A stretch of 64,000 nucleotides of DNA from Gilliamella bombi (GTDB lineage: Bacteria > Pseudomonadota > Gammaproteobacteria > Enterobacterales > Orbaceae): positions 815 through 64,814 of the forward strand of contig NZ_FMWS01000048.1 of NCBI RefSeq assembly GCF_900103255.1. Direction: 5' to 3'. Shown piece by piece: positions 1-64,000 of the stretch; position 1 is the stretch's first letter; every line of letters begins with the position of its first letter. The notes under the pieces were generated by a model. That model was not told the DNA's origin and made no database searches. It saw only the letters and a program-made list of their open reading frames with translations. A program made the translations under genes and the position numbers.

Positions 1-122
1 GATTTATAACACCGAAAGACCACATGAGGCGTTAAATAACATGACACTGCTCGAATATAAAACATTAAAACAAGCAGCTTAATTTTCTACGTGAGTTGTG
101 TACTAAGTTTGGGGGATTTACA
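1..122 (+). mobile_element. 3' end of an IS3-family insertion sequence
   Basis: The window opens inside an insertion sequence. It holds the C-terminus of an OrfB-type transposase (stop at 80-82), then about 40 non-coding bases ending in GGGGGATTTACA at 111-122. That end has the terminal CA expected of an IS3-group right inverted repeat. The left end lies outside the window, so the family call rests on the transposase tail and the shape of the terminus. The element lies just beyond the 3' end of the adhesin-like gene. Confidence 0.6.
2..82 (+). CDS. IS3-family transposase OrfB, C-terminal fragment
   Basis: Reading from base 2 gives 26 residues that include YNTERPHEALNNMT, followed by a stop. 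The 'YN..RPH.AL...TP' signature is the characteristic end of the DDE integrase domain of IS3-family OrfB transposases. It lies after the last catalytic Glu, so no catalytic residue is visible here. The gene continues upstream of the window, and whether the whole transposase is intact cannot be judged. The residue after LNNMT is Leu rather than the usual Pro, a small deviation. Confidence 0.65.
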   Translation: MYNTERPHEALNNMTLLEYKTLKQAA

Positions 123-189
123 GTTCTTTGGTTGATTATTCTCTATTTACATATAAACTTCCCACAGTTCAAGGATTAAGAACTAAACA

Positions 190-1809
190 CTAAGGTACGG
201 TGCAAACAGCATAGCCACCTCCAGAGGTGCCCCACTGATCCACATAACCATTACGGTGAATATATAAGTGAGTTGTATTTGATACCGCATCATTCGTCCA
301 AATATCACCACGACCAAAACCTGCCACATCACCGTAATAGGATACATCACTCCATTCACTTAAAAATCCTGCCCCTATTTGACGTTGGTAATATAAACTA
401 CCGGACGACGGCGTGGAGCCATCTATGTCGCTTATACATGGAAAATAAGCATTATTCACACCACATTTCGCATTGCTTAAATCTCTTATCTTCGAAAAAC
501 GATAACCCAAACTACTACACCAAGTTGCTTGCTCAGGAACAGTAGTATATTTTTCTCCCCGATGGACAAACCACTGCTTTAGCTCAAATCCATATTTAAC
601 AACCACACCACTACTATTCTTCCCTTCCAACACAAATAGTTGCGGCAAAAATGGCACAGTAAGTCGACTAGGATTACTCGATTGTATTTGGGTATTATTC
701 GCCCTAGGGCCATTTAACGTTACTCGCGTTACGTTTTTGGATTTATCTATAATCCAATCATCATATGTAGTAGTGCCCGTGCACCATCGGCATGGAATGG
801 TGAATGAGTCTGAACGAGGTTTTACCCAATTCACTGTTGCAGTTATCTCTCCTTGAGTTTTTGAAGACCAGGTCAACTGACTTGCATCTACCCCGCCTAT
901 ATCCAAATCAAAATATAATCCATCTGCCCCCGTAGTGGGAAAATTAAGGCTATAAGAAGATGGATTAATTGACTGTGTTAAAAAACCTTTAGTAGGATCC
1001 CATATACTAGATGGACCCGCAAAGCGAGGATTATCTCCAGCAAAATTAGTACCACCAAATATCAAACGAGGCCTTACATAGCAAACTTTAGGCTGCTGTG
1101 AATTTGGGTTGATATAATATGACACCGTATTTCCATTTAAAGTACTTCTATTTGGCACACCATACTTTGTTTCTAAAGTAGCATCCGTACTACTTAATGT
1201 TATCCTATAAGGTGCATTACAAATATCTAATATATCACTGCGACTAACGGCATTACTATTTTTATCAGTAAACGATACTGATATATTCCCTGTCGCAGTG
1301 ACACTATTAGCTCCCTGTCCATCTCCATCATCATCTCCCCAATTACCTTGTGTTACCAAGCTACTTATACTCACAGAGTCGGTTGATGGTGGAACTATCA
1401 TTTCAATATTAGCAAGCGTATCACCTGCATTAGGTAAATGAATTGGCGTCATCGCTGAGTTATTATTTTGTGGAGTGAAAACTTGACCGTCCGATAACTT
1501 AATACTTATTAAATCATCAGTTGTAGTTAATTTAGTGACGCCACCATCAAGCGTCAAATACGGCGCAGAGCCGTTAATAACCTGTGAGGTCCGAGCTAAC
1601 AACGCCTGCGAACTCACTGAATATGGCAATAACAACAATGGTGCAAAAACTATGGCTAATTTGGATAACAAGTTGGAAATCGACGGCAATCTTGGCGATT
1701 TCGCTAGATTTGATAATAAAAAGCAAAATGGAGTTTGTTTTTGATTACGGTAAAACTTAAATAGATTTAAGGTATAGCACTGCCAATGCCTGTTATTATT
1801 ATAGCACAC
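190..1809 (-). CDS. large secreted adhesin-like protein with a long leader
   Basis: 539 aa. Translation starts at a GTG with a strong AGGAGG nine bases upstream. A hydrophobic secretion segment lies unusually deep, at about residues 48-68 (KLAIVFAPLLLLPYSVSSQA), preceded by about 45 residues rich in aromatic and basic residues. The middle (about 70-350) is Ser/Thr/Asn-rich and looks beta-rich. The C-terminal 150 residues form a Cys-containing, Trp/Tyr/Gly-rich module (KYGFELKQWFVHRG, WCSSLGYRF, IGAGFLSEWSD, YAVCTVP). From memory this resembles the terminal lectin-like module of DUF823/invasin-type enterobacterial adhesins. No beta-barrel translocator or LPXTG-type anchor is visible, so the surface-attachment route is unknown. 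A shorter broken paralogue lies at 32378-33487. Host or surface binding is inferred. Confidence 0.7.
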   Translation of the reverse strand: MCYNNNRHWQCYTLNLFKFYRNQKQTPFCFLLSNLAKSPRLPSISNLLSKLAIVFAPLLLLPYSVSSQALLARTSQVINGSAPYLTLDGGVTKLTTTDDLISIKLSDGQVFTPQNNNSAMTPIHLPNAGDTLANIEMIVPPSTDSVSISSLVTQGNWGDDDGDGQGANSVTATGNISVSFTDKNSNAVSRSDILDICNAPYRITLSSTDATLETKYGVPNRSTLNGNTVSYYINPNSQQPKVCYVRPRLIFGGTNFAGDNPRFAGPSSIWDPTKGFLTQSINPSSYSLNFPTTGADGLYFDLDIGGVDASQLTWSSKTQGEITATVNWVKPRSDSFTIPCRWCTGTTTYDDWIIDKSKNVTRVTLNGPRANNTQIQSSNPSRLTVPFLPQLFVLEGKNSSGVVVKYGFELKQWFVHRGEKYTTVPEQATWCSSLGYRFSKIRDLSNAKCGVNNAYFPCISDIDGSTPSSGSLYYQRQIGAGFLSEWSDVSYYGDVAGFGRGDIWTNDAVSNTTHLYIHRNGYVDQWGTSGGGYAVCTVP

Positions 1810-2124
1810 AATATCTAACCTCCTGTTAATTTGTGTTTTATTTTTATAGTTGTTTATTTTTTAATGAGCTGCGTTTTGCCATAAAATAATCAAAATTATA
1901 GCTAACTAAATACTAAAGCGCTAGTTTTTGGCGAAATTTTCTAAAAACCTAGCACAGGATGCAGAATGAAGCCTTCGGCTGCCCGACGCAGGATAAAAGG
2001 CTATATTGACCTTTGAGTGTTGTGAAATATTAGTGTATTTTTCAATATTAAACATAAAACTCATCAAAAAAATAAATGAGTTTATGTTTATTTAGGTGAG
2101 TAACTAAAATTTAGATTTTAATGA
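1810..2124. other. non-coding region upstream of the adhesin-like gene
   Basis: AT-rich spacer of about 315 bp holding the adhesin ribosome-binding site (near 1819-1824), presumably its promoter, and the 3' end of the queuosine operon. It contains a GC-richer patch at about 1950-2000 and the stretch ATTGACCTTTGAGTGTTGTG at about 2007-2026. A similar stretch (ATTGACCTTGCCGTGTTGTG) lies near 34030, upstream of the adhesin paralogue. I see no credible ORF. Confidence 0.5.
2049..2090. repeat. inverted repeat 3' of yhhQ, possible terminator
   Basis: TAAACATAAAACTCAT at 2049-2064 pairs with ATGAGTTTATGTTTA at 2076-2090, with one bulged A and an 11-base A-rich loop. It lies about 35 bases past the yhhQ stop, where a transcript end for queF-queC-yhhQ is expected. 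No clean U-run follows on the minus strand, so intrinsic termination is only likely. Confidence 0.5.
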
Positions 2125-2805
2125 TTAATTGTTTTTAGGCATTGCAACTAACTTTTTTAGGATAAAATTGAGAATGACACCATAAAGTGGCAAAAAGAAT
2201 AATCCGCAAATTAGAATTTTAAAACTATAGTCCATTAACGAAATTTCGATCCAATGATTTGCCATAAATTCATCGTTACTTTGATAAAATGCGATAGCAA
2301 AAAAAACAATAGTATCAATACCATTACCAAATATTGCCGATGCTGTTGGGGCAACCCACCATGATCTGTTTTTTCTTAAATAGTTAAAAACAGTAATATC
2401 CATTAGTTGACCAACTAAATAAGCGGCAAAACTTGCCAATGCAATTCTAAATACGAAGCTATTAAATTCCGTCAATGCTGATAATCCAACCCAATGGGTT
2501 TCAAAAAATAGTACCGAAATCAGGTATGAAAATAACAATGCAGGAATCATTACAACAAAAATGATTTTTCTGGCTAAACTAGCACCATAAATTCGAATAG
2601 TCAGATCGGTAGTTAAAAAAATAAACGGAAAAGTGAATGCCCCCCATGTGGTGTGAAAACCAAAAATATCAAACGGGATTTGGACTAAATAATTACTTGA
2701 AGCAATAACTAAAATATGAAAAAAGGCCAACCAGTAAAGGGCTTTTTGCTGTTGTTTACGGGTAAAGTTTGTTTCTATCGATTCTGAATGAGTGTTCAAA
2801 TACAT
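2125..2805 (-). CDS. yhhQ: queuosine precursor transporter YhhQ
   Basis: 226 aa, integral inner-membrane protein of the YhhQ (vitamin-uptake-like) family, which imports the 7-deazaguanine precursors preQ0 and preQ1. The family features LVQIPFDIFGFHTTWGAF, the TDLTIRIYG motif and six or so hydrophobic segments are visible. The length is close to the Escherichia coli protein. It is last in a minus-strand set with queF and queC, 46 bases after queC. Placing the importer with synthesis genes lets the cell both make and salvage the precursor, and all three would share the upstream preQ1 riboswitch. The start has an AAGGA-type site shortly upstream. Confidence 0.92.
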   Translation of the reverse strand: MYLNTHSESIETNFTRKQQQKALYWLAFFHILVIASSNYLVQIPFDIFGFHTTWGAFTFPFIFLTTDLTIRIYGASLARKIIFVVMIPALLFSYLISVLFFETHWVGLSALTEFNSFVFRIALASFAAYLVGQLMDITVFNYLRKNRSWWVAPTASAIFGNGIDTIVFFAIAFYQSNDEFMANHWIEISLMDYSFKILICGLFFLPLYGVILNFILKKLVAMPKNN

Positions 2806-2851
2806 CTTTTTTCCTTTTTAATGGGGTGAGAGAACCCAGTTGTTGGTTAAT

Positions 2852-3508
2852 CTATTTACTTTGAGCCATATATTCTTTTAAGCCCTTATCACGCAGCAAG
2901 CAACTAGGACACTTACCACATCCCCCTTCAACACCGTAATAACAGGTATGGGTATGTTTTTGAACATAATCAAGATAACCTAGTTTATCAGCCATTTCCC
3001 ACATTTGCGCTTTGGTTAAATACATCAGTGGCGTGATGAGATTAAACGCATAGTCCATGGCTAAATTCATTGATACATTCATTGATTTAATAAAGACATC
3101 ACGGCAATCTGGATAACCACTAAAATCGGTTTCACAAACTCCAATAATAATGTCAGAAATTCCTTGTTGCTTAGCATGACAGCCAGCCAAAAGTAAAAAA
3201 AGCATATTACGCCCATCAACGAAGGTATTAGGGTAATCGCCATCTTGAGCGGCTTTAATTTCTTGAGCGTCATCAATCAACGCATTATTTGTAGTTTGTT
3301 TGATAACTGATGTATCAATGACAGTTTGCTCAATACCAAGATCATCTGCGATCCATTTGGCTTTTTCAAGCTCTATTGCGTGGCGTTGACCATAGCGAAA
3401 ACTGATTGCCTGAACGTTTTCACGTCCATAATCAGCAATGGCTTGCAGTAAGCAAGTGGTTGAGTCTTGCCCACCAGAAAATATAACTAGTGCTTTACGA
3501 GTTTGCAT
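2852..3508 (-). CDS. queC: 7-cyano-7-deazaguanine synthase QueC
   Basis: 218 aa. QueC converts 7-carboxy-7-deazaguanine to preQ0 using ATP and ammonia, in the cytoplasmic queuosine pathway. The PP-loop ATP-pyrophosphatase motif SGGQDS is at residues 11-16. The C-terminal zinc-binding cysteine cluster (HTCYYG, then GGCGKCPSC) is intact. Length is usual for the family. It starts 27 bases after queF and precedes yhhQ on the same strand. queD and queE, needed for the earlier steps, are not in the window. Confidence 0.96.
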
Positions 3509-3535
3509 TAACTGTTCCTGTTTGGATAGATTAGA

Positions 3536-4009
3536 TTAGCGATTATCCACTTTTTCTGGATACATGTCGTGATTGGCTAATCGATTAGCCGCAACTTGTT
3601 CCCAATGAGTATCCGATTTGCCATAATTGGCATAAGGATCAATCGAAATGCCACCTCGCGGAGTGAATTTTCCCCAGACTTCGATATATTTAGGATCCAT
3701 TAATTTAATCAGATCTTTCATAATGATATTAATGCAATCTTCATGGTAATCGCCATGATTACGAAAGCTGAACAGATAAAGTTTTAACGATTTACTTTCG
3801 ACCATTTTAATATTGGGCACGTATGAAATATAAATTGTCGCAAAATCAGGTTGCCCTGTGATAGGACAAAGACTAGTAAATTCTGGGCAATTAAATTTAA
3901 CAAAATAATCGTTATTCGGATGTTTATTAGCGAACGTTTCGAGTATTTCAGGACAATAGGTTGTTGGATAGCGAACAGACTGATCGCCTAGTAGTGTAAT
4001 TTTACTCAT
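3536..4009 (-). CDS. queF: NADPH-dependent 7-cyano-7-deazaguanine reductase QueF (short type)
   Basis: 157 aa. QueF reduces preQ0 to preQ1 with NADPH. The active-site Cys48 and Asp55 sit in [14 protein letters not shown], and the family segment [11 protein letters not shown] follows. At 157 aa this is the single-domain (YkvM, type I) form common in Firmicutes, not the roughly 280-residue two-domain form of Escherichia coli. It leads the queF-queC-yhhQ set. Its ribosome-binding site (AAGGA at about 4016-4020) is part of the proposed preQ1 riboswitch, so its own product would shut off its translation. Confidence 0.96.
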
Positions 4010-4014
4010 TATTT

Positions 4015-4053
4015 TTCCTTAGTTTTTTAGCGTGGGAGGTTCACGAACCACGT
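4015..4053 (-). promoter_or_regulatory. preQ1-I riboswitch controlling queF
   Basis: Read on the minus strand, P1 is CGTGG (4052-4048) pairing with CCACG (4035-4031). The loop contains TTCGTGAACCTC. The 3' tail CTAAAAAACTAAGGA (4030-4016) follows directly. The loop CCT can pair with AGG in the tail to make the H-type pseudoknot. This matches the class I preQ1 aptamer layout: short P1, A-rich tail, and a pseudoknot with an AAGGA that is also the Shine-Dalgarno of queF. Ligand-induced occlusion of the ribosome site is inferred from the known class. Confidence 0.85.
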
Positions 4054-4222
4054 AACAAGGCGCACACCATACTCTTTTTGCTTTAAAAAGTCTAGTATGA
4101 CAATAGATTTATAAAAAATGTAAAACTAACACCGTCAACAATAACTATTGATGGTGTTAATAATAAAATATCGTTGAAGAGCAAATAAATCAAGAATCGG
4201 GAAATACTCTGCCTGATATCGT

Positions 4223-4678
4223 TTATTTCGCTCCCAATTCTTTATAAAAATCAGATAATTTAGTTTTAGCTTCATTAAGTTCTTTTTCAGCATCAGCTAA
4301 TTTTGTTTGTTGTTTGACAATTTTCTGTTCATTATCTTTATCTTTCGCTTTTGATTTTGATTTTGATTTTGCTTGTTCTAATTCTTTAGTTCTTTCAGCC
4401 ACTTTATTTGATTTTTCGTTAATCTCTTTTTTATATTTGGCTTCTAAATCATCATTTGAACAATGCTTATTTAAGTTACGTAATGATTTTTCAAGCCCTT
4501 GGATTTGATGAGAATTATTATTTTTTTTAGCATAATCAATCTGTTTTTCAATAGCCTGTTTTTTGCTTTCACACGTAAGTCCCTTTAGTTGTTCATTTGA
4601 AGCATAAGCACCAAATGATAATGAGATAGCTAATGTAATGACACTCAATTTACTTATTAACCGAATTACTGATTTCAT
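4223..4678 (-). CDS. DUF1090 periplasmic protein (YqjC-like)
   Basis: 151 aa with a typical signal peptide (about 1-26, ending near AYAS). The mature part is highly charged and alpha-helical. Two cysteines occur at GLTCESK and NKHCSND. A long predicted coiled coil (about 75-145) includes a short run of KSKSKSKAKDKD. This matches the DUF1090 family, whose function is not established. It is 18 bases downstream of coaA on the same strand and may be cotranscribed. The lysine/serine stretch is low complexity. Confidence 0.75.
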   Translation of the reverse strand: MKSVIRLISKLSVITLAISLSFGAYASNEQLKGLTCESKKQAIEKQIDYAKKNNNSHQIQGLEKSLRNLNKHCSNDDLEAKYKKEINEKSNKVAERTKELEQAKSKSKSKAKDKDNEQKIVKQQTKLADAEKELNEAKTKLSDFYKELGAK

Positions 4679-4696
4679 ACGAATTTTTCCTTAATT

Positions 4697-5686
4697 TTAT
4701 TTTCTTAATTGAACACAATTGACTTTATGATCTTTACCTTTAGTTAGAATAAGGTTCGCTCGTTCTTTTGTAGGTAAAATATTTTCAACTAAATTTAATT
4801 CATTAATTTCTCGCCAAATACGATTGGCAATATTTGTAGCTTCATGTTCTGGAAGTTTTGAGTAGTGATTAAAATAAGAGTTAGGATCGCTAAATGCACC
4901 CTCCCTAAATTTTAAAAACCGATTTACATACCAATCATGTAATAATGACATATCAGCATCAACATAAATTGAAAAATCGACATAATCCGAAACAAAAACT
5001 CGGTTATTCGCTTGTGGATAATTCAGTGTACTTTGCAGTACATTCAAACCTTCAAGAATCAAAATGTCAGGACTATCAATAACGATTTCTTCATCTTCGA
5101 CAATATCATAAACTAAATGAGAATAAACGGGTGCTTTAACTTGTGCCTGTCCTGATTTTATATCAGCAACAAAATTAAGCAATTTTTTTATATCGTAAGA
5201 CTGAGGAAACCCTTTTTTATTCATTATTCCATGTTCTTCAAGATATCTATTTGGATATAAAAAACCATCAGTTGTTACCAAAGATACTTTGCGATGTTCA
5301 GGCCAACGGGTTAATAATGCTTGTAGTACTCTAGCGGTAGTACTTTTACCTACAGCAACACTGCCTGCAATGCCAATAATGTAAGGTGTTTTTTGACTTT
5401 TACCTAAGAATTTAGATAAAACAGCTTGCCGATTAAAATTATTGCTGATGTAATAATTAAGTAATCTAGATAAAGGTAAATAAATTTCACTCACTTCATC
5501 CATGGATAAATCTTCATTAATACCTTGTAACGAAACTAATTCATCTGCAGTTAAAGTCATTGGTACAGTATTACGTAAGCTAGCCCATTCTTGACGATTA
5601 AATTTCAGATAAGGGCTTAAGTGATTTTTCATTTTATATTGTTCTCTAATTCGATCTAACAAATTTATTTGACTCAGATTATACAT
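4697..5686 (-). CDS. coaA: pantothenate kinase CoaA (type I)
   Basis: 329 aa as drawn. CoaA phosphorylates pantothenate with ATP, the first and regulated step of coenzyme A synthesis. The Walker A motif GSVAVGKST is at about 108-116, followed by TTDGFLYPN and the substrate-binding [13 protein letters not shown]. The sequence aligns along its length with the 316-residue Escherichia coli enzyme. The upstream Met adds about 18 residues that the family usually lacks, so initiation at the internal ATG at 5632 ([11 protein letters not shown]) is equally possible; neither start has a strong ribosome site. Confidence 0.96.
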
Positions 5687-5802
5687 AAATTTCTTTTTTT
5701 ACAATCTTAAATTAGCATGACGTCATCATCATAGCTATATTCTGGACTTACTGATAAAATACGTTTGTAAAATGATTAACCCTAATATTAGACAGAGATT
5801 TT

Positions 5803-6303
5803 ATGTTAAAAAATAAATCAAAACAGAAAGCTAAAAAAAGCCGTCAAGAGATTAATGAAGAATCTCGGGAACTGAAGCGTAAACGCAAACACAAAGGTTT
5901 ACCAAGTGGCTCTCGCTTTAATAAGCTAGATAATAATAAAAATAAAAATTCGACAAAAACAACCAAAGATCCAAGAGTGGGTAGCAAAAAACCTATTTCT
6001 TTAATTGTTGAAGATTCTAACAATATAGAAAAACCTGTTAAACAATCTAAACCAATTAAAACGATTTTATCGCCACAACAAGAATTAGAACAGTTAGAGA
6101 ATGATCCAAAATTAGATATGTTACTTGATCTAGTCGAGCAAAATGTCAAACTCACTAAAGATCAACAAATTTATCTTGATAGAAAATTGAATCGTATCGA
6201 TGAACTGATGCAAAAGCTTGGTTATACTGATGAAGACTTTGATGATTTTGAAGAATTAGACGAAAAGAAAGAAGATATTGTTAGTTTATTAAAACGAAAC
6301 TAA
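5803..6303 (+). CDS. yihI: Der GTPase-activating protein YihI
   Basis: 166 aa, soluble. YihI stimulates the GTPase activity of Der, a ribosome-assembly factor, and so delays 50S maturation. The N-terminal basic stretch (KSKQKAKKSRQEINEESR, then KRKRKHKGLPSGSRF), the middle DPRVGSKKPI and the acidic C-terminus with KLNRIDELMQKLG all match the Escherichia coli protein in order. The spacing between the basic and acidic parts is rich in Asn/Lys, as in other AT-rich genomes. It lies upstream of hemN, as in enterics. Confidence 0.9.
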   Translation: MLKNKSKQKAKKSRQEINEESRELKRKRKHKGLPSGSRFNKLDNNKNKNSTKTTKDPRVGSKKPISLIVEDSNNIEKPVKQSKPIKTILSPQQELEQLENDPKLDMLLDLVEQNVKLTKDQQIYLDRKLNRIDELMQKLGYTDEDFDDFEELDEKKEDIVSLLKRN

Positions 6304-6347
6304 TGATAGTAAAATATAATCGGCAATCGTGATAGTGTGTGTCTTGA

Positions 6348-6390
6348 TATCAGTAGGAATATAATCTATTGGATTATATTCCTACTGATA
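6348..6390. repeat. perfect 19-bp inverted repeat downstream of yihI
   Basis: The arm at 6348-6366 (TATCAGTAGGAATATAATC) is the exact reverse complement of 6372-6390, separated by the 5-base loop TATTG. It starts about 45 bases after the yihI stop. No U-run follows on either strand, so it is not a textbook intrinsic terminator. It could be a terminator working through other signals, an RNA-stabilising hairpin, or a remnant of a small mobile repeat. Confidence 0.75.
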
Positions 6391-6453
6391 ATTTAAGCTT
6401 AGAATCCATTATTTTTATTCAGTCAATTAATAATTAACAGTGAGCAAATCATA

Positions 6454-6624
6454 GTGCCAATATTAATTATGTTAAGTTTATATTTTGGGTTGTTGATTTG
6501 CACATTGTTATATTTAAATAAAACTAATCGAATCAAAATTAAAACCAAAATCAAGAACCAACAAAAAGCAATAGTAAAAATTCATAAAAATAACAACACT
6601 AAAGATAGACATAAGTGGAAGTAA
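6454..6624 (+). CDS. possible small membrane protein upstream of hemN
   Basis: A 56-codon frame beginning GTG (or the ATG at 6469) and ending TAA, six bases before the hemN start. It encodes a hydrophobic N-terminal half (PILIMLSLYFGLLICTLLYL) followed by a Lys/Asn/Gln-rich tail, the plan of a single-TM small protein with a cytoplasmic basic tail. There is no convincing ribosome site, and I recognise no family. The tight coupling to hemN and the clear hydrophobic/basic split argue for a gene. Low-complexity AT-rich DNA could produce the same pattern by chance. Confidence 0.35.
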   Translation: MPILIMLSLYFGLLICTLLYLNKTNRIKIKTKIKNQQKAIVKIHKNNNTKDRHKWK

Positions 6625-6629
6625 AAAGC

Positions 6630-8000
6630 ATGACTGATACGCAATTATGGGATCAAGCGATAATTGAAAAATATAATTATTCTGGCCCAAGATATACCTC
6701 TTACCCTACTGCACTTGAATTTAACGAAAAATTTAATGAGCAGGAATTTTTATCGGTAGCAACTCGTTATCCTACAAAGCCGTTGTCGCTTTATGTACAT
6801 ATTCCGTTTTGTCATAAGCTTTGTTATTTTTGTGGTTGTAATAAACTTATTACTCGCCAAACACAAAAAGTTACCAAATACCTTGATATTTTAGATATTG
6901 AAATTGCCGAACGTGCAAAATTATTTAAACATCGCACGGTAACACAAATGCACTGGGGTGGTGGTACACCAACTTTTTTAAACGATGCTGAAATTACTCG
7001 ATTGATTACCTCGTTAAAAAAGCATTTTAATTTTGTTGCTAATGCCGAACTATCCATCGAAATTGATCCGCGTGAAATTACACCACAAACAATTGACCAT
7101 TTAGCAAGTGTTGGTTTTAATAGGCTAAGTATGGGAATTCAAGATTTTAATCACGAAATCCAAAGCCTAATTAATCGTGAACAAGATGAAACATTAATAC
7201 GGTCTCTTATTAATCAAGCACGTAAAAATAATTTTCACTCAATTAGTTTAGATTTAATTTATGGCCTACCAAAACAAACCATTGAAAGTTTTGCCGAAAC
7301 GCTTAATAAAGTGATTGAGATTTCTCCCGATCGTTTAAGTGTATTTAATTATGCCCACTTACCAAGCCGTTTTGCTGCCCAACGAAAAATTAAAGATGAT
7401 GATTTGCCTAATGCCAATCAAAAATTGCAGATCCTACAAACTAGCATTAAAAAGTTAACCGAAGCTGGTTATCACTTTATCGGTATGGATCATTTTGCTA
7501 AGCCCTCTGATGAATTAGCTATTGCTCAACAAGAAAATAAATTGCATCGTAATTTTCAGGGGTATACAACTCAAGGCGATGCTGATTTACTTGGACTTGG
7601 TGTGTCGGCCATTAGTATGTTAGGTGATAGTTATGCGCAAAATCAGAAAGATATAAAAATCTATCAAACTCAGGTTGAGCAAAAAGGACATGGATTATGG
7701 AAAGGATTCACCTTAAATCGTGACGATAAGATTCGTCGTGATGTGATAAAACAGCTTATCTGCCATTTTCATTTAGATAAAAATGTCATTGAACAGCAAT
7801 ACCAAATTCAATTTGATGATTATTTTTCCGAAGATTTAAAATTACTAGCTCCATTGCAAAAAGATGGATTAGTGACAATCAATAACAATATAATCGAAGT
7901 CCAACCTAAAGGACATTTATTGATACGCAATATTTGTATGTGCTTTGATATTTATATGCGAAAAATGGCAAGGCAGCAGCAGTTTTCTAGGGTTATTTAA
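6630..8000 (+). CDS. hemN: oxygen-independent coproporphyrinogen III oxidase HemN
   Basis: 456 aa from the ATG at 6630, which has GGAAG upstream and matches the start of the Escherichia coli protein (457 aa). An upstream GTG at 6615 would add five residues. HemN is a radical-SAM enzyme that decarboxylates coproporphyrinogen III to protoporphyrinogen IX without oxygen, in heme synthesis. The iron-sulfur cysteines are C61, C65 and C68 in HIPFCHKLCYFCGCN. The downstream blocks GGGTPTFL, FNRLSMGIQDF and LHRNFQGYTTQGDADLLG are all intact, and the C-terminus QQFSRVI matches the family end exactly. An anaerobic heme route fits a low-oxygen habitat. Confidence 0.97.
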   Translation: MTDTQLWDQAIIEKYNYSGPRYTSYPTALEFNEKFNEQEFLSVATRYPTKPLSLYVHIPFCHKLCYFCGCNKLITRQTQKVTKYLDILDIEIAERAKLFKHRTVTQMHWGGGTPTFLNDAEITRLITSLKKHFNFVANAELSIEIDPREITPQTIDHLASVGFNRLSMGIQDFNHEIQSLINREQDETLIRSLINQARKNNFHSISLDLIYGLPKQTIESFAETLNKVIEISPDRLSVFNYAHLPSRFAAQRKIKDDDLPNANQKLQILQTSIKKLTEAGYHFIGMDHFAKPSDELAIAQQENKLHRNFQGYTTQGDADLLGLGVSAISMLGDSYAQNQKDIKIYQTQVEQKGHGLWKGFTLNRDDKIRRDVIKQLICHFHLDKNVIEQQYQIQFDDYFSEDLKLLAPLQKDGLVTINNNIIEVQPKGHLLIRNICMCFDIYMRKMARQQQFSRVI

Positions 8001-8198
8001 TTTGAAGTCGTTTGTCAAATTGCCGTAAACAATATGAGTAATTCCTACAAAGTAAATATTATGATAATATTTATTCTAATTTAATAAAAAATAATAAATA
8101 AATTATTTATTTTATTGTGATTAAAGGTTAGCTTTTAAATTCACAATTTTAGCCTTAGACATGAAATTTTTATTTTTAATAAGGAGTATATTGATAAA

Positions 8199-9008
8199 AT
8201 GGCATTGATGAATAAATTAGTAGAAGTATTTCCAACTCGCCCTTTAAAAGTCATGAATTTAAAGCAAGAAGGCTCAATGCATCAAATAAGAAGATTACTT
8301 GCAGCAATAATTCTCTTTGCGTTAGCTTTATTTATGGCCATAAGAAATTATCCTGGATTAATTGATGATTATAAAATATCACAGAATCCTGTTGTGGTTG
8401 ACTATGATGTAGAAGGAACATGTCGTGCAAGACGTATGGTTGATAACTGTTCAGTGAAAATTACTACTGATACAGGACAAGTTATTAAGCGTGATTATAC
8501 TTTCATTGGGGGGAAAAAAGGAAATTATCAAGTTGTAACTGTCGCTTCGGCCGATGATCCATCACTAGTAACAATCAATTTAGCTATTGATAATATGCGG
8601 ACTGTATTTGTGGCTACTACTGGTCTTATTCTTTTGTTGTTGTTGGTTACATGGATGAGTTTAGGATGTTTCTTAAGAACACATAAAATGATAAAAGTTA
8701 TCAAGGAAATTAACGGGCAAAAATTAACACCTGTTATTGTACCAGTTAAACTAGTCTCTTATGGTAAAATAATAACTGCCTTATATCGTGCAAGCAATGC
8801 ACAAGGAATAAATGCTAAATATGCAGCCAATTTTAATAAAGACTCAAACGGTGGACCAATCATTATAGGTGATAAGATTAGAAATAAATGTAATGTGTTG
8901 GCCGTAGTTGGAGAAAGCAACTCTGTTCCTATTCTTCTTGACCAAGAATTTATGCGCTGTGATTTTACCTATAATGAAATGCAGGCATTAAAAGAAGCTC
9001 TCTCTTAA
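8199..9008 (+). CDS. unknown protein with two membrane segments
   Basis: 269 aa; I recognise no family. Two hydrophobic segments are clear: about 33-49 (LLAAIILFALALFMAI) and about 136-158 (VFVATTGLILLLLLVTWMSL). Between them is an approximately 85-residue soluble domain with two cysteines (GTCRARRMVDNC), beta-rich in look, and after the second segment about 110 more residues. By the positive-inside rule the middle domain is probably periplasmic, where its two cysteines could form a disulfide. AAGGAG lies 12 bases before the ATG. It stands alone between hemN and a terminator. Function unknown. Confidence 0.75.
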   Translation: MALMNKLVEVFPTRPLKVMNLKQEGSMHQIRRLLAAIILFALALFMAIRNYPGLIDDYKISQNPVVVDYDVEGTCRARRMVDNCSVKITTDTGQVIKRDYTFIGGKKGNYQVVTVASADDPSLVTINLAIDNMRTVFVATTGLILLLLLVTWMSLGCFLRTHKMIKVIKEINGQKLTPVIVPVKLVSYGKIITALYRASNAQGINAKYAANFNKDSNGGPIIIGDKIRNKCNVLAVVGESNSVPILLDQEFMRCDFTYNEMQALKEALS

Positions 9009-9069
9009 TCCAGATATGATATCAAGAATAGTGAAATCAGTTTGTTATTAAATATTTAAATTTTATACC

Positions 9070-9097
9070 TAGGGCGATAACATCGCCCTATTTTTTT
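9070..9097 (+). terminator. intrinsic terminator after the two-TM protein gene
   Basis: TAGGGCGAT (9070-9078), loop AAC, ATCGCCCTA (9082-9090), then seven T residues at 9091-9097. It is a strong hairpin with a U-run on the plus strand, between convergent genes. Confidence 0.9.
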
Positions 9098-9118
9098 AAA
9101 CAAAATAAACAGCACTTA

Positions 9119-10159
9119 TTAATGGCTTGCTAGATAAACCTTAAATTTCGTCGTTTGGGCAATCACTTCAACGCTTTTGAATGTTTCATCTAAAATGGTT
9201 TGATACGGTAAAAATGAATTTGCCACAATGCACAAATAACCATTTAATTTTAGGTGTTTTTTTGCTTCTTTGATTAACGTATTAACGGCCGTGTAATTAG
9301 TCTGTTTACCATCATGAAAAGGTGGATTCGAAACAATAAGATGATATTTATCATTTAGATTTGAAAAAACGTCACTCGCTACAACTGTGGCATTAACATG
9401 ATTACGGTTTAACGTGGCTTTACTTGATTCAATTGCTGCACAGCTTACATCAGATAACGTTAGTGCTATATCAGGATTTAATTTACCTAGCACCGTGGAC
9501 AAAATGCCCGAACCACATCCCACATCTAATACATTACCTTTAATAATATCAGTACGATCCATCAATGCATTTAACAATAATTCACTACCAGCATCTAAGC
9601 CTTTTTGGCTAAAAACACCAGGTAAGCTTTTTATTTCAATATTCTGATTTTCAATAGTTAAATGATAACTTAACCACCATTCATCAAGATTAAATACTAA
9701 ACGGCTATCTGCCTGAAAATGATATAAACCACAACGTCTTGCGCTATCGATTTTTTGAATTGTACCAAAATCATTCAATAAAGCTTCCACGCTTTTTACA
9801 CCTGTTTTATTTTCACCTATGATAAAAATATCACTACCTTTTGGCATATTATGCAATAAATAAGAAAGCTGAAATTGTGCTTCGCTTTTAGTTTTTGGCC
9901 AATAGTAAATCAGTGTATTCATTCCTACGTAAAAATCCGCTTCTGGCAATAATGAAAAATAGGTGTGATTGCCTCGTGCACTAGCTTTTAGACGTAAATA
10001 AGTATGAAATTGTGTGCAATGAATCTTAACTTGATTTGCCGACATAATAGATGGATAACTATCCTGAATATCACCAGCTATCAGCACATTTTTATCGTTA
10101 AAAAATGTTTGGTGACGCTCAAGTACTTGACTTGCTGGGGTAAAAGCAGATGTTGCCAT
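9119..10159 (-). CDS. rsmC: 16S rRNA (guanine-1207-N2)-methyltransferase RsmC
   Basis: 346 aa. RsmC methylates G1207 of 16S rRNA in the 30S subunit using S-adenosylmethionine. The protein shows the family's two-half plan: a degenerate N-terminal methyltransferase-like half and an active C-terminal half with the SAM motif LDVGCGSG (211-218) and the catalytic SNPPF (about 277-281). Length is near the Escherichia coli 343. It is divergently transcribed from holD with an 88-base spacer, the same arrangement as in enterics. Confidence 0.95.
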   Translation of the reverse strand: MATSAFTPASQVLERHQTFFNDKNVLIAGDIQDSYPSIMSANQVKIHCTQFHTYLRLKASARGNHTYFSLLPEADFYVGMNTLIYYWPKTKSEAQFQLSYLLHNMPKGSDIFIIGENKTGVKSVEALLNDFGTIQKIDSARRCGLYHFQADSRLVFNLDEWWLSYHLTIENQNIEIKSLPGVFSQKGLDAGSELLLNALMDRTDIIKGNVLDVGCGSGILSTVLGKLNPDIALTLSDVSCAAIESSKATLNRNHVNATVVASDVFSNLNDKYHLIVSNPPFHDGKQTNYTAVNTLIKEAKKHLKLNGYLCIVANSFLPYQTILDETFKSVEVIAQTTKFKVYLASH

Positions 10160-10247
10160 ATTTCCTCAATGAAAAACCTTTATAAATTGATGCATTGATT
10201 ATACAATTAACTATCTTTAATCTCTAATAAAAAACAGTAAGTCAATA

Positions 10248-10655
10248 ATGACACTACAAGATTGGTATCTAAAACAGTGCAACATAACTCAATACGTTTT
10301 GAGGAATGCTAATGTTTTCAAAGGTGAAATAGCGACACAAATAAGTGAAGAAATTAGATTGATTGTAGTTGCAGAACAAAAACCAACACAAAAAATCTAT
10401 TATGATATTTTAAATGCTATCCATCTAACTGAAAAACAAGTATTGTTTTTAACGCCACAACAATTAATTATTCCTGCTGATGAAATTAATACAGTAATTT
10501 GGTTTATTGATATTACCTTGGATGAGTCTTGGATTAACCCATTAACTATTCAAACAACCAGTTTAAATCAGCTTGCAAAAGCACCACAACAAAAACGCCT
10601 ACTATGGCAACAATTATGTCAATATGAAAACTATTTCCATCCTCACCGAACATGA
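10248..10655 (+). CDS. holD: DNA polymerase III psi subunit HolD
   Basis: 135 aa. HolD is the psi subunit that, with chi (HolC), ties the clamp loader to single-strand binding protein. The N-terminus DWYLKQCNITQYVLR, the central LTEKQVLFLTPQQL and the C-terminal LLWQQLCQYENYFHP match the Escherichia coli protein in order and spacing. Psi evolves quickly, so the match plus the conserved neighbour rimI is what secures the call. Its 3' end overlaps rimI by 32 bases, which suggests translational coupling. Confidence 0.93.
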   Translation: MTLQDWYLKQCNITQYVLRNANVFKGEIATQISEEIRLIVVAEQKPTQKIYYDILNAIHLTEKQVLFLTPQQLIIPADEINTVIWFIDITLDESWINPLTIQTTSLNQLAKAPQQKRLLWQQLCQYENYFHPHRT

Positions 10656-11085
10656 TTTAAAAAAAGCTTTTGAATTAGAAAAGATTTGCCATGCAATTCC
10701 TTGGTCAAAACAAACATTCTTTTCAAACCAAGGTGAACGTTATCTCAATTTTAAAATAACGATTAATAACCAAATAGTTGGGTTTTGTATTTGCCAACAT
10801 GTAGCAGATGAAGCAAATTTATTTAACATTGCAATACATCCCGATTTCAGAAAGCAAGGACTAGCAAGAGAGCTGCTCAATCATTTAATAGATGCGTTAA
10901 TAACGATAAAATCGCCCTATCCAATCTCAACCCTTTGGCTTGAAGTCAGACAATCAAATACGGCAGCACTTAAGCTTTATCACACGCTGGGATTTAACCA
11001 AATAACGATTAGAAAAAATTATTACCCAACAACTAATGGTAAACAAGAAGACGCTATTATCATGGCATATACTTTGGCTTTATGA
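10624..11085 (+). CDS. rimI: ribosomal protein bS18 alanine N-acetyltransferase RimI
   Basis: 153 aa from the ATG at 10624, chosen because MKTISILTEHDL matches the family N-terminus. RimI acetylates the N-terminal alanine of ribosomal protein S18. The GNAT fold motifs are visible: ANLFNIAIHPDFRKQGLARELL with the acetyl-CoA loop RKQGLA, then TLWLEVRQSNTAALKLYHTLGF and NYYPTTNG. It overlaps the end of holD and is followed 35 bases later by thiN on the same strand. Confidence 0.95.
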   Translation: MKTISILTEHDLKKAFELEKICHAIPWSKQTFFSNQGERYLNFKITINNQIVGFCICQHVADEANLFNIAIHPDFRKQGLARELLNHLIDALITIKSPYPISTLWLEVRQSNTAALKLYHTLGFNQITIRKNYYPTTNGKQEDAIIMAYTLAL

Positions 11086-11120
11086 TTTACCAATAAAATG
11101 AGCAAAAGGAAAAAAGTGTA

Positions 11121-11741
11121 ATGTCACAAAATAGAGCTTTACTTTTTATTAATGGCGAGCCACCACAACATGACTTTCAACATTTGGATAATTATACTTA
11201 TATTGCTTGCACAGATGGGGCTTATCATAATTATCTGTCGACTTTGTCAATCGAACCAAACTTTATTATTGGCGATTTAGATAGCTATAATCCTAACAAA
11301 GCAATTCCACCTAAAACTAAAATTATTCATACACCTGACCAAAATAAAACTGATTTTGAAAAAGCAATTTTGTTTTTAGCAGGTAAAGGGGTGAAAACAT
11401 TTGATGTTTATGGTGCTAGTGGTCATGCTAGCGATCACTTTTTGGGGAATATTTCTGTTGCAATAAGATATTATCATCAGTATCAAATTACCTTTTATGA
11501 TAATTATTGTCATTTCTTTTTTGCAAAACATCATCAAGAAATAACCAATGTAAAAGATCATATTATTTCACTAATGCCATTTTCGAAAGTAACTGGTGTA
11601 ACCATTACAGGCTTTCAATACCCCTTAATTGATGCCACATTATCGCTAGGAGGAGTTGTGAGTTTAAGAAACAAAGCGATTAGTGATTTGATTAAAATAT
11701 CCTTTAAAAACGGTGATTTAATGGTCTTCGTTGAGAATTGA
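11121..11741 (+). CDS. thiN: thiamine pyrophosphokinase
   Basis: 206 aa. The enzyme transfers pyrophosphate from ATP to thiamine, giving thiamine diphosphate directly. Signatures are CTDGAYHNY near the start, the metal-binding GDLDS, and DQNKTDFEKAILF, all typical of the thiN/TPK catalytic domain. The C-terminal LSLGGVVSLRN matches the small substrate-binding beta domain. It follows rimI closely. The enzyme would allow use of imported thiamine, and it supplies the cofactor of acetolactate synthase encoded later in the window. Enterics use ThiK and ThiL instead, so the family choice is a mild lineage marker. Confidence 0.88.
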   Translation: MSQNRALLFINGEPPQHDFQHLDNYTYIACTDGAYHNYLSTLSIEPNFIIGDLDSYNPNKAIPPKTKIIHTPDQNKTDFEKAILFLAGKGVKTFDVYGASGHASDHFLGNISVAIRYYHQYQITFYDNYCHFFFAKHHQEITNVKDHIISLMPFSKVTGVTITGFQYPLIDATLSLGGVVSLRNKAISDLIKISFKNGDLMVFVEN

Positions 11742-11830
11742 AATAATGTCAATTGACATTTATATTTACATTACTTTACAATCTTCCTTTACAAAAGAAG
11801 AAATATAATTGTGGTTCAAGGAAATTCGCC

Positions 11831-12607
11831 ATGCTTCTCAAAAAACTTTCTGTGCTAGTTTGCGCATCTTTCGTTTCTTGTGTTTTTGCCCAAACAAATA
11901 ATATACAGGATGAAACAGATAAGGTAATTGATACATTTTTGCAATGTGATAATCAGTTTTTTGAACAATTATCTAAACACCAAGAGTCAATAAATCAATA
12001 CGTTGATTTAGCAACCACTCCCGATAATGTAACTTATATTCCTGTTGAATCTATTCAAAAAACCGACAAAAATAAAGTTATGTTTAAAAAACCACTTAAG
12101 TATCATGATTTAGAAATTGTTGGCTATCAAAATATTTATATTTCAACTACTTTATCTGGTCAGTTTCTTTATTGGGGATTTATCTTTGATAACAAGCAAG
12201 ATGAAATTAAAAGTGCTTTAAGCCATATTAATTGGTTACACTATAGCCAAAATACTTACATAGCAAACGCCAAAATTTATGATAGAAAATCAAAATCTAA
12301 AACATGGGAAGATGATATTTATGCCATCGATGGTGTTATTCCAAGGTTTGGTACAATTAATAAAGCGCTTTATTTAGAATCTTCTGCTAATAATCAAAGT
12401 AGTATTTTTTGTTCTATTCAAGGCGATTTAGAAAAAGAAACAATTCTTACGACTCGCCCAGATCTAAAACCAATCATCGAAAAACAAGAAGCTGAACTGC
12501 AAGAGCGAATTAAAGCAAATCAAGAAAAAATGCAAAAAGAAAAACAACAAACTCAATCACAAGCTAATCCTACAGATACTAACTCAAAAGATGGAGAAAA
12601 AATTTAA
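11831..12607 (+). CDS. unknown secreted protein, first of a pair
   Basis: 258 aa from the ATG at 11831, chosen because it gives a clean signal peptide (MLLKKLSVLVCASFVSCVFA) and has AAGGA nine bases upstream; the frame is open for another 26 codons upstream. The mature part begins with a short acidic helix containing QCDNQF, and a second cysteine occurs in SIFCSIQG. A long Gln/Lys/Glu-rich tail (about 210-258) looks like a coiled coil or disordered extension. No family recognised. The stop abuts the next ATG at 12608, so the two are almost certainly cotranslated. Export to the periplasm is inferred. Confidence 0.75.
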   Translation: MLLKKLSVLVCASFVSCVFAQTNNIQDETDKVIDTFLQCDNQFFEQLSKHQESINQYVDLATTPDNVTYIPVESIQKTDKNKVMFKKPLKYHDLEIVGYQNIYISTTLSGQFLYWGFIFDNKQDEIKSALSHINWLHYSQNTYIANAKIYDRKSKSKTWEDDIYAIDGVIPRFGTINKALYLESSANNQSSIFCSIQGDLEKETILTTRPDLKPIIEKQEAELQERIKANQEKMQKEKQQTQSQANPTDTNSKDGEKI

Positions 12608-13120
12608 ATGAAAAAGGTCAATTTATTTTTAATTCTCTTTTCTTTTGCAGCATTCAGCCATGCCTCAGGGGAAAAAGCTAATATTGATACGAAAGCAAAT
12701 GAAAATACTGCTGTTGAAAGTTTAAAAGATCCAAGAGTAGGAGAACAATTCATTCCAACATCAAAAACTAACGACAATAATACTATTGGCTATTCATTTT
12801 TAGATAGAAAATCGATCAACCTTCACCCTTTCAACTCCAAAATTCGTGTATTTAGTGAAGTGACTAATTACAGCCCAGCATTGATACAAAAAAATGATGA
12901 TGGTACAGAGACACCCTATCATTCCATAAAGATCGAATATTATGCCAATTGCGACAAAATGGAGTTAGCAAAAGGAAAACTTAGAACAATCGAAAATAAT
13001 TTTGGTGATGGAAAATTAGTCAACACAATTGAGATAGCAAACCGTTGGATAGCTATCACTCATGATAACGAGCAATACAAATTACTTGCTATTGCCTGTT
13101 CCTTACCACTTGCTAAATAG
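12608..13120 (+). CDS. unknown secreted protein, second of a pair (Adhesin_E-like look)
   Basis: 170 aa with a signal peptide (MKKVNLFLILFSFAAFSHA). The mature domain has IRVFSEVTNYSP, IKIEYYANCDK, a tryptophan in ANRWIAI and a final IACSLP. Two cysteines placed about 60 residues apart, with a sheet-rich middle and an 'aC' close to the end, resemble the surface-adhesin E-type fold seen in small periplasmic proteins of Pasteurellaceae and relatives. That is an impression from pattern only. It begins on the base after the previous stop. Function unknown. Confidence 0.75.
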   Translation: MKKVNLFLILFSFAAFSHASGEKANIDTKANENTAVESLKDPRVGEQFIPTSKTNDNNTIGYSFLDRKSINLHPFNSKIRVFSEVTNYSPALIQKNDDGTETPYHSIKIEYYANCDKMELAKGKLRTIENNFGDGKLVNTIEIANRWIAITHDNEQYKLLAIACSLPLAK

Positions 13121-13219
13121 TAAATCAGTACCTACTTTTACTCTTGCCACCTTGCTGTGGCGGAGTATATCCATTTATGTTAATATCGCTCTATTATTTA
13201 TTTGAATGAATATCCCTTT

Positions 13220-13531
13220 ATGAATATCACACAATTCCATACCATTACCGAGCAGTTATTCAGCAAAATCGAATTATTCTTGGATAATTATGTAAATGAG
13301 CATGACATCGATTTAGACTATGAAACAAACGGCAATGTCATCACCATTAGTTTTCCCAATGGTAGTAAAATCATTATTAATACCCAAGAACCACTCTTTC
13401 AGGTATGGCTAGCCACTCAAAAACAAGGCTATCATTTTGATTATATCGATAAGAATTGGATTTGTAATCGCACCGACAAGTCGTTTGATCAAATTTTTTC
13501 TGAATCTGTAAAAGAACAAGCTGAGCTATAA
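13220..13531 (+). CDS. cyaY: frataxin-like iron protein CyaY
   Basis: 103 aa from the ATG at 13220, which fits the family N-terminus (MNITQFHTITEQLFSKIE); a TTG six codons upstream is less likely. CyaY binds iron and modulates iron-sulfur cluster assembly by IscS. The acidic first helix, then NGNVITISFPNGSKIIINTQEP and QVWLATQKQGYHFDYIDKNWIC, are the classic frataxin signature. It sits beside the uvrD-to-lptM cluster, as cyaY sits beside lptM-dapF-xerC in enterics, although here it faces the opposite end of that cluster. Confidence 0.96.
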   Translation: MNITQFHTITEQLFSKIELFLDNYVNEHDIDLDYETNGNVITISFPNGSKIIINTQEPLFQVWLATQKQGYHFDYIDKNWICNRTDKSFDQIFSESVKEQAEL

Positions 13532-13536
13532 TATAT

Positions 13537-13569
13537 AAAAAATGGGAATTAGTTTAACAATTAATTCCC
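13537..13569 (-). terminator. terminator of the minus-strand uvrD transcript
   Basis: GGGAATTA at 13544-13551 pairs with TAATTCCC at 13562-13569. On the minus strand the hairpin is followed by ATTTTTTAT (13543-13535). It lies about 40 bases past the uvrD stop, between convergent genes. Confidence 0.75.
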
Positions 13570-13607
13570 GTTCAAGAAAGTAGTCACAAATTTTACTTAA
13601 AAGAAAT

Positions 13608-15788
13608 CTACAATAAAGTAAGATTTGCTAATTTAACTACTAGCCATTTTATACCTTCATTAACAAAAGCTATTTGTACTCGCTTATGATCACCTTCGCC
13701 ATCAAGATTAACAATAGTTCCTTCACCAAAACGTTTATGTAACACTTTACGACCTAATTTGTAACCATCACATTGAGGCTTCTTTTTAGGAGGAGACTTT
13801 ATTTTTTCAGGCGACATTGTTCCTTGATAACTAATTTCATTTAATTTATCAATGGGTAATTCAGATAAAAAGCGTGAAGGTAAATTACGTTCTTCACGAC
13901 CATATAGACGCCTTATTTGAGCTAATGATAATGTTAGATACTTACGTGCTCGAGTAATGCCAACATAGGCAAGACGACGCTCTTCTTCAAGTTTATCGAA
14001 GTCTTGAGAAGATCTTAAGTCTGGGAATATGCCCTCTTCTAGTCCTACAATAAAAACATTATCAAATTCAAGACCTTTGGCAGAATGTAGAGTCATTAGT
14101 TGAACTGTATCTTGTTCACTAATTACATCTCGGCTTTCTAATGACGTATATGCTAAAAATGATTCTAACACAGTTAATGCCTTACCCGTTTCTTTATCTT
14201 GAATAAGGTTATTTTCATTAAAGCGATAAAACTGCTCAGCGGCCGATACCAATTCTTCAAGATTTTCCAGCTTTGATTGTCCTTTAATACCAGGCTCTTG
14301 CTCATACATTTGCAATATGCCAGATAATTTGATAATAATATCAAGTTGTTTATAAAATGGTTTAAGCTCTACTTTATCGAAAATTGATTCTATTAATTCC
14401 AAAAAACGACCAATCCCAGAGCTTTGCCGTTCAGTAAAAGCATTGGTTTGGATTAGCATTATACATGCATCCCATAATGAAATATTATACTGCTTTGCAG
14501 TCAATCTAATTTTATCTAGCGTGACATTACCAATACCTCGAGTTGGGGTATTGATTGTAGCTTCAAACGCCATGTCATTATTGTGGTCATGTAATAGCCG
14601 TAAATAAGCAAGCGCTAATTTGACTTCTTGTCGTTCATAAAAACGAATAGATCCATAAATTTGATAAGGTAAACCCGCTTGCAACAATGTATCTTCAAAT
14701 ATACGTGATTGTGCATTATTACGGTACAATATCGCACAATCTGCGTACTTTCCACCTTCGTCATGGAACTTTTTTATTTGACTGACAACAAATCTTGCCT
14801 CATCAATATCATTAAAACCAATATAAAGCGTAATCAGTTCACCGCCGCCTATATCTGTCCATAAATTTTTACCCAATCGGTTCTGATTTTTAGATATTAA
14901 ATTATTAGCTACATCTAAAATGTTACCAGTTGAACGATAATTTTGTTCCAACCTAATAATTTCAGTTTCAGGGTAATCGTTCATAAATAATTGGAGATTA
15001 TCCGCATTAGCACCACGCCAACTGTAAATAGATTGATCGTCATCGCCTACAATCATTACATTGGCTGTATTACCTGCCAGTTTTTGTACCAAACGATATT
15101 GGATCTTATTAGTGTCTTGAAATTCATCAATTAAGATATTACAAAAACGATGATGACAATAATTTAAAACGTCTTGATTATGGCAAAGCAGCTCATACGT
15201 TCTTAAAATTAATTCTGAAAAATCAACGTATCCAACTCTATCACAAATAGTTTGGTAGTCTCGATAAATCGCCTGCCACATCACTTGTTTAGGATCTTCA
15301 GGAACAATATCTTCCGCTCGGAATCCTTTTTCCTTTTGAGTAGAAATAAAAGCAGCACACTGTTTTGGCGACCATTGTTTTTCGTCGATTTTTAGCTCGT
15401 GAAAAATTCGCTTAATAAGCCGAATTTGATCTTCAGTATCAATAAGTTGAAAATTAGGAGGTAACTTAGCTTGCTCAGGAAACATGCGTAACAAACGATG
15501 AGTAAGCCCATGAAATGTACCCACCCACATACCATTAAAATAACCCTCGCCTACTAATGCTTGAATACGTTCTTGCATTTGAATAGCCGCTTTATTGGTA
15601 AAAGTAACCGCAAAAATTGAGCCAGGTGAATAATTCTTTTCAATACAAAGCCAAGCAATACGATGAACTAAAACACGCGTTTTGCCACTCCCTGCACCTG
15701 CAAGAACAATTGAATATTGACTATCGGTAGTAACTGCTTTTTGTTGCTCTGTGTTTAGGCCATCTAATAATAATTTATTAATTTCCAT
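13608..15788 (-). CDS. uvrD: DNA helicase II UvrD
   Basis: 726 aa from the ATG at 15788 (MEINKLLLDGLN), the start that matches the family; the frame is open 12 codons further up. UvrD is the 3'-5' superfamily 1 helicase of nucleotide-excision and mismatch repair. Walker A GAGSGKT is at 31-37; FTNKAA, DEFQDTN, GDDDQSIYSWRGA, LEQNYRS and LMTLHSAKGLEF mark the remaining helicase motifs in order. The C-terminal Tudor-like segment (YKLGRKVLHKRFGEGTIV) is present, distinguishing UvrD from Rep. A LexA box lies about 185 bases upstream, so SOS induction is likely. Confidence 0.96.
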   Translation of the reverse strand: MEINKLLLDGLNTEQQKAVTTDSQYSIVLAGAGSGKTRVLVHRIAWLCIEKNYSPGSIFAVTFTNKAAIQMQERIQALVGEGYFNGMWVGTFHGLTHRLLRMFPEQAKLPPNFQLIDTEDQIRLIKRIFHELKIDEKQWSPKQCAAFISTQKEKGFRAEDIVPEDPKQVMWQAIYRDYQTICDRVGYVDFSELILRTYELLCHNQDVLNYCHHRFCNILIDEFQDTNKIQYRLVQKLAGNTANVMIVGDDDQSIYSWRGANADNLQLFMNDYPETEIIRLEQNYRSTGNILDVANNLISKNQNRLGKNLWTDIGGGELITLYIGFNDIDEARFVVSQIKKFHDEGGKYADCAILYRNNAQSRIFEDTLLQAGLPYQIYGSIRFYERQEVKLALAYLRLLHDHNNDMAFEATINTPTRGIGNVTLDKIRLTAKQYNISLWDACIMLIQTNAFTERQSSGIGRFLELIESIFDKVELKPFYKQLDIIIKLSGILQMYEQEPGIKGQSKLENLEELVSAAEQFYRFNENNLIQDKETGKALTVLESFLAYTSLESRDVISEQDTVQLMTLHSAKGLEFDNVFIVGLEEGIFPDLRSSQDFDKLEEERRLAYVGITRARKYLTLSLAQIRRLYGREERNLPSRFLSELPIDKLNEISYQGTMSPEKIKSPPKKKPQCDGYKLGRKVLHKRFGEGTIVNLDGEGDHKRVQIAFVNEGIKWLVVKLANLTLL

Positions 15789-15972
15789 TATATGCAAACC
15801 TATTTTGATAATAGAAACCGCCAAGTAGCATTAATGTTGAAAGCGTTATTAATATTTTCATCATATTCCGAATACGTTTGTCCACTGTGATCTAACAGAA
15901 CATAAATAAAGACAAAGCTTCTTAGGTAAAAATTTTCATTGCTACTAAAGAAACGTATCTTTACATTTATTT

Positions 15973-15992
15973 TACTGTTTATTTGTACAGAT
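15973..15992 (-). promoter_or_regulatory. LexA (SOS) box upstream of uvrD
   Basis: TACTGTTTATTTGTACAGAT contains CTG-N10-CAG (15975-15990) with an AT-rich centre and flanking TA, one of the closest matches to the gammaproteobacterial LexA consensus one could expect by eye. It lies between yigB and uvrD, about 185 bases from the uvrD start. uvrD is an SOS gene in Escherichia coli, which supports the reading. Confidence 0.82.
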
Positions 15993-16003
15993 AAGGAGGT
16001 TAA

Positions 16004-16717
16004 TTATAGCAGATTCTCTAATTCTGGCAATTGTGTTATTTCGATGTGAGGTAAACATCTAGTATCATTAAGCTGAAAAATATCCTGATTATAAATATTA
16101 ATAAAGCAAGCTAAAAAGCCGTTATCAATAGCTCCATTAACATCCGTTAATAAATTGTCACCCACATGTAAAATAGAGTGTGATGGAATATTAAGTTTGT
16201 GAGATGCTAAATCAAAAATTTCAGGAAAAGGTTTAGAACGGCCATGTTCACCACCACGTAGTGAAAATTGAAAATAATCACCTATGCCAATTTTGTTAAT
16301 ATCAACGTTACCATTAGTAATAACAGCCAAAGGATATTTAGTGGCTAATTTAGTTAATAGTGTATGCGTTGATTCAGGAACGTTCATCTTGTGCCGCCAA
16401 ACATTAAAACAACTCATTGCTTCATCGATGACATCAGCAAATTTTGATGCTGGTATATTAGTTTTATTTAATAGCGATGTAATGGTTTGAATTCGCCAAA
16501 CAATAACATCGTGATAAATTTCAGGGTCAGATGCAAGTACAGCACGCTTTTCAGCAAAATATTCGGGTAAAGTAAGTGTGCGTAATTGTTCATAACCTTG
16601 AAGAGTTTTGATCATTTCGTCTTCCGCTTTTTCAACGATCATGCTGTTATTGTATAACGTATCATCTAGATCAAAAGTAAACGCTTTAATCTTATTAATA
16701 GATCGATAAAAGTGCAT
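16004..16717 (-). CDS. yigB: HAD phosphatase YigB
   Basis: 237 aa. YigB is a haloacid-dehalogenase phosphatase that can dephosphorylate 5-amino-6-(5-phosphoribitylamino)uracil in riboflavin synthesis. HAD motif I is FDLDDTLYNN (nucleophile Asp and +2 Asp), motif II is ITNGN, and motif IV is HVGDNLLTDVNGA. The alpha-helical cap domain between motifs I and II is the right length. It starts 2 bases after xerC ends, as in the enteric xerC-yigB pair. ribA, also a riboflavin gene, is elsewhere in the window. Confidence 0.92.
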   Translation of the reverse strand: MHFYRSINKIKAFTFDLDDTLYNNSMIVEKAEDEMIKTLQGYEQLRTLTLPEYFAEKRAVLASDPEIYHDVIVWRIQTITSLLNKTNIPASKFADVIDEAMSCFNVWRHKMNVPESTHTLLTKLATKYPLAVITNGNVDINKIGIGDYFQFSLRGGEHGRSKPFPEIFDLASHKLNIPSHSILHVGDNLLTDVNGAIDNGFLACFINIYNQDIFQLNDTRCLPHIEITQLPELENLL

Positions 16718-16719
16718 CG

Positions 16720-17640
16720 TTATTTTCCCCTTTTAGCGCGTGGATGGGCTGAATCATAAACTTCAGATAAATGCGAAAAATCTAAATGCGTATAGACTTG
16801 GGTCGTTGATAAATCAGCATGCCCTAACAATTCTTGTACTGCACGCAAATCACCACTTGATTCTAGCATATGAGTTGCAAATGAATGACGTAATTTGTGA
16901 GGGTGAACATGACTGCTTAACCCTTGTTTGATTCCCCACTGAGCAAACCGTTTTTCAACATTTCGCGGTGAAATACGCTTACCCAATTTGGAAATAAATA
17001 AAGCATCATCTTGTGGTGTTAAAAAATTCCGCATTGACAACCAGTGTTTAATCCATTTGATAGATTCTCGACCTAATGGCAATTTTCGCTCTTTATTCCC
17101 CTTACCCATTACGCGAATTTCACCATCAACAAGATTCAATTCTTGACAGTTAAGACCGACTAATTCAGAAAGGCGTAACCCTGAACCATACATAACTTCA
17201 AGCATAGTTCTATCACGAACAGAAAGCGGATCATTATGATCAATATCAAGCAGTTGATTAATTTCGTCAATATCAATATTTTTGGGTAAGTGTTGACCTA
17301 ATTTTGGATTTAGCACGCCTCGAGCTGGATTAGTGGTAAGCTGCTCGTTTTTTACCATCCAATCACAAAAACTACGCAAAGCAGAAAGTCTTAATGATAA
17401 GCTTCTTGCTTGTAAGCCCGTCTGTTTGCTACGACTGATTAACAATCTAACTGCGGATGAATCCAAATTTTGCCAGTTCGAGATTTCAACTTCACTTGCC
17501 AACGAAATAAGCGCATAAAGTTGACGTCGATAATTAATCTGAGTATTTAAGCTTAGTTGCTTTTCTGACTTTAGATAATTTAAAAATTGATCAACAGGCA
17601 GCTTTAATGCCGTATTATCATTTTTATTAGGCTGCATCAT
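16720..17640 (-). CDS. xerC: tyrosine recombinase XerC
   Basis: 306 aa. XerC works with XerD at the dif site to resolve chromosome dimers. The core-binding N-terminal SAM-like domain is followed by the catalytic set: Arg156 (GSGLRLSEL), Lys180 ([10 protein letters not shown]), His248 and Arg251 (HPHKLRHSF), His274 ([10 protein letters not shown]) and nucleophile Tyr283 (QVYTHLDF). It lies between DUF484 and yigB on the same strand with spacings of 9 and 2 bases, so this is one transcription unit. Confidence 0.96.
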
Positions 17641-17649
17641 GCTATGTCC

Positions 17650-18387
17650 TTATTTTGTTCGCATAATCCATCTGCTAATTAAAATTGGTAAAATTTCACT
17701 CATTTTTTCAAGTAATAATGTACCTTGTCCTGCTTGATAATGTTCGGGATTAGCACTAGTAAACATTAAAAGCCCCAAATCACCAAATCGACCTAACAAA
17801 GATAATGCCACTGAGCCAACATAACCGTGTTCATCAGGTAATAAAAAATCAAGCTCAGTTGAATTTAATGTACCTAAATATTGTTGACTGTACTGGAAAT
17901 GTCTAACACGAATAAAATCAAATTGTGATGAATCTAAAGCTATATGATGGTAATTTGATGGCGCATTAAGCAACCATTTGTCACCAAAAAGATATAAATA
18001 AGCACCACTAAGTCCTAATGATTTAGCCCATGTGTTTAATAAAACAATAAGTTGATTTAGATCCTGTGCTTTAATTAATTCAATTTGCAGATCCATTAGC
18101 TGATTAAACAACAATTCGTTGGCACTGGCATGTTCCAATAATAATGAAATTTCGCACTCTAATTGGTTAATTTTATTGCGCTGACGCGCCATGTTCCATT
18201 CTGGTAAAGAAATCATTCCCCTGACAGGATGAGGCACTTGCATACACTCAACATACCGGGCATTTCTCATAAAAAAATCTGGATTATCAATAATATATTG
18301 ACAAACGATTTCATCATTTAATTTTAATGATGAAGACGATCGCCGAGCTTTTTTTACTCTTAAATTTTGTGTATTTTTACCAACCAT
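17650..18387 (-). CDS. yigA: DUF484 protein (YigA)
   Basis: 245 aa. The DUF484 family is found next to xerC and dapF across Gammaproteobacteria, and its role is not settled; the fold is GAF-like. Seen here: a basic N-terminus, IIDNPDFFMRN, a region with heptad character (QRNKINQLECEISLLLEHA) and a C-terminal GAF-like block (GSVALSLLGRFGDLGLLMFTSANPEHYQ). It starts 159 bases after dapF ends and precedes xerC by 9 bases. Confidence 0.88.
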   Translation of the reverse strand: MVGKNTQNLRVKKARRSSSSLKLNDEIVCQYIIDNPDFFMRNARYVECMQVPHPVRGMISLPEWNMARQRNKINQLECEISLLLEHASANELLFNQLMDLQIELIKAQDLNQLIVLLNTWAKSLGLSGAYLYLFGDKWLLNAPSNYHHIALDSSQFDFIRVRHFQYSQQYLGTLNSTELDFLLPDEHGYVGSVALSLLGRFGDLGLLMFTSANPEHYQAGQGTLLLEKMSEILPILISRWIMRTK

Positions 18388-18546
18388 AATTAGCGTCTAT
18401 TGTATTACCGTGTTATCTCATGTTTCTACTGTTTTTTTCGGTTAAAGATAAAAACTTCAATAAAATCAATACCCAACCTGAAGGTTTTTTGCCTTGTTAT
18501 TTTCTGTCAACAAGTTTTAGAATCTATTGGGAGGATGATGTTAAAG

Positions 18547-19371
18547 TTAAGTAGCAATAAAACCATCATATACATGTGTAGCAGGTCCAGTCATATAAAG
18601 TGGTTGATTTCCACCTTTCCATTCAATTAATAATTTGCCACCAGGTAAATTGACATTAACTTGTTGGTTTAATAGTCCTTGATTGATGCCTACTGCTACT
18701 GCGGCACAGGCACCAGTACCACAAGCTTGTGTTTCGCCAACCCCACGTTCAAATACACGTAAATTAATGTTATTGCGATCAATAATATGCATAAATCCAA
18801 TATTGGCACGTTCAGGAAAACGTTCATGCTGCTCTAATAATGGACCTAGTGTTGCCACTTCTGCGGTTAGAATATTATCGACTTGAACAACACAATGAGG
18901 ATTGCCCATAGATGCAACACCACATAATATAGTCTGTTCTTGTGCTCGGATTATATAAGTTTTTTCTTCTTTTATAGCTTTGAAAGGAATTTTGTTAGGT
19001 TCAAAAATAGGCTGTCCCATATTAACACGCACAGTATTATCATCATTTACGGTTAAAACAATATTGCCTTTCATGGTACTAACTTTTAACACTCGTTTTC
19101 GGCTAAGGCCTTTTAAACGAACAAAACGTGCAAAACAGCGAGCCCCATTACCACATTGCTCAACTTCAGTACCATCTGAATTAAAAATACGATAATGAAA
19201 ATCACTATCTGGTACATAAGGTGGCTCAACAATAAGAAGTTGATCAAACCCGACACCAGTATATCGATCTGCCATACGTTTAATCATTTCTGTCGAAAGA
19301 TGAACATTTTGCGTCACAGCATCAATAACCATAAAATCATTTCCGAGTCCATGCATTTTTGAAAAGTTCAT
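18547..19371 (-). CDS. dapF: diaminopimelate epimerase DapF
   Basis: 274 aa from the ATG at 19371 ([13 protein letters not shown]), preceded by AAGGT. DapF converts LL- to meso-diaminopimelate, used for peptidoglycan and as the substrate of LysA next door. The two catalytic cysteines are Cys73 in EQCGNGARC and the one in [13 protein letters not shown]. Sequence identity with the enteric enzyme is high by eye across its length. It follows lysA with about 120 bases between. Confidence 0.97.
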
Positions 19372-19492
19372 CGCTAGTTTACCTTCTGTTGTCAAACATG
19401 TTTTTATTTTTAACTTTTAGTCTAAACTGGTTACCAACATCAACTAAAAGAGGAATGCTATTATAATTAAGCATTCAATAACCTGTTAAATA

Positions 19493-20749
19493 TTATAAAA
19501 CTACTTCACCTCGCCATAAATCATCGAAGGATTCACGCTGGCGAATTAATTTATGTTGTTTATCATCAATAAGCATCACTTCTGCTGGTCGTAAATGGCT
19601 ATTATAATTTGATGCCATACTAAAGCCATAAGCACCAGCACTACAAATTACCAACAAATCATCTTGTTTAACCGAAAGCTCACGCTGATAAGCCAACACA
19701 TCGCTAGATTCGCAAATAGGTCCCACAACATTATAGACCAAAAATTCATCACCAGTTTGTGGTTGCTTTTCAGGTAACACTCTCATCCAAGCATCGTAAA
19801 GAGCGGGACGAATTAAGTCATTCATACCTGCATCGACAATTGCAAAATGGTTATTATCTTGGTGTTTGGTATATTCCACCTTAGTAATTAGCAACCCTGA
19901 ATTAGCAACAATCGAACGCCCTGGTTCGAACAAAATTTCAATATCAGGATAATCAACTAATTTGTTCTTAAGTTCGGTTACAAGTTGCGATGCTGTTGGT
20001 GGTTGTTCGTTATCATAACAGACCCCTAAACCTCCACCTAAATCAATATGTTCAATTACAATATTATTAGATTGCAATTTATCAACTAAAGCGAGTATAC
20101 GATCGGCAGCATCAAGAAATGGTGACAATTGAGTTAATTGAGAGCCAATATGACAATCAATACCAACGATTTTAATGTTAGCTAATGAGCTTGCCTTTCG
20201 ATAAACATCTAAAGCTAACTCATAGCTAATACCAAATTTATTTTCGCGAAGACCTGTTGAAATATAAGGATGTGTTTTAGCATCCACATCAGGATTGATT
20301 CTCAATGAAATCGGTGCAATTTTACCTAATCTTTTAGCAACTTCATCAACTCGGTATAATTCAGCCTCAGATTCAACATTAAAGCACTTAATACCAACTT
20401 CAAGCGCACGTTCAATTTCAACTATTGATTTAGCTACACCTGAAAAGACAATTTTTTTAGGATCTGCTCCTGCTTTTAATACTCGTTCTAACTCACCTTG
20501 TGAAACAATATCAAAACCAGCACCCAGTTTTGCAAGTAAACTCAAAACTGCCAAATTACTATTAGCTTTAACCGCATAACAAACCAAATGTTTATTATTA
20601 ACCAAAGCATGTTCATACTCTAAAAACTGTTTACTTATGTATTCGGCCGAATAAACATATAATGGTGTACCATACTGCTTAGCAAGATCCGCTATCGCTA
20701 TCTGATTGGCAAATAAACGATTTTGTTGATAATTTAAAAAATCCATCAT
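19493..20749 (-). CDS. lysA: diaminopimelate decarboxylase LysA
   Basis: 418 aa. LysA decarboxylates meso-diaminopimelate to L-lysine with PLP. The PLP lysine is Lys61 in CYAVKANSN; GAGFDIVSQGE, HIGSQL, GGGLGV, EPGRSIV and the dimer-contact CESSDVLA motif are all in place. It sits between lptM and dapF, the order known from Pseudomonas and Haemophilus rather than Escherichia coli, where lysA is elsewhere. Pairing lysA with dapF joins the last two steps of lysine synthesis. Confidence 0.97.
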   Translation of the reverse strand: MMDFLNYQQNRLFANQIAIADLAKQYGTPLYVYSAEYISKQFLEYEHALVNNKHLVCYAVKANSNLAVLSLLAKLGAGFDIVSQGELERVLKAGADPKKIVFSGVAKSIVEIERALEVGIKCFNVESEAELYRVDEVAKRLGKIAPISLRINPDVDAKTHPYISTGLRENKFGISYELALDVYRKASSLANIKIVGIDCHIGSQLTQLSPFLDAADRILALVDKLQSNNIVIEHIDLGGGLGVCYDNEQPPTASQLVTELKNKLVDYPDIEILFEPGRSIVANSGLLITKVEYTKHQDNNHFAIVDAGMNDLIRPALYDAWMRVLPEKQPQTGDEFLVYNVVGPICESSDVLAYQRELSVKQDDLLVICSAGAYGFSMASNYNSHLRPAEVMLIDDKQHKLIRQRESFDDLWRGEVVL

Positions 20750-20767
20750 TTTATTCCATTATGCAAT

Positions 20768-20923
20768 TTAAATAAATAAATCAGATTGAATTGAAGCAGT
20801 TGTTAGTTTTGCTTGTTGCATTGCTGTTTTTTCAACTGGATGATAAAGCGGACCTTTTAATCCACATCCTACTAATACCAATGTAACAAAACAGATAGAG
20901 AGCAATTTTATAGTTGATTTCAT
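20768..20923 (-). CDS. lptM: small lipoprotein LptM (YifL)
   Basis: 51 aa. The signal peptide (MKSTIKLLSICFVTLVLVGC) ends at a lipobox cysteine, then GLKGPLYHP, the hallmark of LptM. LptM assists oxidative maturation of the LptD outer-membrane translocon. It is 18 bases upstream of lysA on the same strand and heads the run down to yigB. lptM is adjacent to dapF in enterics as well. Confidence 0.93.
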   Translation of the reverse strand: MKSTIKLLSICFVTLVLVGCGLKGPLYHPVEKTAMQQAKLTTASIQSDLFI

Positions 20924-21166
20924 ACAATATTCACATATTCTTTCCATTTTTTATAATACTATCTATATTACACGATAGGCACAATGCTGCAAAGCGCAAA
21001 TCATCATGCGGACATAAACAGATATATACAATAAGTAAATATATTAAATTAAAGGTACAAGGTTACATTCTACACATCAAGTTACTATGCAATAAACCGT
21101 TACACAATTTGTAAATATGATTCAGATTGATAATTTCAAAACTTATCAGAAAAAATCAGCTAAGTT

Positions 21167-23260
21167 TTATGCATTAATATATTTTTCACGATTTGGAAGC
21201 CAACAATCAACTAATTGTTCAGCACTTTGTGGATGGTTTTTTTGGATGTCATAAGATATATTTTGAATTTCACTAATCAAATGCTGGTCGCGAATCAAAT
21301 CAACAACTTTAAAATTAGCTGTACCCATTTGCCGAGTCCCTAAAATTTCACCACCACCACGAAGTTCAAGATCTTTTTGGGCAATAACAAATCCATCAGT
21401 ACTTTCACGCATTACCTTCATGCGTGCTTGAGCAACTTTACTTAGAGGAGCTTGATACATTAATACACAATGAGATACTGCCGTGCCACGTCCAACTCGC
21501 CCACGCAACTGATGTAACTGAGCTAAACCTAAACGTTCTGCATTTTCGATAATCATTAAACTAGCATTAGGAACATCAACACCAACTTCAATAACTGTTG
21601 TAGCAACCAGCAGTTGAATTTTTCCTGCTTTAAACTCTTGCATAACTGATTGTTTTAAATCAGACTTCATTTTACCATGCACTAACGCAATATTTAAATG
21701 CGGCAAACACATTTGCAATTCTGCAACCAGCATTTCAGCCGCTTGTGCGTCAAGTATTTCGGACTCTTCGACCAAAGTACACACCCAATAAACTTGGCGG
21801 TTTGCTAAGCAAGCTTGATTTACACGTTCAATAATTTCATCTCGGCGATTATTAGGTATTACAACTGTGTTAATTGGTGTTCTTCCTGGAGGTAATTCAT
21901 CAATAACAGAAACATCTAAATCAGCATAGACTGTCATGGCTAATGTTCTTGGAATAGGCGTTGCTGTCATAATTAATTGATGCGGATAAAGATGATCTTT
22001 AATTCCTTTTTCCCAAAGACTTAGGCGCTGATGAACACCAAATCGATGCTGTTCATCAATGATGACAAGACCTAACGAGGTGAATTCTACTTTATCAACA
22101 AATACTGCATGAGTACCAATTAACATAGTAATTTCACCCTTTTGAAGGCGTTCATAACGCTGTCGCTTATTTTTGGCGGTTAATCTTCCTGACAACCAAT
22201 CAACACTAATTCCCAACGGCTCAAACCAAGTACTAAAATTATTATAATGTTGCTCGGCTAATATTTCTGTTGGTGCCATCAAAACCACTTGGCAACCATT
22301 TTCAATTGCATTCAACGCTGCTAAAGCTGCTACTAATGTTTTACCAGAACCAACATCACCTTGAATTAATCGCATCATAGGTACTGGTTTTGCCATATCG
22401 AGATAAATCTCTTGCACAACTCGCTGTTGAGCATGGGTTGGCGTGAAAGGTAATGATGATAAAAACGGGTTAATCAAGTGTTGAGTCGGGGAAAACAAGT
22501 GTGCCTGCTGTCTTTGATTATGTTTTTTTATCATTAACATACTCAAATGATAAGCAATCAATTCCTCAAAAATAAACCGCTTAATAGCTGGGTGATCACC
22601 CGACTCCAACTGTTCAATCTCAGTATCAATGGGTGGATTGTGAATAATATTTAAAGAATCAAAAGCCGACAAAAACTGACAAGCTAGCTGTGGAGGTAAA
22701 ACTTCTTCTGAAGGATTATTTTTCAGCAAAATTAGCGCAGCCATAATTGACCGTCGAATCACAGCCTGAGTTAATCCATAAGTAGTTGAATAAATAGGTG
22801 TGTATCTTTCTTGATCATCTTCTAACGTAGTAGATTTTTCGTCTCGACTTGTTTTTAATTTAAATTGTGGATGAATTATTTCAAGATAATTTTTACCACG
22901 TTTTATTTCACCATAAGCACTGATCCACTTACCTTTAATTAGCGAAGCCTTCATGCTGGCAGTAAAATGCATAAATCGTAATATTGCAATACCAGAATCA
23001 TCTTGAACGTAACAAACTAGCATTTGTTTACGACCAAAAGCAATTTCGCTTTTAATAATAACACCTTCAATTGTCGTAAATTCACCAATATTGGCGTCAG
23101 CAATAGCGCAAGATGAAGTACGATCTTCATAACGTAAAGGGAAATGCAATAACAGATCTTTAGCGGTATAGATACCTAATGTATTGAACTTTTTTTCTAG
23201 ACTTTCACCAATTCCCGTTAGTTTTATCAACGGTAAATGGTCAAAAAAACGATTTATCAT
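21167..23260 (-). CDS. recG: ATP-dependent DNA helicase RecG
   Basis: 697 aa. RecG remodels stalled forks, Holliday junctions and R-loops. The N-terminal wedge (OB) domain is followed by the helicase core: Walker A QGDVGSGKT, the DEQH box in VIIDEQHRFG, TATPIPRTL, and the C-terminal ATTVIEVGVDVPNA and QLRGRVGRG. Length matches the family (Escherichia coli 693). It begins 5 bases after spoT ends. The trmH gene that separates spoT and recG in enterics is absent here. Confidence 0.96.
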   Translation of the reverse strand: MINRFFDHLPLIKLTGIGESLEKKFNTLGIYTAKDLLLHFPLRYEDRTSSCAIADANIGEFTTIEGVIIKSEIAFGRKQMLVCYVQDDSGIAILRFMHFTASMKASLIKGKWISAYGEIKRGKNYLEIIHPQFKLKTSRDEKSTTLEDDQERYTPIYSTTYGLTQAVIRRSIMAALILLKNNPSEEVLPPQLACQFLSAFDSLNIIHNPPIDTEIEQLESGDHPAIKRFIFEELIAYHLSMLMIKKHNQRQQAHLFSPTQHLINPFLSSLPFTPTHAQQRVVQEIYLDMAKPVPMMRLIQGDVGSGKTLVAALAALNAIENGCQVVLMAPTEILAEQHYNNFSTWFEPLGISVDWLSGRLTAKNKRQRYERLQKGEITMLIGTHAVFVDKVEFTSLGLVIIDEQHRFGVHQRLSLWEKGIKDHLYPHQLIMTATPIPRTLAMTVYADLDVSVIDELPPGRTPINTVVIPNNRRDEIIERVNQACLANRQVYWVCTLVEESEILDAQAAEMLVAELQMCLPHLNIALVHGKMKSDLKQSVMQEFKAGKIQLLVATTVIEVGVDVPNASLMIIENAERLGLAQLHQLRGRVGRGTAVSHCVLMYQAPLSKVAQARMKVMRESTDGFVIAQKDLELRGGGEILGTRQMGTANFKVVDLIRDQHLISEIQNISYDIQKNHPQSAEQLVDCWLPNREKYINA

Positions 23261-23265
23261 AATGA

Positions 23266-25380
23266 CTAATTTATATTTCGTTTAACACTTACTACATCAG
23301 GTTGTAGTAACATTTTACGAATTAATTCATTAAGTTGCTGGGTATTTTTTACTTCTATCTGTAGAATAACAGTATAAATCTGCCTATCTTTTTCTTCGGT
23401 ATTTAACCATTGCAAGCGAGTATTTTCATCATTAATAATTGACAGTATATGCGCCAAAGAACCTTGAGTATTTAAAATATCGAGCCAAATTTCAGCAACA
23501 AAACGTTGAGAAATATCCGGAGCCCATTTAAGTGAAATATATTTTTCTGGATTATTTTGATAACCAGTAACATTTCGACAAGATTCATGATGCACAATTA
23601 ACCCCTTCTCTGGACTAACATGCCCAACAATAGGATCATTAGGAATCGGATGACAACACTTAGAAAATGTAACAGAAACGCCTTCACTGCCAGTAATAAC
23701 AAGAGTTTTATTTGACTCTGATTTATTTTGCAGCAGCGCTTTATGTTCTAAACCTTTGGCAATAAAATGGCTCATAATATTACCTAATCCGATTTCGACT
23801 AAGACATCATCAAAATTGGACAATTTGGCTAACTCAACCACTCTAGCCTTTTGGCTTTCTGACAGTCCATTAATACCGCCAGATTTAACTAACGAAAGAT
23901 TCAATAAACGTCGACCCAATTCAATTGCATCTTCACGCTTAAGAGTTTTAAGCGCCTGACGAATACGCGACTTCGCTCTAGCACTAACCACAAAATTTAA
24001 CCAACTAGCATTAGGATGGCCTTCAGGAGAGGTAATAATTTCAACTGTTTGCCCACTGCTTAATGGTTGTGATAAAGGATAAGGTTTACGATCAACAATT
24101 GCGCCAATGCATTGATAACCAATATCAGAATGGACTGCATAAGCAAGATCAACTGCTGTTGCTCCTTCTGGTAATTGCACAATACGTCCTTTGGGAGTAA
24201 AAACGTAAATCTCTTTAGGAAACAAATCAGATTTAACGTTTTCGATAAATTCGAAAGAATTCCCTACGCTTTGTTGCAATTCTAACAGGCTTTGCATCCA
24301 GCGCTGAGCTTTAATTTGCGCAGTAGTATTGTTTAATTCATCAACTGCATTATACGCCCAATGAGCAGCAACACCCATTTCAGCCATTTGATCCATATCT
24401 TCGGTACGAATTTGGACTTCAACTGGTGTACCGTGAGGGCCTATTAACGATGAATGCAATGATTGGTAGCCATTTGCTTTGGGAATAGCGATATAATCTT
24501 TAAAACGATTAAGACGTGGTTTATACAAATTATGTACCAGTCCAAGAGCACGATAACAACCATCAACATCTTTTACCACAATTCTAAAAGTGTAAATATC
24601 CATGATAGAATGAAAATGTTGTTCACGTAGTTTCATCTTTTGGTAAATAACATAGATATTTTTCTCGATACCAGTAACTTCTGCATCAATATGAGCGTCA
24701 TGTAATCGCCCACGGATTTCAGACAAAATTTGTTGAATTAGCTCTTTTCGCGTATTTCGCGCTGTTTTAACGACTTTTTCAATCACTTTAGCTCGATTTG
24801 GATGCATTGCTGTAAAGCCCAAAATCTCAAGTTCTGTTTTGATGTGATTGATACCTAAACGATGAGCCAAAGGTGCGTAAATTTCAAGTGTTTCTTTAGC
24901 AATGCGACGACGTTTATCAGGTCTTAAAGCACTAAGTGTACGCATGTTATGCGTACGATCAGCAAGTTTAATTAAAATTACACGCACATCCTCAGTCATA
25001 GCAAGCACCATTTTCCGAAAATTTTCAGCTTGTGCTTCTTGCCTGTTACGGAATTTTAATTTATCAAGTTTAGAGACACCTTCGACTAAAATGGCAACAT
25101 GTTTACCAAATTTGTCAGTAATATCTTGAAAAGTGACAGGAGTGTCTTCAATAGTATCGTGTAAAAGTGCGGCAATAACTGTTTCATAATCAAGCCGCAT
25201 CTCAGCTAGATATGTTGCAACTGCAACTGGGTGAGTAATATAAGGTTCACCACTACATCGGAATTGCCCTTCATGTGCATTTTTAGCAAAAAGATAAGCA
25301 TCTTGTATCAATTCGACTTGTTTAGACGGAAGATAAGATGCTACAACCTCTTTTAAGCCATCAAAATATTGCATAAGCAA
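23266..25380 (-). CDS. spoT: bifunctional (p)ppGpp synthase/hydrolase SpoT
   Basis: 704 aa. SpoT makes and degrades the alarmone (p)ppGpp. The HD hydrolase domain is intact (AALLHDTIEDTPV, RTHNMRTL), and the synthetase domain has FKDYIAIPKANGYQSLH and VEVQIRTEDMD. A TGS domain (IYVFTPKGRIVQLPEGATA) and a C-terminal ACT domain follow. The intact HD box distinguishes it from RelA. It is 12 bases downstream of rpoZ and 5 bases upstream of recG in one transcription unit. Confidence 0.96.
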   Translation of the reverse strand: MLMQYFDGLKEVVASYLPSKQVELIQDAYLFAKNAHEGQFRCSGEPYITHPVAVATYLAEMRLDYETVIAALLHDTIEDTPVTFQDITDKFGKHVAILVEGVSKLDKLKFRNRQEAQAENFRKMVLAMTEDVRVILIKLADRTHNMRTLSALRPDKRRRIAKETLEIYAPLAHRLGINHIKTELEILGFTAMHPNRAKVIEKVVKTARNTRKELIQQILSEIRGRLHDAHIDAEVTGIEKNIYVIYQKMKLREQHFHSIMDIYTFRIVVKDVDGCYRALGLVHNLYKPRLNRFKDYIAIPKANGYQSLHSSLIGPHGTPVEVQIRTEDMDQMAEMGVAAHWAYNAVDELNNTTAQIKAQRWMQSLLELQQSVGNSFEFIENVKSDLFPKEIYVFTPKGRIVQLPEGATAVDLAYAVHSDIGYQCIGAIVDRKPYPLSQPLSSGQTVEIITSPEGHPNASWLNFVVSARAKSRIRQALKTLKREDAIELGRRLLNLSLVKSGGINGLSESQKARVVELAKLSNFDDVLVEIGLGNIMSHFIAKGLEHKALLQNKSESNKTLVITGSEGVSVTFSKCCHPIPNDPIVGHVSPEKGLIVHHESCRNVTGYQNNPEKYISLKWAPDISQRFVAEIWLDILNTQGSLAHILSIINDENTRLQWLNTEEKDRQIYTVILQIEVKNTQQLNELIRKMLLQPDVVSVKRNIN

Positions 25381-25392
25381 TTCCTGTAAAGC

Positions 25393-25683
25393 TTATTCGT
25401 ATGATGGTGTGTTTTCGAGAAGAATCGACTCATGAAGTGTTGCTCGTGTTTCTTCCTCTTTGTTTTGACGAGCTTGAAAATCAGCAATATCAAGAATCTG
25501 TTTATTAACAAGACCATCTTCAATTTCACGTAAAGCAATAACAGTTTCTTTGTCGTTCTCTTCAGGAACATGTGGTGATTTATTTTCCACTTGTAATTGA
25601 CGAGCGCGTCTCGCTGCTACAAGAACGAGATCAAAGCGATTACCAATTTTTTCTACTGCATCCTGAACAGTTACACGTGCCAT
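25393..25683 (-). CDS. rpoZ: RNA polymerase omega subunit RpoZ
   Basis: 96 aa. Omega helps assemble RNA polymerase around the beta-prime subunit and forms one ppGpp-binding site. [20 protein letters not shown] and [15 protein letters not shown] match the enteric protein almost residue for residue, followed by [15 protein letters not shown]. It heads rpoZ-spoT-recG. gmk, usually just upstream in enterics, is not here. A promoter must lie in the 150-base spacer to the SulP gene. Confidence 0.97.
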
Positions 25684-25836
25684 TTTTACCTCTAATTTTT
25701 TACTAAAATACTTTATTTGAAAGATCTAATATTGTACTTAAATTTGTAGGCGATTGTCTATATTAATATTACTTTATCTGTCAATAATTGAGAAATGTCA
25801 GATAATTAAAACAGATCCTACATATTTGATGAATAG

Positions 25837-27579
25837 TCATGATAAATGTTCAGATTCATCATCAGTTTTATTATCCATATGGCCCTTACTTTGAGCTAAC
25901 TTAACTGCAAAATAAAGATCATAAGCAAACTCGATATACTCATCATCAAGCTTAATATTCATCTGTTTAAACCAATTTTTAAGTGTTTTACGTCGACCAG
26001 ATAAAATTAGGGTAACATTTCTTACTTTTAAAGACTTCACTAATTCATCAATTCCCGACAGCACACTCACATCTTTATAAGTAAAACAAGGGATTGCATC
26101 GACAATAACATAGCTTATTGGATCACTAGACTCATCAATATAACTGATAATTCTTCGTTTAAAATAAGCGATATTGAAATAAGTTAGCGGAGAATTAAAT
26201 CGATAAATCATTGTATTACTGATCGGTTGCACATTTTGGCTTATGGAATGAATCCGACCACTTTCATCAACACCTAATAACTGATCTTTAGGTCTAAATA
26301 CTCGACGTAAAAATAAAAATAACCCCAGTAGTACTGCTAACGCCATACCAGGAATAATCCCTATAACAAGTACTGAAATAAGTGTTATCAAACTCAAATA
26401 AAAAGCATCTCGATCAAATTTAAAAAAGCGAACGATGGTTTGAAAATTAATGAGTGAAATTGAAGAATATATTAAAATAACCCCTAACACACAAGTTGGA
26501 ATATATTGTAAAGGCGAAAGGAAAAACAATACCACAATACCAATTAATATTGCTGCAATAATCGAAACCAGTTGCGTTTTACCTCCATTTGCATCATTTA
26601 CAGCCGTTCTTGATGATGTACCACTAACAACAAAGCCTTGTGATAACCCTGCTACAATATTAGCTATACCTAACGCTTTAAATTCAACATCGGCATTGGT
26701 TTCATAGTTATTTTTTGATGCAAAACTGCGTACAGTTATCATCATACTAACAAAACAGATGATAGCAATATTAAGTGAAGGAACAACTAAATCACGCATT
26801 AATCCTTTATCAAAATCAAGCCATGACTCGGTAGGAATAAAATCACTGCTAACATTACCAATAATACGAATATTAAAATATTCAAAATTAAACACCCACG
26901 AAAAAAACGTCATGACAATAACAGCTAATAAAGGAGCAGGATACAGGGGCTTTAATCGCTTTAAAGCAATTAAAATAGACAAAGTAAAAAAAGAAACTAG
27001 CGCAGTGCCTATATGGATTTCAGACAATTTAAAAGGGAAATAGACAATTCGCTCAATCAAATAAGAATAATCGTAGCTAAAACCTAAAGTTTTGGCTAAC
27101 TGATCGACCATAATGGTAATTGATATGCCATTAAGCAAACCAATTAAAATAGGCTGACTAAGTAAGTCGGCTAAAGCACCAAGATGCAACTTTCCAGCAA
27201 TGATACACCAAATGCCTATCATTATTGTTAATATAATAACTAATTGCCAGCGCAATATTGGATCATTAGCCGCTAAAGGAAACACAACCGCGGCAACCAC
27301 AGCACAAGTTGCTGTATCAGGTCCAACAATCAGTTGTTTAGAAGAACCAAAAAGCGCATACACAATTAACGGCAAAATGGTCGAATACAGTCCAGCTATA
27401 GCGCCAACACCAGTCAATTCAGCATAAGCAATTGACACAGGTAACGAAACAGCAGCAACTGATAAACCAGCCTTAATATCAAAATTAAGATATTCTCGTT
27501 TATACTGTAATAAACTGCCTAATCCAGGCATCCATGAAATTAGTTTTTGAAAAAAAGTACTGTGTAACAAACGACCCAT
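25837..27579 (-). CDS. SulP-family anion transporter with STAS domain
   Basis: 580 aa. Inner-membrane transporter with about a dozen hydrophobic segments from residue 40 to 420. The SulP signature region (SVAAVSLPVSIAYAELTGVGAIAGLYSTILP) is near the N-terminus and GTSSRTAVNDANGGKTQL is mid-protein. A cytoplasmic STAS domain follows (about 460-560; YVIVDAIPCFTYKDVSVLSGI). The family moves sulfate, bicarbonate or dicarboxylates such as succinate, and the substrate cannot be read from the sequence. It follows pmbA by 8 bases and so is probably cotranscribed with it. Confidence 0.88.
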   Translation of the reverse strand: MGRLLHSTFFQKLISWMPGLGSLLQYKREYLNFDIKAGLSVAAVSLPVSIAYAELTGVGAIAGLYSTILPLIVYALFGSSKQLIVGPDTATCAVVAAVVFPLAANDPILRWQLVIILTIMIGIWCIIAGKLHLGALADLLSQPILIGLLNGISITIMVDQLAKTLGFSYDYSYLIERIVYFPFKLSEIHIGTALVSFFTLSILIALKRLKPLYPAPLLAVIVMTFFSWVFNFEYFNIRIIGNVSSDFIPTESWLDFDKGLMRDLVVPSLNIAIICFVSMMITVRSFASKNNYETNADVEFKALGIANIVAGLSQGFVVSGTSSRTAVNDANGGKTQLVSIIAAILIGIVVLFFLSPLQYIPTCVLGVILIYSSISLINFQTIVRFFKFDRDAFYLSLITLISVLVIGIIPGMALAVLLGLFLFLRRVFRPKDQLLGVDESGRIHSISQNVQPISNTMIYRFNSPLTYFNIAYFKRRIISYIDESSDPISYVIVDAIPCFTYKDVSVLSGIDELVKSLKVRNVTLILSGRRKTLKNWFKQMNIKLDDEYIEFAYDLYFAVKLAQSKGHMDNKTDDESEHLS

Positions 27580-27587
27580 ACTAATCC

Positions 27588-28940
27588 TTATTTTCCGGCT
27601 ATACTCATATTATCAATCAAAATCGAGCCGCATTGAATACTCGTTCTTGTTTCGATATCATTTCCAATTTCCACAATATTTTTATACATATCTTTTAGGT
27701 TACCTGCAATGGTTATTTCACTAACTGGATATTGGATTTTTCCATTCTCAACCCAAAATCCTGCTGCTCCACGCGAATAATCACCAGTCACACTATTAAC
27801 ACCTTGCCCCATTAACGAAGTCACCAAAACACCTTTATTCAATTTCTTTAACATCTCATCAAAACTAGCATTTGCTTGGCTTGGTGATACAAACCAATTA
27901 TGAATTCCACCTGCATGCCCAGTCGATGTTAAGCCCAATTTACGTGCTGAATAATTGCCTAACAAATAAGTTTGCAACACACCTTGCTCAACAATATTGC
28001 GCTTAACCGTTTTTGTCCCTTCACTATCAAAAGGCGATGATCCAACGCCTTTTAAAATAAAAGGATCCTCATAAATAGTTAACCAATTAGGAAAAATCTC
28101 CTTCCCTACACTATCTAAAAGAAAAGAAGATTTACGATAAATGGCACCACCACTTATAGCACCCACTAAATGCCTAATGAGTCCAACGGCAACTTCTGCA
28201 CTAAATAACACAGGAGTTTGCATTGTTGAAATCTGTTTAGCGCCTAAATGTGAGATCGCCCTATCAGCCGCCTGCACACCAACCCAATCAGCGGACTTGA
28301 GCTGACTATAATCACGTGATGAAGTATAAGCATAATTACTTTCCATCTGCCCTGCTTGTTGAGCAATAACTGAGCATGAAAGTGAATGTGAACTTGCGCA
28401 ATAACCTTGCAACATCCCCAAACTATTACCATAAACATAAACACCATAGCGACTACTAAAATAACCGCCATCAGAATTAATCAATTTGGAATGATTTAAC
28501 GCAGTTAATTCGGCTTGTTTAGCCTGCTCAATGGCATTATCAACGTTCAAATCACTAGGATGAAATAAATCTAAATCGGGTGGATTAAATGCCATTTGAC
28601 TCACATCACCCAAACCTGAACAAGGATCTGGCGAAGTATATTGCATAATATCAATCGCCATATTCACCGTTTGCAAAATAGCCTGAGAAGACAAATCATT
28701 GGTAGAAGCACTCCCTTTACGTTTATTTTGATAAACAGTAATAGATAACGCACCATCACTATTAAATTCAACATTCTCGGTTTCACCCATGCGAGTGCTA
28801 ACATTAATACCTGTTGACTTATTAATCGATACCTCAACTTCATCAACACGTGACTTTGCTTGCTCAATAGCATTAGCAACAATTGCCGATAAAGTTTCTT
28901 TTTGATTTAAAGCTTCTTTTTTAATCTGTTCAATACTCAT
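27588..28940 (-). CDS. pmbA: metalloprotease PmbA (TldE)
   Basis: 450 aa. PmbA pairs with TldD in a heterodimeric metalloprotease that trims peptides such as microcins and the CcdA antitoxin. The N-terminal helical part carries [14 protein letters not shown], and the C-terminal part carries [27 protein letters not shown] and [21 protein letters not shown], all typical of the family. TldD is not in the window. It is divergent from darP, the enteric yjgA-pmbA arrangement. Confidence 0.94.
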
Positions 28941-29017
28941 TTTATTATTTTCTACAATTCTGCTAGCGATACGCTATAATAAGCTAGAATTACACAATAG
29001 TTAACAAAAGAAATAAC

Positions 29018-29554
29018 ATGAATCACAATCAAGAGACAAATCTAGAACCCAACTTCGCTATTGACACTGAAGATGACGAAATCATCTACGTTAGTAAAAG
29101 TGAAATTAAACGTGATGCTGAAGCTTTAAAAAAATTAGGGATTGAACTTGTCAAGCTAAGCAAAAACGAACTTGAAAAAATTCCTCTCGATGAAGATCTC
29201 ACTTATGCAATTGGACTTGCGCAGAAAATAAAAAAAGAAGGGTATCGCCGCCAAATTCAATACATTGGTAAACTGCTGCGTAACCGAGATATTGACCCAA
29301 TTAGTCAAGCACTTGATAAACTTAAAAATCGCCATAATCAGCAAATCGCCCTATTTCACAAACTTGAAAAACTTCGTGATGAATTGATTGCAACTGGCGA
29401 TGCCGAAACTATTATCGGTTTGTACCCAACTGCCGATCGTCAGCAATTACGAACCTTAGCCCGTTTAGCAAAAAAAGAGCAAGAAACAAACAAGCCAACC
29501 AAAACGGCAAGACAAATTTTTCAATATTTAAAAGAATTGAGCGACACTGAATAA
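29018..29554 (+). CDS. darP: ribosome-associated protein DarP (YjgA)
   Basis: 178 aa, soluble and charged. DarP binds late 50S intermediates and helps form the peptidyl-transferase centre. [33 protein letters not shown] and [15 protein letters not shown] are the conserved segments, in the expected order, and the length is near the Escherichia coli 183. It is divergent from pmbA with a 77-base spacer. Confidence 0.94.
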
Positions 29555-29618
29555 TCTTTATAAGGTGCGCTTATTATTATTCACAAACACTATATAAACT
29601 TAGATAGAGGATACAAAA

Positions 29619-30149
29619 ATGGGACTTTTAAATGTACCAGCAGGTAAAGAATTACCAGATGATATTTACGTTGTGATTGAAATTCCAGCCAATGCAGATC
29701 CAATTAAATATGAAGTTGATAAAGACACTGGCGCTGTATTTGTTGACCGTTTTATGGCTACAGCAATGTTTTATCCATGTAACTATGGTTATATTAATCA
29801 CACATTATCATTAGATGGCGATCCAGTTGATGTATTAGTCCCAACGCCATACCCATTACAACCAGGCTCAGTTATTCGTTGCCGCCCAGTTGGTGTATTA
29901 AAAATGACAGACGAAGCAGGCCAAGATGCAAAACTAGTTGCAGTACCTCACAGCAAACTATCAAAAGAATATGATCACATTAAAGATGTTGATGATTTAC
30001 CTGAATTACTCAAATCACAAATCAAACACTTTTTTGAACAATACAAAGCATTAGAGAAAGGTAAATGGGTGAAAGTTGACGGATGGGATAACGCAGATGC
30101 CGCCCGTAAAGAAATTATTGAGTCATTTGAACGAGCAAAAAACAAATAA
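29619..30149 (+). CDS. ppa: inorganic pyrophosphatase Ppa
   Basis: 176 aa, family I soluble pyrophosphatase, which hydrolyses PPi to drive biosynthesis. The metal-binding signature DGDPVDVLV is at about 66-74, with [12 protein letters not shown] just before it and the C-terminal [16 protein letters not shown]. The start [19 protein letters not shown] matches enterics with no ambiguity. It is 64 bases downstream of darP and is followed by an intrinsic terminator. Confidence 0.97.
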
Positions 30150-30174
30150 AGTTCAATAAAAAATATTTTTATCA

Positions 30175-30207
30175 AAGCCATAAATATTATTTTATGGCTT
30201 TTTTATT
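30175..30207 (+). terminator. intrinsic terminator after ppa
   Basis: AAAGCCATA at 30175-30183 pairs with TATGGCTTT at 30193-30201 across an AT loop, then TTTATTTTT. It lies 26 bases past the ppa stop. Confidence 0.82.
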
Positions 30208-30534
30208 TTTCATAATTTTTTAGTGACTTTAAAAATCAATTAAAATTTCAACGTTCAAAATTTGACTTTTATCAATTAAAAAATAATTTCCTGAAAATTC
30301 AATAAAACTTTTTTTTTATAAAAAAAAAATTATTATTCACATCTTGCTTTTGATTATAATTTATGCGGTAATATCACTGGGTAAACAACAAAGTACAAAA
30401 TAGTGAATAACAATGAACCACAATAATGTATTTTTAAGCACATTATCTTGGCTTTTAGTTACATTATTAACACGATGTTAAAACCCATACGGCCGTAATG
30501 GCTAATTATTAATTATTGTTAGGATGTCTAGTAA
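30208..30534 (+). promoter_or_regulatory. cold-shock gene leader region
   Basis: About 325 bases without a large gene. A TATAAT at 30355-30360 would place transcription start near 30367 and give a 5' leader of about 165 bases, close to the long structured leaders of cspA-type genes. The -35 is poor. The leader holds a 22-codon ORF. The upstream half is very A/T-rich, with runs of A and T at about 30305-30330. Confidence 0.5.
30413..30481 (+). CDS. possible 22-residue leader peptide before the cold-shock gene
   Basis: ATG-initiated frame of 22 codons with a hydrophobic core (VFLSTLSWLLVTLLT), ending TAA 53 bases before the csp start. There is no clear Shine-Dalgarno. The location inside the presumed leader and its membrane-peptide character make it worth noting. 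It may be chance. Confidence 0.25.
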   Translation: MNHNNVFLSTLSWLLVTLLTRC

Positions 30535-30744
30535 ATGAATAAAAAAACAGGCCAAGTAAAATGGTTTAATGAAAGTAAAGGTTTTGGTTTTATTACCCCT
30601 GCGGATGGAAGTAAAGATGTATTTGTTCACTTTTCAGCTATTTCAGGTGATGGTTTTAAAACATTAGCTGAAGGACAACAAGTTGAATTTGCTATCCAAG
30701 ATAGCCCTCGTGGACCTGCAGCTGCTGAAGTCGTTGTAATCTAA
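30535..30744 (+). CDS. cold-shock family RNA chaperone (CspC/CspE-like)
   Basis: 69 aa, single OB-fold cold-shock domain that binds single-stranded RNA and DNA and melts structure. RNP1 is KGFGFITP and RNP2 is [23 protein letters not shown] and [10 protein letters not shown] are close to CspC/CspE. Whether it is cold-inducible or constitutive cannot be told from the protein; the long leader is compatible with either. Both flanks are insulated by terminators, so it is monocistronic. Confidence 0.95.
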
Positions 30745-30770
30745 TTGAAACTTTAGAATTTCATATTAGA

Positions 30771-30804
30771 AAAACGCTCACTCACAAAGTGAGCGTTTTT
30801 TTTT
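30771..30804 (+). terminator. intrinsic terminator after the cold-shock gene
   Basis: AACGCTCAC and GTGAGCGTT form the stem across TCACAAA, followed by a run of eight T residues ending near 30804. It is on the plus strand, about 27 bases past the stop. Confidence 0.9.
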
Positions 30805-30843
30805 GTCTCTAAAAAAACTAAAAATCTCTCTAAAATGAGAGCA

Positions 30844-30869
30844 TAAAAAAAGCGACCCTAAGGTCGCCT
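30844..30869 (-). terminator. intrinsic terminator after gapA
   Basis: GCGACC at 30852-30857 pairs with GGTCGC at 30862-30867. On the minus strand the hairpin runs into a T-tract (complement of the A-run at 30845-30851). It lies about 25 bases past the gapA stop. Confidence 0.88.
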
Positions 30870-30891
30870 TATAAACAAAGTTAAATATCAA

Positions 30892-32377
<1,486 letters not shown>

Positions 32378-33487
32378 CTAAGGAGTAACGCAAAGACCCC
32401 GCGGGCTATTACTCGATTGGTTGAAGTACACATCACCAACATCTGAGTCCACATCAAACTGAGTATTTCCAGCCGTGTCGCTTGTCCAGTATTGGTAGTC
32501 ATAGACGAAACCTGCTCCAGCATAAAGGTACGTACCGCCCCACTCAGTGAAAAATCCTGCTCCTATTCGACGCTGATAATAATTACCACTTGATGATGGC
32601 GTAGCGCCGACAGAGCCTTTACACCAATCACCTTCCCATGTACCCAAACAGATTGCGTTCGTTAGATCCTTTACTTGCGGCACTCGATAGCCTAAATATC
32701 TACACCACGCTTCTGTATTAGAATAGTTATCTTGTTTATCTTTACGGTTCACGAACCACTTCTGTAATACAAATCCATATTTTACCAGCTCATTACCAGT
32801 ACTAATATCTCTACCCACTAACTCAAAAATCTGCGGTAACCTTGGCACAGCAATTCGATTAGGATAATGATTATTTATTTGAGCGCTTGCCTCAGGACCT
32901 TTTAGCGTAACGCGCGCTATAATTTCTCCTCCAGATGTAAGCCAATCATCTTCAGCCCATATTCATGTCACTGTGGCTGTTATTCCCCCATGTGTAACTG
33001 GCTCCCATACCAATTGGCGTGCATCAATTTCCTCTATAACTAAATCAAAATATAATCCATCAGCGCCTGTAGTCGGAAAATTAAGGCCGTATGATGCAGG
33101 ATTGGTTGATTGAACTAAAAAGCCCTCATCAGGATTCCATATATCAGCTGGACCTGCGAAGTTGACTCCACTAATATCCACACCATTTTTACCAAATAGC
33201 AGATTCGGCCTTGCATAATTGATAACTACCGACTGTGGTAGCATTATTGCATCACTACGATGATTATTTACACGACCACTTTTACTAGTTAATGCCTGTA
33301 AACTCCATGAAGATGACAGTAATAACACCCCCAACACCAATAGGCTTTTTGGAAACAATTTCGATAATACGTTGAGAGATAATTTGGAAGATATAAATAA
33401 GTTTCGTGTAAAAACTCGTCGAATAGGATTATTTAATAAATTTAAGACATAGGTTAGCCAGTGCTGGTGTCTAAAATGATAATGCAT
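32378..33487 (-). pseudogene. adhesin-like paralogue interrupted by one in-frame TGA
   Basis: The frame from 33487 to 32378 would encode about 369 residues but is cut by a TGA at 32963-32965. The first part has a long leader with HWLTYVLNL and a deep hydrophobic segment, then FPTTGADGLYFDL. The second part, in the same frame, has DDWLTSGGEI, RLPQIFELVGRD, KYGFVLQKWFVNR, WCRYLGYRVPQ, RIGAGFFTEWGG and RGLCVTP. It parallels the gene at 190-1809 but lacks much of the middle domain (about residues 90-240 there). The stop aligns with a Trp codon of the paralogue (ACAGTGAATTGG versus ACAGTGACATGA), so one G-to-A change explains it. No internal restart with a ribosome site is obvious. Confidence 0.8.
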
Positions 33488-34337
33488 TATGGTTTACCTG
33501 TCAAGTAATGATTTGTTTTATTTAGATTTTTTATAATTATTTGCTTATTTAATAAGCTTGTTTTCCTATAGCGATAAAAGTATAACCATAAAAAAATAGT
33601 TGGCTAGTTTTTTAGCAGATTTTTTGTAAAGAAATGTAAAGATAAAACAATTCGACTTTATAGATAGGTTAATTTTATAATTAAAATATGCTGTTAGCTT
33701 TATAGCTTTTGAGTTTTGTCGAAATAACTGATATTGGTGATAACGTTTAATTTAAGAATTTTGAGCGTAACATCTTACAACTCACATGAGATACAAAATA
33801 TGAACTACGGTACCCAACGCTCTCGCTCTTAACCATCGGTATGATTTACTCGAATCATTATGATATTCGCCTTTTTTAAGCCTATTTGCTTTGCTCAGAA
33901 GTGCCAAATTGTTCCTGATAAATTGGCATCCCTAACAAAGCACAAACTCGCCAAGCAGTCCAATTTTTCGTGCAGCCTCACTCTGTTAGCAAAGCACTAC
34001 AACACAGTTAAAAGATAGGTGGATTGACCTTGCCGTGTTGTGTGTTTTCTCTAAAATAGCTCAGGTAGAATATTGATTTTATTAAAGTTTTTATTTCACT
34101 TAATTTAAGTAATTATTAGCTAATTTCTGTTTTTATTACAATGTTTTTGCTGTGTTTTTTGTGCCTTGCACATGCTAATAATTAAAGCGAATTAATTAGT
34201 TAGTTCTTTATTTTTTGAAAAGTGTTACAGGTCAGTTTTGAAGTGATTTTTACTTTTTTTGCTACTAAAAGTAAAAATGATTTTCTTTTTTATTTTTTGG
34301 CGTACAATCAAAATCACCCATAAATAGAGGTAACGTT
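33488..34337. other. 850-base non-coding stretch with a GC-richer structured core
   Basis: The outer parts are AT-rich and hold the promoters of the adhesin paralogue and of zntA (ribosome site AGAGG near 34326). The core (about 33805-34060) is distinctly richer in GC, carries a 56-base imperfect hairpin, and is open in one plus-strand frame from ATG 33860 for 52 codons (with KHKLAKQSNFSCSLTLLAKHYN). A stretch near 34030 resembles one upstream of the other adhesin gene. I recognise no family; it could be a decayed gene, a small RNA or a repeat unit. Confidence 0.4.
33887..33942. repeat. 56-base imperfect hairpin
   Basis: Outer arms TGCTTTG (33887-33893) and CAAAGCA (33936-33942) are exact complements. 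Inner arms TGCCAAATT (33902-33910) and AATTGGCA (33921-33928) pair with one bulged A. An internal loop of eight bases per side separates them, and the apical loop is GTTCCTGATA. Nothing annotated explains it. Confidence 0.6.
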
Positions 34338-36659
34338 ATGTTATATAATAACAAATATATACATCATGAACTTCATCACCATGAGTGTTGTCATGGCAAT
34401 TGTTTAAATATGGCACATAATCATGTTCATTTATCTCACGATATAACTTGTCATCAAGAATCAACACATAGCTGTGGGGGCGATACTCATACTACGTCTA
34501 AAAATGAGTTTGACGATCCCCCTGATGATCCCAACAGGCTAAACGAGCAAATTAAATTAACTTGGAAAATAAAAGGCATGGATTGTGCGCACTGTGCTCA
34601 ACAAATTGAAAATAGCCTAAAAGTGTTACCCAATATTAACCAAATTAAGATTGTTTTTTCTACCGAAAAGTTGGTGGTATTTGTTCCCCAACATAATGAA
34701 AAAACCATTAAATTAATAGAAAATAAAGTTATCGAGCTAGGCTATAAACCTATTTTTGAATCATCTCCAGAACATTCTCATCATCATGATCATTCCCACA
34801 GTTTTGATAAAAAAGAACTAATTCCTTTAGTGGTATTAGGCACTTTAATTGTGGTGAGTTATATCCTTTTGTTATGGAATCAAACCGTTGGCGAATATGC
34901 CTTTATGATAACTGCAATTGTTGGGTTAATACCTATTTTAAAAGAAGCGTTAATTTTAATGCGCCGTGGTACACCATTTGCAATTGAGTCGTTAATGAGT
35001 GTGTCAGCTATTGGAGCTTTGTTTATTGGTGCGTCCGAAGAAGCAACCATGGTCTTATTTTTATTTATGATAGGCGAAATGCTAGAAAGTGTTGCTACAA
35101 GTAAAGCTAAAAAAGGTATTTCGTCGCTCGCTGAGCTGATGCCCCAAGAAACAGTGATAATCATTAATGGGGAGCGAAAAACGGTTGCCAGTCATAGCTT
35201 GAAACCCAATGATATTATTGAAATTTCGTCTGGTGGTCGTTTGCCTGCTGATGTGATTTTGATAAGTGAGCAAGCCAATATTGATGAAAGTGCACTAACT
35301 GGTGAGTCGATCCCTGTTAATTATCTTTCTGGCGATAAGATTTTGGCTGGTTCACTCGTGGTTGATAATACAATCCAATTAAAAGTGGTATCAGAAGTTG
35401 GGCAAAATGCGGTAGATCGTATTTTACAGTTGATTGAAGATGCCGAGGAGCGTAAAGCACCTATTGAACGATTTATTGATAAATTTAGTCGTTATTATAC
35501 GCCAGCAATTGCTTTATTTGCTCTGTTAGTGATTATTGCGCCACCTTTGTTGTTCAATGCTGATTGGTATACTTGGTTTTATCGAGGTTTAACTCTATTG
35601 TTAATTGGTTGCCCTTGTGCATTGGTTATTTCAACGCCTGCGGTAATAACGTCGGCCTTGTCTAATGCGGCAAAACAAGGCGTGCTAATTAAAGGCGGTG
35701 CGGCGCTAGAACATATTGGTTCAGTTAAAGTGGTTGCATTTGATAAGACTGGTACGTTAACCGAAGGTAAACCGCAAGTCACCGATGTGATTAGTCAAGA
35801 TATTTCAAAAGAGCAATTATTGACATTAGTTGCCGCTATTGAAAGCGGTTCGCATCACCCCATTGCTAAGGCTATTGTTGATTATGCATTGCAGAATCAA
35901 TTAAATATTAATGAGGCCGATAATCGTAAAGCGATTGCGGGGGTTGGCGTTCAAGGTGAGGTAGATAATCAGACTTTTTATATTGTGTCACCAAGTAAGG
36001 TTGTGGCAGTTTCATCACCATTGAAAGATGAACATACCAAAATTATTGAGGAGCTTGAAAACGCTGGTAAAACTGTAGTAGTTGCAGTAACAAGTCAACA
36101 ATTGATGGGCATTATTGCATTGCAAGATGTGTTGCGGGCTGATGCAATTACTACAATGAATGAGCTTAATAAGCTTGGCGTTAAGACTTTGATGCTGACA
36201 GGCGATAATGCGCGAGCGGCCAAAGCCATTGCCTCGCAATTAGGTATGGATTACCGTGCGGAGTTGTTACCTGCCGATAAATTAGCAGAAATTGAAAAGA
36301 TGCGTATCTCAACGACGATTGCTATGGTGGGCGATGGAATTAACGATTCTCCAGCCATGAAAGCGGCAACCGTAAGTATTGCTATGGGTAGTGGTACTGA
36401 TGTTGCGCTAGAAGCCGCTGATGCCGCATTAACTAAAAATAGCTTGTTAAGTTTGCCTAAGCTAATTGGTTTAACTCGTTTTGCCTCTCGTAATATTAAA
36501 CAAAATGTTACAATTGCGTTGGGAATTAAGTTAGTATTTTTAATTACCAGCTTATTTGGCTTTACTGGACTGTGGCTGGCTGTGCTAGCTGATTCAGGTA
36601 CGACTGCGATTGTGACAGCTAATGCGCTTCGAGTTTTGAAATTTAAGAATAAAAGTTAA
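34338..36659 (+). CDS. zntA: Zn/Cd/Pb-exporting P1B-type ATPase ZntA
   Basis: 773 aa. ATP-driven exporter of zinc, cadmium and lead across the inner membrane. The first 60 residues are rich in His and Cys (ELHHHECCHGNC, HNHVHLSHD), a soft metal-binding leader. A heavy-metal domain follows with GMDCAHC at 80-86, and a second His run (HSHHHDHSH) precedes the membrane part. The ion-channel motif CPC is at 425-427, the phosphorylation site DKTGT at 469-473, then the HP motif SHHPIAKAI and GDGINDSPA. No merR-type regulator gene is adjacent, and I do not see a clear ZntR operator. Confidence 0.95.
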   Translation: MLYNNKYIHHELHHHECCHGNCLNMAHNHVHLSHDITCHQESTHSCGGDTHTTSKNEFDDPPDDPNRLNEQIKLTWKIKGMDCAHCAQQIENSLKVLPNINQIKIVFSTEKLVVFVPQHNEKTIKLIENKVIELGYKPIFESSPEHSHHHDHSHSFDKKELIPLVVLGTLIVVSYILLLWNQTVGEYAFMITAIVGLIPILKEALILMRRGTPFAIESLMSVSAIGALFIGASEEATMVLFLFMIGEMLESVATSKAKKGISSLAELMPQETVIIINGERKTVASHSLKPNDIIEISSGGRLPADVILISEQANIDESALTGESIPVNYLSGDKILAGSLVVDNTIQLKVVSEVGQNAVDRILQLIEDAEERKAPIERFIDKFSRYYTPAIALFALLVIIAPPLLFNADWYTWFYRGLTLLLIGCPCALVISTPAVITSALSNAAKQGVLIKGGAALEHIGSVKVVAFDKTGTLTEGKPQVTDVISQDISKEQLLTLVAAIESGSHHPIAKAIVDYALQNQLNINEADNRKAIAGVGVQGEVDNQTFYIVSPSKVVAVSSPLKDEHTKIIEELENAGKTVVVAVTSQQLMGIIALQDVLRADAITTMNELNKLGVKTLMLTGDNARAAKAIASQLGMDYRAELLPADKLAEIEKMRISTTIAMVGDGINDSPAMKAATVSIAMGSGTDVALEAADAALTKNSLLSLPKLIGLTRFASRNIKQNVTIALGIKLVFLITSLFGFTGLWLAVLADSGTTAIVTANALRVLKFKNKS

Positions 36660-36671
36660 AATTGGTTTAAT

Positions 36672-36705
36672 TAACCTATTTCACTTGTAGCAAGTGGAAT
36701 AGGTT
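36672..36705. terminator. bidirectional hairpin between zntA and birA
   Basis: AACCTATTTCACTTG (36672-36686) pairs with CAAGTGGAATAGGTT (36691-36705), with one wobble or mismatch and a short TAG-type loop. It sits between convergent genes; the T-tracts are modest on both sides. Confidence 0.65.
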
Positions 36706-36726
36706 CTTTAAATGATTGTTAGGTTA

Positions 36727-37680
36727 TTATTCATCACTTCTTAATGAGATTTCGCCACCAATATGAGCTTCAATTTTACCATTTTGTTCTAACAATAAGG
36801 CTCCTTGGTCATTTATACCTTTTGCTATTCCTCGAATAATGTTATCGCCAATTAATAGTTTTACAGGACGGTTAACAAAGTTATCTAGTCTATTCCAATC
36901 ATTAATAAATGGCACTAAACCATGTTTTTCAAATTCTATTAATTGACTTTTTAAAGTTTTGGCAACCTGCGCAACTAATAAATTACGATCAACATTGCCT
37001 AAATTAGCCCATTTTTGGTTAACTATGTTGGTATCCGGGTTTGTCATGGTTAAATTGACGCCAACACCAATCACAACATGAGCACAGTCGCCAGTTTTAC
37101 CTGCAAGCTCAACTAAAATACCAGCTAGTTTTTGATCGTTAAGATATAGATCGTTTGGCCATTTAACTTTGATGTCTTGACCAGATAATGCACGTAAGGT
37201 GTCAGCAATAACAATACCAACAACTAAACTCAATCCCATTGCCGCCGCTACGCCTTGTTCTAGTCGCCAATACATTGAAAAGTATAGATTAGTGCCAAAA
37301 GGTGAAAACCATTTTCGCCCTCGCCTTCCCCGTGCTTTGGATTGAAATTCGGCCACACAGCAATCGCCCGATGTTAGTTGATCAATTCGATCCAGTAGAT
37401 ATTGGTTAGTTGAATCAATAATAGGTAATATTTCACATCGACTATTCGATTGATAATGCTGGTTAATTTTGGTTTTATTAAGCAAATTAAGAGGCGCTGC
37501 CAAGCAATAGCCTTTACCCTGTATTGAGGTTAACTCAATCCCCCACTCACGCAGTTGTTTGATGTATTTATTAATGCCAGCACGAGTTATGCCAAAAATT
37601 GTTGCCAATTCTTCCCCTGAATGGAATTGACCATCGGCTAGTATTTCAATTAATTTAAGCGGATTTTTGTAGCTGCGCAT
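36727..37680 (-). CDS. birA: biotin ligase / biotin operon repressor BirA
   Basis: 317 aa. BirA makes biotinyl-AMP, biotinylates acetyl-CoA carboxylase carrier protein and represses bio genes. The N-terminal winged helix-turn-helix (SGEELATIFGITRAGINKYIKQL) is present, so it is the bifunctional type. The ligase core has ARGRRGRKWFSPFG and KWPNDLYLNDQKLAGILVE, and the C-terminal SH3-like domain is present. Its start lies inside the 3' end of ycaD (26-base overlap). murB-birA is the enteric order; here ycaD is inserted between them. Confidence 0.96.
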   Translation of the reverse strand: MRSYKNPLKLIEILADGQFHSGEELATIFGITRAGINKYIKQLREWGIELTSIQGKGYCLAAPLNLLNKTKINQHYQSNSRCEILPIIDSTNQYLLDRIDQLTSGDCCVAEFQSKARGRRGRKWFSPFGTNLYFSMYWRLEQGVAAAMGLSLVVGIVIADTLRALSGQDIKVKWPNDLYLNDQKLAGILVELAGKTGDCAHVVIGVGVNLTMTNPDTNIVNQKWANLGNVDRNLLVAQVAKTLKSQLIEFEKHGLVPFINDWNRLDNFVNRPVKLLIGDNIIRGIAKGINDQGALLLEQNGKIEAHIGGEISLRSDE

Positions 37681-38797
37681 CCGTTCCTCTTTTTTGGGCT
37701 AATAATATAATGAAGTATAACGAAATTATAGCAAAACTAACAAATAAATAGGTATTACTTGTTTTATCCATAATAAATGCTATCACCGCAGGAGCAACTA
37801 AACTCCCTAATGTGTTGGTTAATAGCATTGCTTGATTCATCGCTACAATATCTTGCTTTCTAACACACGAGCAAGCCCAAGCCATGGATATGGGATAAAT
37901 GGTGTAAATAGTGGCGCCTAATAAAATAATCGCCAACGCATTAAACCAATTGAATATCAGCATAATACATGCAATTAACATTAGTAACGATTCAATTAAT
38001 AATATAAGTTGCCGTCCAAATTTGTCTGCACACCAGTTAGCAGGCATTTGTGCAATCACTCCTGATAAAATCAGTAAAATCATCCAATTAGCCACCTGAA
38101 TATCACTATATCCTAAATGTGAGTAATAGGCTGGTAAAAGTGAATATAACGATCCAATTAACATACCTGCAATAACACAACCAGTTAACCCAAGTCGAGA
38201 GGGTTTATTTAATATCATTGGCATGATGTTAAAGCTGCTTTTTTTCCTTTTTGGTAATTTATAATGGGTCAGCAAAATAAATAAAATTGCTAATCCCATC
38301 AGTAACATAATAACTAATCCAAAATATAATATGTTTTGCGGAAAATACTGCAACAAAGCTTGCCCTAAAACCGTACCTAGGTAATAAGTGGTTAAATAAA
38401 CTGCCAGCATTTTTCCTCGCGTGCGTACAGGACCAGTGAGTAATATACAACTTTCTATAACCACCCAAGTGACCGCACAAGCTATACCTATAAAAAATCG
38501 CCACATTATCCAGCTATAAAAATTCATTGAAAAACTTAATCCAATGGTTGCGATGGCAAAAATAATGCAACTATAGGTGTATGTGTGCCGAGCATTGAAT
38601 TTATTAATAAACCAATTGGCGAAAATGGTACCTAGCAAGTTACCAGTAAAATAACTTGATCCGACAAGACCAATTTGCCCAAGCGAAAACTCATTACGCA
38701 CTAACCACAATGGTACCTGTGTGTTTAATGCTGACAACGAGATTGTTACAAAGAGCAAACTCGTTAATAAAATAGGGAATGAATACGAATGTTTCAT
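37655..38797 (-). CDS. ycaD: MFS transporter YcaD
   Basis: 380 aa, twelve hydrophobic segments, major facilitator superfamily. LNTQVPLWLVRNEFSLGQIGLVGSSYF is split by eye with the Escherichia coli YcaD N-terminus at close identity (SSYFTGNLLGT), and ADKFGRQL and MAWACSCVRKQDIVAMNQALL-like segments follow. The substrate of YcaD is not established. It is sandwiched between murB (58 bases upstream) and birA (26-base overlap), which implies cotranscription with peptidoglycan and biotin genes, an arrangement not found in Escherichia coli. Confidence 0.85.
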   Translation of the reverse strand: MKHSYSFPILLTSLLFVTISLSALNTQVPLWLVRNEFSLGQIGLVGSSYFTGNLLGTIFANWFINKFNARHTYTYSCIIFAIATIGLSFSMNFYSWIMWRFFIGIACAVTWVVIESCILLTGPVRTRGKMLAVYLTTYYLGTVLGQALLQYFPQNILYFGLVIMLLMGLAILFILLTHYKLPKRKKSSFNIMPMILNKPSRLGLTGCVIAGMLIGSLYSLLPAYYSHLGYSDIQVANWMILLILSGVIAQMPANWCADKFGRQLILLIESLLMLIACIMLIFNWFNALAIILLGATIYTIYPISMAWACSCVRKQDIVAMNQAMLLTNTLGSLVAPAVIAFIMDKTSNTYLFVSFAIISLYFIILLAQKRGTDAQLQKSA

Positions 38798-38855
38798 AAT
38801 GTTATCGCGTATAATTATGGGTTAAAATTTGCGGGCAATTATAATTTGGTGCTAA

Positions 38856-39866
38856 TTATAAATAATTGTCTGCATCTATTTCGCCTGAGTTGCCGATAAA
38901 TCGGATTTCGGGTGATAAATTCACCGAGAATTTTTGTAATACACATTTTTTTATATATCGAGCTAATTCAACCACATCCTGTGCTGTTGCTTGGTCTTTA
39001 TTAACTAAAACCAATGCTTGTTGTTGATGCACAGCCGCTCCGCCTATTTGGTAGCCTTTAAGACCACACTGATCAATAAGCCAACCTGCGGCTAATTTTG
39101 TTTGATGATTAGCTTGTGGATATATTGGCATGTTTGGATAAATTTCAAGTAGCTTGTCCGCCACAATTTTATCGATCACAGGGTTTTTAAAAAAACTTCC
39201 ACCATTGCCTAAAACCTTTGGATCTGGCAATTTACTACAACGAATTTCGCACACTTTATCAAATATCATTTTTGCAGTAACAATTTTGGGATCAAAGTTT
39301 CGCAATTCCCCATAAGTTAAAACTGGCTGCCACTGTTTTGGTAATTTTATACCAACATTGATAACAGCATAACCTTGCAAATACGCTTTTTTGAAGATAC
39401 TTTCACGATATCCATATTGGCCATCAGTTACAGTGATGATTTTGCCTGTAGCTAGTTCAAGTAGCTCCACATAATCAGCAACTTTTTGAAACTCAACACC
39501 ATAAGCACCAATGTTTTGAATCGGTGCCGAACCTACACATCCAGGAATTAATGCTAGATTTTCAAGTCCTGGTATGTTCTGCTTGATTGTTGTTGATACT
39601 AGATCATGCCAAGTTTCACCAGCACCAACTTTTAAATGCCATGCTTGTTCTGTTTCGCTAATGGTAATACCTTTGATACGATTAACAATAATAATACCAT
39701 CAAAATCACAGGTAAAAAGAGTGTTACTACCTTCGCCAATAATCATAATTGGTAAATTTTGGTAGTTATCTTGCCAAACTTGTTGTAATTGTTCGGGACT
39801 GGTTACAGTAACAACGTTTTGCGCAAAAACAGTTAAACCAAATGTATTAGGAATTTTTTGTTTCAT
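38856..39866 (-). CDS. murB: UDP-N-acetylenolpyruvoylglucosamine reductase MurB
   Basis: 336 aa, FAD enzyme reducing UDP-GlcNAc-enolpyruvate to UDP-MurNAc with NADPH, the second step of peptidoglycan precursor synthesis. IGEGSNTLFTCDFDG, PGCVGSAPIQNIGAYGVE and YGYRESIFK form the FAD domain. GNGGSFFKNP carries the catalytic serine, and the final EIRFIG matches the type I enzyme of Escherichia coli (342 aa). It is probably the first gene of murB-ycaD-birA. Confidence 0.96.
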   Translation of the reverse strand: MKQKIPNTFGLTVFAQNVVTVTSPEQLQQVWQDNYQNLPIMIIGEGSNTLFTCDFDGIIIVNRIKGITISETEQAWHLKVGAGETWHDLVSTTIKQNIPGLENLALIPGCVGSAPIQNIGAYGVEFQKVADYVELLELATGKIITVTDGQYGYRESIFKKAYLQGYAVINVGIKLPKQWQPVLTYGELRNFDPKIVTAKMIFDKVCEIRCSKLPDPKVLGNGGSFFKNPVIDKIVADKLLEIYPNMPIYPQANHQTKLAAGWLIDQCGLKGYQIGGAAVHQQQALVLVNKDQATAQDVVELARYIKKCVLQKFSVNLSPEIRFIGNSGEIDADNYL

Positions 39867-40031
39867 TGATAACTACCTTTAATTTTTGGTGAAAATAGAT
39901 GCCCAAAAATCAATCAATTTCTTAGGTTATTTTTATAGTTTGGGATCTATCGTATTTAATGTTTATATTACCACATTGGTTAGGAGCTGTTGATCTTTTG
40001 TATTAATCATAAGCATCCTTTACATTCTTAG

Positions 40032-40414
40032 TCACATCATGCAATGTACTAATGCAATCATACTGATATAATTTCTTGCCAACTTATTGTAACGTGTTAC
40101 TACATTCAATAATGTTTCATTTTTCAGTGATTATCTGTTAACAACCTCCAGAGCATAACAAATTGTTATTATTAGCATTTTGACAAAATTATATTATAAC
40201 ACCATCTTTAATAGCGTCTTTCTATTTCCTTTTATTGAAAGAGCAACTGCTTTTAGCTGTATTTGATATTTTAATTAATTGTTAGGCGTGACGAAGTGCT
40301 TAAAATGCAAGTGTTCAGTATACCTAATATGTAGAAAGATGCCTTATCCGTTTTTAAATGTTTGCTGAATCGGTGACAATTATTTTTTCTTGATGATATA
40401 GGAGCCATATCGGA
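40032..40414 (-). pseudogene. decayed IS5-type transposase remnant
   Basis: On the minus strand, 40130-40032 reads NETLLNVVTRYNKLARNYISM and then IALVHCMM before a stop. This closely follows the C-terminal 'RIATRYDKLARN(F/Y)' block of IS5-family transposases. A second in-frame-type patch near 40414-40330 contains SDMAPISSRKNN, like the 'IPPKSNR' block that precedes it. The DNA between is full of stops. No terminal repeats were identified. It fills part of the 767-base gap between murB and yebC. Confidence 0.6.
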
Positions 40415-40633
40415 TATTTGTGATACAAGGTTAGTGCTTTTTTATGTATATTCATTATAGTAGCTTCTCTAACAACTGTGAACAACACGATTCCTACATA
40501 TAAGTAAAAATTAAATCATTCCTAATAAAGAATAATTTACAGAACATAAAAACTTATCGGTATATTAGTAATGAATTTTAAGTAAATGTTTGCTAAAATA
40601 TAGCGATTTTTTAATTATTATCTGGAGAATTTT
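40131..40633. other. rest of the murB-yebC gap
   Basis: Contains further transposase-like debris on the minus strand up to about 40414, then about 220 AT-rich bases that must hold the yebC promoter. The yebC ribosome site is CTGGAG at about 40621-40626. I see no other feature. Confidence 0.4.
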
Positions 40634-41377
40634 ATGGCAGGTCATAGTAAATGGGCCAATACGAAACACCGTAAAGCTGCACAAGATGCAAAACGGGGTA
40701 AAATCTTTACCAAAATTATTCGTGAATTAGTAACTGCGGCAAAATTAGGTGGTGGCGATCCAGCGTCAAACCCTCGATTACGAGCTGCAATGGATAAAGC
40801 GTTATCTAATAATATGACCCGTGATACCATGAACCGAGCTGTTGCGCGGGGTGTTGGTGGGGAAGATGATAGCAACATGGAAACGATCATCTATGAAGGT
40901 TATGGTCCTGCTGGCACAGCTGTAATGGTTGAATGCCTGAGTGATAATCGTAATCGAACTGTGTCCGAAGTACGCCATGCATTTACTAAAACAGGTGGTA
41001 ACTTAGGTACTGATGGTTCAGTTTCATATTTGTTCACTAAAAAAGGCGTTATTTCATACCCAACTGGTACTGATGAAGACCAAGTTATGGATGCAGCGCT
41101 TGAAGCAGGGGCAGACGACGTTGTGACTTATGATGACGGCGCAATTGATGTATTTACTACACCAGAATCATTTGGTGAAGTAAAAGATGCGCTTGATGCT
41201 GCTGGGCTAGTTGCCGAAGCCGCTGAAGTATCAATGATTCCAGCAACAAAAGTCGATCTTGATATTGAATCTGCACCAAAATTATTACGTTTAATTGATA
41301 TGCTTGAAGATTGTGATGATGTTCAAGAAGTTTATCATAATGGTGAAGTTTCTGACGAGGTTGCTGCAACACTCTAA
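40634..41377 (+). CDS. yebC: YebC/TACO1-family protein
   Basis: 247 aa. The YebC family has been reported both as transcriptional regulators and as translation factors easing ribosome stalling at proline runs. [27 protein letters not shown] is the unmistakable N-terminus; [22 protein letters not shown] and the C-terminal [10 protein letters not shown] block follow. Its TAA overlaps the ATG of ruvC (TAATG), so the two are coupled. Conserved linkage with ruvC is common in Gammaproteobacteria. Confidence 0.96.
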
Positions 41378-41865
41378 TGGCCATTATTCTTGGCATCGAT
41401 CCTGGATCTCGTTTGACGGGTTACGGTGTAATCCATCAAACGGGACGACAACTTACCTACCTTGGTAGCGGATGTATTCGTACTGCTGTTGATGATTTAC
41501 CTACTCGTCTAAAACGAGTATACGCCGGTGTTAGTGAAATTATTTTACAATTCCAACCTGATATGTTTGCTATTGAACAAGTTTTTATGGCTCATAATGC
41601 CGATTCCGCATTAAAGTTAGGTCAAGCAAGGGGAGCTGCAATTGTTGCTGCTGTAAATAATAATTTACCTGTTTTTGAATACGCAGCTCGTTTAGTTAAG
41701 CAGAGTGTAGTAGGAACAGGCGCAGCCGATAAAAAGCAAGTGCAACATATGGTAAAATTATTATTAAAGTTACCAGCTAGCCCTCAAGCAGATGCCGCTG
41801 ATGCCTTAGCTATAGCAATCACCCACGCCCATACAAGTCAGCAGTTACTAAAGCATCGCAAGTAA
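41377..41865 (+). CDS. ruvC: Holliday junction resolvase RuvC
   Basis: 162 aa. RuvC cleaves Holliday junctions in recombination repair. The acidic residues are visible in [13 protein letters not shown] (Asp), [23 protein letters not shown] (Glu) and [18 protein letters not shown] (Asp pair). It is slightly shorter than the Escherichia coli protein (173 aa). It starts on the overlap with yebC. ruvA and ruvB, usually next, are absent; the gene is followed at once by a terminator. Confidence 0.96.
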
Positions 41866-41908
41866 ATATAACAAAATTCAATTTACGTATACGCAACTAT
41901 ATAAATAA

Positions 41909-41935
41909 AAAATGCGCCAAAAAACGGCGCATTTC
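41909..41935. terminator. bidirectional terminator after ruvC and acrB
   Basis: AAATGCGCC (41910-41918) and GGCGCATTT (41926-41934) form a strong stem with loop AAAAAAC. On the minus strand it is followed by a T-run (complement of the A-run before 41910). It lies between the convergent ruvC and acrB, though about 95 bases past acrB. Confidence 0.82.
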
Positions 41936-42028
41936 GTTATTTTAATAGCTCGCTTAAGTTATATATGACCTATAGAACTATACATCAAGGCCATATATGT
42001 ACCAAAACTAGCTATTTAGTTATTGCTT

Positions 42029-45000
42029 TTAAGAACGGTTAACAGGTAACACTGCTTTATTTTTATGTTTTGTAAATAGTTTTGTTACAAATAAAAAGAA
42101 CAAGGGAACATAAAATATTGCTAAAAATGTTGCTGTCAACATACCACCAATTACACCAGTACCTACCGCATTTTGGCTAGCGGAACCAGCACCACTATTT
42201 AATGCTAGTGGTAATACCCCTAAAATAAAGGCAAACGAAGTCATTAAAATCGGGCGTAGGCGCAGACGACAAGCTTCAAGTGTAGCATCAATCAATGATT
42301 TACCCTCTTTTTCCAAGGCATCTTTGGCAAATTCTACAATCAATATAGCATTTTTAGCAGATAACCCCATTGTCGTTAATAGTCCTACAATAAAGTAAAT
42401 ATCGTTATCAAGCCCTCTAAACATAGTTGCAAATACTGTACCTAAAATTCCAAGAGGAATAACGAATAAAATCGAAATCGGTACCGTCCAACTTTCATAC
42501 AATGCTGCTAATGATAAAAATACAACAATAATCGAAATAATGTAAAGAGTTGTTGTTTGTGAACCTGTTTGACGTTCTTGATAAGAAATATCAGTCCAGT
42601 CAAAAGTAAATCCTTTAGGCAAATTTTTCGATAATTCCTCCATTACAGCCATTGCTTGCCCAGAACTCAGACCTGGAGCAGCTGAACCACTTATCTCCAT
42701 TGCTGCCACACCATCATAACGAACCAGTGAAGGAGATCCATAAGTTTTTGTCGTAGTAGCAAACGCATCATATGGAACCATTTCACCATTTTTATTTTTA
42801 ACATGCCAGTAACTAAAATCATCTGGCAACATGCGATATGGTGCATCTGATTGTAGGTATACTTTTTTAACTCGGTTATTATAAACAAAATCGTCAATAT
42901 AAGCAGAACCTAAAGCTGTGGACAATACAGTATTTACTGAATTTACCGAAACGCCTAATGCTTGTGCTGCTTCAAAATCAACATTAATTTTGTACTGCGG
43001 AACATCTAGCATACTTCCCGGTCTAACTTGTTGCAGTTTAGGATGATGAGAAGCTTGACCCAACATTTGGAAAAATGCACCAACCAAAGCATCATGCCCA
43101 TAACTAGCCGTATCTTTCAGTACATAAGAAAAACCATCAGTCATGCCTAATGCAGGTACCGCAGGCAAATTGGCAATAATTACTCGTCCTTCAGTTATAG
43201 TAGAAGCAAATTCCTTACCACTTTTAACTAACGAATTAATTTTTTGATCAGCTCGTTTACGCTTATTCCAATCGTTTAATCGAATAAAACCCATCCCCAT
43301 ATTTTGCCCACGACCAATAGGGCTATAGCCGGAAACGGTAAAAATTTCTTTAACAGAATCAGCTTTTTCTTTTGTATAATAATCAGCTGTCTTATTTAAC
43401 ACTGACTTCGTTTCTTCTAATGTCGAACCTGATGGCAATTCAACAATAACAAAAAGAACCCCCTGATCTTCATTTGGTAAAAAGCCAGTAGGTAAACGAT
43501 TAAATCCGAATAATACCGCAACCAATATTAAAGCATAACAAACAAAAGCAATGATTGGGTTACGAATAACTTTAATAACACCCTTTTCATAAGAACGTAA
43601 ACTTTTATCATAAAAACTATTAAACCATTTAAAGAAAGCTTTAGTTCCTTTTGAACTCCAACTAAATGGCGGTACTGATTCTAATTTTTCGCCCAATGAA
43701 ATTTTTCTAATTTTACTTTTAGATGGAGCTTTCAAAATCTGCACACAAAGAGCAGGTGTTAATACAATAGCCATCAATACTGATAACCCCATTGCTGTTA
43801 CGATGGTAATTGAAAACTGGCGGTAAATTCCACCTGCAGCACCACCATAAAATGCCATCGGCACAAATACAGCAGATAATACAACCGCAATACCTATTAA
43901 TGCCGAAGTAATTTGCTCCATCGACTTAACGGTTGCATTATAAGGCGATAATCCTTCATCATGCATAATACGCTCAACGTTTTCGATAACAACAATGGCG
44001 TCATCTACCAACAAGCCAATGGCAAGCACCATTGCAAACATAGATAATGTATTAATCGTAAACCCACAGATATACAAAACAGCAAAAGTTCCTAGCAATA
44101 CCACAGGTACGGTAATCGTAGGTATAAGTGTCGAACGAAGATTTTGTAAAAACACATACATTACAATAACAACCAAAATAATTGCTTCAATTAACGTATG
44201 AATTACATTACTAATCGACAATTTAACAAATGGAGTTGTATCGTATGGAAAATCATATTTAATATCTTCTGGAAAGATTTTAGATAATTCTTCTAGTTTT
44301 TTATCTACCTTATCTGACGTATCTAATTGGTTAGCTCCTGTTGCCAAATAAATACCAAGACCTGCAGATGCTTTACCATCATAATAAGAAATAAAATTAT
44401 AATCAGATGCGCCAATTTCAACTGTTGCAACATCTTTTAATAAAAGATTAGAACCATCAGTATTCACACGCACTAAAATATTTTGGAATTGTTCGGGTGT
44501 TTTTAAACGTGATTGAGCTGTAATTGTCGCATTGAGTTCTTGTCCATCTGTTGATGGTAAGGCACCTAATTGCCCTGCTGTTACTTGTGCATTTTGTGCT
44601 TGAATAGCCGCAATGATTTCTTCAATTGATAAATTAAAATAGGTCAATTTATTTGGATCAAGCCAAATACGCATTGCATATTCAGAACCAAACAATTGAG
44701 TATCACCTACACCCTGTACACGTCTAATCTGATCTTGCACAGTTGAATAAACAAAATCAGCAATATCTGCCTGTGTTTTTTTAGGATTTGTTGAATAAAA
44801 ACCCACAACCTTTAAAAAGTTGGTGTTATTTTTTGCAACAGAAACACCATTTTTTTGCACACTTTCTGGTAGCCTTGATTTAATACTCTCTACTTTATTT
44901 AACACTTGTACTTGAGCAAAATCGGGATTAGTTCCAGGAGCAAAGGTTAACGTCGTTTGAACAACACCTTGTGCACTACTGGTCGATTTCATATAAATTA

Positions 45001-45223
45001 GATTATCCAATCCAGTTAAATTCTGTTCAATCAACTGAGTAACAGTATTTTCGATGGTCTGTGCATCGGCACCTGGGTAAACAGCACTAACAGTTACAGC
45101 AGGAGGGGCAATGTCAGGATACTGCTCAACAGCTAGTAGCTTGATACATAAAGCACCTCCTAGCATCATCATGATAGCAATTACCCATGCAAAAACAGGT
45201 CTATCAATAAAAAACTTAGCCAT
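42029..45223 (-). CDS. acrB: RND multidrug efflux transporter AcrB
   Basis: 1064 aa. Inner-membrane proton-driven RND pump of a tripartite efflux complex exporting drugs, dyes and bile acids. The start MAKFFIDRPVFAWVIAIMMMLGG is diagnostic. The proton-relay aspartates are in GLLVDDAIVVIENVERIM (TM4), and LPTGFLPNEDQGVLFV and GLSAKNAILIVEFAKD are conserved HAE1 segments. Slightly longer than Escherichia coli AcrB (1049). It follows acrA by 18 bases. The outer-membrane partner TolC and the repressor AcrR are not adjacent. Confidence 0.95.
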   Translation of the reverse strand: MAKFFIDRPVFAWVIAIMMMLGGALCIKLLAVEQYPDIAPPAVTVSAVYPGADAQTIENTVTQLIEQNLTGLDNLIYMKSTSSAQGVVQTTLTFAPGTNPDFAQVQVLNKVESIKSRLPESVQKNGVSVAKNNTNFLKVVGFYSTNPKKTQADIADFVYSTVQDQIRRVQGVGDTQLFGSEYAMRIWLDPNKLTYFNLSIEEIIAAIQAQNAQVTAGQLGALPSTDGQELNATITAQSRLKTPEQFQNILVRVNTDGSNLLLKDVATVEIGASDYNFISYYDGKASAGLGIYLATGANQLDTSDKVDKKLEELSKIFPEDIKYDFPYDTTPFVKLSISNVIHTLIEAIILVVIVMYVFLQNLRSTLIPTITVPVVLLGTFAVLYICGFTINTLSMFAMVLAIGLLVDDAIVVIENVERIMHDEGLSPYNATVKSMEQITSALIGIAVVLSAVFVPMAFYGGAAGGIYRQFSITIVTAMGLSVLMAIVLTPALCVQILKAPSKSKIRKISLGEKLESVPPFSWSSKGTKAFFKWFNSFYDKSLRSYEKGVIKVIRNPIIAFVCYALILVAVLFGFNRLPTGFLPNEDQGVLFVIVELPSGSTLEETKSVLNKTADYYTKEKADSVKEIFTVSGYSPIGRGQNMGMGFIRLNDWNKRKRADQKINSLVKSGKEFASTITEGRVIIANLPAVPALGMTDGFSYVLKDTASYGHDALVGAFFQMLGQASHHPKLQQVRPGSMLDVPQYKINVDFEAAQALGVSVNSVNTVLSTALGSAYIDDFVYNNRVKKVYLQSDAPYRMLPDDFSYWHVKNKNGEMVPYDAFATTTKTYGSPSLVRYDGVAAMEISGSAAPGLSSGQAMAVMEELSKNLPKGFTFDWTDISYQERQTGSQTTTLYIISIIVVFLSLAALYESWTVPISILFVIPLGILGTVFATMFRGLDNDIYFIVGLLTTMGLSAKNAILIVEFAKDALEKEGKSLIDATLEACRLRLRPILMTSFAFILGVLPLALNSGAGSASQNAVGTGVIGGMLTATFLAIFYVPLFFLFVTKLFTKHKNKAVLPVNRS

Positions 45224-45241
45224 AATTCACCTACTCCTGTT

Positions 45242-46450
45242 TTATTTCATACTGTTTTTTATGATACTGTCTAATTGTTCTTGTGAAAGTGTATTAGGAT
45301 CTCCGACTTTTTCTACTTTCATAGGTGGATCATCTTTTTGAGGGTTTTCAACAGAAGTTAAATTAAGTAATCCAGTAATAATAACCTCTTCACCAATGTT
45401 AATTCCCTTTGTTACAACCCAATAACCACCAACTCCTGTGTATACTTGAATATCTTGTCGATACTCTACTGTATTATCAGGTTTCAAAATTTTTGCAGTA
45501 TATTGCCCTAACTTATTGCTGGTAATTCCTTGCTGTGGAACAAGCACTGCATTTTTGATATAGCCTAATGTCAACTGAGGCTTAACAAACATGCCGGGTA
45601 AAATTTTCCCTTCACTATTTGTAAATTGTGACCGCAAAGTTACTGTACCCGTTGTTTCATTTACAGTCATATCAGAAAATTTTACACTACCTGGATAAGC
45701 GTATTTAGAACCATCATTAAAGTATAATTCGACATTATTACCTTTTACTGGTTCATAAATTACGTTTTCATCCTGAATATATTTATTATAACGGGTAGCC
45801 GCTTCTGTCATATCGACATAAATTGGGTCTAGTTGTTGAACTAGTGCAAGTGGTGTCGATTGACCTGCCGACACTAATGCCCCTTCAGTCACACTTGATT
45901 TACCTATATACCCATCAATTGGTGAATACACTTTTGTATATTCTAAATTGACTTTAGCTGTATGCTCAGCTGCTTGTGCAACTAATACTGCAGCTTCAGC
46001 CTGTTTAGCATCTGCAGCTGCTTTATCGTAATCTTGTTGGCTGATTGATTTAGTATTTAATAATCCAGCGTAACGCTTAAGAGTAAGTTGAGCAATATTT
46101 GCATTCGCTTTAGCGCTAGCAACACTTGCTACCGCACTATCATAATTAGCTTGATAAATAGCTGGATCTATTTGATAAAGAGATTGTCCGGCCTTAACAT
46201 TCGAACTTTCATCAAACTCGCGTTTTAAGACGATACCACCTACTTGAGGCCTAATTTCAGCAATTTGAGATGCAACAACCCTACCTGGTAAACCAATTTT
46301 TAATGTATAATTCAATGGTTCCACTTTAAATACAGTTACCTTCGGTAATTTATTATTACCATTTTTTGAATTGCCATTATCACAACTTGTTAATAAAAGT
46401 AGGCTAGCACACGCCACAGGCAAGGCTAATAATAGCTTGTTAAATCTCAT
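45242..46450 (-). CDS. acrA: RND efflux periplasmic adaptor AcrA (lipoprotein)
   Basis: 402 aa. Membrane-fusion protein linking AcrB to an outer-membrane channel. The signal peptide ends in the lipobox LLTSC with the acylated Cys at about 23. The lipoyl half-domains (GGIVLKREFDESSNVKAGQSLYQID and VEYTKVYSPIDGYIG), the coiled-coil hairpin between them (about 100-170, Ala/Lys/Gln-rich) and the beta-barrel segment (LPGMFVKPQL) are in order. It is first in acrA-acrB. acrR is not upstream; instead there are about 400 non-coding bases and then zipA. Confidence 0.94.
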   Translation of the reverse strand: MRFNKLLLALPVACASLLLLTSCDNGNSKNGNNKLPKVTVFKVEPLNYTLKIGLPGRVVASQIAEIRPQVGGIVLKREFDESSNVKAGQSLYQIDPAIYQANYDSAVASVASAKANANIAQLTLKRYAGLLNTKSISQQDYDKAAADAKQAEAAVLVAQAAEHTAKVNLEYTKVYSPIDGYIGKSSVTEGALVSAGQSTPLALVQQLDPIYVDMTEAATRYNKYIQDENVIYEPVKGNNVELYFNDGSKYAYPGSVKFSDMTVNETTGTVTLRSQFTNSEGKILPGMFVKPQLTLGYIKNAVLVPQQGITSNKLGQYTAKILKPDNTVEYRQDIQVYTGVGGYWVVTKGINIGEEVIITGLLNLTSVENPQKDDPPMKVEKVGDPNTLSQEQLDSIIKNSMK

Positions 46451-46849
46451 ATAAAAATGACCTCAGTAAACTTAATAATTATTTTAATTTTTAATAATTG
46501 ATCTTAGTTAAAAGTAATCGGCGATTTTACAAAAAATATGCACAGATTGTAAGTATCTTTACAAGTTAATAGCACAGAGTTCTAAAAAATAGCTAGTTAG
46601 ATTATGATACTAAAAAAGTATTGCTAATTAGGATTATTGCTAGAAATAAAGTAATATAGAGTAATTGATTTTTTGTGCTATAAAGTATCTTAAATAAAAT
46701 GTTATACTACAAATATCAAATATGGTTGCTTTAATGAATATTAATTCATATTGCTAATAAAGAATAAAAAATTTACATTACTGTACTCCGCAATCACTTT
46801 TTCAAAAGATGATTGAATAATTTGAGTCTATATTTAATTTAATACAGAG
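46451..46849. other. non-coding region between acrA and zipA
   Basis: About 400 AT-rich bases separating divergent acrAB and zipA-ligA. It must hold both promoters. I see no repressor gene and no convincing palindrome for a TetR-type operator. Several short direct A/T motifs are not distinctive. Confidence 0.4.
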
Positions 46850-47773
46850 ATGGTTATTATGGATAATTTACGTATTGTTCTAGTTGTTGTTGCATCCTTG
46901 GTCATTATTGCATTGCTCATCCATGGGTTTTGGATCAATAAAAAAGAACGTTCTTCGCTTTTTAGTTCAAATAAAAAAGGAAAATTTGAAAAAAATACTC
47001 AACAATATCAAAACTATTCTATGAATGACATAGAAGAAGATGATGATGTTATCTTACTCAAACCTAAAACAACAAAAAGCAGTGAAACCGTTGAAAACGA
47101 TGTAATTATTAATGAACTCACAAAAGAGCAAGAAAAAATACCTCAACAAGAAGATTTATTTGTTGATAATGACGACAAACAAGAGATTAATGCTGAAACA
47201 ACAAAAGAACCAGCTATCAATGTTGAACTTGATCTTTTTGAAGATGAACAACAACCTGATTTAATTCTTACAACGAAAGAAAAACCATCAGATACTAATA
47301 ATGAAATTAACCATAACGAAGAACCCAAAAAAATAAATATTGACACTGAACAATCCACAACCGAAATTATTGTATTAAATATCACAGGCATTAACGGAAA
47401 ATTATTACAAGGTGATGTGTTACTCGCTAGCATTATGCAATCTGGTTTTCAGTTCGGTGATATGAGAATTTTTCACCGCCATGTAGATCCTGCGGGTAAT
47501 GGAGCAATATTATTTAGTTTAGCCAATATGGTGACACCTGGATATTTGGATCCCGATACAATGCATGAATTTACCACACCTGGTGTGTCTATTTTTATGG
47601 TTGCGCCTACAGAGGGTAACAATCAGCAAAACTTCAAATTAATGTTGCAAACAGCACAACGCATAGCTGACGATGTCAACGGTGTAGTATTAGATGATGA
47701 ACATCATATGCTAACCCCTCAAAAAATAGACAGTTATAAAGAACGAATTAAAAAGGTCAGTAACGAAATTTAA
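46850..47773 (+). CDS. zipA: cell division protein ZipA
   Basis: 307 aa. ZipA anchors FtsZ to the inner membrane at the division site. A single N-terminal TM segment (about 6-25, IVLVVVASLVIIALLIHGFW) is followed by NKKERSSLF, which matches the enteric start. A long Glu/Asp/Lys/Gln-rich linker (about 45-175) comes next, then the FtsZ-binding domain with IVLNITG, FQFGDMRIFHRH and GVSIFMVAPTEG. An ATG three codons in (46859) is an equally good start. It precedes ligA, as in enterics. Confidence 0.94.
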   Translation: MVIMDNLRIVLVVVASLVIIALLIHGFWINKKERSSLFSSNKKGKFEKNTQQYQNYSMNDIEEDDDVILLKPKTTKSSETVENDVIINELTKEQEKIPQQEDLFVDNDDKQEINAETTKEPAINVELDLFEDEQQPDLILTTKEKPSDTNNEINHNEEPKKINIDTEQSTTEIIVLNITGINGKLLQGDVLLASIMQSGFQFGDMRIFHRHVDPAGNGAILFSLANMVTPGYLDPDTMHEFTTPGVSIFMVAPTEGNNQQNFKLMLQTAQRIADDVNGVVLDDEHHMLTPQKIDSYKERIKKVSNEI

Positions 47774-47805
47774 CCGTAGTCTTTTCAGCAAATCTTTTAA
47801 AAAAT

Positions 47806-47827
47806 TCCACCAACTTGGATTGGTGGA
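47806..47827 (+). terminator. hairpin between zipA and ligA
   Basis: TCCACCAA (47806-47813) pairs with TTGGTGGA (47820-47827), loop CTTGGA. It is followed by TAAAAATG rather than a T-run, so it may attenuate or process the zipA-ligA message rather than end it. Confidence 0.5.
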
Positions 47828-47880
47828 TAAAAATGAATATAACCTATTTATAATATTTTCCCAAACCTTCGTTTTAATAA

Positions 47881-49971
<2,091 letters not shown>

Positions 49972-50041
49972 ATATCAAATCTACTGGTACTTATTAGTAA
50001 ATTGATTAGAATAACAATTATCAAATAACAAGGAGGACATT

Positions 50042-50560
50042 ATGCCTTTACTAGACAGTTTTAAAGTTGATCACACAAAAATGAAAGCACCCTTTGTGCG
50101 AATTGCAAAAACAATGGTGACCCCAAAAGGTGACAGCATTACTGTGTTTGATCTACGCTTTACCATTCCAAATAAAAACAACCTTCCAGAAAAAGGAAAT
50201 CATACATTAGAACATTTATTTGCTGGTTTTATGCGCGATCATCTTAACAGTGATAAAGTTGAAATAATCGATATTTCACCAATGGGATGTCGTACAGGCT
50301 TTTATATGAGCTTAATTGGTAATCCTAATGAGGCATTAGTTGTCGATGCATGGCTAAAATCAATGCATAACGTATTAAATGTTAAATCACAAAATCAGAT
50401 TCCTGAATTGAATGAGTATCAATGTGGTACCTATAAAATGCACTCATTAGATGAAGCTAAGGCCATTGCTGAACAAATTATAAAATCTGGCATTAGCATA
50501 TGCCATAATGATGAAATTGCATTAACTGATGAGCAACTTGCCCAAATTAATAATCACTAG
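50042..50560 (+). CDS. luxS: S-ribosylhomocysteine lyase LuxS
   Basis: 172 aa. LuxS splits S-ribosylhomocysteine into homocysteine and DPD, the precursor of the AI-2 signal, in the activated methyl cycle. The metal-binding set is His54, His58 ([10 protein letters not shown]) and Cys128 ([11 protein letters not shown]), with Cys83 in [10 protein letters not shown] very strong AAGGAGG precedes the ATG. The length is typical. A tautomerase gene starts 9 bases after its stop. Confidence 0.97.
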
Positions 50561-50569
50561 GAGGTATCT

Positions 50570-50758
50570 ATGCCTAATGTCGTTATAGACTTTTTAGAAG
50601 GTCGCACTGTAGAGCAAAAAAGAGAAATGGCAAAACGGGTAACTAATGCCATCGTTGAAACCCTTAACTGTAAACCAGAAGCAGTACAAATCATAATGCA
50701 CGAATTATCTAAAGATCAGATTGCTAATGGTGGTGTGCTACGCAGCGATAAAAATTGA
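50570..50758 (+). CDS. 4-oxalocrotonate tautomerase family protein
   Basis: 62 aa. After removal of the initiator Met the protein would start with Pro1, the catalytic base of the family (PNVVIDFLEGRTVEQKREMAKRV follows the usual pattern), and the second helix has an ETLNCKPEAVQIIMHEL block. Proteins of this size tautomerise keto/enol acids as hexamers; the substrate is unknown. It follows luxS by 9 bases with its own AGGAGG, so luxS and this gene form a pair. A terminator follows. Confidence 0.88.
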   Translation: MPNVVIDFLEGRTVEQKREMAKRVTNAIVETLNCKPEAVQIIMHELSKDQIANGGVLRSDKN

Positions 50759-50831
50759 TTTTAAAGGTGCCAAACAATTGACAATTATCACATAAACCTA
50801 AATTGAAATTTTTCTCTTATTATCAAGTAAT

Positions 50832-50868
50832 AAAAACTCAAAATAATATTTTCTATTTTGAGTTTTTA
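50832..50868. terminator. terminator after the luxS-tautomerase pair
   Basis: AAAAACTCAAAATA (50832-50845) pairs with TATTTTGAGTTTTT (50855-50868) across a 9-base AT loop. T-tracts lie on both strands, so it can serve the luxS unit and the convergent ribA gene. Confidence 0.82.
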
Positions 50869-50938
50869 TTTAAACATTTTTACTATTTTGGATAAATTCA
50901 ATTACAAACCAATAAGTTCTCTTAGTTAACTTAAATTT

Positions 50939-51550
50939 TTAGTGATTGCAATTATAGTGATGCAAATGAAGTAAGTGTCCCATTTTATTTGCTTTTGTTT
51001 CTAGATAATGCTCATTGTTTGGATTTCCACCAACTTCCAATGGCACCCGTTGTATAATTCTAATTCCTGATTGTTCAAGCACTCGTATTTTCTCGGGATT
51101 GTTGGTTAATAAGCGAATTTGTGATACACCTAATAAAGTTAGCATATCTGCGCATAGAGTAAAATCTCGTTCATCTGCCGCAAACCCCAATTGCTCATTA
51201 GCTTCAACCGTGTCCAAGCCTTGATCTTGTAGCGCATAAGCTCTGATTTTATTCAATAAACCAATATTGCGTCCTTCTTGCCGGTGATAAATTAAAATCC
51301 CTTTACCCTCCTTTGCAATTTGTTTTAAGGCTGCTTCTAACTGAAAACCACAATCACAGCGTAAGCTAAAAAGCGCATCGCCTGTTAAGCATTCAGAATG
51401 AATTCTTGTGAGAACTGGTGTATCGCCAGATATATCACCAAATACTAATGCGGCATGATCCTTTTTTGTTGCAATTTCTTCAAATCCAACAATAATGAAA
51501 CACCCCCAAGGCGTCGGCAATTTCGCTTGTGCAACACGTTTTAATTGCAT
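50939..51550 (-). CDS. ribA: GTP cyclohydrolase II RibA
   Basis: 203 aa from the ATG at 51550 ([16 protein letters not shown]), which has ACGGAG upstream and matches the family start. RibA opens GTP to 2,5-diamino-6-ribosylamino-pyrimidinone phosphate, the first riboflavin step. Zinc cysteines sit in [21 protein letters not shown], and [24 protein letters not shown] is the catalytic block. It is the stand-alone form, not fused to RibB. It diverges from pgpB, exactly as in enterics. No FMN riboswitch is visible in the 106-base spacer. Confidence 0.96.
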
Positions 51551-51656
51551 TATTATCTCCGTTTTCAATAACGATAAATAAGATTTTATAAAAATAAATT
51601 TATCTTCTATGCTAAAATATTAAGCAAAAGCAATTTATACTTAATTGAGTTTATAA

Positions 51657-52376
51657 ATGAGGTTAGTAATAAAAAAAACAATAGTCTTATTGGCTATTTT
51701 CTTAGCTGTTCCTTTTACTATTATAGCCATAAATTGGCATTGGCAACCAGCAACCTTAAATAATACATCTAAATGTTTATTTTTAATAACTGAAACAGCA
51801 AGTTTTCCTTGGGGAATTATCACCTCAACAATTTTATTCATTGTATTTTGTCTGCTATTACCCCAAAAAACAAAAAAAAGAATCATATTATTATGGTTAC
51901 TTCTTGTGAGTGCAATATTAAGTGGGCAAATAATTAAAAGCCTTTTAAAATCACAAACCGCTGAATCACGGCCTTATGTACTTTGGATGGCTCAGGAATA
52001 TAATATTAGTGATCAACAATTTTATTCGAAATCAGGTTCAGAAAGAAAAAAAATTATTCATCAATTATTTAACAATTCATCAACAATCCCTAGTTGGTTA
52101 TCAGGCCACTGGCAAAATGAAACGGGATATGCTTTTCCTTCTGGGCATACCTTGTTAGCTGTAACTTGGGCACTATTGGCCTTAATATTACTAAAATTTA
52201 GACAGCATTATGTGATAGTATCTTCTATCATTATTTGGTCAATATTAATTGAATTAAGCCGGTTATTATTAGGCATGCATAGTCCTATTGATCTAATAAC
52301 AAGTATATTAATCGCATGGATAATCTCATTAATTTGCTATTTTTATGCTAGAAAATGGCATATAGTAGACAAATGA
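51657..52376 (+). CDS. pgpB: PAP2-family lipid phosphatase PgpB
   Basis: 239 aa, about six membrane segments. PgpB dephosphorylates phosphatidylglycerophosphate and undecaprenyl pyrophosphate, the latter recycling the cell-wall carrier. The three PAP2 motifs are present: KSQTAESRPY, GYAFPSGHTLLA and SRLLLGMHSPIDL. The order pgpB-lapA-lapB is the enteric one, which fixes the identity. Most of the sequence outside the motifs is hydrophobic and weakly conserved. Confidence 0.92.
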   Translation: MRLVIKKTIVLLAIFLAVPFTIIAINWHWQPATLNNTSKCLFLITETASFPWGIITSTILFIVFCLLLPQKTKKRIILLWLLLVSAILSGQIIKSLLKSQTAESRPYVLWMAQEYNISDQQFYSKSGSERKKIIHQLFNNSSTIPSWLSGHWQNETGYAFPSGHTLLAVTWALLALILLKFRQHYVIVSSIIIWSILIELSRLLLGMHSPIDLITSILIAWIISLICYFYARKWHIVDK

Positions 52377-52554
52377 TTATTAAATATTTTGAGAAAGTAA
52401 CATTTACAACAAACAATATTATTTTTAGGCAATATAGTTAATAATCTAATTAACCAAATGCAAAAAGAAATTATAAGAATAGAAGAGTATAATAAACGAA
52501 AGAGTTTAACTAAAACAAAATTTAACTAAAACAAAAAAAAGAAAGGTCAACATT

Positions 52555-52860
52555 ATGAAATTTGTTATATCAATTTTATTGATAATTATCATCTTTGCCA
52601 TCTCAATAGCAATAGGATCGGCTAATGATCAAATAGTAACATTCAATTATTTGGTGGCTAAAACTGAAACCCGCTTATCAGTCTTATTAGCTATTTTATT
52701 TGGTTCGGGGTTTATTGTTGGTTGGATATTAACCGGTATTTTCTTTCTAAAATCTAAATTACAGCACTCATCAACAAAACGTAAACTAAATAAATTACAA
52801 AAAAAATATGATGAAGGCATGGCTAATAATCAGCAAATAAACACAACTAAAACTAATTAA
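52555..52860 (+). CDS. lapA: lipopolysaccharide assembly protein A (LapA)
   Basis: 101 aa with two TM segments (about 1-20 and 43-66) and a basic, polar C-terminal tail with heptad character (KRKLNKLQKKYDEGM). LapA partners LapB in tuning LpxC degradation and LPS synthesis. GSANDQIVTFNYLVAKTE and GFIVGWILTG are the DUF1049-type signature. It is 178 bases after pgpB and 12 bases before lapB. Confidence 0.93.
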   Translation: MKFVISILLIIIIFAISIAIGSANDQIVTFNYLVAKTETRLSVLLAILFGSGFIVGWILTGIFFLKSKLQHSSTKRKLNKLQKKYDEGMANNQQINTTKTN

Positions 52861-52872
52861 GAATAGGTTACT

Positions 52873-54042
52873 ATGTTTGAACTGTTATTTTTGTTACTTC
52901 CTATTGCCGCCGCATACGGTTGGTATATGGGTGACAGAAATGCAAAACAGAAACATCTAAATCAATCTAATCGGCTATCTCGTGAATATGTTGATGGTTT
53001 GAATTTTCTTTTATCAAATCAAAAAGACAAAGCTGTCGATCTTTTCTTAGACATGTTAAAAGAAGATGATGGCACACTTGAGGCCCATTTAACATTGGGC
53101 AATTTATTTCGCTCTCGAGGCGAAGTTGATCGTGCTATCCGTATTCATCAAGCGCTATTAGAAAGTTCATCTTTAACATTCGAACAGAGACTATTAGCTA
53201 TTCAACAACTAGGTCGAGATTACATGGTTGCAGGATTTTACGATCGTGCTGAAGAGACATTTTTACAATTAATTGATGAAGAAGACTTTCAACAGCATGC
53301 ATTACAGCAACTTATCATCATATATCAATCAACCAGTGAATGGATAAATGCCATCAACATGGCAACTAAATTGGTCAAACTTGGTAATGTAAAATACAAA
53401 ACCGATATTGCACAATTTTATTGTGAATTGGCGTCAATAGCGATTGATAATGATGATCTCGATAAAGCCAATAGTCTATTACAAAAATCAGCAATGGCAG
53501 ACACTAAATGTGCTCGTACTTCACTCATGTTGGGGCAAGTTCTTATGGTACAAAACAAAACTGAGCAAGCTATCAAATCTTTTCAGCAAATATTACAGCA
53601 GGACAAAGCTTTTATTGGCGAAGCATTACCTGCATTAAAAGAGTGTTACCTAAAGCTAAATAATCAATATGAATTTCAAGAATTTTTACAAATATGTGTC
53701 GATCAAGATACAGGTAATGTTGCTGAATTAATGCTTGCTGATGTTATCGAAAAAGAAAAAGGTCTAGACACTGCACAATACTATATGTATCGAGAATTAC
53801 TGAAACACCCTAATTTAAAAGGTTTTTATCGATTAATGAACTATCATGTTGCTGATGCAGAACAAGGTAAAGCTAAAGAAAGCCTTTTACTTTTACGCAA
53901 CATGGTTGGCGAACAAATAAAAGCGGTACCCAATTATCGATGCCAAAAATGTGGATTCACAGTTAACTCACTCTACTGGTTATGCCCTGCTTGCCGTTCA
54001 TGGTCAACAATAAAACCTGTTCGTGATTTTGAACAACATTAA
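52873..54042 (+). CDS. lapB: lipopolysaccharide assembly protein B (LapB)
   Basis: 389 aa. LapB, anchored by an N-terminal TM helix (about 1-18), brings FtsH to LpxC and so limits LPS synthesis. The body is a series of TPR repeats (for example EAHLTLGNLFRSRGEVDRAIRIHQ). The C-terminal rubredoxin-like metal site (YRCQKCGFTVNSLYWLCPAC) carries the two CxxC pairs. The length matches Escherichia coli (389). It sits between lapA and ycfH. Confidence 0.96.
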   Translation: MFELLFLLLPIAAAYGWYMGDRNAKQKHLNQSNRLSREYVDGLNFLLSNQKDKAVDLFLDMLKEDDGTLEAHLTLGNLFRSRGEVDRAIRIHQALLESSSLTFEQRLLAIQQLGRDYMVAGFYDRAEETFLQLIDEEDFQQHALQQLIIIYQSTSEWINAINMATKLVKLGNVKYKTDIAQFYCELASIAIDNDDLDKANSLLQKSAMADTKCARTSLMLGQVLMVQNKTEQAIKSFQQILQQDKAFIGEALPALKECYLKLNNQYEFQEFLQICVDQDTGNVAELMLADVIEKEKGLDTAQYYMYRELLKHPNLKGFYRLMNYHVADAEQGKAKESLLLLRNMVGEQIKAVPNYRCQKCGFTVNSLYWLCPACRSWSTIKPVRDFEQH

Positions 54043-54064
54043 GATAAATAAAGAAGAGATTTTT

Positions 54065-54850
54065 ATGTTTTTAATTGATTCTCACTGTCATTTAGATAGT
54101 TTAGACTTTAGTACTAAATCCATCAAAGATGTTTTACAAGAAGCTATCAACAATAGCGTTAAACATTGCCTAAGCGTGGCAACAACACTATCTGGCTATG
54201 AATCGATGAAACATAAGCTTACACCTTATCAAACTCAATGCTCTTTCTCATGTGGGATTCATCCACTTAATCTTGATGACGAAACCTACGATGCTGAACG
54301 CTTTCAAACCTTAGCACAAGAAGATAATGTCATTGCCCTTGGTGAAACAGGACTTGATTATTACTACCAACAAGACAACTTAGAATTACAACAAACTATA
54401 TTTAAAGAACATATCCGATTAGGGCGAAAGCTAAGCAAACCCATTATTGTCCATACACGTAATGCTAAAGAAGACACTTTAAGAATTTTAAAAGAAGAGC
54501 ATGTCCACTCTGGTGTTTTGCACTGTTTTACAGAAGATATCGAAACAGCAAAACAACTATTGGATCTTGGTTTTTATATTTCCTTTTCAGGGATTATCAC
54601 CTTTAAAAATGCCGAGGCCTTACGCGAAGTTGCTAAATATGTTCCACTTGATCGTATTTTGGTCGAAACTGACTCACCTTATCTTGCCCCCGTGCCATAT
54701 CGAGGTAAAGAAAACCAACCAGCGTATGTTCGTGTAGTTGCGCAATATTTATCTGCTTTAAAAGGTGTTTCTTTAGAGGATATAGCCCAAAAAACCACCC
54801 ATAATTTTTGCCAGTTATTCAATCTTCAAGGAAAATTAAATGAATTATAA
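54065..54850 (+). CDS. ycfH: TatD-family metal-dependent hydrolase YcfH
   Basis: 261 aa from the ATG at 54065 (MFLIDSHCHLD), preceded by AGAAGAG; the frame is open a further 14 codons into lapB. TatD enzymes are metal-dependent nucleases or deacylase-like hydrolases. The HxH metal pair (SHCHLD), GETGLDYYY, IVHTRNA, LHCF and VETDSPYLAP follow the family pattern, and the match to YcfH is close along its length. The end overlaps roxA by 11 bases. Confidence 0.93.
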   Translation: MFLIDSHCHLDSLDFSTKSIKDVLQEAINNSVKHCLSVATTLSGYESMKHKLTPYQTQCSFSCGIHPLNLDDETYDAERFQTLAQEDNVIALGETGLDYYYQQDNLELQQTIFKEHIRLGRKLSKPIIVHTRNAKEDTLRILKEEHVHSGVLHCFTEDIETAKQLLDLGFYISFSGIITFKNAEALREVAKYVPLDRILVETDSPYLAPVPYRGKENQPAYVRVVAQYLSALKGVSLEDIAQKTTHNFCQLFNLQGKLNEL

Positions 54851-55952
54851 ATTAACTATTGATTGGGATGATTTTTTAACAAACTATTGGCAAAAAAAAC
54901 CGGTAATCTTACGCAAAGCATTTGTTAATTTTATCGATCCCATAACACCAGACGAATTAGCTGGTTTAGCGATGGAAGAAGAAATTGATAGCCGAATTGT
55001 TTCTAATAAAGATGGTGTTTGGGATGCTAAATTCGGACCATTTACTCAATACGATAACTTAGGTGAAGATCATTGGAGTTTGCTAGTACAAGCTGTTGAC
55101 CATTGGCATGAACAAGCAGCGACCTTACTTAAGCCGTTTAAATGCCTTCCACAATGGCAATTTGATGATCTAATGATTTCTTACGCAACCCAAGGCGCTG
55201 GAGTTGGACCTCATATTGATAATTATGATGTATTTATTATTCAAGGCATGGGTAGCAGGCGTTGGCAAGTAGGCAATGGCGATCCAAATTATAAACAATT
55301 TAATGCACACAAAGCATTATTACATGTCGAAGAATATCAACCAATCATTGACGAAGAGCTCACCACAGGCGACATTCTATACATTCCAACAGGTTGTCCG
55401 CATAATGGTATATCCATTGGAGAATCATTAAGTTATTCCGTTGGCTTTATGACACAAACATCACAACAACTATTAAGTAGCTTTGCTGATTATGTCATTG
55501 ATAACCTACCAATTAGTGTTTTTTATCAAGATCCAGATTTAAAGCTACCTAATGATCCTCATCGCATTCAACCTTATGAACTAACAAAAGTACAAAATCA
55601 AATTATCAACCTAATCAAAACACCTACATTATTTAACGATTGGTTTGGCAAATACATTACTCTACCAATGCACGATCTAAATATTGTACCAGTTGAACCA
55701 CCATACAATTATGAAGAATTTGAATTATTACTAAAAGCTGGTGCAGAACTAAACCGTGTACTAAGCATTCGAATTTTTAAAGTAGGCAATTTTGGCTATA
55801 TTCATGGTGAAAAAATTGACTTACCAATGCCTATCATTGATCTACTTTGTGAAACTGAAACACTTAATTACGAACAGTTGCAGGATAAAAACACACTTAA
55901 AGTCATGCTTGATCTTGTCAACAAAGGTTATTGGCACTTTGCTGAAGATTAA
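54840..55952 (+). CDS. roxA: ribosomal protein uL16 arginine hydroxylase RoxA (YcfD)
   Basis: 370 aa. RoxA is a cytoplasmic 2-oxoglutarate/Fe(II) JmjC-type oxygenase that hydroxylates an Arg of ribosomal protein L16. The iron ligands read His125, Asp127 (GPHIDNYDVF) and His188 (TGCPHNG). The N-terminal YWQKKPVILRKAF and the winged-helix C-terminus match YcfD. It starts inside ycfH by 11 bases, so the two are coupled. Confidence 0.94.
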   Translation: MNYKLTIDWDDFLTNYWQKKPVILRKAFVNFIDPITPDELAGLAMEEEIDSRIVSNKDGVWDAKFGPFTQYDNLGEDHWSLLVQAVDHWHEQAATLLKPFKCLPQWQFDDLMISYATQGAGVGPHIDNYDVFIIQGMGSRRWQVGNGDPNYKQFNAHKALLHVEEYQPIIDEELTTGDILYIPTGCPHNGISIGESLSYSVGFMTQTSQQLLSSFADYVIDNLPISVFYQDPDLKLPNDPHRIQPYELTKVQNQIINLIKTPTLFNDWFGKYITLPMHDLNIVPVEPPYNYEEFELLLKAGAELNRVLSIRIFKVGNFGYIHGEKIDLPMPIIDLLCETETLNYEQLQDKNTLKVMLDLVNKGYWHFAED

Positions 55953-55961
55953 ATAAATCAA

Positions 55962-55983
55962 CTGCCGATAACAAAATCGGCAG
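55962..55983 (+). terminator. hairpin after roxA
   Basis: CTGCCGAT (55962-55969) pairs with ATCGGCAG (55976-55983), loop AACAAA. It is 10 bases past the roxA stop. A T-run is lacking (ATAAAACG follows), so termination strength is uncertain. Confidence 0.6.
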
Positions 55984-56135
55984 ATAAAACGATTGTCTAG
56001 GGCATTAAGCTTGGCTTTTTACTAGTTTTAAGTATATACTTGCCCCGCTTTAATTTACCCTCCGTTTAATCACAAATTAAACATCATAAAACGCAAATTT
56101 TAAGTAACATCTATTTTTAAAAACTAGAGGTATAC

Positions 56136-57377
56136 ATGAAAACTGAAGCAAACACAGCCTTGCAAGCAGAAAGTGAAAACGAACACACAACCCCGTATCA
56201 AAAAAGAACCCTTTTTGCATCCACTGTCGGTTACGCACTTGATGGCATGGATATGATGATTTTAGGTGTATGTTTTAGTCTAATCTCGACCAGCTTTAAC
56301 CTAACTAAAGCTGATTTAGGAACCTTAACATCAGTAACCTTACTTGGCGCCGTATTAGGCGGTATTTTATTTGGTATCCTTGCCGATAAATATGGTCGAG
56401 TAAGAGTCTTTTCATGGACTATTTTAATATTTTCTCTTTTCACTGGGTTATGTGCAATTTCACCTAACTATGAATGCTTTTTAATATTTCGCTTTTTAAG
56501 TGGTCTTGGTCTTGGTGGTGAATTTGGAATTGGTATGACTTTAGTTTCTGAAAGCTGGCCTAAAAATAAACGCTCAAGAGCAACATCTATTGTAGCATTA
56601 GGCTTTCAAGTAGGTATCATTTTAGCCGCATTGACCGTTAATTTTATTGGTGAAATTTATGGTTGGCGCTGGGCTTTTGCCATGGGAGTACTACCAGCGC
56701 TATTTGTTGCTTGGACACGTAAAGGCCTAAAAGAGCCAGAAATCTGGCAAAATTTAAAAGCCCAAAATAAAAATAAAATAGCCATTGGCAAATTATTTAA
56801 AAATCCTCGAACCGTAGCAACTACAATAGGGTTAACTATTGCCTGTGCAGTACAAAATTTTGGTTTTTATGGGCTCATGGTTTGGATGCCAAATATGATT
56901 GCAACTGAACTCAAATTGCCATTCAAAAATACAATGTTCTGGACCATTTCAACAACAATTGGTATGTCATTAGGGATCTTAATTTTTGGTTGGTTATGTG
57001 ATAAATTTGGTCGCCGTCCTTCTTATATCCTATTTTTATTCGTTTCGGCAGTTTCAATTTGGTTTTATTTTCATCAAACTGATATGTTTATATTAATCAT
57101 ATTTGGTTCAGCAATTGGCTTTTTTGTAAATGGCATGATGGGCGGATATGGTGCATTGCTTGCTGAACATTACCCAACAGATGCCCGTTCAAGTGCTGAA
57201 AATATTATTTTCAATGTAGGTCGAGGAATTGCAGGAATATCGCAAGTTTTAATTGCATATTTAGCTACTGTTTATTCAATTAGCTACGCATTAGCTTTAC
57301 TGTCTGCTGCTTATTTATTATCAGCGGCTGCATTTGTATTTTTAATACCCGAAACAAAAGGTAAAGAACTAGAATAA
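56136..57377 (+). CDS. MFS transporter, AAHS/SHS-like organic-acid type
   Basis: 413 aa, twelve hydrophobic segments. LDGMDMMILGVCFSLIS at TM1, LADKYGRVRV in the first cytoplasmic loop and FLSGLGLGGEFGIGMTLVSESWPKNKRSRA in TM4-TM5 are typical of the aromatic-acid/organic-acid (AAHS) and sialate/lactate (SHS) branches of the major facilitator superfamily. The Asp in TM1 (YALDGMDMM) is characteristic of that group. The substrate cannot be named. It is monocistronic: 180 bases from roxA with a terminator after it. Confidence 0.82.
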   Translation: MKTEANTALQAESENEHTTPYQKRTLFASTVGYALDGMDMMILGVCFSLISTSFNLTKADLGTLTSVTLLGAVLGGILFGILADKYGRVRVFSWTILIFSLFTGLCAISPNYECFLIFRFLSGLGLGGEFGIGMTLVSESWPKNKRSRATSIVALGFQVGIILAALTVNFIGEIYGWRWAFAMGVLPALFVAWTRKGLKEPEIWQNLKAQNKNKIAIGKLFKNPRTVATTIGLTIACAVQNFGFYGLMVWMPNMIATELKLPFKNTMFWTISTTIGMSLGILIFGWLCDKFGRRPSYILFLFVSAVSIWFYFHQTDMFILIIFGSAIGFFVNGMMGGYGALLAEHYPTDARSSAENIIFNVGRGIAGISQVLIAYLATVYSISYALALLSAAYLLSAAAFVFLIPETKGKELE

Positions 57378-57385
57378 CTCAAAAA

Positions 57386-57410
57386 AAACAGGGTAAATCA
57401 CCCTGTTTTA
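57386..57410 (+). terminator. intrinsic terminator after the MFS gene
   Basis: AAAACAGGGT (57386-57394) and ACCCTGTTTT (57400-57408) with loop AAATC, then TATATC. It is 8 bases past the stop, and the A-run before it gives it bidirectional character. Confidence 0.85.
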
Positions 57411-57452
57411 TATCACATTAATAAATTATATCAAAAATTAAAACAAACTACT

Positions 57453-57893
57453 TTAGTTAGCAGTACAAGAAGCTGGCGTCAATTTAACACTAAATAATTG
57501 CTCATCATTTATATAATAATTATGACTAACACCATTTGGGAATGCATCCCTAAGTTGTTTAACTTGTGAGCTATTACTACAATAAAGTGTTTTTAGACTT
57601 TCTGTCGTCATTTTTTGAGTATCAGGAATTGATACCTCATCTTTTGAACTATCAATTACATATTTATAATTAATTAAATCATTATCTTTAGTTATATCAA
57701 TCAAATTAGTTTTTGCATCAACTTTAACTGGAAGCATTTTTTTTGCTTCGTTAATAATAGTTTCTTGCAAACGACTTAATTCAGTATTTTTTGAAGAATC
57801 ACCAACTGCTTTATTAGCATCAGATTTTGAATTATCACAACTACAAAGAACCAAGCTTATCAAAATTGCTGACACTGTTTTTAAACTTTTCAT
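57453..57893 (-). CDS. small lipoprotein, family member 1
   Basis: 146 aa. Signal peptide with a lipobox ending at Cys19 (LVLCSCDNSKS), so probably a lipoprotein. The mature part has an acidic helix and then the family C-terminal module: LINYKYVI, LKTLYCSNSS, FPNGVSHNYYINDEQLFSV and a final SC near the C-terminus. The two cysteines may form a disulfide. AAGGA lies seven bases before the ATG. Members 2 to 4 lie downstream at 58082, 58823 and 60963. Function unknown. Confidence 0.75.
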   Translation of the reverse strand: MKSLKTVSAILISLVLCSCDNSKSDANKAVGDSSKNTELSRLQETIINEAKKMLPVKVDAKTNLIDITKDNDLINYKYVIDSSKDEVSIPDTQKMTTESLKTLYCSNSSQVKQLRDAFPNGVSHNYYINDEQLFSVKLTPASCTAN

Positions 57894-58081
57894 TATTATT
57901 CCTTTGAGTAAATTTTATAAATTACATATCGACCACTTATTTAAAAAATGGTCGATAAATTGTAAAATATCAGTGAAAAAAGTACATAAAAAATTTACAA
58001 TTTAAAACAAAAAGTAAGCTTTAATAAGCCCCCACTCATTTAGTGCTGATGGTTTCTAGTATTTTTTAAGTTGATTAATGG

Positions 58082-58609
58082 TTATTTAGAATCACAATCA
58101 CTCGGTTCCAAATCAAACGACATAATTTTCTCATTTTCAAGATAATAATTATGACTTACTCCATTTGGGAATATGAGTTTCAACGCTTCAACATTTGGGT
58201 CATTACCACAATATAAAGTAACTATCGTTTTTAATACAGATTGCTGATTTTGCTTTAGCAATATCACATCTTTAGGCAAACCTTTTATAATATATTTATA
58301 AATAAGTTTATTGTTATCTTTTGATATGTCATTGAACATCGTAAATTTATCAATCACAATGGGTAACTTTTCTTTTATACCTGCAACAACCGAATCTTGA
58401 GCAAAACTATAATCACCATCTTTTTGCTCATTAAATTCTTTAATTTTTTCAGGTGTTGATTGAGCAATAATATTTTGTCCTCTTTCAACAATATCCATAT
58501 TCTCTTGAATACCAGTTCGCTGAGTACCTATAACTTTTGCTTCTGAATTGTTAAAACCAAATAATATTATCCCCATTAACATCACAAATGTTACTTTCAT
58601 GCCTTTCAT
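58082..58609 (-). CDS. small secreted protein, family member 2 (Phe in place of lipobox Cys)
   Basis: 175 aa from the ATG at 58609; an ATG two codons further up is possible, but AGGA is six bases before 58609. The signal peptide runs to GFNNSEA, where Phe19 sits at the position that is the lipid-carrying Cys19 in members 1 and 3. It is therefore probably a soluble periplasmic protein (cleavage after SEA) rather than a lipoprotein. The C-terminal module is intact: IYKYIIKG, LYCGNDPNV, FPNGVSHNYYLENEKIMSF and PSDC. An extra 35-residue Gln/Glu-rich stretch precedes it. Function unknown. Confidence 0.72.
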   Translation of the reverse strand: MKGMKVTFVMLMGIILFGFNNSEAKVIGTQRTGIQENMDIVERGQNIIAQSTPEKIKEFNEQKDGDYSFAQDSVVAGIKEKLPIVIDKFTMFNDISKDNNKLIYKYIIKGLPKDVILLKQNQQSVLKTIVTLYCGNDPNVEALKLIFPNGVSHNYYLENEKIMSFDLEPSDCDSK

Positions 58610-58749
58610 ATTCATTCCTACCTAAGCTAATTCATCACTACCTGATATCTTTTAAAAGATAAAACTATAAAAATACAAAAACAGTAATAATAATATTAAT
58701 TAACCTTTAAAAGAGCTGTAAATGAACACTATTAAGAAAGAGCGTCCAA

Positions 58750-58780
58750 AATAAAAAGGGCTTCAATCAGCCCTTTTATA
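58750..58780 (-). terminator. terminator after family member 3
   Basis: AAAAGGGCT (58754-58762) and AGCCCTTTT (58769-58777), loop TCAATC. On the minus strand it continues into TTTATTTTGG (58753-58744). It ends the transcript of the gene at 58823-59485, about 45 bases past its stop. Confidence 0.82.
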
Positions 58781-58822
58781 TTAATAAAATTTAACTAGTT
58801 ATTCAAATTAATAAAAATATAT

Positions 58823-59485
58823 TTAATCATCATCATCACAATCACTTGGTTTTACATCTACTGAAAATACCTTATCGTCATTGATATAATAATTATGTTT
58901 AGCTCCTCTAGGGAATACTAATCTTAAAGTCTTCATGCTAGAATCATCACCACAATAAAACGCAACCAATTTATCCTGTAAATTTTTTTGATTAGTTTTA
59001 GCCTGTAATGCATCTTTAGTGATATTATTCACAATATATTTATAATTAATTGCATTGCTATCTGACGATACATCAACTAAAGTTACACTCGAATCAATTG
59101 TTGCAGGTAATTTTGTTTTAATCGCCTTGATCATCAAACCTTGAGCAACATTATAATTACCTTCTTCAATCTTATTAAGCATCTCATCTTTTTCTGATTT
59201 TGTTTGTTCATACAAATCTTTAGCTTTATCACTAATTGCTGAGCTTACTTGCTTAACTTGGTCTTCAATTTTTGCATTTAATTGGCTAGCCTTATCACCA
59301 ATTTCTGAGCTTAATTGATTGGCTTTATCGCTAATTTCTGCACCTGTTTGATTAGCCTTGTCACTTACTTCTGAACTTGTTTGTTTGGCTTGTTGTTCAA
59401 TATCATCAGTTTTTGATTTTGAATTATCACAATTGACTAAAAAAAGCCCTAACACTACTAAAGTGATCACTTTAAAAAGTTTCAT
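58823..59485 (-). CDS. small lipoprotein, family member 3, with 11-residue repeats
   Basis: 220 aa from the ATG at 59485, preceded by AAAAAAGGA; the frame is open 12 codons further up. The lipobox LVNC ends at Cys19. Residues 37-91 are five 11-residue repeats (SSEVSDKANQT, GAEISDKANQL, SSEIGDKASQL, NAKIEDQVKQV, SSAISDKAKDL). Repeats of this length fit an amphipathic helix of apolipoprotein/LEA type. Then comes the shared C-terminal module (INYKYIV, VAFYCGDDSS, FPRGAKHNYYINDDKVFSV, PSDC). The repeat block may act as a spacer from the membrane. Function unknown. Confidence 0.75.
   Translation of the reverse strand: MKLFKVITLVVLGLFLVNCDNSKSKTDDIEQQAKQTSSEVSDKANQTGAEISDKANQLSSEIGDKASQLNAKIEDQVKQVSSAISDKAKDLYEQTKSEKDEMLNKIEEGNYNVAQGLMIKAIKTKLPATIDSSVTLVDVSSDSNAINYKYIVNNITKDALQAKTNQKNLQDKLVAFYCGDDSSMKTLRLVFPRGAKHNYYINDDKVFSVDVKPSDCDDDD
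59213..59377 (-). repeat. 33-base coding repeats in family member 3
   Basis: Five tandem units of 33 bases encode the 11-residue helix repeats. At DNA level the units are diverged but keep the AGTGATAAAGC core (SDKA) in most copies. Such repeats can expand or contract by recombination, giving length variants. Confidence 0.65.
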
Positions 59486-59574
59486 TTTTATTCCTTTTTT
59501 ATTTAATTTTTTAACTACCATGAATTAACTCATAATAACCATTTTATTTTAAAAGTTAATTTTATCTAATGTTA

Positions 59575-59608
59575 ATAGTAAAAGAGTTTAAATAAACTCT
59601 TTTACTAT
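59575..59608 (-). terminator. perfect inverted repeat after yghA
   Basis: ATAGTAAAAGAGTTTA (59575-59590) is the exact reverse complement of TAAACTCTTTTACTAT (59593-59608), loop of two bases. It lies 13 bases beyond the yghA stop on the minus strand. No U-run follows, but position and perfection point to a transcript end. Confidence 0.6.
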
Positions 59609-59620
59609 AACAAATATCAA

Positions 59621-60508
59621 TTAGTTAATATGCATACCACCTGTAACACCATAAGTTTCGCCAGTTGTATAACTTGATTCTTCAGATGCTAAGTGCACAT
59701 AAACACCAGCAAGTTCAACAGGTTGGCCAGCTCGTTGTAAAGGAGTTTGTTTACCAAATTCAGGAATAGCGTCACTTGGTTGACCTCCACAAATTTGTAA
59801 TGGAGTCCAAACTGGACCTGGGGCAACAGAATTTACACGAATACCTTTATGACCTAATTGTTTAGCTAATCCACGTGTAAATGCAATAATAGCTGTTTTA
59901 GTTGAAGCATAATCTAATAAATTACTGCTAGGCTGATAAGCCTGAACAGATGAAGTTGTAATAATGGTTGATCCTGGTTTTAAGTAACCTAAAGCCGCTT
60001 TAGTTAACCAAAAAAGCGAAAACACATTAACTTCAAAGGTTTTCTTAATTTGCTCGGTAGTAAGTTCCATAATATCTTCAACAGCAACCTGCTTACCAGC
60101 AACCAATGTCAAATTATCCAATCCACCTAATTGATGGTGTGCCTCTTCAACTAATTTTTTACAAAAAGTCTCGTCACTCAAATCACCGGGGATCAATACA
60201 GCTTTGCGCCCAGCCGCTTGAATAACCTTAGCAACATCTTCCGCGTCTTTTTGCTCGAAAGGAAGGTAATTTATTGCTACATCAGCACCTTCTTTAGCAT
60301 AAGCAATCGCTGCCGCCCGACCAATACCAGAATCGCCACCAGTAACAAGCATTTTACGTCCTTCTAAGCGGCCATGGCCTTGATAGCTTTTTTCACCACA
60401 ATCAGGAGTTGGGGTCATTTCACACTGTAAAGCTGGTGCAACTTGTGTTTGTTTTGGGAACTTATCATGATGATATTTGGTAAGTGGATTATAGATTTGT
60501 TTGCTCAT
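59621..60508 (-). CDS. yghA: short-chain dehydrogenase YghA
   Basis: 295 aa, NADP(H)-dependent SDR of the glucose/ribitol dehydrogenase-like group. The Rossmann motif [11 protein letters not shown] and the catalytic YASTK (Tyr/Lys) with Ser in TTSSVQAYQ are present. The N-terminal extension ([23 protein letters not shown]) and the C-terminal EESSYTTGE match Escherichia coli YghA (294 aa). The physiological substrate is not firmly known. It lies within the lipoprotein family cluster, with no evident functional tie. Confidence 0.9.
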
Positions 60509-60962
60509 AATTTTCTCCTAAGTTAAACATGTATTTGAAAACAAATTCGATATAACTTAAATGAAATCAATTAATAATCACAAAATCCTATTGATAAACC
60601 TATTTTAATCTTTAAAATAACTAATTAATTCAATAAATTATATTTACTGACAACAAAAATTAGAATATTCTTTTTTAAACTTAATAGCATTGCTCAATAT
60701 CATCCCCAAAGATTTTTAAACAAACAAAAAGTGAGGCTAATAATAAACAAAGGCGGCTTTCTATGATTGGCTTGGTGAGGTCATTGAAATTAGTAAAGCC
60801 GAAACCTTAAATATTGCATAATCTTGCACTGAACTAAGTGTATCAAATTAACATATACGAAGCTAGTAAAAGAAAATTTAAAAAACAGATTGCTTTTATT
60901 TACAACATATTGATTTTAGATAAATTATTATGATTTTTTTATTATTTATATCGTAGTGATAG
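60509..60962. other. non-coding region between yghA and the decayed family member
   Basis: About 450 AT-rich bases. It holds the yghA promoter and ribosome site (GGAGA just upstream of 60508). One GC-richer patch (60748-60821) is open for 23 codons on the plus strand (with FYDWLGEVIEISKAE) but has no start or ribosome site, so it is at most a gene fragment. Confidence 0.35.
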
Positions 60963-61189
60963 TTAACACCATTTAGAAAATTTTTTAAGCTCATTCATCT
61001 CATTACTATTTTCACAATATGCGTTAAGTAATTTTTGAAGGATTGGATCATTGACTGAACTTTGAGAATCATTAAGATCACCATTTTCCCAATCCGCAGT
61101 AGATGCATCTTGTGAAGTTTTTTAGCGTTATCAAAGTTTATTAAAACCAATTTAAAAATAACAAAAATAATTAGTTGCAATATTTTCAT
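60963..61189 (-). pseudogene. family member 4, frameshifted and C-terminally short
   Basis: Starts MKILQLIIFVIFKLVLINFDN, a signal peptide with Phe19 where members 1 and 3 have Cys19. After residue 24 the frame breaks at a run of six T (61118-61123; six A on the coding strand). One more A would restore the frame, giving SQDASTADWENGDLND, then LQKLLNAYCENSNEM and KKFSKWC. The restored protein would be about 75 aa. It lacks the FPNG..HNYY segment, so the C-terminal module is incomplete. A homopolymer sequencing error or slippage is possible. Confidence 0.6.
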
Positions 61190-61372
61190 ACTGATATCTT
61201 TTTTTAAATATTTGATATTTCTTTATATTACTTATATTTATTTTTTATACACTGACATTGCAAAAACATCAGACCAAACTATTAAAACCGATATTTTTAT
61301 ACTAAAACACAGTGTTTCCTGAAACTTTTTCACAAACTATTTGTGCTAAATAGCAAAAGCAATAAAAAACTG

Positions 61373-61400
61373 TTGCACTTTTTTTAAAAACGAGTATTTT
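61373..61400 (+). promoter_or_regulatory. probable promoter of the ilv operon
   Basis: TTGCAC (61373-61378) and TATTTT (61395-61400) are separated by 16 bases, a plausible sigma-70 promoter. Transcription would start near 61407, about 40 bases before the leader peptide start. Confidence 0.55.
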
Positions 61401-61446
61401 GTTAAAAATATTTTAAAAAATGATAAAAAGTTAATCATCCAACATT

Positions 61447-61524
61447 ATGAAATTTTCACTCAAAATCGTCCTCATCAATATTATTGTCAGCGTGGTCATT
61501 ATTCCTGCGCGGGGGCGTTTTTGA
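61447..61524 (+). CDS. ilvL: ilv operon leader peptide IlvL
   Basis: 25 aa: MKFSLKIVLINIIVSVVII followed by PARGRF. Twelve residues are Ile, Val or Leu (six Ile, four Val, two Leu), the amino acids made by the operon. It stands just before a strong terminator and ilvG, exactly where the enteric ilvL attenuator peptide is found. The stop TGA is at 61522-61524. Slow translation of the Ile/Val run would let the antiterminator form. Confidence 0.88.
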   Translation: MKFSLKIVLINIIVSVVIIPARGRF

Positions 61525-61552
61525 ATAAAAAATATGTTTATACATAAATCAG

Positions 61553-61587
61553 AAAACCCCCGCTCCCAAAAAGCGGGGGTTTTTTTA
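61553..61587 (+). terminator. ilv attenuator terminator with competing antiterminator
   Basis: ACCCCCGCT (61556-61564) pairs with AGCGGGGGT (61572-61580), followed by a run of T to 61587. Alternatively GCGGGGG inside the leader reading frame (61509-61515) can pair with the same CCCCCGC (61557-61563). A ribosome reaching the leader stop would mask 61509-61515 and allow termination; a ribosome stalled upstream at Ile/Val codons would leave it free to block the terminator. This is the classic attenuation logic. Confidence 0.88.
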
Positions 61588-61623
61588 TGGTTAATGGATA
61601 GGTAAAGTACAAGCGAGGAATAA

Positions 61624-63300
61624 ATGTTAGGAACACAGTGGATAGTAAAAACCTTAAAAGAAAAAGGCGTAACCATCGTTTTTGGATATCCTGGTGGACA
61701 AATTATGCCTCTATACGATGCACTTTATGACGGGGGTATTGAACATGTACTATGTCGTCATGAACAAGGTGCTGCCATGGCGGCTATTGGTTATGCTCGT
61801 GCAACAGGAAAAACTGGTGTTTGCATTGCCACCTCGGGTCCTGGTGCAACAAATATCATTACAGGTCTTGCTGATGCTTTGATTGATTCAGTGCCGATTG
61901 TTGCTATAACTGGTCAAGTACCAACCAAGCTTATTGGTACAGATGCTTTTCAAGAAGTTGATGTTTTAGGATTATCTCTTGCTTGCACCAAACACAGTTA
62001 TTTAATCGATGATGCACACGATTTACCCAATATATTAGAAGAGGCGTTTAACTTAGCCAATTCGGGAAGACCGGGACCAATATTAATTGATGTTCCCAAA
62101 GATATACAGCTTGCAAACCTAGATTATCATAACTATTTAACACCATCCTCATTAAAAATTGCACAGAATAAAACTCAACTATACCCAATCTTGCCTGATG
62201 ATATAAAACAAGCCAAACAAATGATCACCCAAGCCCAAAAACCAATGCTTTACATTGGTGGAGGTGTTGGGCTTTCAGGCGCAATATCCGAACTTAGAAG
62301 CTTTATGGAATTAACACAAATTCCAAGTGTATCAACATTAAAAGGGCTTGGTGTTGCCGATATTAATAATCCCTATTATTTAGGATTAGTCGGCATGCAT
62401 GGAGCAAAAGCAGCCAATTTAGCAGTGCAAGAGTGTGACCTACTAATTGCCCTAGGAGTGCGATTTGATGACAGGGTTACCGGCAATCTTAATGAATTTG
62501 CACGACATGCTAAAGTACTTCATATTGATATCGATCAAGCTGAAATCAACAAATTACGCCAAAGCCATTTAGGATTACAAGGCGATATAAAGCAAGTTTT
62601 ACCACTACTAAATCAAACAGTTTCAATTGATAACTGGCATAAAAAAATTAATCAACTAAAAGCACAATACCCAACTCGCTATGATCACCCTGGTGAAGCT
62701 ATTTATGCGCCAACTTTATTAAAAACTATCTCTGAGCGAAAATCAGCTAATACTATTGTCACTACCGATGTGGGACAACACCAAATGTGGACAGCACAAC
62801 ATATGTGCTTTAATCACCCTCAAAACTTCATTACATCAAGTGGGCTTGGCACAATGGGATTTGGTTTACCATCGGCCGTTGGCGCACAGATGGCAAGACC
62901 CAATGACTGTGTAATTTGTGTATCAGGTGATGGATCTTTCATGATGAATGTCCAAGAATTGACTACTATAAAACGTAAAAAATTGCCAATAAAAATTGTA
63001 TTAATTGATAATCAACGCCTAGGTATGGTTCGCCAATGGCAAGAATTATTTTTTAACGAAAGATACAGCGAAACAAATTTATCAGATAATCCCGACTTTT
63101 TAATGCTAGCTAAAGCATTTGATATACCTGGGCAAACTATCAACAAAAAGTCACAAATCGATACTGCGCTCGATAACCTATTTAATTCAAAAGGTGCTTA
63201 TCTTTTACATGTATGCATAAATGAATTAGAAAACGTATGGCCACTGGTACCACCTGGAGCAGCAAACGAAAACATGCTAGATAGAAGTTGTGAGGAGTAA
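61624..63300 (+). CDS. ilvG: acetolactate synthase isozyme II large subunit IlvG
   Basis: 558 aa. Condenses two pyruvates, or pyruvate and 2-oxobutyrate, for valine/leucine and isoleucine synthesis; needs ThDP, Mg2+ and FAD. The ThDP-activating Glu47 is in [29 protein letters not shown] begins the protein, and the ThDP motif begins SGDGSFMMN and ends in DNQ. It aligns with Escherichia coli IlvG along its length, with no sign of the frameshift known in strain K-12. It is first in ilvG-ilvM-ilvE. Confidence 0.96.
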
Positions 63301-63303
63301 GCA

Positions 63304-63534
63304 ATGAACGAACAAACACAATACCAATTAGTCATAAAAGCTTATGACAAATTGGGGGCACTTGAACGTATATTACGGGTTATCCGTCATCGGGGTGGTT
63401 ATATTAAATCAATGCAAATGCAAACAGTTGAAAACAACATACTAATTATGACATTAATATTAACCACCGAAAGAGCGTTTTCGACACTACAAAATCAAGT
63501 AGCAAAATTAGAAGATGTAATAGTAATTGAGTAA
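63304..63534 (+). CDS. ilvM: acetolactate synthase isozyme II small subunit IlvM
   Basis: 76 aa, ACT-domain regulatory subunit paired with IlvG. YQLVIKAYDKLGALERILRVIRHRGGYI is the ACT signature with the small-subunit spacing. The gene is 3 bases after ilvG with GAGGAG as ribosome site. The isozyme II small subunit is largely insensitive to valine in enterics; whether that holds here is unknown. Confidence 0.94.
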   Translation: MNEQTQYQLVIKAYDKLGALERILRVIRHRGGYIKSMQMQTVENNILIMTLILTTERAFSTLQNQVAKLEDVIVIE

Positions 63535-63598
63535 TAATGATCTCAAACAACTTATTATTAAATAATAATTTAAATCAAAGATGGTAAACAATTTAACA

Positions 63599-63627
63599 GT
63601 TAAATAAACAAATAAGTGTAGTATAAT
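63599..63627 (+). promoter_or_regulatory. possible internal promoter before ilvE
   Basis: TATAAT at 63622-63627 is a perfect -10; the -35 (GTTAAA, 63599-63604, spacing 17) is weak. The 167-base gap between ilvM and ilvE, unlike the 3 bases before ilvM, suggests a separate entry point, as known for ilvE in enterics. Confidence 0.4.
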
Positions 63628-63701
63628 GCTTGACCGTTAAAACAAAAATACCGAAAGCAAAGTACATGCTTAACAAATTGAAAAATAAAGAGGGAAACAA
63701 A

Positions 63702-64000
63702 ATGAGTTCTACAGCAAAATCTGATTATATTTGGTTGAATGGTGACATGATTCCATGGGCAGATGCAAAAGTTCATGTAATGTCACATGCTTTACATTAT
63801 GGAACTTCAGTATTTGAAGGTGTACGTTGTTATGACACTCATAAAGGTCCTGCCATTTTTCGCCACAAAGAACATGCACAACGGCTGTTAAATTCAGCAA
63901 AAATTTATCGTTTCCCTGTACCTTATTCTCTTGATGAAATCATGGAAGCTACACGTCAAACCATTAAAAAAAATAATTTAAAAAGCGCTTATATTCGCCC
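63702..64000 (+). CDS. ilvE: branched-chain amino acid aminotransferase IlvE (5' part)
   Basis: The first 99 codons run to the window edge, so the gene is incomplete only because the window ends. IlvE transfers amino groups from glutamate to the keto acids of Ile, Val and Leu, using PLP. YIWLNGDMIPWADAKVHVMSHALHYG, SVFEGVRCYDT and AIFRHKEHAQRL are the class IV aminotransferase N-terminal blocks. The PLP lysine is beyond the window. AAGAGGG precedes the ATG. Confidence 0.96.
   Translation, partial: MSSTAKSDYIWLNGDMIPWADAKVHVMSHALHYGTSVFEGVRCYDTHKGPAIFRHKEHAQRLLNSAKIYRFPVPYSLDEIMEATRQTIKKNNLKSAYIR

Follow-up and report, generated by a model that had tools for sequence, protein, structure and literature searches.

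Does the short leader in front of queF in Gilliamella bombi hold a preQ1 riboswitch and, if so, of which type is it, how would it reach the ribosome-binding site and which genes would it govern? In the stretch of 64,000 nucleotides analysed here (the window, contig NZ_FMWS01000048.1), three genes follow one another on the minus strand: queF (3536–4009, start codon ATG at 4009–4007), encoding a short, unimodular, Bacillota-type preQ0 reductase of 157 residues; queC (2852–3508), encoding preQ0 synthase; and yhhQ (2125–2805), encoding a preQ0/preQ1 transporter. These identities, already proposed in a first-pass annotation made from the sequence alone, agree with the NCBIfam models TIGR03139 (178 bits), TIGR00364 (258 bits) and PRK11212 (351 bits), and the gaps between the genes are short, with 27 nucleotides separating queF from queC and 46 separating queC from yhhQ.

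A scan of the 64-kb window with Rfam covariance models bears out the preQ1-I riboswitch that had been suggested before queF. RF00522 (PreQ1, class I) matches the minus strand at 4057–4013 with 53.2 bits against a gathering threshold of 39 – an E-value of 5.4e-8 for the 64-kb window, far above the level of chance – and the match spans the full model, from position 1 to 45. Read 5′ to 3′ on the minus strand, the leader is UGUUA-CGUGG-UUCGUGAACCUC-CCACG-CUAAAAAA-CUAAGGAAAAAUA-AUG; aptamer bases are numbered below along this strand, with C4052 as position 1. The 5′ strand of P1, CGUGG (4052–4048), forms five Watson–Crick pairs with the 3′ strand, CCACG (4035–4031), and this stem covaries across phyla, with 13 strand combinations and compensatory pair changes among relatives. 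Between the two strands lies the loop UUCGUGAACCUC (4047–4036), in which CCU (C14–U16, 4039–4037) is a candidate anti-Shine–Dalgarno sequence, complementary to AGG at 4019–4017. Following the alignment to RF00522, which also places the 3′ strand of P1, the A-rich L3 CUAAAAAA occupies 4030–4023; it leads into the tail CUAAGGA (4022–4016), whose first three bases, CUA (C31-U32-A33), lie at 4022–4020. The Shine–Dalgarno sequence AAGGA (4019–4015) overlaps the 3′ end of the aptamer, with seven nucleotides between its GG and the ATG. The five-pair stem, the A-rich tail and the complementary loop are thus all present inside 4015–4053, as first read. Folding the leader as a single strand is uninformative (z +1.4), as expected for a pseudoknot. 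The riboswitch class is a known one, of which this element is a convincing new example, if an ordinary one as a sensor.

Published work divides these aptamers by a few bases: type I has UU atop the 5′ strand of P1, UC before the 3′ strand and a C-U-A tail, whereas type II has AC, and type III combines UU with AC and a full pairing of AAGG (PMC8752633, PMC11625349). At the positions named in PMC8752633, the queF leader has U6 and U7 (4047 and 4046), C8 (4045), U16 (4037), C17 (4036) – the specificity base of the α site – and, in the tail, C31, the β-site specificity base of type I, followed by U32 and A33. With U6 U7, U16 C17 and C31 U32 A33 in place, the aptamer is of type I, and the loop and tail bases of this type are conserved across its relatives. 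Type I switches of Haemophilus, Neisseria and Carnobacterium bind two stacked preQ1 molecules cooperatively; for the sequences of H. influenzae and Neisseria gonorrhoeae, binding of two preQ1 with a K_D near 50 nM and positive cooperativity has been reported (PMC8752633). As the pocket bases are the same, the switch before queF would be expected to bind two ligands as well.

The element is not alone. The 2.62-Mb genome contains exactly two RF00522 matches, each directly before queuosine genes, and the second (G000:C24:71941–71986, locus L001) lies immediately upstream of queD–queE. This copy has a 13-nucleotide loop, UUCGUAAUCCAUC, and a CUAGGA tail, and in Gilliamella copies P1 usually has a small GUUAG/CUAAC hairpin on its 5′ side. 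With the genome itself excluded, 34 of the family's first 35 genomes have a match, and most carry both copies; the single genome without one is 59% complete. The first-pass annotation had named a covariance-model scan as its check, and what came back was a match both here and in orthologues across the genus and the family, not the absence that it had held to count against the idea. Across 394 genomes of the order, matches are confined to this family and one other, which we take to be Pasteurellaceae from its queC–queD–queE operon. Every one of the 106 aptamers extracted (about 96 distinct places) precedes que genes: those of the own family head queF–queC–yhhQ or queD–queE, those of the other family queC(–queD–queE) or queD. 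No plasmid relatives were found. Further afield, que operon leaders from Clostridia and Fusobacterium (L122, L125, L128, L131, L133, L137, L150, L183 and others) contain a preQ1-I-like element with a fixed P1 (GACAG/CUGUC), a loop ending in CC(A/U)UC and the tail AAACAAAACUAGG; as RF00522 gives them about 25 bits at most, a scan at the gathering threshold passes them over. The stretch between the element and queD in L137 contains a terminator-like hairpin.

Upstream of the aptamer, a candidate promoter consists of a −35 element TAGACT (4094–4089), a 17-nucleotide spacer and a −10 element TATGGT (4071–4066). In 31 queF leaders of Gilliamella, the arrangement is conserved at a fixed distance from the aptamer; it is weak against the consensus (8 of 12 positions), and a consensus promoter scan of the leader gave nothing above chance. 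Its position suggests that the transcript would begin at about 4058–4060, some seven nucleotides before P1. The kept sequence, CTAGACTTTT-N6-AAAAAgAGTAnGGTGTGCG (4066–4095 in the window, 31 Gilliamella leaders), is partly palindromic, and its conservation takes in a larger share of the spacer than a simple promoter would call for. Beside the operon lies the gene for a DUF1090 protein (4223–4678), which evolves fast: it is mostly 35–65% identical among Gilliamella-group genomes, as against 80–99% in the same genomes for the CoaA and QueF that flank it. In one genome (G001, L036 5336–5689), queC and yhhQ are separated by a 117-residue open reading frame, which resembles the start of a heparan-α-glucosaminide acetyltransferase-like membrane protein and is perhaps a remnant.

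We are highly confident that this type I, class I preQ1 riboswitch, set in a leader of about 50 nucleotides, lowers translation of queF–queC–yhhQ when preQ1 is plentiful. The tail doubles as the Shine–Dalgarno sequence seven nucleotides from the ATG and leaves no room for a terminator – no terminator-like site was found between the aptamer and the queF start codon – so that control is best read as translational, through ribosome access. As we infer it, the mechanism would run as follows: in the absence of preQ1, the Shine–Dalgarno sequence AAGGA would be open and the operon translated; with preQ1 plentiful, the pocket formed by P1 and the CUA of the tail would probably take up two stacked molecules, the first read by C17 and the second by C31 and U7, and the bound ligand would lock an H-type pseudoknot against the Shine–Dalgarno sequence, so that initiation on queF falls. 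That queC and yhhQ are co-regulated with queF is assumed from the gene spacing; they may decrease with queF through coupling or mRNA decay, yet repression of translation at the first gene need not extend to yhhQ, the third. Rho-dependent effects are possible. The sister copy would act likewise on queD–queE, such that synthesis and import drop together.

How the ligand-bound aptamer keeps the ribosome off is the point at which readings diverge. According to the first-pass annotation, the pseudoknot swallows the ribosome site of queF: C14 and C15 of L2, perhaps with U16, would form Watson–Crick pairs with A34-G35-G36 and bury the whole core of the Shine–Dalgarno sequence, in place of the 'indirect occlusion' described for type I. 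The CCU is indeed complementary to the AGG, and CC in the loop is associated with GG in the tail: in a set of 57 distinct combinations of loop and tail, drawn from several phyla, the tail has GG in all 51 with a CC loop but in only two of the six with a single C (Fisher p 4e-5, ignoring kinship). GG is also retained in the clostridial leader L137, whose tail lies a long way from the start codon and is followed by the terminator-like hairpin. No CCU:AGG helix, however, is reported in the published type I structure. In that structure, from Carnobacterium antarcticum (Can), U16 contacts the β preQ1, with A33 and G34 turned towards G9 and C10 rather than L2 (PMC8752633, PMC11625349); in the Carnobacterium switch, moreover, SHAPE shows no preQ1-dependent change at the Shine–Dalgarno nucleotides (PMC11625349). 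CC and GG are almost invariant, which leaves no true compensatory changes to observe, and the six single-C exceptions stem from few, related lineages; for these reasons, and given the contrary U16 and SHAPE data, the association of CC with GG is suggestive, a hint rather than proof, and we regard full burial as doubtful. Slightly less probable still is the combined proposition that the L2 CC of type I switches pairs with the tail GG to bury the core while the Gilliamella que steps and importer run on two parallel switches. If true, the CC–GG helix would be an addition to the published type I model, with the core buried in those members whose aptamer overlaps the Shine–Dalgarno sequence.

Two other pairings were considered and set aside. 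The contact between positions 10 and 34 proposed from the Can structure is Watson–Crick in 9 of 47 cases, against 15 expected by shuffling, which leaves a pair of the C10–G34 kind unsupported in these relatives, in agreement with the reported dispensability of G34 pairing in the Carnobacterium switch (PMC11625349). The upstream CCUU (4060–4057) serves as an alternative anti-Shine–Dalgarno sequence in the single-sequence fold, but relatives have GCUU or GUUU there.

The remaining readings concern the type and the level of control. A type III switch like that of E. coli yhhQ, with one preQ1 bound and four Shine–Dalgarno nucleotides buried, might be expected from the shared bacterial order, the presence of yhhQ in the operon, the UU after P1 and the AAGG of the tail, but is very improbable here, since type III needs AC before the 3′ strand of P1, where this leader has UC (4037–4036) together with a CUA tail (PMC11625349). 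Attenuation of transcription, which in B. subtilis queC works through an intrinsic terminator, recalls the hairpin 3′ of the element in a Bacillota relative, yet it is equally implausible with the aptamer's GG only seven nucleotides from the ATG, nothing terminator-like in between, and the Shine–Dalgarno sequence overlapping the aptamer in copies of both the own and the Pasteurellaceae-like family.

The reductase has a history of its own. In the PDB, it is closest to 4f8b and 4fgc, a QueF of 165 residues, which we take to be that of B. subtilis, and among the matches listed it is 78–87% identical to proteins of Bacillota, Eggerthellaceae and Fusobacterium; every one of the ten nearest QueF loci found in named genomes comes from a Gilliamella species. 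Among 119 sampled genomes of the order, the short form occurs only in the six from the own family; matches in the other families are 30–46% identical, mostly in frames of 270–300 residues, the length of the two-module form. Because the Bacillota-type short form is, in this sample, restricted to this family while other families have proteins of about 280 residues, queF was probably displaced by transfer. That the switch arrived together with it was considered and is not supported, as only one of 20 scanned loci with a close QueF (Listeria) has an Rfam match; with P1 and loop nearer the Pasteurellaceae-like copies, the riboswitch need not share the origin of queF.

As for the rest of the pathway, the de novo steps queD and queE lie outside the queF–queC–yhhQ operon, and tgt and queA are found together on C116. 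QueH was found at G000:C65:38212–38748 and a genome-wide search found no QueG above its cut-off, on which grounds the last step, epoxyqueuosine reduction, is probably of the QueH type. The window also holds a cspA thermoregulator leader (30374–30802; RF01766, 106 bits). The two riboswitches cover queD, queE, queC, queF and the importer, a regulon layout that is mildly new; the literature searched contained no paper on how Gilliamella regulates queuosine, which does not in itself prove novelty. QueD, QueE, QueC and QueF of a common bee-gut symbiont, along with its YhhQ importer, would thereby answer to a single metabolite by way of two type I switches, a simple natural system in which to study the cooperative two-ligand mechanism on an operon for synthesis plus import. 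The wide comparative set, for its part, brings the L2 CC/tail GG hint to a matter unsettled in the literature, namely how type I reaches the ribosome site.

Among known systems, the type I switch of Haemophilus influenzae (RF00522; PMC8752633) shares with the queF leader its class, the bases U6, U7, U16, C17, A30 and C31 and a proteobacterial host. Its mode is translational, listed as indirect occlusion of the Shine–Dalgarno sequence (PMC11625349), and the same mode is proposed here. Whereas the Pasteurellaceae-like copies head queC–queD–queE, the Gilliamella set is split into queF–queC–yhhQ and queD–queE, with one switch each. The Carnobacterium antarcticum switch is alike in the bases of its two-ligand pocket and in a Shine–Dalgarno sequence at its 3′ edge, but has C10 and G34 where the queF leader has U10 and A34 plus an extra A before GG (CUAAGG); this relative represses without strong burial of the Shine–Dalgarno sequence (PMC11625349). 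The type III preQ1-I switch of E. coli (PMC10622847), from the same bacterial order, represses the same importer gene, yhhQ, but has AC before the 3′ strand of P1, binds one ligand and is reported upstream of yhhQ itself; in Gilliamella bombi, the corresponding bases are UC, and yhhQ comes third in an operon headed by queF.
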